The notes under the pieces are model-generated. The model did not search any database. It saw only the letters and a list, made by a program, of their open reading frames with translations, and was not told the DNA's origin. Positions 1 through 41,809 of a stretch of 41,809 nt of DNA are shown piece after piece. The position numbers and the translations under genes are program-made. This DNA comes from Candidatus Woesearchaeota archaeon (lineage in GTDB: Archaea; Nanobdellota; Nanobdellia; Woesearchaeales; GW2011-AR4): contig JAGVXV010000017.1 of assembly GCA_018303625.1 (NCBI GenBank), positions 1 through 41,809 of the forward strand, in the 5' to 3' direction. Numbering within the stretch: position 1 is the stretch's first letter; every line of letters starts with the position of its first letter.

Positions 1-884
1 CGAAAGACGAGCACCAGTTTGATGCGCTGGCATCTTCCTTATTTGCTTTTAACAGCATTAAAAACATGGTGAAAAGGATTGATTTGTTTTTAAGTGAAAA
101 CAATAAAGATAGAATAAGGAATAGGGTTTTGGAATTAGTGCTGCTTAACGGAATAAGCCTAAGAAATGCCATTGACATTATAGAAAAGCCGGAAAAGGAG
201 GAGGTTAGGATAATAAAAAGAGTAATAGAAGAGAATAAGCCGAATAAAAGTGACTTTATCAGATTATACAACAGATTAAAGCTGTGTGAGAGGGAAATTT
301 TATTCCTGAAAAAGCAGAACATCAACCTGAAAAACAGCATAAAGGACACGGAAAACAGGTACAATCGCCTGCTGCGGAAAACAAATGACCAGAAATTTGA
401 TGAAAAGGCTGAAAAATTAATCTCCTATAAGGAAAAGAGGATATTGCTGTTTGACAGTAAGCTGAAAGAGAAGGACGACGAGCTGAATTACATGAAGGAA
501 AATTCAGGGAAACTGGATTATTTTCTGGCTAATATGGGGAATTTCTATTTCGCGAAGAAATTGAAGAATCTGGGAAGCTCTGAATTCAATGAAAAGAGCG
601 CCGTTCTTGGCATAAGGGACGGAGATATGCTGCTTGTTGATGACCCAAATACAATAAGCGAGAATGTCATTAGCATGCTTAAAGGCAGGATTGGCGTTAT
701 TCTTCATAAAGGCGCTGCAAGTGAAAAAACAAAGGGCATTCCTGGCTTTATGTTTATTGACTGCAAACCGGACTTTGAGACCAGGCATTTTGGATTTGTT
801 AAAAAGGAGGCTATTGACAAGGAGATTAAAAAGATAAACCTGATAAGCAAAGTCATAGAAGACTATAAAAAAGAAAAGTGCTGA
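1..884 (+). CDS. DUF460 / COG2433 RNase H-fold nuclease-like protein, C-terminal part
   Basis: The reading frame is open from the left edge (first full codon at 3), so the gene starts outside the window. The ATG at 66 is internal. The first visible residues, DEHQFDALASSLFAF, match the last acidic motif of RuvC/YqgF-like RNase H folds, DEHxxDALA in the archaeal COG2433/DUF460 family. A Lys/Glu-rich coiled coil follows (about 85-170 residues into the visible part), then a globular C-terminal domain ending at the TGA at 882. The family is a predicted archaeal nuclease linked by sequence only to recombination or repair, and its biochemical role is not established. The catalytic N-terminal strands are not visible. 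It converges on the NMD3-like gene with a 3-nt gap. The family call rests on the acidic motif plus the coiled-coil architecture. Confidence 0.7.
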   Translation, partial: KDEHQFDALASSLFAFNSIKNMVKRIDLFLSENNKDRIRNRVLELVLLNGISLRNAIDIIEKPEKEEVRIIKRVIEENKPNKSDFIRLYNRLKLCEREILFLKKQNINLKNSIKDTENRYNRLLRKTNDQKFDEKAEKLISYKEKRILLFDSKLKEKDDELNYMKENSGKLDYFLANMGNFYFAKKLKNLGSSEFNEKSAVLGIRDGDMLLVDDPNTISENVISMLKGRIGVILHKGAASEKTKGIPGFMFIDCKPDFETRHFGFVKKEAIDKEIKKINLISKVIEDYKKEKC

Positions 885-887
885 GGC

Positions 888-1310
888 TCATAAATCCCTG
901 AAGTCCAGCGTAAATTTCCTGCCGGTCGCCATGTCCTTGGCCAGGATTTTTTTGCCCATTCCCATGATTCTGATATTTTCTCCTTTATAGCTGATGATAT
1001 CTCCTTTTTTAAACTCGGGCATCCTGAACATAACACTAACCCTGTAAACATCCTTGCTTGTAACCCTGTTTCTTGTATGCAGCTTCACGCTGGTCTTTAA
1101 TTCGCCGCGGAAGTGCTTTTTCAGCTTTTTTCCCAGGTGCCTCAAAAATTTTTGCGAAGTGAGGTAGATATCAATCCCATTGGTTACATTCTCCTTCTTT
1201 GAGATTAAGCTTATGTCTTCTTTCTCTATTAAATTAAAGACAAACTCCAGTACGCTATTGTTAGGGTTCCTTAACTGCAGTATCCCCTCATAATATCCGC
1301 TATGCCTCAT
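888..1310 (-). CDS. NMD3-like OB-domain protein, short form
   Basis: I take the start at the ATG at 1310, giving 140 residues; the frame runs on upstream, but that extension is hydrophobic and low complexity and overlaps the divergent promoter. The segment YYEGILQLRNP, the middle KFLRHLGKKLKKHF, and TSKDVYRVSVMFRMPEFKKGD resemble the C-terminal two-thirds of archaeal NMD3 proteins, which are related to the eukaryotic 60S subunit export adaptor. Canonical NMD3 carries N-terminal CxxC zinc motifs. None is present here, so only the eIF5A-like/SH3-OB part remains. A role on the large ribosomal subunit or in RNA binding follows from the family and is not shown here. The gene is divergent from signal peptidase, with 64 nt between the chosen starts. 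Confidence 0.65.
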   Translation of the reverse strand: MRHSGYYEGILQLRNPNNSVLEFVFNLIEKEDISLISKKENVTNGIDIYLTSQKFLRHLGKKLKKHFRGELKTSVKLHTRNRVTSKDVYRVSVMFRMPEFKKGDIISYKGENIRIMGMGKKILAKDMATGRKFTLDFRDL

Positions 1311-1374
1311 TTTATTGAAATCTACCTTAAAGAAAAACAAAAAGAATAAAAAGGTTTTGGATAAATCACGGCTG

Positions 1375-2004
1375 ATGGATAAAAAGAAAGCAAAGAAGAT
1401 TCTTAAGGGCGTATGGTACTTTATATGGGAGGATGACAGCATCTGGAGCTGGCTTGTCAATGTAATTCTGGCATTTATTCTTATAAAGTTTATAGTCTAT
1501 CCGGGCTTGGGCTTATTGTTAAGCACTTCGCACCCGATTGTTGCGGTTGTGAGCGAGAGCATGGAGCATAAAGCGAATTTTGATGAGTGGTGGAACAAAA
1601 ACGGCGGATGGTATCTGGAGAAGGGCATAAAAAAAGAGGATTTTCTGCAGTTTTCATTGAAAAACGGATTTAACAAAGGCGATATTATGGTGCTGGTTGG
1701 CAAAACGCCCAGGGATGTTGAGGTTGGCGAGGTCATTGTTTTTATGAGCCATAGGGAAAGGCCAAGGGCTGATCCTATAATCCATAGGGTAGTGGCTAAA
1801 TCTGAAAACAACTCCAGGATAATATTTGAAACCAAAGGAGACAATAACAATAACCAGATTAATACCTGCAATGGGGATAGCTGTACAGACGAGACTGATA
1901 TCTGGGAAAAGCAGGTAATTGGCAAGGCTGTATTAAAAATACCGTTTTTGGGATATATAAAGATATGGTTTGTCGGGATTTTAGGATTTTTAGGCATAAA
2001 ATGA
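1375..2004 (+). CDS. Signal peptidase I, archaeal/ER (Sec11) type
   Basis: This is a membrane-bound serine protease that removes signal peptides from secreted proteins. With the ATG at 1375 it has 209 residues; in-frame TTG codons at 1315 and 1357 are alternative starts that only add Lys-rich residues. A membrane segment lies at about residues 25-50. The nucleophile is Ser62 in the motif SESMEH. The second catalytic residue is His in PIIHRVV, not the bacterial Lys, which places it in the Sec11/archaeal group. A GDNN segment follows, as in the family, and could carry the acidic member. A hydrophobic C-terminal stretch (IKIWFVGILGFLGI) could be a second membrane anchor. An insertion between the Ser and the next conserved block (residues 65-100, WWNKNGGWYLEKG) is longer than in typical short forms. 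Confidence 0.88.
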   Translation: MDKKKAKKILKGVWYFIWEDDSIWSWLVNVILAFILIKFIVYPGLGLLLSTSHPIVAVVSESMEHKANFDEWWNKNGGWYLEKGIKKEDFLQFSLKNGFNKGDIMVLVGKTPRDVEVGEVIVFMSHRERPRADPIIHRVVAKSENNSRIIFETKGDNNNNQINTCNGDSCTDETDIWEKQVIGKAVLKIPFLGYIKIWFVGILGFLGIK

Positions 2005-2042
2005 AAAGATTATTAAACAGATGTTAAGAATATTCAGTTAAA

Positions 2043-2360
2043 ATGTTTTGTCCTAAATGCGGCTCGATTTTGCTTCCAAAAAAGGAAGGCAGCAAAAAAT
2101 TGCTTGCGTGCTCATGCGGCTATAAGACTTCTGATGTGCAAAATACAAAGATAAGGGAAACCATAACAAAAAAAGCCTTGCCTGTCGAGGTTATAAGCAA
2201 AGGCGAGCTTGAAACCCTCCCAAAGACCAAGGTCCAGTGCCCAAAATGCGGCCATAGCATGGCTTATTATTGGCTTGTCCAGACAAGGGCCGGAGATGAG
2301 CCTGAAACAAAGTTCTTAAGGTGCGAGAAATGCAGCCATACCTGGCGGGATTATAATTGA
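2043..2360 (+). CDS. Transcription factor S (TFS), TFIIS-like transcript cleavage factor
   Basis: At 105 residues this is the normal length for archaeal TFS, which binds RNA polymerase and stimulates cleavage of the RNA 3' end in backtracked complexes. There are two zinc ribbons: CPKCG at residues 3-7 with CSC at about 23-25, and CPKCGH at about 66 with CEKCSHTW near the C-terminus. The acidic hairpin that reaches into the polymerase active site is present as RAGDEPET, matching the family Asp-Glu pair. The N-terminal ribbon is close to that of RpoM/RPB9, from which the family descends. The start is an ATG 38 nt after the signal peptidase stop. The 3' end overlaps the convergent receiver-like gene by 10 nt. 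Confidence 0.93.
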   Translation: MFCPKCGSILLPKKEGSKKLLACSCGYKTSDVQNTKIRETITKKALPVEVISKGELETLPKTKVQCPKCGHSMAYYWLVQTRAGDEPETKFLRCEKCSHTWRDYN

Positions 2361-2803
2361 GTCTGTGTTTTAGCCTTATACCTCTCAAAAGCGTTTAGCA
2401 CTTTACCATGAAATTCTTCCAAAAGAACAGGTTTTCCTATTTGGTCTTCAGGTAAAGGGTGATGAGTTTTTTGGACTGCGTCATATTTTCTATATGATGT
2501 CTTTAAAAATTCTGGGTCTGTGGGGTTGCTTCTATACTCTAAAAATAATTTCCTGATAGAGGTTTTTAATCCTGGGTCATCTACTTTTTTTTGGTCGATA
2601 ACTACGACTGCGACTTTATCTAGAGTAGAAATATCATCAATTTTCTCTCCATCACTGATAATACTTGCTAGGGTATGTTGATTAAATGGCAATACGCTAA
2701 ATCCAACTAAAGCTAATTCCCTGCAATACTCTGCGACAATATTTCCATCATCTGATACAACCATCACGTAAAGGTCTTTTTCTATTTTTTGCTGTTCTTT
2801 CAT
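2351..2803 (-). CDS. Stand-alone receiver (CheY-like) domain protein, putative
   Basis: This 150-residue protein has no domain beyond what looks like a response-regulator receiver fold. An N-terminal strand leads into the acidic pair Asp18-Asp19 (VVSDDG). The next buried strand, AVVVID, ends in Asp70 at the phospho-acceptor position, and Lys124-Pro125 (GKPVLLEEF) matches the conserved Lys-Pro before the last helix. The order and approximate spacing fit CheY, although loops are longer and the Thr/Ser switch residue is unclear. No histidine kinase is encoded in the window. The gene is divergent from DUF167; a 16-bp AT palindrome and a TTTATATA-type box lie just upstream. I did not identify the exact family, so the call rests on residue placement. 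Confidence 0.5.
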   Translation of the reverse strand: MKEQQKIEKDLYVMVVSDDGNIVAEYCRELALVGFSVLPFNQHTLASIISDGEKIDDISTLDKVAVVVIDQKKVDDPGLKTSIRKLFLEYRSNPTDPEFLKTSYRKYDAVQKTHHPLPEDQIGKPVLLEEFHGKVLNAFERYKAKTQTQL

Positions 2804-2815
2804 TTTATTTAAATT

Positions 2816-2831
2816 ATATTAAATTTAATAT
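2816..2831. promoter_or_regulatory. 16-bp AT-only palindrome upstream of receiver-like gene
   Basis: The bases ATATTAAATTTAATAT form a perfect 16-bp palindrome, 12 nt before the ATG of the receiver-like gene. A second, imperfect inverted repeat (ACTAT-TAT-ATAGT, 2837-2849) lies next to it. Beyond that, a TATATAAA stretch at about 2860-2867 can serve as a TATA box on both strands for the divergent receiver-like and DUF167 genes. It could be an operator, but AT-rich spacers give such palindromes by chance fairly often. Confidence 0.3.
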
Positions 2832-2890
2832 TATTAACTATTATATAGTAATAACATACCTATATAAACCTTTCGGTTTTTAGCCTGTAA

Positions 2891-3121
2891 ATGCAAATCA
2901 ATGGGAAATCATTCAAAATAATTGTAAAAGCGAATGCCCCAAGAAACGAGATAGTAAGATTTGACGATGAAAAGAAAGCCTATATTGTAAATATCAAGGC
3001 AAAGGCTGAGCAGAACAAGGCAAACATAGAAATCATTAAATTCTTTTCAAGGCTTTTAAAGAAAGATGCCAGGATAATCAAAGGGTTAAAAAGCAAGGAG
3101 AAAATCCTAAGGCTGGAATGA
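2891..3121 (+). CDS. DUF167 / YggU family protein (UPF0235)
   Basis: This 76-residue protein has the compact DUF167 fold pattern: a first strand FKIIVKANAPRNEIV, then YIVNIKAKAEQNKANIEIIKFF and a last strand leading to GLKSKEKILRLE. The A-x-x-N-K-A-N box is the family signature (usually PEGGKANxxLI; here AEQNKANIEII). The family is widespread in bacteria, archaea and eukaryotes, and its biochemical function is unknown. The start ATG lies about 25 nt after a TATA-like sequence (about 2860-2868), so the transcript may be leaderless. It is followed 63 nt later by the coiled-coil gene on the same strand. Confidence 0.82.
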   Translation: MQINGKSFKIIVKANAPRNEIVRFDDEKKAYIVNIKAKAEQNKANIEIIKFFSRLLKKDARIIKGLKSKEKILRLE

Positions 3122-3184
3122 GGCATAATAAAAAAATATTTAAACAATAAAAAAACTTTGGCTGTAAAAGAGGTGGTTATTTAT

Positions 3185-4111
3185 ATGCTGCAAAAAGGCA
3201 TTGGCAGGTTTCTGGCTGTTGCATTTCTATCAGGAATTTTAAAGAGGAGGGAAGAAGGGATTTTGCCACCGCCTCCTCCTTTTCCTAAATTTGAGCTGGA
3301 AGGTACTGAAGAGAAAGAAGAATTTGTGCCAAAAAGGTTTATTGGGCAAAAAAGCCAAAGAGAGCCGGAAAAGGAGAAAAAATTAAGCCAGAAAAGGGAA
3401 AAAGAAGAGCTGATTAAGCAGAAAAAGATAGCCGAAAAAGAGATGTTAATGGAGTTAAAAATTAGGCAGAAAGAGGGAAAAAAAAGAAAAGAGCTTGAAA
3501 AAGCAGAGAAGCTAAAGGAAAAAAAGGAGCTGATAAGGCAAAAGGCTGAGGAAGAAAGGGAAAGAAAAATAGTTGAAAAGGAGATTAAGGAAACTAAAGT
3601 CAGGGCGGGACAAAAGCCCCAGATTCTGAAAAAGCCTCTTTTTGAAGATAGCAGATTTGACAGGGAATTAAGGGAATTGGAAGAAGGATTAGATGTTCCA
3701 AAGGCCATGCCTATAGACAGAAAAATAGAAGAGAATATAGTAAAGCCGCATGAGGTTATAAAGGCAGAGGAAGAGATTGAAAGGGCCATCCAGGGAATAA
3801 AGAATTACAAAGAGAAAAAATCCATATTTGGCGGATTATTCGGAAAAAGGCCTAAAGCTGCGGAAGAGCTGCCAGTGGAGTTTATGCCAAAAACCTTTGA
3901 AAAAATAGATAAGGTTGAGGACATTATGAATAAGGTACACGCAGCCAGGAGCGCCCTGATGGACTTTAATCTTGACAGGGCAAAAAGCATTTATATAGGA
4001 ATAATGGGCATTTACAACAGTTTATCAGTGCAAGAAAAGAAAAAAGTTTATCAGGAAATTAAAGACCTTTACGACGAAAGGAAAAATGCTGAATCCCTGG
4101 CAATAAGATAG
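3185..4111 (+). CDS. Lys/Glu-rich coiled-coil protein with proline-rich segment and helical C-terminal domain
   Basis: The ATG at 3185 is preferred because a GAGGTGG ribosome binding site precedes it by a few bases; an in-frame TTG at 3158 is the alternative. The 308-residue protein begins with a hydrophobic stretch (GRFLAVAFLSGIL), then a Pro run (LPPPPPFPKFELEG) and about 100 residues of highly charged Lys/Glu coiled coil. A globular helical C-terminus covers roughly the last 70 residues (KVHAARSALMDFNLDRAKSI..., ending with KKVYQEIKDLYDERK). That C-terminal unit looks like a single TPR-like helical hairpin of a kind I associate with DPANN proteins. No enzymatic motif is visible and the function is unknown. 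The proline-rich segment recalls the one in the gene at 38765. The stop codon abuts that of the convergent next gene with no gap. Confidence 0.7.
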   Translation: MLQKGIGRFLAVAFLSGILKRREEGILPPPPPFPKFELEGTEEKEEFVPKRFIGQKSQREPEKEKKLSQKREKEELIKQKKIAEKEMLMELKIRQKEGKKRKELEKAEKLKEKKELIRQKAEEERERKIVEKEIKETKVRAGQKPQILKKPLFEDSRFDRELRELEEGLDVPKAMPIDRKIEENIVKPHEVIKAEEEIERAIQGIKNYKEKKSIFGGLFGKRPKAAEELPVEFMPKTFEKIDKVEDIMNKVHAARSALMDFNLDRAKSIYIGIMGIYNSLSVQEKKKVYQEIKDLYDERKNAESLAIR

Positions 4112-4840
4112 TTATTTTATCTCTATTTTATCCCCAATGGCAAAATTCAGCTCTTTATTGGCATTTCCGTTTTTAATTGAAATCTCCAAAGTATTGGAGC
4201 TGCCTTTTATCAAAAAAAGCCCGTTTTCATTGGCTTCAGTGTAAGTTTCAAAAAATTTTAGCGTTTTTTTAATGTTTTTTATTTTGACGCTGTATGAATT
4301 TTTATTTAAGTGATGTAGATTGGTTATTATATCCCCGAAATTGTCTATCCTTACAATTTCTCCAGTCCTGTTTTTTAAATAAAAATTTAATTTGTCCCTT
4401 ATGATGGTTTTAGCTCCTAATTTGTTTATACTGATTCCATTTTCCAGTTTTGCCGCTGCTTTTGCGAAAACATCCCTGCCGTGGAATGTTTTTGATGTAC
4501 TCTTATCTTTACTGAGCCCTATTACCTCCAGAATTTTATCTTCATTGGCTGCGGGAAACATCAATCCATTGTCAGGCCCCACAAAAAAATAGTTTTTTGT
4601 CTTTATTGCAATGCCCCGCCTCCCAGTTCCAACGCCGGGGTCAACAACACATAAGAAAACTGTTTTTTTTGGAAAATATCTGTAGGAGTTCAGCAAAATC
4701 CATGCCCCTTCCCTGATTTCTTGGGCGCTGACGTTGTTGTATAAATCAACAATTCTGGCATTTTTTGCTATGGAGCAGATAACTCCCTTTATAATACCGA
4801 GATATTCAGAGTTTCCAAAATCGCTCAAAATTGCTATCAT
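4112..4840 (-). CDS. SAM hydroxide adenosyltransferase (DUF62)
   Basis: The family hydrolyses S-adenosylmethionine to adenosine and methionine using water/hydroxide as nucleophile, and is related to bacterial fluorinases and chlorinases. The 242-residue protein shows the family landmarks in order: LSDFG near the N-terminus, VDPGVGTGRR, GPDNGL, TFHGRDVFAKAAA, and DNFGDIITN at the start of the C-terminal barrel. The Asp of SDFG, the Arg-Asp of HGRD and the Asn of GPDNG correspond to the ligand-contacting positions in the family. The ATG at 4840 puts MIAILSDFG at the N-terminus, as usual; the frame extends to a TTG at 4849. It is divergent from thymidylate kinase, about 93 nt away. Confidence 0.9.
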   Translation of the reverse strand: MIAILSDFGNSEYLGIIKGVICSIAKNARIVDLYNNVSAQEIREGAWILLNSYRYFPKKTVFLCVVDPGVGTGRRGIAIKTKNYFFVGPDNGLMFPAANEDKILEVIGLSKDKSTSKTFHGRDVFAKAAAKLENGISINKLGAKTIIRDKLNFYLKNRTGEIVRIDNFGDIITNLHHLNKNSYSVKIKNIKKTLKFFETYTEANENGLFLIKGSSNTLEISIKNGNANKELNFAIGDKIEIK

Positions 4841-4933
4841 TGCCTGCAATTAGTTTATTTTCTTTTAAAATATTTCTTTTTAAGTGCTATTAATTCAAAA
4901 AAATTAATAAATAGCGTATTTTTCTGCAGGCAT

Positions 4934-5554
4934 ATGGGGAAAAGCCTTTTTATAGTAATAGACGGCTTGGACGGCTCGGGCAAAAGCGAGATAGTAAAGA
5001 TGCTTCATAATTACCTCTTCTCAAAAAGCAAAAAATACAGGATTTTGACAACAAGGGAGCCAACAAACGGCACTTATGGGACAAAGATAAGAAAGATTTT
5101 AGGTGAAGAAAAAGATCCGGACGTGAATGCCGAAAATCTGCTGGAACTGTTTACAAAAGATAGGGATGAGCATTTAAAAAACGTCATTTTGCCTTTTCTG
5201 GAAAAATCAAATGAGCACGAATTAAACATTGTCCTATGCGACCGCTATTACTATTCAACAATTGCTTTCCAGTGCACTCAAGGCCTGGATGTCAGAAAAG
5301 TAATAGAAAAAAACGAAAAATTCAGGAAGCCTGATATAGCATTAATCATGGATATAGAGCCTGAAATTGCCCTGGATAGGATAAAATACAGGGAAAAGGA
5401 GAAATTCGAGCAGATAGGATTTATGAAAAAATTAAGAAAGAATTTTTTAAAGCTTCCAAGTTTATTGAGCGATAATATTAAAATTGTTGATGCATCTAAG
5501 AGTCTGCATGAAGTGTTTGAAGAAATAAAAAAAGAAGTTGATAAGCTGCTTTAA
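4934..5554 (+). CDS. tmk: Thymidylate kinase (dTMP kinase)
   Basis: This enzyme phosphorylates dTMP to dTDP with ATP, an essential step in dTTP synthesis. The 206-residue length is standard. The P-loop is GLDGSGKS (residues 11-18). TTREPTNGTYG gives the DR(E)P-type loop that binds the nucleotide monophosphate, and CDRYYYSTIAFQ contains the conserved DRYxxS motif. The LID segment is DRIKYREKEKFEQ. The start ATG has a TATA-like stretch (AATAAATAG, about 4905-4914) close upstream, suggesting a short leader. The 3' end overlaps the convergent alpha/beta-hydrolase-like gene by 4 nt. dUTPase, a second dTTP-pathway enzyme, is encoded at 19.0 kb. Confidence 0.92.
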   Translation: MGKSLFIVIDGLDGSGKSEIVKMLHNYLFSKSKKYRILTTREPTNGTYGTKIRKILGEEKDPDVNAENLLELFTKDRDEHLKNVILPFLEKSNEHELNIVLCDRYYYSTIAFQCTQGLDVRKVIEKNEKFRKPDIALIMDIEPEIALDRIKYREKEKFEQIGFMKKLRKNFLKLPSLLSDNIKIVDASKSLHEVFEEIKKEVDKLL

Positions 5555-6594
5555 GCTGCTTTCTTCATAGGCATTAACAGGTAACTGGAATTTATCGTCA
5601 TAGTCGGCTCAAAATTATGGTATTTTGCCTTTGCTGTTTGCCTGATTATATCTCCTAAAAACCTTGCATCTTTGCCTACAACTACGCTTGAATGCACTGT
5701 TGTTTTTGGAAGGGTATATACAGGGCATATTGTCGGCGCTTTTGAGTGTCCGCCAAACAGCGCCTCAAAAGGCTCCATTAATGGGGTGTTGGTGCTCACA
5801 TAAACAATCTTTTTTGGGTCTACATATTTTTCCATATCCCCCTTGTCACTATCTACACAATAAATCATGCTGATATTGTCATGACCATATTTTTTCACAT
5901 GATCGCGTATATCATCGTGACCACTGCTGTAGGCTATTACAATAGGAGCTTTTCCTACTGTTTTCATGGAGTAATTCAAAAAATCATTTAATCTTCCATC
6001 TTTTCTCCTAATCCTTATTGTAGGGATTCCTGTATATCTTTCTATATGCTTCCCAGTTACCGGAAAGCTTCCTAATCCTGGAGCTAATATAGCTATCAAA
6101 TCTGTATGTTTTGAGGCTTCCTGGATTTTTCTGTATGCGTCTTCCTCAGCCTCCACATCGAGATAACCTTTGACTATATTTGCAGTTTCCTTTACCCACA
6201 AGCCTATCTCAGAATCAAGAAAATGATCTTCGAGAACATCCTCCAGGTTCTTATCAAAAAATGATTCAAACTGTGACGCTTTTCCAGCACTTTTTACAGT
6301 ATCAGAAATATCTTTGCCTTTTGCGCCTTTCTCTCTTGACCTTGCTCTTGCCTCTTTTAGGCTTATAACCTTGCCATCGTAAACTGGCTTATTTTCTTCG
6401 CCATTCTCATAATCTCTAGAACTAACACTCCATTTTTTCCCTTCGCCATCTTCAGCTTCTTCCCCAGAACTATAAGTATCTTTAACATCCTTTTCCTCAT
6501 TTTCAGCTGAAGCCTTTTGGATTTCTTCCTTTTGGCTTTCAGCTTCGATTGTATTTGCTTCAGCAACAGCTTCAGCAGCGCCATCTTCACTCAT
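5551..6594 (-). CDS. Alpha/beta-hydrolase-like protein with acidic N-terminal tail
   Basis: The first about 105 of 347 residues are acidic, repetitive and probably disordered. The rest, about residues 160-330, reads like an alpha/beta hydrolase: APGLG after the first strand (171-175), a nucleophile elbow AYSSG with Ser223 (221-225), and His301 in KTTVHSS at the place of the catalytic His. The Asp expected after the sixth or seventh strand is not conserved (STNTPLMEP), so activity is uncertain. The same domain, by clear similarity along its length, is inserted in the ATP-grasp protein encoded at 7446-8876; shared stretches include PGLG, GxPTIR/GIKTIR, PIVI-A/G-YS, SDKG and DPK. It is the second gene of an operon, starting inside the end of the RHH regulator gene. 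Substrate unknown. Confidence 0.7.
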   Translation of the reverse strand: MSEDGAAEAVAEANTIEAESQKEEIQKASAENEEKDVKDTYSSGEEAEDGEGKKWSVSSRDYENGEENKPVYDGKVISLKEARARSREKGAKGKDISDTVKSAGKASQFESFFDKNLEDVLEDHFLDSEIGLWVKETANIVKGYLDVEAEEDAYRKIQEASKHTDLIAILAPGLGSFPVTGKHIERYTGIPTIRIRRKDGRLNDFLNYSMKTVGKAPIVIAYSSGHDDIRDHVKKYGHDNISMIYCVDSDKGDMEKYVDPKKIVYVSTNTPLMEPFEALFGGHSKAPTICPVYTLPKTTVHSSVVVGKDARFLGDIIRQTAKAKYHNFEPTMTINSSYLLMPMKKAA

Positions 6595-6736
6595 TTTGAC
6601 CCCTATCTTGTTTTAATATTGAGGTTACAGCATACTCTATCAGATGGCTCTTATTCCTGAATCTTCCAGTCTTAAGAGCATCCTCTAATTGAGAAACTGT
6701 TTCGCTGTCCATTGATATGCTTAGTTTTTGTTTCAT
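6587..6736 (-). CDS. Ribbon-helix-helix (CopG/ParD-type) transcriptional regulator, 49 aa
   Basis: This small gene translates to 49 residues. It starts MKQKLSISMDSETVSQL and continues with LKTGRFRNKSHLIEYAVTSIL. This is the RHH pattern: a short N-terminal beta strand (QKLSISM) that would insert in the DNA major groove, helix A (SETVSQLEDALKTG), the turn FRNKSHLI and helix B. RHH proteins of this size bind DNA as dimers and often repress their own operon, including antitoxins of toxin-antitoxin pairs. The stop codon overlaps the start of the alpha/beta-hydrolase-like gene by 8 nt, so the two are almost certainly co-translated. A palindromic TACTACT operator-like sequence sits between its TATA box and its start. 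Confidence 0.85.
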   Translation of the reverse strand: MKQKLSISMDSETVSQLEDALKTGRFRNKSHLIEYAVTSILKQDRGQNE

Positions 6737-6741
6737 TTTAA

Positions 6742-6768
6742 TACTACTAAGTAGTAGGAAATACTACT
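6742..6768 (-). promoter_or_regulatory. Probable RHH operator: palindrome plus third half-site
   Basis: The bases TACTACT-A-AGTAGTA (6742-6756) form a perfect 7-bp-arm inverted repeat, and a third TACTACT half-site follows at 6762-6768. The palindrome covers the expected transcription start of the RHH operon and the third half-site abuts its TATA box, so binding there would block initiation. Autoregulation by the adjacent RHH protein is inferred. A further TACTACT occurs at 6896-6902, upstream of the divergent gene at 6940. Confidence 0.65.
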
Positions 6769-6775
6769 ATATAAA
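6768..6775 (-). promoter_or_regulatory. TATA box of the RHH / alpha-beta-hydrolase-like operon
   Basis: Read on the minus strand the sequence is TTTATATA, the archaeal TATA consensus. It lies about 32-39 nt upstream of the RHH start codon, which predicts a transcript with a leader of about 10 nt that begins inside the TACTACT palindrome. Confidence 0.6.
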
Positions 6776-6861
6776 TCTTTTGTTTTTTGACTACCAGAAA
6801 ATGGTTATAGAAAGCCTGCAGAGGCAAAATTTTAGGTTTTTAAAGAAAAAGCGGACAATAT

Positions 6862-6880
6862 TTATTTTCCATATTGAAAT
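6862..6880 (+). promoter_or_regulatory. Upstream element copy A (19 nt)
   Basis: TTATTTTCCATATTGAAAT lies 29 nt before the TATA-like CTTAAATA (6910-6917) and 59 nt before the ATG of the gene at 6940. Two near-identical copies occur at 31724 and 38665, also upstream of plus-strand genes. Its position fits an activator-binding site; the binding protein is unknown. Confidence 0.5.
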
Positions 6881-6939
6881 TATATGTAATTATTTTACTA
6901 CTAGAAAAGCTTAAATAAGGTATAATCAATCTATGATAA

Positions 6940-7419
6940 ATGCCTATAGAAAATCTAAACAGAAAATTAAGCGAAGTTCTTGAAAAATTGCATTATTTGG
7001 AGATGGTCATAAGGAACCTCAAGGAAAACCACGACTCTTATCTGGTTGATGTTGAGGGCATTGATGAAAAGCTGTTTGCCGAGATAGCCACCTATGAGAT
7101 CCTGACAGAAGAGATGAAAAAGGCTTTTTTGGAGCTTCTGATGAGCGATGCCATGTCAATAGCAGCGAGAGCGGTGCAGCAGCCTGATTTTCATGAAAAG
7201 GCATTTGAAATGCTAAGTGGCATAGAAAGAATGCTGCACAGCCTTTACAAGCATGAGAAGATTGACATAGACAGAAGCGAGGTATTGAAAGGGCTGGCAA
7301 CCAATGCAAATCAAGAGCTGACTAATATCAAAAACGAGATGGAAAAGCGGCTAAAAAAAGTTGAAAGTGATAGGAAGAATTTCTCAAGAACCCAAGACAT
7401 TCATAGGATATCAAAATAA
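6940..7419 (+). CDS. Conserved-looking helical protein, function unknown
   Basis: This 159-residue, almost entirely helical protein is not recognised. The N-terminal 35 residues (LNRKLSEVLEKLHYLEMVIRN) and the C-terminal third (NQELTNIKNEMEKRLKKVESDR) are heptad-rich and probably form coiled coils. The centre (residues 45-100) is less charged and includes EMKKAFLELLMSDAMSIAARA. There is no signal peptide, membrane segment or metal motif. The ATG at 6940 follows a TATA-like box at 6910-6917. The promoter carries both the repeated 19-nt upstream element and one TACTACT half-site, so it may share control with the divergent RHH operon. It converges on the ATP-grasp gene with a 26-nt gap. Confidence 0.65.
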   Translation: MPIENLNRKLSEVLEKLHYLEMVIRNLKENHDSYLVDVEGIDEKLFAEIATYEILTEEMKKAFLELLMSDAMSIAARAVQQPDFHEKAFEMLSGIERMLHSLYKHEKIDIDRSEVLKGLATNANQELTNIKNEMEKRLKKVESDRKNFSRTQDIHRISK

Positions 7420-7445
7420 TTTTATAGCAATTTTCTAATGCTTTT

Positions 7446-8876
7446 TTATAATGTTGTTATAGCCCTTGACTGCAATATGAAAATTTCTTTGTTTTTAACC
7501 GCGAATTCTATGTCCTGCGGCTTTTTGTACAATTTCTCAATTTTAGCCCCGATTTTGGCAATTTTCACAATTATACCTTCATCGATATCCTCTGTTACCT
7601 GCCTGTTTTTTATTTCAAAATTTTTCCTGCCGATAAAATAGCTGTTTGGAGTCACTTTCCCTGAAACCAGTTTTTCCCCAATTCCAAGTGTTGCCTCAAC
7701 CAGAATGTCCTTTTTATAGATAGGGTCTACAGTGAACATAACTCCTGCAAAATCCGGCTTAATCATTTCCTGTACTACTACTGCTATTCCAAACAAATTG
7801 AAATGCATTATCTCAAGAGTTTCTTTTATTATACCCTTGATAAAGCTAATATCCAGAGAGTTCTTGACAAGGCTTACATGAGTTGCTCCAGGCACCTTGA
7901 AAACTGGCCTTTTTGTCCTGCCACCATAGCCTTCGCCATATCTCAGTAAAAGTTTGTCATAGGCAGGAGCAAGATTGTCTTTTTCTCCATTTATGTAGAA
8001 AACTCTTTTTGGATCCATTAATTCCTCTACCTTGCCCTTGTCAGAGCCTATCCCGTAAAACGCACTTACAATATTATTATCTCCGAATTCCTTCAGATAA
8101 TTGAAAAAGTACTTCTCTCCATCGCTGTATCCTATTACTATCGGGCATATTCCTGTCTTTTCAGCCGCAAGCATCAATGAATTATGGATGACTTCAGGAT
8201 CTCTTGAATCAACCCTTATAGTCTTTATTCCAGAATGTTTTTCTATATCATCTGCATCAAAAGGGTACTTTCCCAGTCCAGGCAGGAATATTATCGACAG
8301 TTTGTCGTATCCCAATTTTTTTGAAACCGGACTGAATATTTTTGTGCCTTTTTCCCTAAGCTTTGAGCCCTGCCCTATGTTTTTCTCTTTCCTGTAGAAT
8401 ATCGCCCTTGAGGTATAAAGCGAGGCCCAGCATTTCCTTATATGCTCAACAATTTTATTTTTTTTGATGAAAAGGTAAGTGTCCTGCTGGCCTGCAAAGC
8501 TTGCTTTTGGCAGGTCTTCTGCAGTTGCGCTGCTCCTCACTGCAAAATTATCAGCCTTGATTTTTTTTAATTGGTCTTCTATTTCTTTTATTAAATTTTT
8601 ATTTATTTTTCCTTTTAATATCAAATCTCTGATTTTTTTGGAATTTGCATCCAAATTTTTAGTGTTTTTGCAGTTAATTCCCATGATTATTGATCCTATT
8701 TTTTTATTTAATTTGTTCTCATCTAAAAATCCGTAATAAGCTTTTGTAGTTGCCGTAAATCCGTCTGGAACGTTAAATCCGCTGTTGAATAATATGCCCA
8801 GATTTACTGCTTTGCCTCCTACAGTTTTTATGTCGTTTTTTTTCGTTTCCCTGAATGTAAGTATGTCTTTTGGCAT
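7446..8876 (-). CDS. Split dikinase ATP-grasp subunit (PPDK_N / PEP synthase N-domain) with inserted alpha/beta-hydrolase-like domain
   Basis: The 476-residue protein is the ATP-binding domain of PEP synthase/PPDK/rifampin phosphotransferase-type enzymes and stops where that domain ends. Landmarks: VGGKAVNLG (19-27), RSSATAEDLP (114-123) with SFAGQQDTYL (126-135), CWASLYTSRAIFYR (149-162), GIAVVVQEMI (363-372) with GVMFTVDP, ATLGIGEKLVSG, and the terminal PQDIEF...ILQSRAIT (453-474). Between YR (162) and GIAVV (363), where relatives have a loop of about 10-15 residues, sits a roughly 195-residue domain (about 165-359). It has PGLG (199-202), a GYSDG elbow with Ser251, Asp300 (INGEKD) and His333 (GATHVSL). 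There is no His swivel and no PEP-binding barrel; five swivel proteins are encoded just upstream in the same direction. It is predicted to transfer a phosphate from ATP to their His. Confidence 0.88.
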   Translation of the reverse strand: MPKDILTFRETKKNDIKTVGGKAVNLGILFNSGFNVPDGFTATTKAYYGFLDENKLNKKIGSIIMGINCKNTKNLDANSKKIRDLILKGKINKNLIKEIEDQLKKIKADNFAVRSSATAEDLPKASFAGQQDTYLFIKKNKIVEHIRKCWASLYTSRAIFYRKEKNIGQGSKLREKGTKIFSPVSKKLGYDKLSIIFLPGLGKYPFDADDIEKHSGIKTIRVDSRDPEVIHNSLMLAAEKTGICPIVIGYSDGEKYFFNYLKEFGDNNIVSAFYGIGSDKGKVEELMDPKRVFYINGEKDNLAPAYDKLLLRYGEGYGGRTKRPVFKVPGATHVSLVKNSLDISFIKGIIKETLEIMHFNLFGIAVVVQEMIKPDFAGVMFTVDPIYKKDILVEATLGIGEKLVSGKVTPNSYFIGRKNFEIKNRQVTEDIDEGIIVKIAKIGAKIEKLYKKPQDIEFAVKNKEIFILQSRAITTL

Positions 8877-8882
8877 TTTTGA

Positions 8883-10436
8883 TCACTTTTCAAGCAATAT
8901 CACAACACCATGATTTGCCTTTACTTCGACTAAATTGCCATTCTTAAGCTGTTTTGTCGCTGTTTTGGTTCCTATGATGCAGGGTATTCCAAGCTCCCTT
9001 GCAACTATTGCGGCATGGCTCGTAATGCCGCCCTCGTCTGTCACAATCGCTGCTGCTTTTTTTATTGCAGGAAGGTATTCGGGCCTTGTCATTGATGCAA
9101 CAAGAACTTCGCCATTCCTGAAATTTACAATATCCCCATGGCTTTTGCAGACCCTTACTTTTCCTGCTGCAGAGCCCTGGGAAGCGCACATCCCGCTGAG
9201 CTCCTTAAATTCCTCTTTCTTGTATTTTTTAAGTAAATTAAGGTATTGTCTGTATTTGTTTCCTGTTAGAACCTCAGTAACGAGTACTTTTGCATTTCCT
9301 TCCGCAATAATTATACATCCTTTCTTCCTGTTTTCCAGAAATTTGTTATCTATTTTAGATAAATCTTTCTCTCTCACTTCATAAGGAAGAAGGTATCTGA
9401 CAAATTCTTCCTTAAGGCTGTGCCTTTTTCCTATCTCAACCAGCAATAAATCAAGGTAATGGATTGTTTTGAGAATATGCATTTTCCTGTCATCCTGCCA
9501 TGCTCCAATCTGGTTGGATATTTCTATCAAGTCCCTTAATTCTTCTGGAAAGTTTAATTTTTTAAGCATAGACTTCTTTTCTTTCAGACTGTTTTTTAAT
9601 TTTCCCTCTTGTCTTGAAATTAATTTTTTTGCATACATTCCTTTTTTCAGCATTATTTTCAGCTCGGAAACAAAGTTATTAAGCGTTAAGATTTTGGAGC
9701 CAGCATAAAAGTTTTTTATCCAGTAGTATTTTTGCCTGTGGCTTTCAAGCATAGAATAAAATTTTTTAAAATCTTTTAATCTTGATAAGATAATTTCTGC
9801 ATTTTCGCTTTTGAAAATCCCGGATAGTTTTTTGTTGTTCTGTATCTCAGCTAAAATCCGCAATAAATCCCTGCCTTCTTCCAGCATAAATGAGGATTTA
9901 TCAGGCATTGTTACAATATTAAAAACCTCGCTGGGCTTTTTATTTGTTTTTTTCTTAAGAAGATGCTCTTCAATGCCTTTCTTTATCTTAAAATCGTATG
10001 TCAGCGCAAAGCCCTCTATTATATGGGATCTGTCAAGCAATTGACTATAATAATTCGATGTCTGCTGGTACAATTCAATCAGTTTTCCTGTCAGCTCATT
10101 TTCCACATTAATTGTATCAAGATAATTAAAGAATTTGAATATTTTTTTAAAATCGCTATTGTCTTTTTTTATAAGTGATTTTATATAGTTTCTGTTTTTT
10201 TTGAAATTATCTACTATATTCTCCCCAATCTTTCTTAAATCATCAACACCATAATGGTACTCGTTATAGTCATTCTTGAAGGCGTGAATCATTGCGCTGT
10301 AGCCATAGCCTACTTTCCTATTGCAGCCGACCATTCCTGAAGTCATCCCGAAAAAAATTAAATTTGGTGTGCAGTTAAATCCCTGTATGTACCATTTCCT
10401 TTTCGCGAGATGCTCGAATTTCTTTGCCTTGTTCAT
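8883..10436 (-). CDS. PEP-utiliser-type phosphohistidine swivel protein 5 (nearest the ATP-grasp gene)
   Basis: The ATG at 10436 is one base after the Pta stop and gives 517 residues; the longer frame upstream lies inside pta and is rejected. The N-terminal about 360 residues are helical, starting KRKWYIQGF. They carry the array motifs TMPDKSSFMLEE (177-188), YYWIKNFY (237-244), and WQDDRK (313-318) followed by HY (326-327). The C-terminus is a PEP-utiliser mobile domain: GEVLVASMTRPEYLPAIKKA and DEGGITSHAAIVAREL with the phosphorylatable His474. ATP-grasp and PEP/pyruvate TIM-barrel domains are absent. The ATP-grasp gene begins 6 nt downstream, so this is its closest partner. The arrangement equals the last two domains of rifampin phosphotransferase. 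The substrate is unknown. Confidence 0.85.
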   Translation of the reverse strand: MNKAKKFEHLAKRKWYIQGFNCTPNLIFFGMTSGMVGCNRKVGYGYSAMIHAFKNDYNEYHYGVDDLRKIGENIVDNFKKNRNYIKSLIKKDNSDFKKIFKFFNYLDTINVENELTGKLIELYQQTSNYYSQLLDRSHIIEGFALTYDFKIKKGIEEHLLKKKTNKKPSEVFNIVTMPDKSSFMLEEGRDLLRILAEIQNNKKLSGIFKSENAEIILSRLKDFKKFYSMLESHRQKYYWIKNFYAGSKILTLNNFVSELKIMLKKGMYAKKLISRQEGKLKNSLKEKKSMLKKLNFPEELRDLIEISNQIGAWQDDRKMHILKTIHYLDLLLVEIGKRHSLKEEFVRYLLPYEVREKDLSKIDNKFLENRKKGCIIIAEGNAKVLVTEVLTGNKYRQYLNLLKKYKKEEFKELSGMCASQGSAAGKVRVCKSHGDIVNFRNGEVLVASMTRPEYLPAIKKAAAIVTDEGGITSHAAIVARELGIPCIIGTKTATKQLKNGNLVEVKANHGVVILLEK

Positions 10437-10437
10437 C

Positions 10438-11430
10438 TTAAAGATTCTTGTTTGCCATAAAAGCGCATAGCATAACAGTGTTTGCAATGTCTTCTGGCTT
10501 AAAAGTCCTTCCAAGGTCATTTACAGGCTTCCTGAATCCCATATTTAGAGGCCCAATATACTGCACATCCCCAAATTCCATCCATAATTTAAGGCCGATA
10601 TTAGCAGAAGTTAAATCTGGAAATACTAGGCAGTTAGCATCGCCTTTAACAGGGCTTTCAGGGCATTTTCTCATAAATCCTTCCTTCAAAATAGCGGCAT
10701 CAAGCTGCAGTTCACCATCTATAATCAAGTCAGGCTTTTTTTCCTTGGCTATTTTTACTGCATCCCTGATTCTTTTCAGGCTTGGATGCTCTCCGGAGCC
10801 TTTTGTTGAGTAGGAAAGCATTGCAACTTTTGGCTTCATTCCTAAAGCCTCTGCTGCCATTGCTGTATTTACTGCAATGTCTGCAAGCTGCTCTGAAGTA
10901 GGTTCTATATTTATGTCAGCATCGGCGCAAAGGAAAACCTTATTGAACTTTTTGTCAAGCATTATGCTTACTCCGGCAACGGTGCTTACTCCCTCTTTTG
11001 TCCTTATTACCTGCAAAGCTGGCCTTATCAATGAGGCAGTAGGATAAACGCATGTCCCCGTCATGGCATCGGCTTTTCCTCCATAAAGCAGCATTATTCC
11101 AAAATAGAATTGGTCATTGAGAAGCTTTTTAGCCTCTTCCAGTGTCAGGCCTTTATTTTTTCTCAATTCATACAACAAGCCTGCAAGCCTATCTTTTTCT
11201 TTGGAAGTAGAAGGCGTTATTATCTCGGTATTTCCCAAATCAAGATTTAATTTTTTGATGCTTGCCTCTATTTTCTTAATATTTTCTCCTATTAATATCG
11301 GCACTGCTATTTTCTCCTTTAGGATGATGTCTGCTGCTTTTACAACCCGTTCATCATCCGCCTCCGGAATTATGACTCGAGCCTTTTTTTGCCTTGCAGT
11401 TTCCAGCAGAAATTTTTTTATATCAACCAT
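10438..11430 (-). CDS. pta: Phosphate acetyltransferase
   Basis: The enzyme interconverts acetyl-CoA plus phosphate and acetyl phosphate plus CoA. The 330-residue length is that of the single-domain catalytic form. Family features include VIIPEADDERVVKAA near the N-terminus, GGKADAMTGTCVYPTASLIRP cut by family-typical loops, MLSYSTKGSGEHP, DGELQLDAA, and the C-terminal VFPDLTSANIGLK with IGPLNMGFRKPVNDLGR. It sits inside the swivel-protein array, upstream of swivel protein 5 with a 1-nt gap. A GGAGATC-type ribosome binding site and a TTTTTAAAAG stretch in the 65-nt gap upstream suggest an additional internal promoter. No acetate kinase is in the window. Most archaea use ADP-forming acetyl-CoA synthetase, so a Pta is notable; transfer from bacteria is likely but unproven. 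Confidence 0.92.
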   Translation of the reverse strand: MVDIKKFLLETARQKKARVIIPEADDERVVKAADIILKEKIAVPILIGENIKKIEASIKKLNLDLGNTEIITPSTSKEKDRLAGLLYELRKNKGLTLEEAKKLLNDQFYFGIMLLYGGKADAMTGTCVYPTASLIRPALQVIRTKEGVSTVAGVSIMLDKKFNKVFLCADADINIEPTSEQLADIAVNTAMAAEALGMKPKVAMLSYSTKGSGEHPSLKRIRDAVKIAKEKKPDLIIDGELQLDAAILKEGFMRKCPESPVKGDANCLVFPDLTSANIGLKLWMEFGDVQYIGPLNMGFRKPVNDLGRTFKPEDIANTVMLCAFMANKNL

Positions 11431-11495
11431 AGGATCTCCATACTATGCTAAGGAATATGGCCCTTTTAAAAATTTTCTGTATTATTAACAATAAC

Positions 11496-12893
11496 TTAGC
11501 CCAGTATCTTAATAGTTCCGTGATTTGCATTTACTTCCACAAAATCCCCATCCTTTAGCATCAAGAGAAGATGCTTTATGCCGACAATACATGGCTTCTT
11601 AAGTTCCCTTGAAACAATAGCGGCGTGAGATGTAATCCCGCCAGTTTCTGTAAGTATGGCTTTTGCCTTGCTCATTATAGGAAGATAGTTTACATTAGTA
11701 TACGGTGCCACTAAAATATCCCCATCCTTAAACTTATGGATATGGCTTATATTGAGGATTATGCTTACCCTGCCTTTAACATTCCCGGGCGAAGCAGGCA
11801 GCCCTTTCAGCTCTTTTGCCTCGCCCTGTGAAGAAACCAGAATAAAGTAATCATCTGGAGCGTTTGAAATTGCCTCATTTTCTATAAGATACGCCCAGCG
11901 TCTATTTCTTTTTTCTATATCTTGTATGCTATACCCCTTTAGATAATGAATAATTTCATCAGGAGACAATTGGCATATATTTTTTAGTTTAGAAATTGAT
12001 ATACGCCCTAACTTATATTCCATTACCTTCCTTATATAAACATTAACTTTATTGAGAACTTCTTTCTTTCTCTCATTGTAAAGGAAAAGCAGCTCCTGTA
12101 TCATATTCACTTTCTGCAAAAGCTCTTTCGGCAGTTCTTTGTTAAGTCTTTTAATTTTGCTGATTCTCTCCAATGAGCCATTTAAATGCTGTTGTAAGCT
12201 TTTCCTATCCCGCCGGAATTCATTCATCTTCTTTTTCACATAATTTTCATCAATAATATGCCCTAAATAATCATGTATCAGCCAATAAAACTCGTCTGCA
12301 ATTTCTTTTTGGGCTTTTTTATTCTCCAATGCCCCTGAAATCTCAAATAAAAACTTTTCATAATTTGTTTTTCGAACTGAAGAAATGGAATAATGAAAAA
12401 TCTCTTCCTTTTTATCATTTGGCAGATTTAATTTATCATATATTTCTTTTCTTAATTTATCAGTCAGATAGACCTGAAATAAAAACCCTGGGCCATCGAC
12501 AATTTGCGCATAACTTGAAATCAAGCTGAATAGCTGCCTTAATTTCATTTCTCCGTTCTTGTTTAGCCGCTTACCTATAAAAAGCTGACTTATGGGAGTT
12601 TTGATCGTTTGAAGTAAAATAAGGGATACTTCTTTTTCCTTTTCTCTGATTTTTTGGATATATTTGGGGCGAGAAAAAATATAATCAAAGACTTTTATGG
12701 CAGTTTTCTCCAGTTTCCTGTCAAAAAACCAGTGTTTGGAGCCATCTATGATTATTACAATGACTTTAGCTGGCTTAATGCCCAAACCTATCAGTTTCTC
12801 GAATTTCCCGCTGAATATTTTTCCCACTAAACAACTCGGAAAAAACGGAGTTGTTGATGTTTTATATACCAGATGATATTGCTCAGGGTTCAT
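11496..12893 (-). CDS. PEP-utiliser-type phosphohistidine swivel protein 4 (diverged)
   Basis: This 465-residue member of the array has its start overlapping the upstream gene's stop by 4 nt (ATGA). The swivel domain is clear: GDILVAPYTNVNYLPIMSKA, then TETGGITSHAAIVSREL with His423, and the ending GDFVEVNANHGTIKIL. The N-terminal part is distinctive (HLVYKTSTTPFFPSCLVGK, later KVIVIIIDGSKHWF). The central motifs seen in proteins 2, 3 and 5 are eroded: the YFWI-K/R-N motif is missing, and the QDxRK region reads LYNERKKEV. Phosphorylation of His423 should still be possible, but the substrate pocket presumably differs. No ATP-grasp or PEP barrel is present. It is followed by a 65-nt gap before pta, the largest inside the unit. 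Confidence 0.82.
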   Translation of the reverse strand: MNPEQYHLVYKTSTTPFFPSCLVGKIFSGKFEKLIGLGIKPAKVIVIIIDGSKHWFFDRKLEKTAIKVFDYIFSRPKYIQKIREKEKEVSLILLQTIKTPISQLFIGKRLNKNGEMKLRQLFSLISSYAQIVDGPGFLFQVYLTDKLRKEIYDKLNLPNDKKEEIFHYSISSVRKTNYEKFLFEISGALENKKAQKEIADEFYWLIHDYLGHIIDENYVKKKMNEFRRDRKSLQQHLNGSLERISKIKRLNKELPKELLQKVNMIQELLFLYNERKKEVLNKVNVYIRKVMEYKLGRISISKLKNICQLSPDEIIHYLKGYSIQDIEKRNRRWAYLIENEAISNAPDDYFILVSSQGEAKELKGLPASPGNVKGRVSIILNISHIHKFKDGDILVAPYTNVNYLPIMSKAKAILTETGGITSHAAIVSRELKKPCIVGIKHLLLMLKDGDFVEVNANHGTIKILG

Positions 12894-14338
12894 TTTATCT
12901 TCCTCACAATTCCCTTGTCTGTATCCACTTCAATAAGCATGCCATTTTTCAATGATTTTGTGGCGATTTTTGCCCCTACAATGCAGGGTATGCCCAGCTC
13001 TCTTGAAACAATAGCTGCATGACTAGTCATGCCCCCTTCGTCTGTGATAACAGCGGCAGCTTTTCTCATGGCAACAACAAAATCCGGGGATGTCATTGGA
13101 GCGACTAAAATTTCGCCTTTTTTCATTTTGTTTACGTTCCTTGGAGTAAGCAATATCCTGACTTTACCTTTCACGGATTTTTTGCCAAAGCTCACTACCA
13201 TTCCTTTTATTGAATCTGTGTCCTTGTTTACTTCCTTCTTTAGAAATGGATTTACTTTCTTCATTATTTTTTCTCCTGTTTCAAAAACTAAACTTCTCTT
13301 ATGATAATGGAATAAGCACTTTCTTTTTCTTTGATTTATTATTGAAGTATTTACTTTTTTACCATCTTTCATCAACTTTGCAAGGTCATCTCCAGAATAG
13401 TACTTTAAGTCAAGAAACCTTACCTTCTTTCTCCAGGAAATCTGCCTGAGGAACAGGTCGATATAATGGTTTGAGGTGAATATCTGCTCTTTTCTTGCAT
13501 CCTGCCACCATATGGAATAGCTTAGTCTTTTTGCTATTTTCATTATATCTTTATCCAGATTATAATCTCTTGAAATTAACATTTTTTGCTTTAAAGTTTT
13601 CGCAGGGATTTCCATTATTTTCTTTATTTTAATCTTAGCCTCGCTGCTTTTGATCTTCTTTAACTGTTTCCTAAAGTAATTGTGGCCTAGTATTTTCTGC
13701 TCAAAATAGCTGTTGTTAATCCAGAAATATTCCCTGCAGTGGGAGTTAAGCAGCTGATTGAAGATTTTTTTATTTTTTGACATTTCTTTGATTTTCAGCA
13801 GATTTAATTCTTCTTTCTGGTAAAAGGAATAATCTTCCGGGGCAGTTAATTTCTCAAACAATCTTAAAAATTCTGCTTCATTTTCGATAATTTTATGCAA
13901 TTCTTCCTTTAGTATCTGCTCCCCTCCCCAGTTTGAAAGCTCAGGAACAAGGCCGACTGTCCAGAATTTCAGATATAGGGAGTTCCATTTCTGGAACATG
14001 GCATTGAACTGCTTTTCACTTAGTGAATCCAGGTGTTTTTTTGTTATAGTTTTCTCGATATCTCTAAGCTCCTTTCTTGCAGCCTTATAGTCTGTTTCCA
14101 GCTTTTTCAGGTTTTTGTCATCCATAATCCATTTCGTAAATGATTTCTTTCCGGCATTCCGCAAATCTGTGTAGTCTGCTATTAAGGTCATCTTTGTTTT
14201 TGAGAAATAAAAAAGAAATTCCGGCCAATGATAAGTATATTTTGGCTTTTGGTACATTATCACGATGAAATAGGAGGTGTATATCGGCCTTCCGTCAATA
14301 GGGCCCCATACGAACAATTCTTTATCTGGGCTTATCAT
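12890..14338 (-). CDS. PEP-utiliser-type phosphohistidine swivel protein 3
   Basis: This 482-residue protein has ATGA overlaps with both neighbours. The N-terminus is unique in the array (ELFVWGPIDGRPIYTSYF). The helical middle contains LTAPEDYSFYQKEEL, CREYFWINNSYFEQKIL and WWQDARKEQIF followed by NHYIDLFL, the most regular version of the shared motifs. The C-terminal swivel domain has GEILVAPMTSPDFVVAMRKA and DEGGMTSHAAIVSREL with His440. Met in GGM resembles PPDK (GGMTSHAA), whereas PEP synthases usually have TCHAA. It is predicted to be phosphorylated on His440 by an ATP-grasp partner supplied in trans and to pass the phosphate to an unknown acceptor held by the helical domain. Confidence 0.85.
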   Translation of the reverse strand: MISPDKELFVWGPIDGRPIYTSYFIVIMYQKPKYTYHWPEFLFYFSKTKMTLIADYTDLRNAGKKSFTKWIMDDKNLKKLETDYKAARKELRDIEKTITKKHLDSLSEKQFNAMFQKWNSLYLKFWTVGLVPELSNWGGEQILKEELHKIIENEAEFLRLFEKLTAPEDYSFYQKEELNLLKIKEMSKNKKIFNQLLNSHCREYFWINNSYFEQKILGHNYFRKQLKKIKSSEAKIKIKKIMEIPAKTLKQKMLISRDYNLDKDIMKIAKRLSYSIWWQDARKEQIFTSNHYIDLFLRQISWRKKVRFLDLKYYSGDDLAKLMKDGKKVNTSIINQRKRKCLFHYHKRSLVFETGEKIMKKVNPFLKKEVNKDTDSIKGMVVSFGKKSVKGKVRILLTPRNVNKMKKGEILVAPMTSPDFVVAMRKAAAVITDEGGMTSHAAIVSRELGIPCIVGAKIATKSLKNGMLIEVDTDKGIVRKIK

Positions 14339-15813
14339 TTTATCTTCCTTATAATCCCCTCTTTTACATTAACCTCTACCAGGTCTCCATTCCTCAGGGC
14401 TTTGGTGGCAACTTTTGTGCCTATAATGCAAGGTATGCCTAATTCCCTGCTTACAATTGCGGCATGTGAGGTTATTCCTCCTTCATTCGTTATTATTGCT
14501 TTCGCCTTCCTCATCAAAGGCACAAATTCGGGCCTCGTCATAGAGGTTACAAGTATCTCATCCTTGTTGAATTTTTCCTTATGCGGGTTATTTACAATTC
14601 TTACATTGCCTATTACATTCCCATTGCCCATGGATGCAACAATTCCGTTCAATTCCTCTTCCGAGCTTGATTGCAGTGACTCTGCAATAAACATAATATT
14701 TTCTGCTTTTTTCCCCTTGAGCAAAAGTTCCCCATCCCGATAAACCGCAAGTATGCAGCCTTTTGTCCTGCTTTTTGCCTCATTTATGTAGAAGTTTTTT
14801 TCTTTATAGAAAATATGCTTTATGTCATCAGGAAAAAGCTCTTCCACATATTTCAGCGGGATTTTTGACCTTTTGGATATTTCCTTTTGAAGAAAAAACA
14901 AGTAATGGGTCGTTACAAGCATATTCTTCTTTCTTTGGTCCTGCAGCCATACAAGCTTGGAAAGCAACTCAAATAATGCCTTGTATTTTTTTGCCAAGCT
15001 TAGTTTTTTAATTAGGGCATTTTTCTTTTTTATTAAATTTTTAATGCTTGATTGTAATTTTCCCAGTTCCTCTTTTATTGCATTAATGCCCCTGTCTTTT
15101 GTTTCCTCTTTAACATGAATAAGAAAATCATTTGGAGATATAATTTCAGTCCTCTCGTAGTTGTTTCTTATCCAAAAATATTTTCTTGAATGCTCATTGA
15201 GCATTTTTGTGAAATCCTTTTCCTTATCATAATAAGCAATGCACAGCTTAAGAAAGCCTATTCTCTCTTCCTCTATAAATGACCTTCCAATAGGTGATGA
15301 TAATATTAAAATGTAATCGTGCGCCATGCTTAAGTTTATGTTGAAATATTTTGAAAACTCCGGCGCAACCTTGGCATCAACATAAATGCCAGTTCCCTCT
15401 GCGCAGAGCGGTATAGAAAACTCTTTGATGTATAGTTCATTTAGTTTCAGATACATTCTTATCAAAGAATTATTGGAAATTTTGCTAAGAGCCGATTTTT
15501 CTATTTTTTGGCAATAATCTGTCAACGCTTTGCTGTAAGCCTTCCAAAGATTTATTCTTTTTTGGAAGTATTTTCTATCTTTCAAGTGTTTTTTATACAA
15601 AAAATCGGCAATTTCTATGCTTTCCTTTTCCATAAGAAGCTGGAGTGTATACCTTTTTTTGCATGGGAATATTCCAATAGAATACCCTTTAAGGTATCTG
15701 TTCATTTCTATAAAACCTTTGATGGGAGGGTACACTGTTGACAAAACGCACGGGCCTTCGACAATCCACCATTTCTCATTTCTGAGCAGGTTAATTATTT
15801 TTTCATAGTTCAT
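14335..15813 (-). CDS. PEP-utiliser-type phosphohistidine swivel protein 2
   Basis: This 492-residue protein has 4-nt ATGA overlaps at both ends. Its N-terminus, NEKWWIVEG, resembles KRKWYIQGF of swivel protein 5, and the two are the closest pair by eye. Shared motifs are SSPIGRSFIEEE (about 172-183), HSRKYFWIRNNY (208-219), and WLQDQRK (289-295) followed by HY (303-304). The swivel domain reads DEILVTSMTRPEFVPLMRKA and NEGGITSHAAIVSREL, with His450 as the predicted phosphocarrier. As in the other members there is neither an ATP-binding nor a PEP-binding domain, so it cannot be a self-sufficient PEP synthase. Many Cys and aromatic residues lie in the N-terminal 60 positions (FPCKKRYTLQ), possibly for ligand binding. 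Confidence 0.85.
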   Translation of the reverse strand: MNYEKIINLLRNEKWWIVEGPCVLSTVYPPIKGFIEMNRYLKGYSIGIFPCKKRYTLQLLMEKESIEIADFLYKKHLKDRKYFQKRINLWKAYSKALTDYCQKIEKSALSKISNNSLIRMYLKLNELYIKEFSIPLCAEGTGIYVDAKVAPEFSKYFNINLSMAHDYILILSSPIGRSFIEEERIGFLKLCIAYYDKEKDFTKMLNEHSRKYFWIRNNYERTEIISPNDFLIHVKEETKDRGINAIKEELGKLQSSIKNLIKKKNALIKKLSLAKKYKALFELLSKLVWLQDQRKKNMLVTTHYLFFLQKEISKRSKIPLKYVEELFPDDIKHIFYKEKNFYINEAKSRTKGCILAVYRDGELLLKGKKAENIMFIAESLQSSSEEELNGIVASMGNGNVIGNVRIVNNPHKEKFNKDEILVTSMTRPEFVPLMRKAKAIITNEGGITSHAAIVSRELGIPCIIGTKVATKALRNGDLVEVNVKEGIIRKIK

Positions 15814-17195
15814 TTTCTCAGTATTCTTATAACGCCATTATTTGCATCAACTTCTACAAGGTCTCCATCTTTTAATATAGAGGTAATGTGGCTTACTCCG
15901 ACAATGCAAGGCACTTTCAGTTCCCTGGAGATTATGGCTGCGTGGCTTGTAATGCCGCCTTCCTCAGTCACTACAGCAGCCGCCTTTTTCATTATAGGAA
16001 CAAACTCAGGCCTTGTGGCTTCCGAAACAAGTATTTCTCCTTTATTGAATTTTTTGAAATCCTTCTGCCCCATAACAATTTTGACAATGCCTTTAGATTT
16101 ACCCTTTGATGCTATAACTCCTTTCAGTATTTCTTTGCTATCTTTCCTTATTTTTTTTATTGCTATGCCTTCAAGATAAAAGACCTTATTATTTACCCAA
16201 CCCATTGAGACATTTTTTCTTTTCAAAAGCTTTTTCTCAAGCTTTTTTGGGTTTTTCATAAAATCCTTAAATTCAAACCAGAACATCCTTAGGAGAATGT
16301 CCTTTTTATTCTGTAGGCTCTTTCTTCTCAAGCCTTCTTCAAGGAACCTTATCAGTATAAACTGCCCTGTCTGATTCAGCCTTTTCCTTAAATCGCGCAA
16401 TGGCAGGGATTTTGCAAGTATTTTAAGGATTATTTTTTCCTCTTCATTTAATTTTGTGATAAATTGTGAAATTTCAATCTTGGGGATTGTTTTATGTTTT
16501 CTTTTATTAATATGCAAATACTCCATGTCCTTTTTTATTGCATTCTTGTTAAGGAATTTTGAATCATGATAATTGGACTTTATATAAAAAAAATTGTTTA
16601 TTATTTTATTGCACATAGGTATATTATTATTCATGGAAAGTCTTCTTAGGCTATCTTCATACTCTATCATATAGCTTTTATAGCCCTTGTTTTCGCTATC
16701 AATATAGGAAAAAATGAAGCTTTCTGCCTTTTTGTTTACCGGACTTAATTCCGACATTAATTTCTCGGCAAGGTGGGATTCATAAATATAAGTTACAGCC
16801 CCGACTCCGAAATAATGCACATAATCCTTGATGAATTTTCCATACAAGTCCAAAAACCTTTTATCGGATAATTGTTTGAGATTCTTCATTCTAATCTTCC
16901 AAAAATAATCCAGCTTTCTTATCCCATTATCAACATCTTTTCTTACCTTTTTGAAGAAATCGAATGACAGATTTTTATTTAAAATCAAATTAACAAGCTT
17001 TTGACTCTCTTCAGCAAACAAATCTGAGCGTATATATTCCTCAGCATGCTTGTTATTTCTTAAAACTAACCCCCAGTCCATTATATATACAGGAAAAAGG
17101 GACTTTGTTTTTTTTACTACTTCTATAGTGAGGGATGCTCCGAAAATAGAGGCTTCGAAGCCGCTAAGCTTGTCCATCTCTGCTAGGTATTTCAT
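15810..17195 (-). CDS. PEP-utiliser-type phosphohistidine swivel protein 1 (first of the array, diverged)
   Basis: This 461-residue protein is the first swivel gene in transcription order, starting 21 nt after the acyltransferase stop. The N-terminus has an alternating hydrophobic pattern (EASIFGASLTIEVVKK) absent from the others. The middle is helical; the aromatic motif is reduced to NNFFYIKSNYHDSKFL and the later one to PLRDLRKRLNQ, without the HY pair. The swivel domain is intact: GEILVSEATRPEFVPIMKKA, TEEGGITSHAAIISREL with His418, and GDLVEVDANNGVIRIL. With protein 4 it forms the diverged subset. It is probably translated with the following three genes as a coupled block. No ATP-grasp or barrel domain is present. 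Confidence 0.83.
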   Translation of the reverse strand: MKYLAEMDKLSGFEASIFGASLTIEVVKKTKSLFPVYIMDWGLVLRNNKHAEEYIRSDLFAEESQKLVNLILNKNLSFDFFKKVRKDVDNGIRKLDYFWKIRMKNLKQLSDKRFLDLYGKFIKDYVHYFGVGAVTYIYESHLAEKLMSELSPVNKKAESFIFSYIDSENKGYKSYMIEYEDSLRRLSMNNNIPMCNKIINNFFYIKSNYHDSKFLNKNAIKKDMEYLHINKRKHKTIPKIEISQFITKLNEEEKIILKILAKSLPLRDLRKRLNQTGQFILIRFLEEGLRRKSLQNKKDILLRMFWFEFKDFMKNPKKLEKKLLKRKNVSMGWVNNKVFYLEGIAIKKIRKDSKEILKGVIASKGKSKGIVKIVMGQKDFKKFNKGEILVSEATRPEFVPIMKKAAAVVTEEGGITSHAAIISRELKVPCIVGVSHITSILKDGDLVEVDANNGVIRILRK

Positions 17196-17216
17196 TTTTA
17201 GAGAAATTGATTTAGT

Positions 17217-17813
17217 TCATTCCTTATATTTTATGATTTCAATGTCTTTCTTCAGTTTCATATCCTCTGGAGTTAATTTCTTTATAGGCTTTGCAGGTAT
17301 TCCTCCAACAAACATATTATCCTCAACATCACTGCTTACAAAGCATATGGCTCCTGTTATTGCATTTTCCCCTATTGTCACGCCTCTTCTTATTATAGTG
17401 TAGCCTGAAATCATCGCATTTTTCCTGATTATAGTCCTGCCAAGAGAAAATGATTCGCGAAGAAATTCATGAGTTGCAAGCTCGCAGTCAGAGCCTATCA
17501 TTACGCCATCTTGGATTGTTAAAAGTTCTGGAAACAAAGGATCCGGCAGGACATTATAAGCTATGGAAACGCCTTTGCCTATCCTGACTCCAAAAATCCT
17601 GTAAATTGCATTCTTGATTTTGCATGGCGGTGTTTTCCGCAAAATCTCAAAAATCAAAGCGGTAAAAAGCATCCTTAGGGGATTTCTCAGCTTATGCCAG
17701 TCATTCTGGGAGCTGGATTTATTTCCCTTATACGCAAAATTCACCAGTCTTATATCTTTATTGTTAAGAATCTGTTTTATTACCCTTCTTACTTCTCTCC
17801 AGTATTTAGACAT
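17217..17813 (-). CDS. Left-handed beta-helix acyltransferase B
   Basis: This 198-residue protein of the hexapeptide-repeat acyltransferase superfamily (LacA/CysE/WbbJ-like) has an N-terminal helical half (about 1-75) that contains RNPLRMLFTALIFEILRK. The C-terminal half has the hexapeptide pattern: VRIGKGVSIAYNV, VMIGSDCELATHEF, AMISGYTIIRRGVTIGENAIT, ending in VGGIPAKPIKKL. The His of ATHEF is the candidate catalytic base. Enzymes of this type O- or N-acetylate sugars with acetyl-CoA, and the PAKxIK ending is typical. It is a tandem paralogue of the next gene upstream (same WHKLRNPLRML / WSRLRNPLRML core). The downstream Pta could influence acetyl-CoA supply, which is speculative. The acceptor is unknown. 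Confidence 0.83.
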   Translation of the reverse strand: MSKYWREVRRVIKQILNNKDIRLVNFAYKGNKSSSQNDWHKLRNPLRMLFTALIFEILRKTPPCKIKNAIYRIFGVRIGKGVSIAYNVLPDPLFPELLTIQDGVMIGSDCELATHEFLRESFSLGRTIIRKNAMISGYTIIRRGVTIGENAITGAICFVSSDVEDNMFVGGIPAKPIKKLTPEDMKLKKDIEIIKYKE

Positions 17814-17850
17814 TTTACCCCCAACTGCTAAGGCATTAGAAAGAGGCTAT

Positions 17851-18471
17851 TTAATTATTTTTCTCTTTAGAATTGTACATTATCACTTCGCTGACTTCGC
17901 CATGCTGCTTCCTCTCAGCCAGATAAGTCTTTTTGTCCAGCATCTTAATAACTTTTGCCGGAATCCCTGCAACAAAGCTGTAGGCAGGAACATCATCCCT
18001 GCAGTAAGAGAACAGGCCTATAATGCTTCTTTCACCGATATCAACCCCTGGATTGACGCAGACCCAAGAAGCCAGCATTGCCTGCTTTCCTATTCTAACT
18101 CTGCCGAGCATAATCCTATCTATTATGAATTCATGGGTTGCAATTATCATATCCCCTCCAACTAAAACTCCATCATCAATCGTTATCAGCTCCGGGAATA
18201 GCCAATCAAGGATGACATCAGGGCTTATTGTAACATCCTTCCCTATTTTAACTCCAATCATCCTGTAAAGGTTGTTCTTGAATTCGCAAGGAGGCAGTTT
18301 CCTGCAAACCTCGACAATAAAAGCGGTCCATAGCATCCTTAATGGGTTCCTTAGCCTGGACCATTCATAAGCAGAATTAAGCCTGTTCATGTCATATTTT
18401 ATCTTGACAATCTTGGCATTTTCGTTATTCAGAAATTTCCTTACTTCTTCCTTTATGTAGTCTTTCGCCAT
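17851..18471 (-). CDS. Left-handed beta-helix acyltransferase A
   Basis: This 206-residue hexapeptide-repeat acyltransferase is paralogous to the gene at 17217. Shared parts are RLRNPLRMLWTAFIVE, KLPPCEFKNNLYRMIGVKIG, the sentence-like VILDWLFPELITIDDGV, IATHEF with the candidate catalytic His, and the terminal VAGIPAKVIKML. The beta-helix coils run from about residue 70 to 180. The helical N-terminus could mediate trimer contacts or membrane association; it has no clear transmembrane span. The gene starts 14 nt after the small membrane protein gene and ends 37 nt before its paralogue, so all three probably share a transcript. Sugar or lipid-headgroup acetylation at the cell surface is a reasonable guess from the family. 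Confidence 0.83.
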   Translation of the reverse strand: MAKDYIKEEVRKFLNNENAKIVKIKYDMNRLNSAYEWSRLRNPLRMLWTAFIVEVCRKLPPCEFKNNLYRMIGVKIGKDVTISPDVILDWLFPELITIDDGVLVGGDMIIATHEFIIDRIMLGRVRIGKQAMLASWVCVNPGVDIGERSIIGLFSYCRDDVPAYSFVAGIPAKVIKMLDKKTYLAERKQHGEVSEVIMYNSKEKNN

Positions 18472-18485
18472 TTAAGATAAAAAAA

Positions 18486-18833
18486 CTATGGGGTTTTTAA
18501 TTTTTGCGTAAAACTTTCTTCCTCTGTGCTTTCTTTCTTAGCAAAAATTTTGTTTTTCAATGAGGATTTATTCCATCTTAGGATTAATGCAGCTATTACA
18601 ATTGCAATTCCGATTATTATAGAAGGCACTACAAGGTTGTTCTGCACAATAGTTTTTTCAATGACTGGAATCTGGTGGCATGCAAAATCGCTTCCGCAGT
18701 AAAATTCATTGCCGCAGTCTGTATTGCTTCTGCATTCTTTCGAGCCTAGATTAGCAAGCCATCCAAGAAATATGACTACTATTATGACAACCAATACTAC
18801 AGTCAAGCCCCCATCTGCCCTCTTAAATCTCAA
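18486..18833 (-). CDS. Small two-span membrane protein with Cys-rich loop
   Basis: This 115-residue protein uses a TTG start (18833); no ATG is available upstream of the first membrane span. There are two hydrophobic segments: GLTVVLVVIIVVIFLGWLA (9-27) and VVPSIIIGIAIVIAALIL (about 68-85). Between them is a loop with four cysteines in the pattern CxxxxxCxxxxxCxxxxxxC (ECRSNTDCGNEFYCGSDFAC), likely disulphide-bonded or metal-binding outside the membrane. The C-terminal tail is charged and cytoplasmic if both ends face inward. This Cys loop resembles short secreted Cys modules I associate with DPANN proteins, but I do not know a named family. It is the first gene of the 11-kb minus-strand unit. 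Confidence 0.7.
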   Translation of the reverse strand: MRFKRADGGLTVVLVVIIVVIFLGWLANLGSKECRSNTDCGNEFYCGSDFACHQIPVIEKTIVQNNLVVPSIIIGIAIVIAALILRWNKSSLKNKIFAKKESTEEESFTQKLKTP

Positions 18834-18867
18834 AATTAACCACCCGGCATATGTAAAAGAGAACTGA

Positions 18868-18875
18868 TATTTAAA
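18868..18875 (-). promoter_or_regulatory. TATA box of the acyltransferase / swivel-kinase unit
   Basis: Minus-strand TTTAAATA, preceded by purines (AAAGA), lies 34 nt upstream of the TTG start of the small membrane protein. It predicts a transcript start near 18846 and is the only strong promoter-like sequence ahead of the unit. Confidence 0.5.
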
Positions 18876-18906
18876 TCTTTTTATATTAACTACTAAAAAG
18901 TTAGAA

Positions 18907-19008
18907 CTATTCTTCTTCAGCAGGCATTTCTTTCTCCTCTTCTGCGAAATCTTCCAGAGTCTTGTTTTTCATTATTGTCTTATAGCTAATTTTCTTGCTC
19001 GTGTTCAT
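18907..19008 (-). CDS. Tiny acidic-tailed ORF (33 aa) coupled to dUTPase
   Basis: This ORF translates as MNTSKKISYKTIMKNK and ends in an acidic tail, EEEKEMPAEEE. Its ATG lies one base after the dUTPase stop codon, as expected for translational coupling, and it has no overlap with another gene. The basic-then-acidic composition is unlike random translation of this AT-rich DNA. I do not recognise a family, and it may instead be non-coding 3' sequence. Function unknown. Confidence 0.4.
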   Translation of the reverse strand: MNTSKKISYKTIMKNKTLEDFAEEEKEMPAEEE

Positions 19009-19009
19009 T

Positions 19010-19435
19010 TTAGAGCCCCGTGCTTCCAAAGCCTTTTTCGTCTCTTTTGGTTTTGTTTAAAGAATCTGCCTCAACAAGCTCCGCGCTTACAATAGGCTGT
19101 ATCAGCATTTGAGCGATGCGCATGCCTTTTTCCACTTTGAAAACTTCTTTTCCGAGGTTTATCATGACCACTTTGATTTCGCCCCTATAGCGAGAATCTA
19201 TAACTCCTGCAAGATTATGCAGCGAATGCCTTGCAGCCAAGCCGCTCCTGTCCCATACCAGGCCCACATAGCCGTCAGGAATCTCTATCTTGATTCCGGT
19301 AGCCACTAATCTGCTTTCCATGGGGCTTAAAATATGGTCTTCGGCAGCGTACAAGTCAAAGCCAGCATCTCCTTCATGCGCGTACTTTGGCATAGAAATC
19401 CCGTTCAGTTTTTGTATTTTTATTTTCAGAGTCAT
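19010..19435 (-). CDS. dut: Deoxyuridine 5'-triphosphate nucleotidohydrolase (dUTPase)
   Basis: The enzyme hydrolyses dUTP to dUMP and pyrophosphate, keeping uracil out of DNA and feeding dTMP synthesis. All five trimeric-dUTPase motifs are visible in 141 residues: motif 1 DAGFDLYA, motif 2 RSGLA, motif 3 GVIDSRYRGEIKV with the Asp that activates water, motif 4 RIAQMLI, and motif 5 RDEKGFGSTG with the Phe that stacks on uracil. The ATG at 19435 is chosen; an in-frame TTG at 19453 adds six residues. This is the true dUTPase type, not the dCTP deaminase-like archaeal variant. Thymidylate kinase is encoded separately at 4.9 kb. Confidence 0.94.
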   Translation of the reverse strand: MTLKIKIQKLNGISMPKYAHEGDAGFDLYAAEDHILSPMESRLVATGIKIEIPDGYVGLVWDRSGLAARHSLHNLAGVIDSRYRGEIKVVMINLGKEVFKVEKGMRIAQMLIQPIVSAELVEADSLNKTKRDEKGFGSTGL

Positions 19436-19532
19436 TTTAAGAATTGATTTCAAAATTTTTTAATTAAGCTTATATATAAATAATGCTGAATTAAAAAATA
19501 TAGTTTAAGTTAGCTATTTTGATTGCTTCAGG

Positions 19533-20036
19533 TTATTCCTTCCTGAAATCGAAAATGGAGCTTAACTTGTGCTGCAATATCCTGCCGTTTTCCGCATCGA
19601 CCTTTATGTTCAGGGTATTGAATGTCTTTGTTATGTAAGTCAGGTTCCAGATATCGCCAAAAGGCTCCAGGTTCTGCAAAATTGCGATTATCTTATCGTC
19701 TATTTCCTTGGGGTATTTTTTTTTCTTGAAAGACTCTGCCTTGTTAATGATTTTATCGAAAGGCAGCTTTAATTTTGCCGTGTTTATTTCATTTACCTTC
19801 ATATCGGGCTTTTTAAAAACTTCTTCTTCCTGGTTGAGCTCTATCTTATCTTCGTTTATGGAAAATGTGGTTATTTTATCATTGGCCTTATTGTAGAAGC
19901 CAATCTGCCATCCTCCAAAGCTTTCTTCCTTAAGGATTTTGAAGGCATAGGAAAAGAAGGTATTCTCATTTTCCTTTTTCCAGTTTTTGAATGCGTTGTC
20001 GTTTTTTAGCTTGTCCAATGCCGCCTTTAATTCCAT
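19533..20036 (-). CDS. Hypothetical protein with PepSY-like C-terminus
   Basis: This 167-residue protein is soluble, without signal peptide or cysteines. An N-terminal helix (ALDKLKNDNAFKNWKKEN) precedes a beta-rich middle (GGWQIGFYNKANDKITTFSI). The last part, IWNLTYITKTFNTLNIKVD followed by AENGRILQHKL, looks like the PepSY pattern W-x-[VL]-x-Y...[IV]-[DE]A-x-[TN]G-x-[IV]. In PepSY proteins this fold is associated with peptidase inhibition or regulation; here the similarity is short and by eye only. Helices around residues 95-120 are Lys-rich. It is divergent from taw1 with a 53-nt gap. No confident family assignment. Confidence 0.6.
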   Translation of the reverse strand: MELKAALDKLKNDNAFKNWKKENENTFFSYAFKILKEESFGGWQIGFYNKANDKITTFSINEDKIELNQEEEVFKKPDMKVNEINTAKLKLPFDKIINKAESFKKKKYPKEIDDKIIAILQNLEPFGDIWNLTYITKTFNTLNIKVDAENGRILQHKLSSIFDFRKE

Positions 20037-20089
20037 ATTAATTAGAATAATAGTAAAAATTTATATATGTTTGTATTGTTCTTAATATC

Positions 20090-21064
20090 ATGCAACTTAC
20101 TGTTTTGAATGAGCAGCAAAACCAGCAGGAATTGAAGAACATTAAAAGAACCAGTGAAGGCTACAGGATTGTAGGCAACCATAGCGCTATAAAGGTCTGC
20201 GAATACTGCAAAAAAGCCATAAAGGGCCAAGATGTCTGCTATAAAAATACCTTCTATGGCATTGAAAGCTGGCGCTGCATCCAGATGAGCCCTACATTTT
20301 ACTGCAACCATCGCTGCGTGTTTTGCTGGCGTGACATAGACTACACGTGGCCTAAATGGCAGGGCATTGTTGATGAGCCTGAAGAGATTGTTGATGGCTG
20401 CATCAAAGCCCATATTGAATATTTGCAGGGGTTCAAAGGCAACTCTAAGGCAGTTGAGCAAAAGCTCAGGGGAATGGAAAAGCCATTGCATTTTGCCATA
20501 AGCCTTACTGGAGAGCCCACAATGTATCCCAAGCTGCCGGAAATGATTGACTACATCAAAAGCAGGGGCATGACTGCTTTTCTCGTCACAAACGGCACAA
20601 TTCCGGAGATGGTTGAAAAACTGCTTGAGCATCAGCCAACTCAACTGTATATCAGCGTTTACGGCCCAAACAAGGAAATTCATTCCAAATCATCAAATCC
20701 AATCCAAAAAGACGCATGGGAAAGATTGAATAAGTCTTTATCTTTAATGAATAAGTTTAATAGAAACGTAATGAGGTTAACTTTGGTAAAGGGAATTAAT
20801 CTTGTTGATCCAAATGGCTATGCAAAATTGATTGAGGAATACGGGCCTATGTTTGTTGAGCTTAAGGGCTATATGCATGTCGGGCATAGCCAAGAGAGGC
20901 TGGAAAGGGCAAATATGCCGCTTCATGAGGAAATTATGGAATTCTCCAGGGAAGTTGAAAAAAACTCCAGTTATAAAATAATAGATGAAAAGAAAGAAAG
21001 CAGGGTAGCTTTAATGGTAAAAGAAGACTTTGAAGGAAGGAAGATGGATTTTGAGGGGTTATAA
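20090..21064 (+). CDS. taw1: 4-demethylwyosine synthase (TYW1/Taw1), radical SAM
   Basis: This enzyme builds the tricyclic 4-demethylwyosine base from N1-methylguanosine at position 37 of tRNA-Phe, using pyruvate carbons and SAM. It acts in archaea and eukaryotes and is absent from bacteria. The 324-residue length matches the archaeal form without flavodoxin domain. The radical SAM cluster is CNHRCVFC (Cys72, Cys76, Cys79). The second iron-sulphur cluster uses Cys37, Cys50 and Cys63, spaced 13 and 13, the same spacing as the three cysteines of the Methanocaldococcus enzyme. SLTGEPTMYPKLPEMI gives the SAM-binding GEPT motif, and a Lys for pyruvate Schiff base formation would lie nearby. The 3' end overlaps the convergent phosphoesterase by 6 nt. 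Confidence 0.95.
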   Translation: MQLTVLNEQQNQQELKNIKRTSEGYRIVGNHSAIKVCEYCKKAIKGQDVCYKNTFYGIESWRCIQMSPTFYCNHRCVFCWRDIDYTWPKWQGIVDEPEEIVDGCIKAHIEYLQGFKGNSKAVEQKLRGMEKPLHFAISLTGEPTMYPKLPEMIDYIKSRGMTAFLVTNGTIPEMVEKLLEHQPTQLYISVYGPNKEIHSKSSNPIQKDAWERLNKSLSLMNKFNRNVMRLTLVKGINLVDPNGYAKLIEEYGPMFVELKGYMHVGHSQERLERANMPLHEEIMEFSREVEKNSSYKIIDEKKESRVALMVKEDFEGRKMDFEGL

Positions 21065-21661
21065 TTTTATAATCTTCCCATAAGGCCCTGGATTCATTAC
21101 AATCGCTTTCTTTATTTTGCCAGTTTTCCCGAAATTCTCGTGCAGGTGCCCGCAAATGGCATAATCTATCTTATTCCTTTCAATAAAGTCCCTCACATCC
21201 TTATTTCCGGCATATTGCCCTACAATCTTATCAACTTTAGTTCCGTATGGCGGCCCGTGCAGCAGAAGGATTATTTTTTTGTCCTTGTTTTTTGCTATTA
21301 TTTTTTTGAATTTCTTTGAAAATTTTTTAAAGGTTGAGTCTCTCAATTCAAAACCTCCGCCCCCATATCCTAAAACAATAATGTTATTCTTCTTATAGCA
21401 TTTTTTATGGATAAAGGCAATATTTTTGAATAGCTTGCAGGCTTTCACCATAAACTTTTCCCTTTCATGGTTCCCTTGTATTATTAAAACAGGAATTTTC
21501 AGTTTATTCAGGAAAAACAGGGAATGCTGAATGCCATGCTCAAATATTGAAATGTCCCCGGCACATAGGATTATGTCCGGCTTCTCAGTTTTTGCTTTCT
21601 TTCTTATCCTTTCAAGAGCCTTTAATGATGTATGAGTATCAACAAAAGCAAGTATTTTCAT
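21059..21661 (-). CDS. Calcineurin-like metallophosphoesterase
   Basis: This is a two-metal phosphoesterase of about 200 residues. The metal-binding motifs appear in order: DTH near the N-terminus (ILAFVDTHTS), GDIS, GNHE, LLHGPPYGT and CGHLHE. In the commoner version the first motif is DxHG; here Ser/Thr follow. The ATG at 21661 is used, with a GGTGG ribosome binding site upstream; a GTG at 21676 in the same frame is an alternative. The substrate cannot be told from sequence; related archaeal proteins include YfcE-like phosphodiesterases. No signal peptide is visible, so the protein is cytoplasmic. It converges on taw1, with the last two codons overlapping. Confidence 0.85.
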   Translation of the reverse strand: MKILAFVDTHTSLKALERIRKKAKTEKPDIILCAGDISIFEHGIQHSLFFLNKLKIPVLIIQGNHEREKFMVKACKLFKNIAFIHKKCYKKNNIIVLGYGGGGFELRDSTFKKFSKKFKKIIAKNKDKKIILLLHGPPYGTKVDKIVGQYAGNKDVRDFIERNKIDYAICGHLHENFGKTGKIKKAIVMNPGPYGKIIKL

Positions 21662-21795
21662 TTTATCAAAAACCACCTAAGCTGGTGGAATTCCGTTGTT
21701 TAAATTATTTTTCGATAGTATTTAAATGTGTATGCAATTACTTATTGATGGTAAAAATAGAAATCTTTTTAAAAATATCCTGATTAACGCTCATT

Positions 21796-22248
21796 ATGTA
21801 TGATAGCAGTTTTGGTGGAGTAACAGATTGTGAAATCGGCCATAACGGGGTAATTGCTACTGCAGGAAATCACTTAAGGCAGTTTGAAGCGGATGGAGAA
21901 ATGCCTCCTTTGGGGATTGTTCTCTTCAGGGAAGGCTATGATTTCTATTTGGGAATTTTGCCTTTTAAAAAAGCAGATTTGCAGGCAGAAGCTGCCAAAA
22001 AGATTCTAATGCAGAAAGGCTTTATGAGCTATGGCATCGTTCCTGCTGCGTATAATCCCGAAGATTGCAGCATAAAGATACCCCAAGAGCTTAGAAGTCT
22101 TGCTGGACTGGACGAATTGGCGATATTGGCGTCATTCGGTGATGGCGTAGTTGAAGTTTTTTGCAAAGAAGTATTTGAGAAGATTGATAGGCGCATGAGC
22201 GGGGAGGAAAGCACCAGATTGGACTTATTGCTTCAAACCAAATACTAA
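21796..22248 (+). CDS. MraZ/AbrB-like (SpoVT-AbrB fold) protein, putative DNA-binding
   Basis: In this 150-residue protein the C-terminal half contains SIKIPQELRSLAGLDELAIL followed by GDGVVEVFCKEVFEKIDRRM. This closely follows the MraZ/AbrB swapped-hairpin pattern (GRIxIPxELRexAGL...VxxxGxGdxxEiWdxexWe). An N-terminal partial repeat (PPLGIVLFREGYDFYLGIL) could be the first of two such domains, as in MraZ, a bacterial regulator of the division and cell wall cluster. If it is a DNA-binding protein, its targets are unknown. The TATA-like TTTTTAAAAA (about 21767-21776) lies 20 nt before the ATG. The stop overlaps the convergent VWA gene by 4 nt. An archaeal MraZ-like protein is unusual, so the call is moderate. 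Confidence 0.5.
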   Translation: MYDSSFGGVTDCEIGHNGVIATAGNHLRQFEADGEMPPLGIVLFREGYDFYLGILPFKKADLQAEAAKKILMQKGFMSYGIVPAAYNPEDCSIKIPQELRSLAGLDELAILASFGDGVVEVFCKEVFEKIDRRMSGEESTRLDLLLQTKY

Positions 22249-23432
22249 TCCAGGCTGTAATAATCCTCCAAAACTATCTTGTCAATTTTCTCCGTATCTC
22301 TTACGACATAAAGCCTTCCACGGCCTATTTCAACTATTTTCTCAGCAAGTTTTCTGCCTTTCTCATTGAGATTAATTCCTATTAAGGAGATTGTAATGCC
22401 GTTGTTCCTTGCAATGGAAGCTTCTTTCAAAGTTTCATTTTCAGGCTCTTCCCCTATTGTAGGCAAAGCGTCTGTTATCAAGATCAAATGCTTTGTAATA
22501 TCCTGATTTGGAAACAGCTCTATTGCCTTTTTCAAAGTCGCGACAATATCTGTCTGCCTTGATGCCCTTATTTTTGCTATTTCCATTAAAAGCAGTTTAA
22601 AATCTCTTGTCGGCTCAACAGCTTCCTTGATTTCAGAGCCGAAAACAATCAATCCCACTTTGTCTTTTTCATTTATGGCTTTGTAGGCTAATGCTATCCC
22701 TGCCCTTTTGCACGCATCTATTTTTGCCCCTTTCATGCTGCCTGAAGCGTCCAGTGAATAAATAATGTAGCTTTGGCCTTTTGCCTGCCTTTCAAAAACC
22801 TTCAGGTCCTTTTCGCCCAGGTTTTTATGGCCCCTTCTTATTGCAAGCTTTGCTGACTTCTTTATTGCAATATCCCTGTATCTGTCTCCGGACTTGAAAT
22901 TCCTGAAGTCATCCTTGTCGCCGTAAATAAATGCCTTTTTGTGGATTCTCTCCCCAAAAAGCCCCTTTGGGGTTATATTGTCAAGCTCTTCAAAGTACAT
23001 GACCAAAGATGCCAATTCGATGCCTTTTTCAGAAATGGTATTTTCATTCGTTATTAGTTTTTTTTCCTTTAATTCATCGGCATTTTTCTCTATTTTTTCT
23101 TTCAGCTCCTTTTGGAATTCCGGGATGTTTATGTTTTTTTTAATGTAATCTGGATTATAGCCTGAAATCAATTTCATCAATGAATGGCCGTAAATTTGCC
23201 TTGCCACAGAATAATTTTTTACAAGCTGCTGGAACATCAAATCCGGAGTGAAAGAATTCAGCCCCTGGTTAATGGCCTCCATTATTATTTTGCCGTCCTT
23301 TATGGCTTTTTTGTCATTCTCCAAAACAGAATGCATAAGCTTTTCTTCTTCTGCCTGGTTCTTAAGCTTGCCGGCCAATTCCTCAATTTTCTTGGTGTCT
23401 TTTAATTTGACGCTTGTGTCAAAGGAAACCAC
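22245..23432 (-). CDS. VWA domain protein paired with MoxR
   Basis: A von Willebrand A domain occupies the C-terminal half (from about residue 215). The MIDAS motif is LDASGSMKGAK; the conserved Thr (SRQTDIVATL) and Asp (LITDALPTIGE) positions also fit metal binding. The N-terminal half is helical and charged. MoxR AAA+ ATPases and VWA proteins are commonly encoded side by side and act together in metal insertion or complex assembly. The coding frame overlaps the end of moxR. A GTG at 23432 is a reasonable start (14-nt overlap); a TTG at 23468 would give 407 residues. The first firm internal Met is residue 45 of the longer form. The domain call is secure; the exact start is not. Confidence 0.85.
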   Translation of the reverse strand: MVSFDTSVKLKDTKKIEELAGKLKNQAEEEKLMHSVLENDKKAIKDGKIIMEAINQGLNSFTPDLMFQQLVKNYSVARQIYGHSLMKLISGYNPDYIKKNINIPEFQKELKEKIEKNADELKEKKLITNENTISEKGIELASLVMYFEELDNITPKGLFGERIHKKAFIYGDKDDFRNFKSGDRYRDIAIKKSAKLAIRRGHKNLGEKDLKVFERQAKGQSYIIYSLDASGSMKGAKIDACKRAGIALAYKAINEKDKVGLIVFGSEIKEAVEPTRDFKLLLMEIAKIRASRQTDIVATLKKAIELFPNQDITKHLILITDALPTIGEEPENETLKEASIARNNGITISLIGINLNEKGRKLAEKIVEIGRGRLYVVRDTEKIDKIVLEDYYSLD

Positions 23433-24360
23433 CCTTTCCAAGCTCTTCTTCCCGCTTTTCCTCAGCAATATTCTTCTCGAATTTCTGCCTTATGTAGTCT
23501 TCAGGGCTTTGCAGATATTTGATGGAAGGCTTCAGCCTTATCCTATGGCTTAAGACGGAGATTATTACTTCCTTTATGTCATCAAAATTAGCCTCTTTCC
23601 TGCCGCTTAGAAGTGCATTTGCCTGGGCCCTTTCATACAGCCCCAAAGAAGCCCTTACGCTTGGCTTTTTTTCCAAATTTTTATCTTCTCTAAGCAGCCT
23701 TACAAAATAAACAATTAAGGTAAGCAATTTATCGCTTATTTCGGCTAATTTTTTGCCTTTTAGCCTTACTATTTCCTTTTCAAGCTGCAATGTTTCCGGG
23801 TAATGCATATAAACAAGGTCGAACCTGTCAAGCAGCACATCGCTTAATTTCTCAGTTGAGGCATCCTCGGGGTTCATTGTGCCTATAAAAATAAAATTAA
23901 TCTCAAAATCAACATCATAGCTGCCAATAGTGGCTTTTCTTTCCTCAAGAACCTGCAATAGTGCATTCTGCAGCTTTTCAGGGCACCTGTTTAGCTCATC
24001 AAAAAACAAAATGCCTTTGTCGGCCTTGAAGATTTTTCCTTTTGTAAATGCCTCTATGCTCAAAGGCCCGAATTTCAGGGCTTTTATCGGGTCTATGTCC
24101 CCAAGCAAATCTTCTACAGTCAAATCCGGGCTTCCCTGGATTCTCACAAACGGGGTATTATTTTTTCCTTTTTGAGGCAGTAATTTCGCAATGTTTTTCG
24201 CCAAGGTTGTTTTTCCAATGCCAGGAGCTCCAACCAAAATAATATGCCTGCTGCTAAGCAAAGCAGATTTCATCGCCTTTTTTGCCTCATTCTGTCCCAG
24301 AATGTCTATAAAAGGGTCTTTGTCTTCCAGCAATATTCTCTTGAATTCTTCATCAGTCAT
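23419..24360 (-). CDS. MoxR-type AAA+ ATPase
   Basis: This 313-residue AAA+ protein has Walker A GAPGIGKTT (44-52), Walker B GILFFDELN (116-124), sensor 1 in FIFIGTMNPED, and an arginine-finger-like region at LSDVLLDRFDL. The C-terminal helical lid contains VRASLGLYERAQANALLSGR, as in MoxR/RavA. MoxR proteins act as chaperone-like ATPases with VWA partners, here the overlapping downstream gene. The ATG at 24360 is used. It is separated from the polyprenol-kinase-like gene by a 59-nt gap with AT-rich sequence, so it may have its own promoter or be the end of the operon starting at cca. Confidence 0.93.
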   Translation of the reverse strand: MTDEEFKRILLEDKDPFIDILGQNEAKKAMKSALLSSRHIILVGAPGIGKTTLAKNIAKLLPQKGKNNTPFVRIQGSPDLTVEDLLGDIDPIKALKFGPLSIEAFTKGKIFKADKGILFFDELNRCPEKLQNALLQVLEERKATIGSYDVDFEINFIFIGTMNPEDASTEKLSDVLLDRFDLVYMHYPETLQLEKEIVRLKGKKLAEISDKLLTLIVYFVRLLREDKNLEKKPSVRASLGLYERAQANALLSGRKEANFDDIKEVIISVLSHRIRLKPSIKYLQSPEDYIRQKFEKNIAEEKREEELGKGGFL

Positions 24361-24419
24361 TTTAAAAGCACAATGGTAAAGCTTGAGAATTTAAAAAGGT
24401 TGGGGTTTTGCAGATTATT

Positions 24420-25004
24420 TCAAAACAGCCTAACAACCCAGATTGCTATTCCAGCCACCAAAGGAATAACAACATTATCATCAATTTGGGTTCTGCCTAG
24501 TTTTAATTCAATAGATTCAACGACCATAGCTACCAATGAAGCAAATAGTGCCTCGTGCCACGGCAAAAAAATCAAAGCGCCTATAAAAGCAGCTATAAAT
24601 CCTGCAACGCTTCCTTCAATGAATTTATCGCCATTAAGCAGATGCTTCCTTTTCCCGTAATGAATGCCAAAGAGACGGCTTACAGAATCCCCAAAAGCCA
24701 GTATAAGAATGGAAGGCATCGCAATATCCATGGGAAAAAATAAAGCAGCCAGAAAAGCCCCAATAAGGTAGCTGATGGCTCCTTTTCCGGGAAATTTTTC
24801 CATATCTTCGCTTCTTTCAAAATTCTGCAAAAACCAGCTGATAACAGGTATTTTTATCCTGGTGCTCAAGAAAGAGATAATTATGCCGATAATTGCCGAA
24901 TAAAGCAGGATCCATTTGTCAATAAGGCCATACATCAGCAAAATAACTATAAAAATGCCGAATAGAAAATGGAATGATTGCCTTTTGAACTCAAGATTGT
25001 TCAT
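24420..25004 (-). CDS. Dolichol/phytol kinase-like CTP-transferase family membrane protein
   Basis: This 194-residue protein has about six hydrophobic spans and no signal peptide. Features of the dolichol kinase/phytol kinase/CDP-alcohol family (COG0170) are RQSFHFLFGI at the start, GKGAISYLIGAFLA, FGDSVSRLFGIHYGKRK with the Asp-Ser and GK residues, and FIEGSVAGFIAA. Such enzymes phosphorylate an isoprenoid alcohol with CTP. It overlaps the upstream PAP2-phosphatase gene by 4 nt. The two would form and remove phosphate on a polyprenol, consistent with a lipid-carrier cycle for glycosylation. The PAP2/kinase pairing and the sugar nucleotidyltransferase two genes upstream support a cell-surface glycan role, inferred from context. 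Confidence 0.8.
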   Translation of the reverse strand: MNNLEFKRQSFHFLFGIFIVILLMYGLIDKWILLYSAIIGIIISFLSTRIKIPVISWFLQNFERSEDMEKFPGKGAISYLIGAFLAALFFPMDIAMPSILILAFGDSVSRLFGIHYGKRKHLLNGDKFIEGSVAGFIAAFIGALIFLPWHEALFASLVAMVVESIELKLGRTQIDDNVVIPLVAGIAIWVVRLF

Positions 25005-25585
25005 TTTTTATAAACTTTTTTAAAAATATTATATTTTTGTTCTAAATTAAGGAACATTAATCCCGCCGCATACCCGATAAAAGCACCTCCGACAACATCG
25101 CTCAGGTAATGATAATTAAAATACAGCCTGCTTACTGCGACAAAAAACGCAAACAATATCCAGAAAACCCTTAATTTTCTGAATTCTTTGTCCAGAATCG
25201 GCAGGGCGGCAAACGCAACCAATGCGTGCATGCTAGGGAATGAGTAATTTAAGATTCCGATAAAATTTCCCTCCAGTGGTCTAGGGCTTGCAAAGATGAA
25301 TTTTAATAAAAGTGAAATAATGACTGAAAACAGGAAGGAAATCCATAGATAAAAGACATGATTATACTTCTTTTCCCTTAAAGAGAATAAAGTTGGGATC
25401 AGAAACAAGACAAAAAACAAGCTGCCAAAATTAGTAATCCAGTTAAGGGCAATGTCAAAAAAATAATTTCTTGCATTAGCAAATAAAAATGCAGCTTTAT
25501 TATTAATAAAAAAGGATATTAGCAATAAAAACAATGCCGCAGCAATTATCAATATCCTTTCTTTTTTTTTGCCGATTTTGACCAT
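25001..25585 (-). CDS. PAP2-family membrane phosphatase
   Basis: This 194-residue integral membrane phosphatase of the PAP2 superfamily has the three catalytic signatures: KFIFASPRP (KxxxxxxRP), PSMHA (PSGH type, with Met for Gly), and SRLYFNYHYLSDVVGG (SRxxxxxHxxxD). Members dephosphorylate phosphatidic acid, phosphatidylglycerophosphate or polyprenyl diphosphates. Next to a polyprenol kinase-like protein and a sugar nucleotidyltransferase, dephosphorylation of a dolichyl or other polyprenyl pyrophosphate is the best guess. The first span (ILIIAAALFLLLISFF) is near the N-terminus. It starts 13 nt after the sugar nucleotidyltransferase stop. Confidence 0.88.
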   Translation of the reverse strand: MVKIGKKKERILIIAAALFLLLISFFINNKAAFLFANARNYFFDIALNWITNFGSLFFVLFLIPTLFSLREKKYNHVFYLWISFLFSVIISLLLKFIFASPRPLEGNFIGILNYSFPSMHALVAFAALPILDKEFRKLRVFWILFAFFVAVSRLYFNYHYLSDVVGGAFIGYAAGLMFLNLEQKYNIFKKVYKK

Positions 25586-25598
25586 TATGCAAACTGCC

Positions 25599-26630
25599 TC
25601 ATTCTACATCGTTATTTATTTCTCCGCTGATCTTTTTATTGGGCCATATTTTGCAGCCGGGCTTTATAAAAACATCTTCCGCAGCAACTTTGTCCGCTAT
25701 TATTGCTCCCAATCTTTCAGCTAAAACCGGCTTTTCCTTCACCATTGAATTTATGTTTCTCCCAGATTTCGCAGCGCCTTTGAAATAGACATTTTCTCCT
25801 ATGATAGAATCCTCGACAACGGAATCTTTTTCTATGGTGGTATTATCCATTATCATCGAATTTTTCACTTTTCCTTTAATAATGCAATTATCACCTACAG
25901 AAGAATTCTCCACTTTGCCTTCAATTTTTGTGTTTTTCCCAATAAGGTTTTTTTTGTTTCTTAAAATATCATCAGCTTTCAATAAATCCCATGGATAGCC
26001 TATTGGGAGCCAGCGCTTGGCTTTAACGCAGTAAATGCTCTCCTCCGCGGCAAGCTGCCTTACTGCATCAGTCATCTCGTACTCTCCCCTCTTGGATTTT
26101 TTTATTTTCTTTAGCATAGAGAATATTTTTTTATCTAAGGAAAAAAGCCCGCAGCTTATAATATCTGAAACAAACAATTTAGGCTTTTCTATAATATTGG
26201 CAACGATATTATTATTTTGCACTATGACCCCGAACAATTCCGGGTTTTTTACTTTTGAAGTCAAAATGGAGTATTTATGCCTAGTGACTCTTTTCACATC
26301 ATCTTTATCATAAATATCATCACCAAACATAAATATGAATCCGCCTTTGATGTATTTTTCCGCCAAAAGCAGGGCATGCCCAGTTCCAAATTGCTCCTTC
26401 TGCTCAACAAATATTATTTTGGTGTTTTTGTACTTGTCTTTCAAAAAATCCCTGATCATGCCGCCCTTATAGCCAACAATGATTATTATCTCATCTGCAA
26501 AGCCTTTTAGGCTGTCTAAATTGTGCTCAAGCAGGGTCCTGTTTGCAGCCTTCAGCAAAGGCTTCGGCTTTGTTAAAGTCAACGGATATGTTCTCGTTGA
26601 TTTCCCTGCCGCCAGAATTACCGCCTGCAT
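25599..26630 (-). CDS. Bifunctional sugar-1-phosphate nucleotidyltransferase (GlmU/RmlA-like)
   Basis: This 343-residue protein has an N-terminal nucleotidyltransferase domain. The signature AAGKSTRTYPLTLTKPKPLL covers residues 7-26, with Ser-Thr where AAGxGTR is usual. GTGHALLLAEKYI, the metal-site FMFGDD and IEKPKL follow. The C-terminal about 110 residues form a left-handed beta-helix (IEGKVENSSVGDNCIIKGKV and similar hexads), ending in VFIKPGCKIWPNKKI. In archaeal GlmU-type enzymes the helix acetylates or glucosaminylates the sugar phosphate; here the helix is shorter and its catalytic residues cannot be confirmed, so it may be only structural. It makes an NDP-sugar for surface glycans. 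It starts 4 nt after the cca stop. Confidence 0.88.
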   Translation of the reverse strand: MQAVILAAGKSTRTYPLTLTKPKPLLKAANRTLLEHNLDSLKGFADEIIIIVGYKGGMIRDFLKDKYKNTKIIFVEQKEQFGTGHALLLAEKYIKGGFIFMFGDDIYDKDDVKRVTRHKYSILTSKVKNPELFGVIVQNNNIVANIIEKPKLFVSDIISCGLFSLDKKIFSMLKKIKKSKRGEYEMTDAVRQLAAEESIYCVKAKRWLPIGYPWDLLKADDILRNKKNLIGKNTKIEGKVENSSVGDNCIIKGKVKNSMIMDNTTIEKDSVVEDSIIGENVYFKGAAKSGRNINSMVKEKPVLAERLGAIIADKVAAEDVFIKPGCKIWPNKKISGEINNDVE

Positions 26631-26634
26631 CTTA

Positions 26635-27876
26635 TCAAGCTATTTTTATTTTTTTAACATAATTCTTCAGGTAATTGCCACTTATCAACACTCTGATAAG
26701 TTTTTCAGAGTCCCTGAAATTTCTCTTGGCAATGGCAAAAACCCTGTTTCCTCTTACCATTGTCTTTTTGTGCTTTTTCATGAATTTATCGTAATGAAAT
26801 TTTATCCTCACAGGAGGCCCTGCTATTTCTTTCGTTTCCGGCAATAACCTATTTTCAAATGCAAAATAGAAATAAGCAGCTTTTTTATCCCAATGCCAGT
26901 TGCTTTCTATGATTCCAAAGTCATTTTTGCCTAGTTCTTTTTTCAGGAATTCGAAGGCTTTAAGCAGTTTTGCCCCGGATATGTCCTCTTTCCTTTTCAA
27001 AGGAAAGACTTCAAGCAGGATTAGCTTTTCTTTCCTGAATTTTTCTTTCAGGATGCTTATGTTAAATTCCCTGATCTCGAAGAATTCTTTTGAGGGGCTT
27101 TTAATGAACTCTGTTGACTTTTTCTTGAACAGATAAAATTTTTCCATGCTTAACGCTGCTGCCGCATTCCTGTCTTTTTGCACCGGGTCTATTACCACCA
27201 AAGGAGAGGCTAATTTGGATTTGTTCATCTCTTTAAAAATGTCCCGGGCTTTATAGTATTTTTTAATGTCAATAACAACCTTATCCTTCCATTTTGCCGC
27301 ATTCTTAACAAGGCTTAAAAATGAGCCGTAGTGAATTGTCAGGATTTCGCATATATATCCTGAGAAGCCCCTCATATAGCTTTCAGCCCCATAAATATTA
27401 TTTGCTTTGCAGAATTGCTTTGTAAGCCTTATCTCATCCGCCATTTTCTTGTGCTTTAAGACGAATTTTGAATGCAATGGGCTTACATCGGTTATGTTCT
27501 TTGCCTCTTCGGCTTTCCTTATGTCCAGTATGGGGATTATTTCAAAGGTGAATTTACCATCCTTTATCTGGAAATAATCCCTTGAGCCGTGAAGCCTTGC
27601 AATTTTCGGGTAAATTTTTTTTAAGGCTTTTTCCAGAACTCCTGAAAGCTCATCGCTCTTATCCTCGTATTTGGGATAATTAAACTTTACAAATATGTCG
27701 GCATCGAATGTCTTAAGCCACGTCTCCTTGGCTCCGGAGCCGCCTAAAATAGCTTTTGCATCTCTGAGGTTTTTGTTTATTTTCCTGATGATATCGTTTG
27801 CCTTGCCCAGTATCTCTTTTTGGTATTTCTCATCAGGCTTTATCGCTTCTATCACTTCTGAAAGCAGCTGTTTCAT
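26635..27876 (-). CDS. cca: CCA-adding enzyme, archaeal class I tRNA nucleotidyltransferase
   Basis: The enzyme adds or repairs the 3'-terminal CCA of tRNAs without a nucleic acid template. The 413-residue length is typical of archaeal class I. The catalytic head has GGSGAKETWL followed by DADIFVKF, giving the GSxxKxT and DxD motifs; a third acidic residue lies in FTFEIIPILDI. The middle repeats the family pattern SPLHSKFVLKH and ESYMRGFSGYICEILTIHYG. The tail and body domains follow through GPPVRIKFHYDKFMKKH. It is the first gene of the minus-strand operon leading into the sugar nucleotidyltransferase. The start ATG has an AT-rich leader, and the divergent antiporter begins 95 nt away. Confidence 0.94.
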   Translation of the reverse strand: MKQLLSEVIEAIKPDEKYQKEILGKANDIIRKINKNLRDAKAILGGSGAKETWLKTFDADIFVKFNYPKYEDKSDELSGVLEKALKKIYPKIARLHGSRDYFQIKDGKFTFEIIPILDIRKAEEAKNITDVSPLHSKFVLKHKKMADEIRLTKQFCKANNIYGAESYMRGFSGYICEILTIHYGSFLSLVKNAAKWKDKVVIDIKKYYKARDIFKEMNKSKLASPLVVIDPVQKDRNAAAALSMEKFYLFKKKSTEFIKSPSKEFFEIREFNISILKEKFRKEKLILLEVFPLKRKEDISGAKLLKAFEFLKKELGKNDFGIIESNWHWDKKAAYFYFAFENRLLPETKEIAGPPVRIKFHYDKFMKKHKKTMVRGNRVFAIAKRNFRDSEKLIRVLISGNYLKNYVKKIKIA

Positions 27877-27971
27877 ATAGAAAAATAAAAATGCTGAATA
27901 TAAAAAGTTTTGTTTTTCAAGCGATAACTATAAATATTAGGTTTTGGCATTAAAAGCAAAAGAGGTGCTTT

Positions 27972-29177
27972 ATGGCAGGTGTCTTGTTGTTTCTCACGTA
28001 TCTTGCGGTTATACTGCTTGCCGGGATTTTGATATCCATACTAAGCCGGAAATTGGGGCTGCCTAATGCCCTGATGCTGATTTTAGCCGGGATTGTTTTA
28101 AGCAATATAAACTACAATAACGCCCCGCTAATATCGTTTCCTGATATATTTTTGAGCGCCATAAGCATACTGGCTTTGGTGATGATAGTATTTGACAGCT
28201 CTTCAAGGTTCAGCCTAAGAAGGCTTGACAGGTTGTCATTAAACACCTTGGGGCTTTCAATTACCTTTTTGGTGCTCAACATGGTTTTTTTGAGCATATT
28301 CCTTTTGCTGATTTTTGATGTTAAGTCCATTTTCCTTGCGCTGCTCTTTTCAGCATTGATGTCGGGTACAGACCCCGGAGCAGTTTTATCCATGCTTGGG
28401 AATGCAAAAGCCCGCATCTTTGATTTTTTGAAGATAGAAGCCCTGTTGAATACTCCATTGGTTGTATTGCTGCCTTTTATCATTCTGGACCTCAAGAACA
28501 GCCTGAAAAACAGCTTTATTTTGCCGGAATTCATAGGGCAGATTGCGCCTTTTCTGCAGCAGTTTGTCGTCGGAATAGGCTCCGGAATCCTAATCGGGCT
28601 TGTCATGTTTAAATTTATGAAAAAGGAGTATTCCAAGGTTTTGTCTCCGCTGGCTATGATAACAGCTGCGTTGCTTACATATATAATCGCCGAAAACCTT
28701 AAAGGAAATGGCGTTCTTGCAGTTACCTCAATGGGATTGCTTTTTGGCAATGTCTATCTAAAACAAAAGCTCCAGCTTCAGGAATTCTCGCTTGTTTTTT
28801 CCAATTCCCTGGAAATACTGGTTTTTATACTGATAGGGTTGATAATAAAAATGCCTCTTTCACTGGACTTCCTCATAAAATCCCTTGCATTATTCATAGC
28901 CTACACCATCATAAGGTATTTTGCAATAGAGGTTTCCTTAAGGGCGCTTAAATTTAATTTTAAAGAAAAGCTGTTTATGGCCTTAAATGTGCAGAAGGGC
29001 ATAGCAGTCGCTGTTGTTGCATTCTCGCTCGCAAATTTGGGCATAGAAGGCATGCAGATGATTTTGAACATAGTGCTGGCTTTTATGCTTTATTCCATAG
29101 CCCTGTCAACGATTACAATAAAGTTTTCAGTGTTTTTTGTTGGTAATAACGGGACAAAGAAAAAAGCTAATCATTGA
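27972..29177 (+). CDS. Cation:proton antiporter (CPA1, NhaP-like)
   Basis: This 401-residue protein has about 11-12 hydrophobic spans, the size of archaeal Na+(K+)/H+ antiporters. The conserved transport-site motif is LMSGTDPGAVLSML (residues about 133-146), with the ion-binding Asp. An N-terminal RKLGLPNALMLILAGI and a later NVQKGIAVAVVAFSLA match the antiporter family pattern. There is no C-terminal TrkA/RCK regulatory domain; the chain ends shortly after the last span. The ribosome binding site GAGGTG (27962-27967) precedes the ATG, and a TATA-like ACTATAAATA lies near 27928-27937. It overlaps the end of gyrA by 11 nt on the opposite strand. Confidence 0.88.
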   Translation: MAGVLLFLTYLAVILLAGILISILSRKLGLPNALMLILAGIVLSNINYNNAPLISFPDIFLSAISILALVMIVFDSSSRFSLRRLDRLSLNTLGLSITFLVLNMVFLSIFLLLIFDVKSIFLALLFSALMSGTDPGAVLSMLGNAKARIFDFLKIEALLNTPLVVLLPFIILDLKNSLKNSFILPEFIGQIAPFLQQFVVGIGSGILIGLVMFKFMKKEYSKVLSPLAMITAALLTYIIAENLKGNGVLAVTSMGLLFGNVYLKQKLQLQEFSLVFSNSLEILVFILIGLIIKMPLSLDFLIKSLALFIAYTIIRYFAIEVSLRALKFNFKEKLFMALNVQKGIAVAVVAFSLANLGIEGMQMILNIVLAFMLYSIALSTITIKFSVFFVGNNGTKKKANH

Positions 29178-31623
29178 TTATTTTTGCGACTCCGACAACC
29201 TTGTCGTTTTGCTCCAGCTTCATTAATCTGACGCCCTGTGTATTTCTTCCTATTATGGAAATCTGCTTTACGGGCATCCTTATAACAATCCCGTTTTTGC
29301 TTATAAGGATTATCTCATCATCATCTGTAACAGAGCTTATTGAAACTACATTGCCGTTTCTTTCCGAGCAGATTATGTTCCTGACGCCTAAGCCTCCCCT
29401 GCTTATCAGCCTGTAATCAGAAACTTTTGTTCTTTTCCCGTAGCCATTTTCTGTCACAGTAAGCAGTGTTTTTTCATCGTCAGCAACAACCATTCCCACT
29501 ACCTCATCATTCTCCTTCAGCCTTATTCCCCTGACGCCCTGCGCTGATCTTCCGATAGGCCTTGCATCATTCTCATTGAACCTCACTGCAATTCCTTTCC
29601 TTGTTGCGAGGATAATCTCCTTGCTTCCGTCTGTCATGCTTACATCAATCAGTTCATCATTTTGGTTCAGGCTTATGGATATTATGCCGGAGTTTCTTGG
29701 CCTGCTGTAGGCTGCTGAATTCGTTTTTTTGACAATGCCTTTTTTTGTTGTCATAACAAGATAATTTTCAGAATCAAAACTTTTTACAGGTATGTATGCA
29801 GTCACTTTTTCATTCTCTTCGAGGCTGAGCAGGTTTATTATGGCTTTCCCCATTGCCTGCCTGCTTGCTTCCGGCAGGCTATAAACCTTCAGCCAGTAAA
29901 CCTTTCCTTTGTTTGTGAAGAACAGTATATAAGAATGGGTATTGGCTATAAAAACGTCCTTTACAATATCCTCTTCTCTTGTTGTTGTCGCTATCAGCCC
30001 CCTTCCCCCTCTCCTTTGCTGCCTGTATGTGTTCAAAGGCAGCCTTTTGATATAGCCTGAATGAGTTATTGTTATTACCATATCCTCGCTTTCAACCAAA
30101 TCCTCCATGTCGAGCTCTGTAAGTTCTGTACCTGCCAGTTCTGTCCTTCTCTCATTGCCATATTTTTGCTTTAATTCAAGAAGCTCATTTTTGATTATAT
30201 CAAGAATTTTTTGTGGATTTTCAAGTATGGATTTTAATTTCTCTATTAGTTTTATCAGATCTGAATGCTCCTGCCTTATTTTTTCCTGCTCCAAGGAAGT
30301 AAGTCTTTGCAGGCGCATCTCCAAAATTGCTGTTGCCTGCTGCTCGGACAGGTTGAAGCCAGAAATCAGGGCTGCTCTCGCTTCATCAACTGTTCTGCTT
30401 TCTTTCACGATTTTTATCGTATTGTCAATGCTCTGCAAAGCGATTATAATGCCCTCAAGGATATGCGCGCTCTGCTGCGCCTTGTTTAAGTCAAACAAAG
30501 TCCTTTTTCTGACAACATCCTTTCTATGCTCTATATAGCTTTGAATCAGCTCTTTCAGATTGAGGACCCTTGGGATATTATTGACAAGGGCAAGCATTAT
30601 AACTCCGAATGTTGTCTGGAGCCTGCTGTGCTGGTAAAGCTGGTTCAGCAAGACATCAGGATTTGTTTCCTTTTTGAGCTCTACGACAATTCTTACCCCG
30701 TCTTTGTCAGACTCGTCTCTTATGTCGGAAATTCCGCTTATCTTCTTGTCTTTGACAAGGTCAGCAATCTGCATTACCATTTCAGCTTTATTTACCATAT
30801 AAGGTATTTCCGTGACAATAAGGCTTTGCCTGCCCCTGGTTTCTTCTACCTTTGTTTTCGCCCTCACAACAATTTTGCCTCTTCCGGTCTTGTAAGCGTT
30901 TAATATTCCGTTATTTCCGCAGATTAAGGCGCCTGTTGGAAAATCCGGGCCTTTAATCAGCTGCATCAATTCCTCTATGCTGATATTCTGGTTTTCTATC
31001 TGCTTTATGACGCCGTCAACAACCTCCCTCAGGTTGTGCGGCGGAATGTTTGTCGCCATTCCGACTGCTATGCCTGAGCTGCCATTCACAAGCAAATTTG
31101 GCAATTTTGACGGAAGGACTGAAGGCTCTTTAGCGCTGTTATCAAAATTCTGGGCGAATTTAACGGTTCTTTTGTCTATATCGTGCAGCATTTCTTCAGC
31201 AAGCTCTGTCAATCTTGCTTCAGTATATCTCATGGCTGCTGCATTGTCCCCGTCAATGCTGCCGAAATTTCCCTGGCCATCCACCAAAGGGCATCTCATC
31301 GAGAAACTCTGGGCCAGCCTTACTAGAGTGTCATAAATTGCCGCATCGCCATGGGGATGGTATTTTGCCATGCAGTTTCCAACAACATTAGCTGATTTCT
31401 TAAATGGCTTGTTATGCATTAAGCCATTTTCCCACATCGTGAATAGAACTCTTCTATGAACAGGCTTTAATCCATCTCTTGCATCTGGCAAAGCTCTTCC
31501 GACAATAACAGACATAGAATAATCTAGATAAGATTGCTTCATTTCATCTTCTATAACACGCTGGACTATAACAGTTCCAGAGCCAGAATTTTGTTCTTTT
31601 GCATGCTTGTCTTTTTCATCCAT
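29167..31623 (-). CDS. gyrA: DNA gyrase subunit A
   Basis: GyrA is the breakage-reunion subunit of the enzyme that introduces negative supercoils. The 818-residue length is normal. The N-terminal winged-helix and tower domains carry ALPDARDGLKPVHRR and the catalytic Tyr133 in MRYTEARL. The C-terminal pinwheel has the GyrA box QRRGGRG (536-542), which separates GyrA from ParC, and six or so repeats such as GIVVRMPVKQI. At the quinolone-interacting Ser83 position of E. coli the motif is HGDAAIYD, so Ala replaces Ser. No gyrB gene is adjacent. The family in archaea is bacterial in origin. A TATA-like CTTATAAAG (about 31674-31684) lies upstream. Confidence 0.96.
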   Translation of the reverse strand: MDEKDKHAKEQNSGSGTVIVQRVIEDEMKQSYLDYSMSVIVGRALPDARDGLKPVHRRVLFTMWENGLMHNKPFKKSANVVGNCMAKYHPHGDAAIYDTLVRLAQSFSMRCPLVDGQGNFGSIDGDNAAAMRYTEARLTELAEEMLHDIDKRTVKFAQNFDNSAKEPSVLPSKLPNLLVNGSSGIAVGMATNIPPHNLREVVDGVIKQIENQNISIEELMQLIKGPDFPTGALICGNNGILNAYKTGRGKIVVRAKTKVEETRGRQSLIVTEIPYMVNKAEMVMQIADLVKDKKISGISDIRDESDKDGVRIVVELKKETNPDVLLNQLYQHSRLQTTFGVIMLALVNNIPRVLNLKELIQSYIEHRKDVVRKRTLFDLNKAQQSAHILEGIIIALQSIDNTIKIVKESRTVDEARAALISGFNLSEQQATAILEMRLQRLTSLEQEKIRQEHSDLIKLIEKLKSILENPQKILDIIKNELLELKQKYGNERRTELAGTELTELDMEDLVESEDMVITITHSGYIKRLPLNTYRQQRRGGRGLIATTTREEDIVKDVFIANTHSYILFFTNKGKVYWLKVYSLPEASRQAMGKAIINLLSLEENEKVTAYIPVKSFDSENYLVMTTKKGIVKKTNSAAYSRPRNSGIISISLNQNDELIDVSMTDGSKEIILATRKGIAVRFNENDARPIGRSAQGVRGIRLKENDEVVGMVVADDEKTLLTVTENGYGKRTKVSDYRLISRGGLGVRNIICSERNGNVVSISSVTDDDEIILISKNGIVIRMPVKQISIIGRNTQGVRLMKLEQNDKVVGVAKIIND

Positions 31624-31723
31624 TCTAAACCATAAAAAAATCTTTTTATCGTCGACAACAGGTATATTTTTGGCTTTATAAGTATTGTGTTTTTTATGAA
31701 CCTATTTTTCAAATAAGCGGATA

Positions 31724-31742
31724 TTATTTTCTATATTGAAAT
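31724..31742 (+). promoter_or_regulatory. Upstream element copy B (19 nt)
   Basis: TTATTTTCTATATTGAAAT differs from copy A (6862-6880) at one base. It lies about 36 nt before the TATA-like CTTTTAAATA (31778-31787) and 67 nt before the ATG of the LOG-family gene. Confidence 0.5.
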
Positions 31743-31809
31743 TAATTATTAATACTTGTTAAAACTATTCAGCAATGCTTTTAAATACTTCAAAGTGCTC
31801 TATTCTAAT

Positions 31810-32454
31810 ATGAAATCAAAATTAAAAAAAGAGGCTAAGGAAAAACACTTTCGTGTTGCTGTTTTCGGCTCTGCAAGGATAAAGAAAAATGGTTTGGAAT
31901 ACAAGCTGATTTACAAGCTGGCAAAAATGGTTGCAGCAGAGAACATTGACATTGTTACTGGCGGAGGCCAAGGTTTAATGGCTGCTGCAAGCAGCGGCCA
32001 TCATGCAGGAAGGAAAAATAGGAAGGTGCATTCAATCGGATTAAACATAAAGCTTCCAATGGAGCAAAAATTCAATGGGCATCTTGACATTAAAAAAGAA
32101 TTTTCGCGATTTTCTGAAAGGCTGGACAATTTCATGCAGCTTTCAAATGCTGTTGTAGTTGCTCCAGGCGGAGTTGGAACAATGCTTGAATTTTTTTATA
32201 CATGGCAGTTGGTGCAGGTAAAGCATATATGCGACATTCCAGTAATTCTGCTTGGAGAAATGTGGTTAGACTTATTGAAATGGATAAGAAAATGGCCATT
32301 AGAAAATGGATTGATTGACAAGAAGGACTTTAATCTGCTATTCTTCGCAAAAAATCCTGAAGATGCAATGAAAATAATCAAATTGACTCATGAAGAGTAT
32401 AAGAAAGGAGGAAAAAACATTTGCCTAAATATAAAGAAGTACAAGATTACATAA
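31810..32454 (+). CDS. LOG-family protein (TIGR00730-type, PGGxGTxxE)
   Basis: The ATG at 31810 gives 214 residues; the longer upstream reading is rejected because it would start within the TATA/upstream-element region. The Rossmann-like fold begins RVAVFGSARI and TGGGQGLMAAAS. The signature AVVVAPGGVGTMLEFFYTW corresponds to the PGGxGTxxE motif of the LOG family, often mis-annotated as lysine decarboxylase. Characterised LOG proteins release cytokinin bases or AMP-type nucleobases from nucleoside 5'-monophosphates by ribose-phosphate hydrolysis. The catalytic Glu and Arg positions (SARIKK, LEFF) appear intact. The archaeal substrate is unknown. The gene is preceded by upstream element copy B and ends 1 nt before a convergent zinc-ribbon gene. 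Confidence 0.88.
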   Translation: MKSKLKKEAKEKHFRVAVFGSARIKKNGLEYKLIYKLAKMVAAENIDIVTGGGQGLMAAASSGHHAGRKNRKVHSIGLNIKLPMEQKFNGHLDIKKEFSRFSERLDNFMQLSNAVVVAPGGVGTMLEFFYTWQLVQVKHICDIPVILLGEMWLDLLKWIRKWPLENGLIDKKDFNLLFFAKNPEDAMKIIKLTHEEYKKGGKNICLNIKKYKIT

Positions 32455-32455
32455 C

Positions 32456-32599
32456 TTAAATTTTTTCAATTATGCTGTTTCTAACATTATATGTTTTTCC
32501 GCAATAAACGCATCTTTTCCTTTTGCCAGTAAGTATCATATTCTGGCTTTGGTATTTCATCTGGTTGCTGCATTTTGGGCATTTCAAAAGCAATATCAT
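32456..32599 (-). CDS. Small zinc-ribbon protein (47 aa)
   Basis: This 47-residue ORF begins MILLLKCPKCSNQMKYQ and later has RCVYCGKTYNV. The two CxxC pairs (Cys7, Cys10, Cys31, Cys34) are spaced as in a zinc ribbon. The pattern CPKC...CVYCGK is like the archaeal 'DUF1922/zinc-ribbon' mini-proteins common next to information-processing genes, and the protein could bind RNA or another protein. The ATG at 32599 is in a clear AT-rich spacer. It ends 1 nt from the convergent LOG-family gene, which supports a real coding end. Function unknown. Confidence 0.65.
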   Translation of the reverse strand: MILLLKCPKCSNQMKYQSQNMILTGKRKRCVYCGKTYNVRNSIIEKI

Positions 32600-32678
32600 T
32601 TTAGTTTATTTTATTGGTTTTTTATTTGATTTATTATTTTAATTTTTTAATTGATTTTAATATATTATTGAAACTTTG

Positions 32679-33749
32679 CTATTTTTCTTCTTCTCTTTCT
32701 TTTTCTTCTTCCATTTCAGCTTCAAGCAAGTCTTTTGGCTCTTCATCTTCCGGCGCTTTTCCTTTAGACTGATTTTCTCTGATTTCGGGTTTTATCTCCC
32801 CAATGCCAGATTCTTCATCCTCTTCTTCTGGATGCAGGATTTCCTCAACTCTTTTGTCCACTTCCTTTTCCATGTCCTTCGTTAATTTGATTCCCTGGCT
32901 TTTCTTTTCCTCTTTTTTTGGCTTCTTCTGCTTTATCTCCTGTTTTTTAGCCTCTGTTTTCTCTGTACCTTCTTCCTGAATCTTTCTTATCCTTTCCCTC
33001 TCCTTTTCAAGCTCTTCCTCTGATGCCTCCTCAACTACCTCCAGATTTCCGATGTCTTTTTCCGTAAAAGTTTCCTGGTTTTCCTGCTGCTCGATTTCTT
33101 TCCTTGACTCCTCTGAATTGTATGTTTCAAGTTCAATTTCATCGACATTTTCTGCTGCCTGCCTCATTCTTTCGTCCTCTTTTTTTGCCTCCTCAGCCGT
33201 TTTTTTCTGCTCTTCCCTCGCTTTTTCAATCTCCATTTCCTTTTCTTCAATCGCCTTCGCAATGCTCCCAAAATCCTTGAACTGCTCTCTTAATTTGTCC
33301 TGAGGTAGGTCAAAATACTCAAAAAACCTTTCTGTCAGCTTTATCAGCTTTGTCCTGCCATGCTTCTGCCTTGTTATATATCCAGATTCCTCCAGGTCCA
33401 ATAAGTGATCATAAGCCTTGTTTGTCCTTATCTTAATCAGGTCTGACTGCAGAATAGGGTACTTAAACGCGATAACGGCTAATGTCTCCAGGATTGTTTT
33501 GCTTAGCTCAGTTTCAGTCACGACTTTTTGCACTATCGGGAAATACTGTTCATGTACAGTTAATTTCCAGAAATCATCGTCTTGTATAAGCACCAGGCTT
33601 GTGTCTTTTTCGTCATATTCTTTCTTGAGCTCTGCCAGCGCTTTTTTGACCTCTTCGGCTTTGGAATTGCATATCCTTGCAATTTCCTCTACATTCATTC
33701 TTTTGCCTGAAGAAAACAGTAAAGCCTCTACTCTTTTTTTGATTTCCAT
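32679..33749 (-). CDS. scpB: Segregation and condensation protein ScpB-like, long acidic C-terminal extension
   Basis: The first about 165 of 356 residues are the ScpB winged-helix pair: RVEALLFSSGKRMNVEEIARI, LAVIAFKYPILQSDLIKIR, YDHLLDLEESGYITRQKHGR and the end TERFFEYFDL. ScpB binds the kleisin ScpA in the SMC complex that compacts and segregates chromosomes. Residues about 170-356 are unusual: a Glu/Lys-rich coiled, acidic tail (EEKEMEIEKAREEQKK and similar), about as long as the conserved part. No ScpA or Smc is in the window; the gene 1 nt upstream encodes a protein with a winged-helix-like C-terminus that may partner it. It has an ATG start at 33749. Confidence 0.85.
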   Translation of the reverse strand: MEIKKRVEALLFSSGKRMNVEEIARICNSKAEEVKKALAELKKEYDEKDTSLVLIQDDDFWKLTVHEQYFPIVQKVVTETELSKTILETLAVIAFKYPILQSDLIKIRTNKAYDHLLDLEESGYITRQKHGRTKLIKLTERFFEYFDLPQDKLREQFKDFGSIAKAIEEKEMEIEKAREEQKKTAEEAKKEDERMRQAAENVDEIELETYNSEESRKEIEQQENQETFTEKDIGNLEVVEEASEEELEKERERIRKIQEEGTEKTEAKKQEIKQKKPKKEEKKSQGIKLTKDMEKEVDKRVEEILHPEEEDEESGIGEIKPEIRENQSKGKAPEDEEPKDLLEAEMEEEKEREEEK

Positions 33750-33750
33750 C

Positions 33751-34335
33751 TTAAGCCAGGCCGTAAACGCCGTCTTCTTCCTTTATCTTTTTTTCATCAA
33801 GAAGGCTTTTCAGGAACAGCTCAAGCTCTGTTTCGTTTATGCCAGTTATTTTTGACAGGTGCTCCCCGTCAAGCTTGTTTTTTGCCAACGAGATTAAAAT
33901 AATATTTTTAACTGAAGTATTCATATTTCTTCTTAAAAATTCGTTCTCATTTCTCTGCTTCTTGACCATCATGTCAACTGCATGCAGCCTTGCCTGCAGG
34001 TCATTGATGAAGTCCTGTATTGTTTTTGCTTTCATTGCAAATTCCTCTGGCTTTAAGATTTCTATTGAAGAGGGCATATAGTCGAAACAGAAGCCTATAA
34101 GCTTGTCAACTCCCTTGATTACCATTTCAAGCTCTGCGAAAACAGCCCAAAGCTTGTCTTTTTCCTCAGCATCGGAAAAAGTGGCGTTAAGCACAATTAA
34201 TTCCCGGTCTTGCTTTATCTTGTCTATGTATGCCCTTATTGTCTTTTCCACATGCTCTTTCGGCTTCCCAAGTATCTCAATTATTGTCCTGCACCTTATA
34301 TGGGTTTTTTCGCTTTTTTGTTCTGCTTCTGCCAT
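33751..34335 (-). CDS. Unknown protein co-transcribed with scpB
   Basis: This 194-residue protein is not assigned to a named family. Residues 15-95 (CRTIIEILGKPKEHVEKTIRAY, then LIVLNATFSDAEEKDKL and FAELEMVIKGVDKLIGFC) read as a beta-alpha-beta domain. Residues about 100-145 are helical (TIQDFINDLQARLHAVDMM). The C-terminus (NIILISLAKNKLDGEHLSKITG and ELELFLKSLLDEKKI) fits a winged helix. It precedes scpB by 1 nt, so co-translation is likely. It is not recognisably ScpA. A role in SMC-complex function is inferred from position only. The start ATG at 34335 is divergent from the phoU-like gene. Confidence 0.6.
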   Translation of the reverse strand: MAEAEQKSEKTHIRCRTIIEILGKPKEHVEKTIRAYIDKIKQDRELIVLNATFSDAEEKDKLWAVFAELEMVIKGVDKLIGFCFDYMPSSIEILKPEEFAMKAKTIQDFINDLQARLHAVDMMVKKQRNENEFLRRNMNTSVKNIILISLAKNKLDGEHLSKITGINETELELFLKSLLDEKKIKEEDGVYGLA

Positions 34336-34430
34336 TTTTATGCACTTAAGTATCGTATATGATTTAAAAATGTTGTGGAAATGGCTAAAATAGCGAAAGT
34401 TATTTATATGTTTCTGGGAAACTTTTCAAT

Positions 34431-35072
34431 ATGGCTAATGTACTGCACTGGCTTGTCCCAAAGGAGCTTGAATTCTTTGACATGCTCAAGGAGCAGTCTG
34501 AAAATGCCGTTAACGGCGCAAGGGAATTCAGCAGGCTGGTTGTTGACTACCCCAAGTTAAGCTACGAGAAGAAGCTGGTTTTTTCTGAAAATATAAAGAG
34601 GCTTGAAAAGAACGGCGATGAGATAACGCATAACATACTTGCAAAACTGGACAAGACATTCATAACTCCTATTGACAAGGAAGACATACACAGCCTTGTT
34701 ATGCTTTTGGATGATGTTACTGATTTAATTGACTCTGTGTCAAGAAGGTTTGTGATTTTTGGCATAGAGAAAGTTGACACTTTCGTAAAGCGCCTTTCAG
34801 AAAATGTTCTAAAGGCGGTTATTGAGGTAGACAGCGGAATTCTTGAGCTTAAGAAGCTGAGGAATATGAAAGAGTTCTATGTAAGGCTGCACGCCATTGA
34901 GAATGAAAGCGACGAGATTTACCATAATGCACTGCGCAGCCTGTTCAAAAACAAAAAAAATGCCGTTGACATAATAAAATACAAGGAGATTTATGAGTTC
35001 CTGGAGCAGATAGCTGACAAATGCGAAGATATAGCAAATGTGATTGAAAGCGTAGTGGTCAAACATGCCTGA
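34431..35072 (+). CDS. PhoU-like DUF47 protein, Pit accessory
   Basis: This 213-residue, all-helical protein belongs to the DUF47/PhoU-related family, often encoded next to PiT transporters as a regulator. Typical features are the start NVLHWLVPKELEFFDMLKEQ, LEKNGDEITHNILAKLDKTFITPID, and EDIHSLVMLLDDVTDLIDS with conserved acidic metal-binding residues (Glu/Asp rows), then IENESDEIYHNALRSLF and EIYEFLEQIADKCEDIANV. The two three-helix repeats are visible. The TATA-like TTTATATG (34403-34410) lies 20-27 nt before the ATG, suggesting a leaderless transcript. It overlaps the transporter gene by 8 nt, which indicates translational coupling. Confidence 0.92.
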   Translation: MANVLHWLVPKELEFFDMLKEQSENAVNGAREFSRLVVDYPKLSYEKKLVFSENIKRLEKNGDEITHNILAKLDKTFITPIDKEDIHSLVMLLDDVTDLIDSVSRRFVIFGIEKVDTFVKRLSENVLKAVIEVDSGILELKKLRNMKEFYVRLHAIENESDEIYHNALRSLFKNKKNAVDIIKYKEIYEFLEQIADKCEDIANVIESVVVKHA

Positions 35073-36063
35073 ATTGTTTTTTCTTGTTGCTTTGGCAGTC
35101 ATAATTGCACTGGTTTTTGATTTTGGCAATGGAATGAACGATTCTGCAAATGCGATAGCAACAGTCGTTGCAACAAAGGTCTTAAGCCTGAGAAATGCCG
35201 TTTTATTGGCAGCTTTTGGAAATTTTGCAGGTGTTTTTTTCTTCGGGGTTGCGGTTGCAAACACAATAGCAAAAGGCCTTGTGAATCCTGCAGTAGTTGA
35301 TGTCTATGTCATACTTGGCGGCCTGGTAGGGTCTATTTTCTGGGTTTATTTTACGACATATAAAGGGCTTCCTGTCTCCGCATCGCACGCTTTGATTGGC
35401 GGCTTTGTCGGTGCAGCTTTGGTTAAAGCAGGGACTTCATCTTTGATATTTTCAGGGATAACAAAAGTCCTTATTTTTATTGTTTTTGCGCCTTTGCTTG
35501 GAATGGCAGGTGGCTTTATCTTTTTTACATTAATAATGTGGATTTTCAGGAAAACAAATCCTAGTAAAATAAACAAGTATTTTAAAAAACTGCAGTTAAT
35601 CTCTGCATCCTCTTATGCCATAACCCATGGCGCAAACGACGCCCAGAAGACGATGGGGATAATAGCTGTTTTGCTGTTCAGCTCGGGCTTTCTTGGCAGC
35701 GAGTTCTTTGTTCCTGTGTGGGTTATTTACGCTTCCTACATTGTTATTTCGCTTGGCACATTTGCAGGCGGATGGAAGGTCATAAAGACAATGGGCATGA
35801 GGCTTACAAAGCTAAGGCCAGTGCATGGCTTCTGCGCTGAAAGCGCCGGGGCTTTGGTTCTTGCCTTTACAAGCTCAACTGGAATCCCTGTAAGCACAAC
35901 CCACGTAATTGCAGGCTCGATAACCGGAGTTGGGGCAACAAGAAGGTTAAGCGCAGTAAGATGGAACCTTGCAAGAAAAATAGTTTACGCATGGATCTTA
36001 ACAATACCTGCAGCAGCAACAGTTTCCGGGATTAGCTATTATTTGATAAGTTTGGTTGTTTGA
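35065..36063 (+). CDS. Inorganic phosphate transporter, PiT family
   Basis: This 332-residue transporter imports inorganic phosphate with a cation (H+ or Na+). The two inverted PD001131-type signatures are visible: DFGNGMNDSANAIATVV in the first half and THGANDAQKTMGIIAVLL in the second. There are about 9-10 hydrophobic spans, and TTHVIAGSITGVGATRRLSA near the C-terminus is family-typical. It starts inside the end of the PhoU-like gene, so both form an operon. The product of that gene probably couples transport to phosphate status. It ends 15 nt before the convergent membrane-anchored protein. Confidence 0.93.
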   Translation: MPELFFLVALAVIIALVFDFGNGMNDSANAIATVVATKVLSLRNAVLLAAFGNFAGVFFFGVAVANTIAKGLVNPAVVDVYVILGGLVGSIFWVYFTTYKGLPVSASHALIGGFVGAALVKAGTSSLIFSGITKVLIFIVFAPLLGMAGGFIFFTLIMWIFRKTNPSKINKYFKKLQLISASSYAITHGANDAQKTMGIIAVLLFSSGFLGSEFFVPVWVIYASYIVISLGTFAGGWKVIKTMGMRLTKLRPVHGFCAESAGALVLAFTSSTGIPVSTTHVIAGSITGVGATRRLSAVRWNLARKIVYAWILTIPAAATVSGISYYLISLVV

Positions 36064-36078
36064 TTTATTTTTTTAGTT

Positions 36079-36789
36079 TTACTTTGCTATAAATTCTTTT
36101 TCAACAACAACTATGGGTCTATTGCTCCAATCATAAGCATCAACTAACATCAATTGAAGTTTTTTAGTTAGATTAAGATCGTTAAATGCTATATCTGTAA
36201 TAGCTTTTTTTGTTATATGTTGCCCTACATCAAATCCGAAAATGTCAAATTCAATTTCTGCTTTTATCTTACCCCATTCTTCTTTAGGATCTTTTTTATC
36301 ATAAAGCAAAACCAATATTTTAGGTTCAAAGGCATTATTGCCATTATTTAATACAGTAACAGTTAATTCCGTTATTTTACCCCAATTTTCTCCTTTTATT
36401 TCATATTTTAAATCATCGAGAGAAAGCGATATACCATTCTGCATATTTACGATACTATCTGGTTTAAATTTAAATTCCTCTTCTTTTTTCTTTGCTCTTT
36501 CATCTGAAGGTAACACTTCATCGAGGATTTGTTCTCTTTGTTCTTCTATTTGTTTCTCTAATCTTTGTACTTCTTTTCCCACTTCTTGCTCAAATTCTTG
36601 AACTTTTTGACTTGACTGTCTTTCTATTTTGTCTGCGTTACTTGAAATTAAGATACTACAACTCACAGCAATAACAATTAAAGCTAGAAAGATACCGACA
36701 GTTATACCAAAACCTTTGCCTATGCCACTTGAAACATTTTTTCTTGTGATAATTTCTGCTTCTACTTTAACTTTTTTTTCTTTAGTCAT
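36079..36789 (-). CDS. Membrane-anchored protein with coiled coil and beta-sandwich domain
   Basis: The ATG at 36789 gives 236 residues; a TTG six codons upstream is the alternative. A short basic tail is followed by one membrane span (about residues 28-50, GFGITVGIFLALIVIAVSC). A coiled coil rich in Glu/Gln/Arg follows (about 55-105, SQKVQEFEQEVGKEVQRLEK). The C-terminal about 110 residues look like an Ig/FixG-type beta sandwich (ISLSLDDLKYEIKGENWGKI, then LTVTVLNNGNNAFEPKILVL). It would be an extracytoplasmic domain presented on a stalk. No catalytic motif is seen; function unknown. Neighbouring genes encode phosphate transport and an S-layer-like surface protein. Confidence 0.68.
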   Translation of the reverse strand: MTKEKKVKVEAEIITRKNVSSGIGKGFGITVGIFLALIVIAVSCSILISSNADKIERQSSQKVQEFEQEVGKEVQRLEKQIEEQREQILDEVLPSDERAKKKEEEFKFKPDSIVNMQNGISLSLDDLKYEIKGENWGKITELTVTVLNNGNNAFEPKILVLLYDKKDPKEEWGKIKAEIEFDIFGFDVGQHITKKAITDIAFNDLNLTKKLQLMLVDAYDWSNRPIVVVEKEFIAK

Positions 36790-36865
36790 CAAATATACCC
36801 TACTCAAATTTCGTTTACCGACCCCTAATAGTCTATTTTAAAGAGTTATTTAAAAATATTTCCTT

Positions 36866-38620
36866 TCACCTTCTCCAAATCAGAATCACATTCAAAATGA
36901 CAGACAAAACCATTAAAGAAATAAGGATAAGTTCCTTTGCCTTTTCAGTTGATGACTCGTAGGAGACAGCATTTTTAATTGCATTCTGCGTTATTTTGTT
37001 TTTTTCCAAATTACCATTTTTATTCGCATCAGATTTATTCTTCAAACCAGTTTTTTTATTTGTTATTTTAATGTCTTCAGTTATCTCATTGTTTGTTTTC
37101 TGGCTGTCTTTGTTTATGACAACTTTTAATTTATAATCACCATCTTCCGCTGCCGGAACAATGTTGCTTAATTCAACTATATCGGAGATTCTTGCCTTGA
37201 GCAGAAACTCTTTTTTGTTTTCCTCTCTGTCGCCAGAATACGATTTTGAGCCGCGATAAACATAGCTCCATATTTTTATTGGAATGCCAACATCCTGATT
37301 GTTGTCCAATCTCACTATGACCTCAAATTTTTCACCAGCATTAATGCTTTCGGGCATCTCAATTATTTCATAATTAAAGCTTTTTGAGGAAGTTGTTTTT
37401 GCTTTTGCCTCAACCTTTATTTCCCTGCAGATTGTTGTGTCTATGCCTTCAACTTCAATTTCCTCTTCGTCCTCGGCATCCAAGCCCTCAATCCTTATTG
37501 TGTATTCATCATCATCAAATTCATTGTTGCAGTTTGGCTTTATCTGTATCGGGACTGTAAAGGAATTGCTTGTGAATTTCTCAGGCATGCTTATTCTTGA
37601 CTCCTTGCTTAGCCTGCCGCCCTTGTTATCCTCAATCCATAATACAACAGAATTTTTTGCTGTATCTCCTTTGTAAACATTTGCCCTTACCCTTATTATT
37701 TGCCCGAATTTTGCTTTTTTATCTGTGCCTAAATCCTGAAGCGAGGATTCTTTGGGCAATGGAGCACCTTTTATGGTTATAATCCTCGTATCAAAATTAT
37801 TATCCGGGCTGCTGTCAGTGCATTGCGTTGTTATATTTGCGTTCATTTCATAGGATTTGCCCTCATCAAGGTTTGGAGTAAATTCGGCTGATGTTTGCTG
37901 CCTTGTAATGCTTTCATTGGTAAATGGGCTGTATTCTTTTATTAATGTTCCAAATAAGTCTTTTATGGATGCCTTTGCAGTAACATTTGTTGTTGTTCCC
38001 TTTACTTTTGAGACCCTTACCTTAAAGTTAAACGCAGAAGAATTTTCAAAAACATCTGAGGCAAGGATAAACTCCACCTGGAAATCACAGCCTCCTTCAG
38101 CCAGAATGCTTCCATTATTATTAAAGCCGGATGTGGGAGATGAAAGAAAAAAGGAGCCATTGACAAAAGCCCAGCTTAAATCTTCTGTTGTGCTATTATA
38201 AGTAACTTTGTCAATTAGGTTTTTATTATTGTCATAAAGGTAAATAGTATCGCCTCCATCATTTTTTAAGCCATTTTCTGTTATTGTGCTACCATTAAGG
38301 TAAAGTCTTATGGCACCATCGCTTACATTGAAATTATTATAAACTCGTGTTTCATCATCAGTTATTATTGCAAAACCGTTGGATGGTATTATTGTTCCTT
38401 CTCCATTGTAAAGACCGCCCTCAATGCTTTTGTTATCATTATCTCCCCCTATAAGCCAACCACTCACATTTACAGCAATGCTGCCATTATTATAGATTTC
38501 CAGCCATTCATTTAAGTCTTCATCATCAATAGGATCCGCCATTATCTCATTGATTATAACATTTGCATAAGAAACCTTAATTAAAAAAATAAAGACAATA
38601 ACAAAAATAATTTTATTCAT
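36866..38620 (-). CDS. Surface protein with lamin-tail domain and CARDB-like repeats
   Basis: This 584-residue secreted protein has a signal peptide (residues 1-19, KIIFVIVFIFLIKVSYA) and a C-terminal membrane span followed by a short basic end (LILISLMVLSVILNVILIWRR). Residues 20-175 form a lamin-tail domain: NVIINEIMADP, EWLEIYNNGSIAVNVSGWLI, and later DTIYLYDNNKNLIDKVTYN. Further on are at least two CARDB/Ig-like sandwich regions (about 205-290 and 415-510). About a dozen Asn-x-Ser/Thr sequons fit archaeal N-glycosylation. An acidic segment (EDEEEIEVEGID) lies near the middle. It may act in surface attachment or cell-cell contact, which fits a symbiotic DPANN cell but is inference only. 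Confidence 0.85.
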   Translation of the reverse strand: MNKIIFVIVFIFLIKVSYANVIINEIMADPIDDEDLNEWLEIYNNGSIAVNVSGWLIGGDNDNKSIEGGLYNGEGTIIPSNGFAIITDDETRVYNNFNVSDGAIRLYLNGSTITENGLKNDGGDTIYLYDNNKNLIDKVTYNSTTEDLSWAFVNGSFFLSSPTSGFNNNGSILAEGGCDFQVEFILASDVFENSSAFNFKVRVSKVKGTTTNVTAKASIKDLFGTLIKEYSPFTNESITRQQTSAEFTPNLDEGKSYEMNANITTQCTDSSPDNNFDTRIITIKGAPLPKESSLQDLGTDKKAKFGQIIRVRANVYKGDTAKNSVVLWIEDNKGGRLSKESRISMPEKFTSNSFTVPIQIKPNCNNEFDDDEYTIRIEGLDAEDEEEIEVEGIDTTICREIKVEAKAKTTSSKSFNYEIIEMPESINAGEKFEVIVRLDNNQDVGIPIKIWSYVYRGSKSYSGDREENKKEFLLKARISDIVELSNIVPAAEDGDYKLKVVINKDSQKTNNEITEDIKITNKKTGLKNKSDANKNGNLEKNKITQNAIKNAVSYESSTEKAKELILISLMVLSVILNVILIWRR

Positions 38621-38664
38621 TTTTCAGCTTTTGGAATAATCTGTATTTATTCTTTATTAAAAGG

Positions 38665-38683
38665 TTATTTTCCATATTGAGAC
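38665..38683 (+). promoter_or_regulatory. Upstream element copy C (19 nt)
   Basis: TTATTTTCCATATTGAGAC matches copy A at 17 of 19 positions. It lies 39 nt before a TATA-like TTTTTAATA (38723-38731) and 81 nt before the TTG start of the coiled-coil operon. Confidence 0.5.
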
Positions 38684-38764
38684 CATATAAATATTTTTAC
38701 TATTTTATAATGCTACTAAAAGTTTTTAATAAATAGGTAGTTTAAAACAAAAAGGTGGTTTGGT

Positions 38765-39346
38765 TTGGGGTTTTTAAAGTTCTTAAAAAAATCTAGGGGG
38801 GAGAAGCTCGAGATGCCTTTTGATGATTTGGACATACCTCCGCCGCCTCCTGTGGCAAAAGAGCTGCCGCCAATGCCTAAGTTTGATTTTTCTAAGAATG
38901 AGGAAAAAATGCCCGAATTCGGCATGGACGAGGAAATTGAGCCTGAAATCAACGAGGAAATGCCTGAAGAGGTTCCAGAAGAGCTGCCAGAGGAAATGCC
39001 TCGATTTGAGGAAAAGCCAGTTATTCCGAAACGAGCACCCATGCTCACAGCAAGGAAAATGCCTTTTGAGAGGATGGAAAAGGCTGCGGTCATGGAAGAA
39101 AAATCCATTTTAAGGCATGAAGCGGTTTCCGCAAAGCCTATCTACATAAAATTGGGCACGTTCAGGGGTATAAGAAAGAGCATGAGTGTCATCAAAAATG
39201 ACCTGAAAAATGCCGATGAAACCCTGGTGAAACTGCAGCACAGGAAAGATGTCCATGACAAAGAATTCACCAAATGGCAAAAAACCATGGAAGACCTGCA
39301 GAAGAAGGTGATATTTATCGATAAAACTTTATTCAAAGGTGGTTGA
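38765..39346 (+). CDS. Proline-rich coiled-coil protein, first gene of a three-gene operon
   Basis: The start is a TTG at 38765, set by the strong AGGTGG ribosome binding site just before it. The 193-residue protein has a basic/hydrophobic start (GFLKFLKKSRG), a proline run (DIPPPPPVAKELPPMPKF), an acidic, Pro/Glu-rich segment (repeats of MPEE and LPEE, about residues 45-80), and a helical C-terminal domain from about residue 120 (IYIKLGTFRGIRKSMSVIKN...). The last part is homologous to the whole product of the next gene. No enzyme motif is visible. The proline run is like that of the gene at 3185. It is probably a scaffold or membrane-associated protein of unknown role; such proteins are seen in several DPANN genomes, but I recall no assigned function. 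Confidence 0.65.
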   Translation: MGFLKFLKKSRGEKLEMPFDDLDIPPPPPVAKELPPMPKFDFSKNEEKMPEFGMDEEIEPEINEEMPEEVPEELPEEMPRFEEKPVIPKRAPMLTARKMPFERMEKAAVMEEKSILRHEAVSAKPIYIKLGTFRGIRKSMSVIKNDLKNADETLVKLQHRKDVHDKEFTKWQKTMEDLQKKVIFIDKTLFKGG

Positions 39347-39347
39347 T

Positions 39348-39587
39348 ATGAAAGAAAAAAGCGGAGCGCCGGTTTTTGTCAGGCTTGAAGAGTACAAGGA
39401 TGTAATAGGGATGCTGGAGCTTATAAAAAACAAATTGAATGAGGCAAAGGAGACTTTGGGAAACCTGAATGAGCTGAAGAACGAGGAGGATTCTGAACTG
39501 GAGCTTTGGCAGTCAACAATGCAGGAGATCGAGAGAAAGATCGAGAATATTGACAGGGTATTGCTGGAGCCGGAAAGTTCGTTTTGA
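39348..39587 (+). CDS. Small coiled-coil protein, paralogue of the preceding C-terminal domain
   Basis: The ATG at 39348 is set by a GGTGG ribosome binding site placed in the last codons of the previous gene; a GTG at 39339 is an alternative. The protein has 79 residues: APVFVRLEEYKDVIGMLELI, then KLNEAKETLGNLNELKNEED and WQSTMQEIERKIENIDRVLL. It aligns along its length with the end of the upstream protein (I/V-x-L, then I-x-x-x-L-x-x-A-x-x-T, x-D-R/K-V/T-L-L). The helical hairpin probably oligomerises with its neighbours. No catalytic motif is present; function unknown. Confidence 0.62.
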   Translation: MKEKSGAPVFVRLEEYKDVIGMLELIKNKLNEAKETLGNLNELKNEEDSELELWQSTMQEIERKIENIDRVLLEPESSF

Positions 39588-39589
39588 AA

Positions 39590-40000
39590 ATGAAGGAAGA
39601 ATCCAATATTTTTTTTGTGGGGGTTAGGGAACCTGAAGAAGTGAAGAAGAACCTTCTTGAATCGCTAAAGGAGGTAGTAGAAAGCCTCAGAAGATTTGAA
39701 AAATTCAAGGAGATAAGGGAAGAAAAGGCCAGAAACATAAGTAAATTAAGGGATGATATTAAAGAGCTGGCCGGGGTTGCTTCAAGGCTGAAGGCTGCTT
39801 TGCCCGAAACCAAGCTGAGAATAGCAGTTGAGAGCTTCAAGAAGCCAAAAAAGAAGAGGCATGCTGGCAAAAAAGCCGAGGCGCAAAAAACAGAGGTAAA
39901 AAAAGAGGCAATTGATAAGGTGAGAAGGCCTGTTTCTGAGCTTGAAAAGTTGGAAGCTGAGTTGAGCGCGATAGAAAGCAAGCTCAGCGCCTTGAAATGA
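39590..40000 (+). CDS. Coiled-coil protein, third gene of the operon
   Basis: The ATG at 39590 is used; a TTG at 39584 overlaps the upstream stop by 4 nt and is equally possible. The 136-residue product begins with a short strand-like segment (NIFFVGVREPEEVKKNLLES) that echoes the I/V-x-L-x-E-x-x-x-V pattern of the two upstream products. Helical charged sequence follows (LRRFEKFKEIREEKARNISK). A Lys-rich linker (PKKKRHAGKKAEAQK) precedes the C-terminal helix ELEKLEAELSAIESKLSAL. The gene ends the plus-strand operon. Function unknown. Confidence 0.6.
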   Translation: MKEESNIFFVGVREPEEVKKNLLESLKEVVESLRRFEKFKEIREEKARNISKLRDDIKELAGVASRLKAALPETKLRIAVESFKKPKKKRHAGKKAEAQKTEVKKEAIDKVRRPVSELEKLEAELSAIESKLSALK

Positions 40001-40091
40001 TTTTTTCTCTAGTTTATATTTTAAAGAATATTGCAATAAAAGAGCAAGTTTTATAAACTAAGGATATGGATGGGCTTATGAGGCTTATTTC

Positions 40092-41570
40092 ATGAATATA
40101 CTCCTTATTTATCCAGAATATCCTGATACTTTCTGGAGCTTCAAGCATGTTCTGAGGTTCATATCAAAAAAAGCTGCTTTTCCGCCGCTTGGGCTATTAA
40201 CATTGGCTTCTATGCTGCCCGAGGATTGGAACAAGAAGCTTATAGACGCAAACACGAATGATTTGGATGATAAAGATATATTATGGGCTGATTTGGTTTT
40301 TATCAGCGGGATGCTTGTGCAGAAAGCCAGCGCGCAGGATATTATAAGAAGGTGCAAGACTCTTGGCAGGACAGTAGTTGCAGGCGGTCCTCTGTTTACG
40401 ACCCATCAAGAAAAATTTGAGGGTGTAGACCATTTTGTGCTTAATGAAGCCGAGATTACTTTGCCTCTTTACCTTGAGGACCTGAAAAACGGGATTCCCA
40501 AGCCGATTTACACTTCCACTGAAAGGCCTGATGTAACAAAAACTCCGGTTCCGCTATGGAATTTGGTTGATTTAAAGAATTACGCGGCAATGGCTGTCCA
40601 ATACTCAAGGGGCTGCCCTTTCAACTGCGATTTTTGCGATATTATTGTCATGAACGGCAGAATTCCAAGAACGAAAAAACCGGAGCAGCTGACAAATGAG
40701 CTGCAGTCTCTCTATGATGTCGGGTGGCGCGGCTCTGTGTTCATCGTAGATGATAATTTTATCGGGAACAAGACGAATGTAAAGCAAATGCTTCCTTATC
40801 TCATTAAATGGCAAAAAGAGCGCAATTATCCGTTCAAGTTTTTCACTGAAGCGAGCACAAACCTTGCTGATGACAATGAGCTGATGCAAATGATGAGCCT
40901 GGCCAATTTCCACAAGGTATTTCTGGGCATTGAGACGCCAAATGTGGAAAGCCTGAAAGAATGCGGCAAATTGCAGAATGTAAAAAGAAATATCACTGAT
41001 ACAGTAAGGATAATACACCAAAACGGCATGCAGGTGATGGGCGGCTTTATTGTCGGATTTGACAGTGATACAGAGAGCATATTTGAAACCCAGATAAAGT
41101 TTATACAGGAGATAGGCGTTGTTACGGCAATGGTTGGCTTGTTAAATGCGCTGCCGCAAACAAGGCTTTGGTATAGGCTCAAGGCAGAGGGCAGGCTGGT
41201 AAGCGATACCAGCGGCGAGAATACAGACGGGACAATCAACTTTATTCCAAAAATAGGAAAGGAGAAGCTTGTTGATGGCTACAAAAAGATACTTTCAACT
41301 ATATATTCCCCGAAACAATATTATAAAAGGATAGAGGAATTTGTGAAATACTACAAGCCAACGGTTAGGAGCAGAATCTCTGCTGAAGACCTTAGGGCAT
41401 TTATGAGAAGCATCTGGATTATTGGCATACTGTCAAAATCCAGGCTGCTATACTGGAAACTTATTATGAAAACTATATTTACAAAGACAAAGGCTTTTCC
41501 AATAGCAGTTGAACTGGCAATATTCGGCATACATTTTGACAGGATCTGCAGCAGGGTGGTACGCACTTAA
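40092..41570 (+). CDS. B12-binding radical SAM protein with DUF4070 C-terminus
   Basis: This 492-residue protein has an N-terminal cobalamin-binding Rossmann domain (about 1-140), starting LLIYPEYPDTFWSFKHVLRF and KAAFPPLGLLTLASMLP. The radical SAM domain has CPFNCDFC (Cys175, Cys179, Cys182) and GSVFIVDDNFIGN. The C-terminal DUF4070 region runs from about residue 370 (LSTIYSPKQYYKRIEEF...). The domain order and N-terminal sequence match the class that includes hopanoid C-2/C-3 methylases; archaeal relatives are usually uncharacterised. It likely alkylates an unactivated carbon, perhaps of a lipid, but the substrate is unknown. The ATG at 40092 follows a TATA-like TTTTATAAAC (about 40050-40059). 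It is followed by about 155 nt of non-coding sequence and a tRNA gene. Confidence 0.9.
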   Translation: MNILLIYPEYPDTFWSFKHVLRFISKKAAFPPLGLLTLASMLPEDWNKKLIDANTNDLDDKDILWADLVFISGMLVQKASAQDIIRRCKTLGRTVVAGGPLFTTHQEKFEGVDHFVLNEAEITLPLYLEDLKNGIPKPIYTSTERPDVTKTPVPLWNLVDLKNYAAMAVQYSRGCPFNCDFCDIIVMNGRIPRTKKPEQLTNELQSLYDVGWRGSVFIVDDNFIGNKTNVKQMLPYLIKWQKERNYPFKFFTEASTNLADDNELMQMMSLANFHKVFLGIETPNVESLKECGKLQNVKRNITDTVRIIHQNGMQVMGGFIVGFDSDTESIFETQIKFIQEIGVVTAMVGLLNALPQTRLWYRLKAEGRLVSDTSGENTDGTINFIPKIGKEKLVDGYKKILSTIYSPKQYYKRIEEFVKYYKPTVRSRISAEDLRAFMRSIWIIGILSKSRLLYWKLIMKTIFTKTKAFPIAVELAIFGIHFDRICSRVVRT

Positions 41571-41725
41571 TTCTGCTGATAGGCATAGCGGCATTACTCA
41601 TGGGCTTTGTCAAGGTAAAACATTTTTTATCAATTCTTTCGTAATCTTTTTAAATAAAATTCTTATACTTTGTGTATGTTGGCAGCGGAAAACGGAATTT
41701 CCTCAATCCAGCTGTTAATCTCACT

Positions 41726-41809
41726 GCGGGGATGCCGGAGCGGCCAAACGGGATAGAGTTTGGCAAGGTGCTAGACATCCACACTCAAGTTTGGTAAAGT
41801 AATGAAGTC
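41726..41809 (+). tRNA. tRNA gene, 5' part (type II-like, Leu or Ser), probably with intron, cut by window end
   Basis: The bases GCGGGGATGCCGGAGC (from 41726) look like a 7-nt acceptor strand GCGGGGA, TG at positions 8-9, and a D-arm with CCG/CGG stem and the long GAGCGGCCAAA loop seen in archaeal tRNA-Leu and tRNA-Ser. After the D-arm an ordinary anticodon stem-loop cannot be folded. GAGT-TTGGCAA...ACTC (41756-41793) is one pairing, with a large insert, so an intron at the usual 37/38 site is likely. The complementary acceptor end CCCCGC does not occur before 41809. Isotype and intron limits cannot be set. Confidence 0.45.

Follow-up and report, generated by a model that had tools for sequence, protein, structure and literature searches.

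An Apparent Alpha/Beta Hydrolase Nested in the ATP-Grasp Component of a Probable Dikinase from a Woesearchaeal Archaeon

Introduction

Does a gene of a Candidatus Woesearchaeota archaeon encode one enzyme nested inside another and, if so, which enzymes are these and how might they have come together? The gene in question lies at positions 7446-8876 of a stretch of 41,809 nucleotides (contig JAGVXV010000017.1), referred to here as the window. The original prediction held that an alpha/beta-hydrolase-like domain interrupts a PEP-synthase-type ATP-grasp domain; it did not mention the gene's minus-strand orientation, and it missed both the insert homologue encoded at 5551-6594 and the existence of relatives whose ATP-grasp gene lacks the insert.

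Results and Discussion

The Host Protein and Its Operon

The gene and the parts of its product are as follows:

8876 -> 7446, minus strand: ATP-grasp (PPDK_N) component with nested alpha/beta hydrolase, 476 aa, ATG start
8382..8876, minus strand: N-terminal ATP-grasp part, residues 1-165 (RPH alignment)
7794-8381, minus strand: inserted alpha/beta hydrolase domain, residues ~166-361 (profile, AF2, Foldseek)
7449..7793, minus strand: C-terminal ATP-grasp part, residues 362-476 (RPH alignment)

The 476-aa protein belongs to the PPDK_N family (Pfam PF01326; 259.6 bits against a curated cut-off of 27; total E 6e-77), which it matches in separate stretches before and after the insert. Alignment to RPH-Lm with phmmer paired residues 5-165 with RPH 5-169 and residue 363 onwards with RPH 177 onwards, leaving ~197 residues where RPH-Lm has 7 (RPH 170-176). 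The predicted splitting of the PPDK_N core and the short loop expected of relatives at this site were both confirmed in this way; the predicted length of the insert, ~195 residues, also stood, while its bounds moved from residues 165-359 (7800-8384) to those listed above. Lys22, Arg114, and Thr133 correspond to RPH Lys22, Arg117, and Thr136, which are required for ATP phosphotransfer in RPH (PMC4844700), and Glu457, Gln469, and Arg471 align with RPH Glu297, Gln309, and Arg311.

Of the description as a PEP-synthase-type ATP-grasp, the PPDK_N-type fold was upheld and the link to PEP synthase was not. Pfam searches found neither a swivel nor a TIM-barrel domain in the 476-aa protein, and a separate canonical PEP synthase of 795 aa is encoded elsewhere in the genome (contig C43). 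Identity as a PEP synthase was rejected on the grounds that the PEP/pyruvate-binding TIM barrel is absent both from this gene and from the swivel proteins of its operon, the genes of which include 4-base overlaps:

8883..10520, minus strand: swivel/substrate protein 1, C-terminal PEP-utilizers phospho-His domain (Pfam, AF2); true start likely 10436
10438..11430, minus strand: phosphate acetyltransferase homologue (PTA_PTB; Pfam)
11496..12893, minus strand: swivel/substrate protein 2 (Pfam, motif)
12890..14338, minus strand: swivel/substrate protein 3 (Pfam, motif)
14335..15813, minus strand: swivel/substrate protein 4 (Pfam, motif)
15810..17195, minus strand: swivel/substrate protein 5 (Pfam, motif)
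17217..17813, minus strand: hexapeptide-repeat (LbH) acyltransferase 1
17851..18471, minus strand: hexapeptide-repeat (LbH) acyltransferase 2

The histidine predicted to be phosphorylated is absent from the 7446-8876 product and resides on the operon's other proteins, with all five swivel proteins carrying a GG[IM]TSHAAI phospho-His motif and a C-terminal PEP-utilizers domain. In Foldseek, the AF2 model of swivel protein 1 (pLDDT 83.5) matched, along its length, the RIF-binding domain of RPH together with the swivel domain (5fbu, 1.7e-15, 583 columns). In the two-component dikinases HpeHI, CreHI, and PpsAB, the ATP-grasp and the swivel/substrate protein are encoded separately (PMC12167813); the same is found here, where both parts are on separate genes encoded together and the partner combines a RIF-binding-like domain, modeled for swivel protein 1, with a C-terminal GGxTSH swivel. 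Taken together, these comparisons suggest that the label of PEP synthase should give way to that of an ATP-grasp-only component in a two-component dikinase of the RPH/HpeHI type.

One stand-alone ATP-grasp gene was found in this genome (G000; draft, 95% complete) along with its five partners, and the number of swivel proteins per such gene was 6 in a second genome (G008) and about 13-14 in a third (G343), counts that are approximate because the draft genomes are incomplete. This hub-like pattern, a single stand-alone ATP-grasp gene per genome accompanied by 5, 6, ~9, or ~13-14 paralogous swivel proteins, was seen at window positions 7446-17195, on G343 contigs C52/C7, and on other contigs. In three genomes (L011:17755-18357; L099:8255-8893; L050:2442-3071), a HAD-family phosphatase gene, confirmed by Pfam in two of them, adjoins ATP-grasp or swivel genes; none is present in the window's own operon. 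Regulators of the TrmB type (sugar-specific) lie near the clusters of three genomes (L050:1706-2446; L099:14022-14756; L097:9999-10730), a hint that sugars may be among the substrates.

The Insert as an Alpha/Beta Hydrolase

The residues proposed for the active site were located at the following codons:

8124..8126, minus strand: codon of Ser251, nucleophile elbow GYSDG (249-253)
7977..7979, minus strand: codon of Asp300, GEKD (297-300)
7878..7880, minus strand: codon of His333, GATH (330-333)

These residues, together with PGLG at residues 199-202, are exactly as first predicted. Both inserts, from this genome and from G008, keep the full Ser251/Asp300/His333 triad in canonical order, and alignment of the insert's family showed Ser and His to be invariant in 10 of 10 members, with Asp common and not universal. 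The loss of the catalytic Asp from several stand-alone homologues implies that part of the hydrolase family may not be catalytic.

A search of the insert alone, as a single sequence, against Pfam up to E 10 gave no match. With a profile (A4) built from the alignment of the 10 family members, the top PDB matches in hmmsearch were alpha/beta hydrolases: 4x00 (5e-4), bromoperoxidase 3fob (2.5e-3), chloroperoxidase 4dgq (4.5e-3), and lipase estA 3qmm (0.014). With hhalign (4.5e-6), the family could also be tied to Woesearchaeal proteins of a lipase-like family that itself matches Lipase_2 and Abhydrolase_1. Among weak order-wide matches (E 1e-4 to 1e-10), those inspected proved to be proteins of ~800 aa that carry an HSMGG domain of the lipase type; these were excluded as members of the insert's family and count as independent support for the fold.

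The AF2 model of the whole 476-aa protein was built on a shallow alignment of 13 rows, only 4 of them hydrolase rows, and reached a mean pLDDT of 74 and a pTM of 0.61. Its outer part was matched by Foldseek to RPH (5hv1, 9.6e-23), HpeI (9goj, 1.3e-20), and the PEP synthase 2ols, and its insert to the minimal lipase 6nkc (7.8e-5, prob 1.00, TM by target 0.62) and also to 1isp; a comparison with viral models added nothing specific. Within the insert, modeled with moderate confidence (core blocks ~63-84), strands and helices alternate in a beta/alpha topology and Ser251 directly follows strand 246-250, placing the nucleophile elbow after strand 5 as in alpha/beta hydrolases. Confidence was poor at 166-190, 299-319, and 355-361, so that neither the placement of the domain nor the geometry of the triad is fixed by the model; pLDDT drops below 50 across 299-319, Asp300 included, and it is the order of the residues that supports the triad. 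Profile and structure searches thus agree with the proposed hydrolase assignment, and the predicted structure divides, as anticipated, into an outer part resembling RPH and HpeI and an insert resembling lipases. Sequence profiles and modeling alike support the reading of the insert as a minimal alpha/beta hydrolase that sits within an intact ATP-grasp of the PPDK_N type.

Conservation in a Second Genome

Among 353 genomes of the order that were searched, the nested form occurs in two, this genome and G008, which represents a different genus of the same family and whose contig (L015) was deposited as Ca. Woesearchaeota isolate RIFCSPHIGHO2_02_FULL_44_15. Both proteins are 476 residues long with coinciding junctions and are 77% identical overall (insert 80%, insert core 84%, N half 71%). 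For the insert, dN/dS came to 0.08-0.12, and for its core to 0.077; synonymous sites are close to saturation. The pS between the two genomes was 0.57 in the insert, below the values of 0.73 and 0.84 for the two ATP-grasp parts, possibly as noise at saturation. A scan of contigs with the hydrolase alignment matched only that of G008, viral contigs scanned in the same manner yielded no relative, and searches of plasmid and phage proteins with the insert gave no match. In a phylum-wide search of 371 genomes, full-length relatives were confined to the same order; among the matches listed for the order-wide PPDK_N search, only the strongest, canonical genes appeared.

An assembly chimera, which the original prediction had named as a possible source of error, or a misread gene is virtually impossible: the frame is open without stops, and the same gene with the same junctions recurs on a contig that was deposited separately and comes from another genus, which refutes this account. 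Hardly more credible is an intein or other self-removing element, a reading that draws on the over-long frames (about 1200 aa) of PEP synthases in several relatives; the insert sits in a different protein and a different domain from those, has no match to an intein family in Pfam, and is homologous to stand-alone hydrolase genes, by which this account too is refuted. The ~1200-aa canonical PEP synthase frames are an observation in their own right (G008:C64 38302-40863, with similar frames in G003, G060, G097, and G124), and the PEP-utilizers domain of the G008 frame appears to be interrupted by about 1.2 kb in an intein-like manner. On the evidence of sequence conservation, we conclude that the insertion is real and under selection.

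Origin of the Insertion

A homologue of the insert is encoded near the nested gene:

5551..6594, minus strand: stand-alone insert homologue, 347 aa (sequence comparison)

This protein has an acidic N-terminal region of ~130 aa followed by an alpha/beta hydrolase domain that is 29% identical to the insert over 207 residues; its catalytic Asp is not conserved and its His region is shifted by one residue. A stand-alone paralogue lacking the Asp beside a nested copy with the full triad would fit a division of labor. Most of the stand-alone hydrolases begin with a long N-terminal region that is charged and probably disordered, and a [KRQ]KAA-like tail ends five of the eight non-nested hydrolase proteins (window 5551-6594; L048:1039-2094; L049:8877-9851; L050:7664-8782; L013:9945-11753). 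A 159-aa gene of no known family, on the plus strand at window positions 6940-7419, separates the ATP-grasp gene from the stand-alone hydrolase.

Uninserted ATP-grasp genes of 286-311 aa were found in five relatives (G098, G242, G340, G343, and G345), three of which were included in the flank alignment around the insertion site. In G242 and G340, a stand-alone hydrolase is the next gene on the same strand after the uninserted ATP-grasp gene. The domain tree groups the two inserts with the two neighboring stand-alone genes (82/85, only moderate support for this fork) and then with G242 (98/98). From the uninserted relatives, the adjacent stand-alone gene, and the domain tree, the simplest history is one of duplication followed by insertion: the neighboring hydrolase gene was likely duplicated, and one copy entered the ATP-grasp gene in a common ancestor of the two genera. 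The site corresponds to RPH-Lm 170-176, and residues 165-172 of RPH-Lm are disordered in all its crystals (PMC4844700), so that an insertion there is expected to be tolerated. A further genome (G005, L013:9945-11753) encodes a 602-aa protein in which the hydrolase domain comes after two LbH-type acyltransferase domains; gene adjacency and two different fusions together argue that the hydrolase belongs to the split-dikinase pathway.

Proposed Mechanism and Alternatives

By analogy with RPH and HpeHI, the ATP-grasp would bind ATP, the swivel histidine of a partner (T-S-H-A-A motif) would take the beta-phosphate as AMP and Pi leave, and the charged swivel partner would phosphorylate its own small molecule. 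A copy of the neighboring hydrolase would have entered a tolerant N-terminal loop in the ancestor of the two genera, leaving both folds intact, and the insert, kept near the dikinase through the fusion, would act as a serine esterase or de-acylase whose substrates are metabolites of that pathway. We regard it as quite probable that the gene encodes an HpeI-like, shared ATP-grasp of an RPH-type dikinase bearing a copy of its neighbor as a tethered esterase or de-acylase of that pathway. Taken singly, an active serine esterase or de-acylase in the nested domain seems somewhat favored, and de-acylation of metabolites within the dikinase pathway may be put forward tentatively. More speculative is a hub in which the ATP-grasp charges 5 to ~14 swivel paralogues while hydrolase, phosphotransacetylase, and LbH proteins couple the de-acylation of small molecules to phosphorylation of these within one complex; PTS Enzyme I likewise serves many acceptors. 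The original prediction had suggested that hydrolysis or acyl chemistry might be coupled to His phosphorylation.

The main rival to a tethered enzyme is that the insert retains its hydrolase fold but acts as a docking or substrate-recognition module through which the ATP-grasp selects among swivel proteins, with no importance attaching to catalysis by the triad. An aid to docking might be of use because the complexes of HpeH with HpeI are only transient (PMC12167813), and both the numerous swivel proteins per ATP-grasp and the lost Asp of several family members agree with such a role. Yet the insert is absent from relatives that have just as many swivel proteins, and the invariance of Ser and His across the family and the full triad of both inserts also speak against it; we therefore find docking doubtful. 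It is unlikely that the insertion is a neutral, tolerated fusion of neighboring genes with no functional coupling beyond co-expression. Its site in a loop disordered in RPH and the rarity of the nested form would suit neutrality, but the insert is conserved as strongly as the ATP-grasp across near-saturated synonymous divergence, and the same domain adjoins or is fused with other cluster members in other genomes. A tethered esterase or de-acylase is thus the reading we prefer.

Significance and Comparison with Known Systems

Because uninserted relatives, a donor-type neighbor gene, and the insertion site can all be identified, the insertion event can be reconstructed; adjacency and the two different fusions are genetic evidence that ties the hydrolase to the split-dikinase pathway. 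'Phenylphosphate synthase' annotations have been given in DPANN genomes (PMC8091004), and we infer that genes of such clusters may underlie them. The literature, covered in part, yielded neither an alpha/beta hydrolase nested in an ATP-grasp nor a Woesearchaeal cluster of this kind.

To our knowledge, the nesting of an alpha/beta hydrolase in an ATP-grasp is undescribed. The closest counterpart of the 7446-8876 product is HpeI (PDB 9goj), which is likewise a stand-alone ATP-grasp beside a separate swivel gene but has no inserted domain. RPH-Lm (5fbs, 5hv1, 5fbu; PMC4844700) shares the ATP-grasp on both sides of the insert, whereas it is a single polypeptide and has only the 7-residue loop where the insert lies; the comparison implies no rifampin function for the Woesearchaeal system. 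PEP synthase and PPDK have the PPDK_N and swivel domains in common with the system, and they alone have the TIM barrel. The insert resembles B. subtilis lipase A (1isp, 1i6w) and Lip_vut1 (6nkc) in fold, Ser-Asp-His order, and size (~170 aa); it is 14-17% identical to these minimal lipases and, unlike them, is nested in another enzyme. The described HpeHI-type systems act on phenols, whereas no aromatic pathway genes were recognized here. Finally, HpeHI, CreHI, and PpsAB pair one ATP-grasp with one swivel protein, a trait of the described two-component dikinases that is perhaps not a defining one, in contrast to the one ATP-grasp gene with five or more swivel/substrate proteins of the Woesearchaeal cluster; what is new here is this accompaniment of one ATP-grasp gene by many swivel proteins, together with the nested architecture itself.
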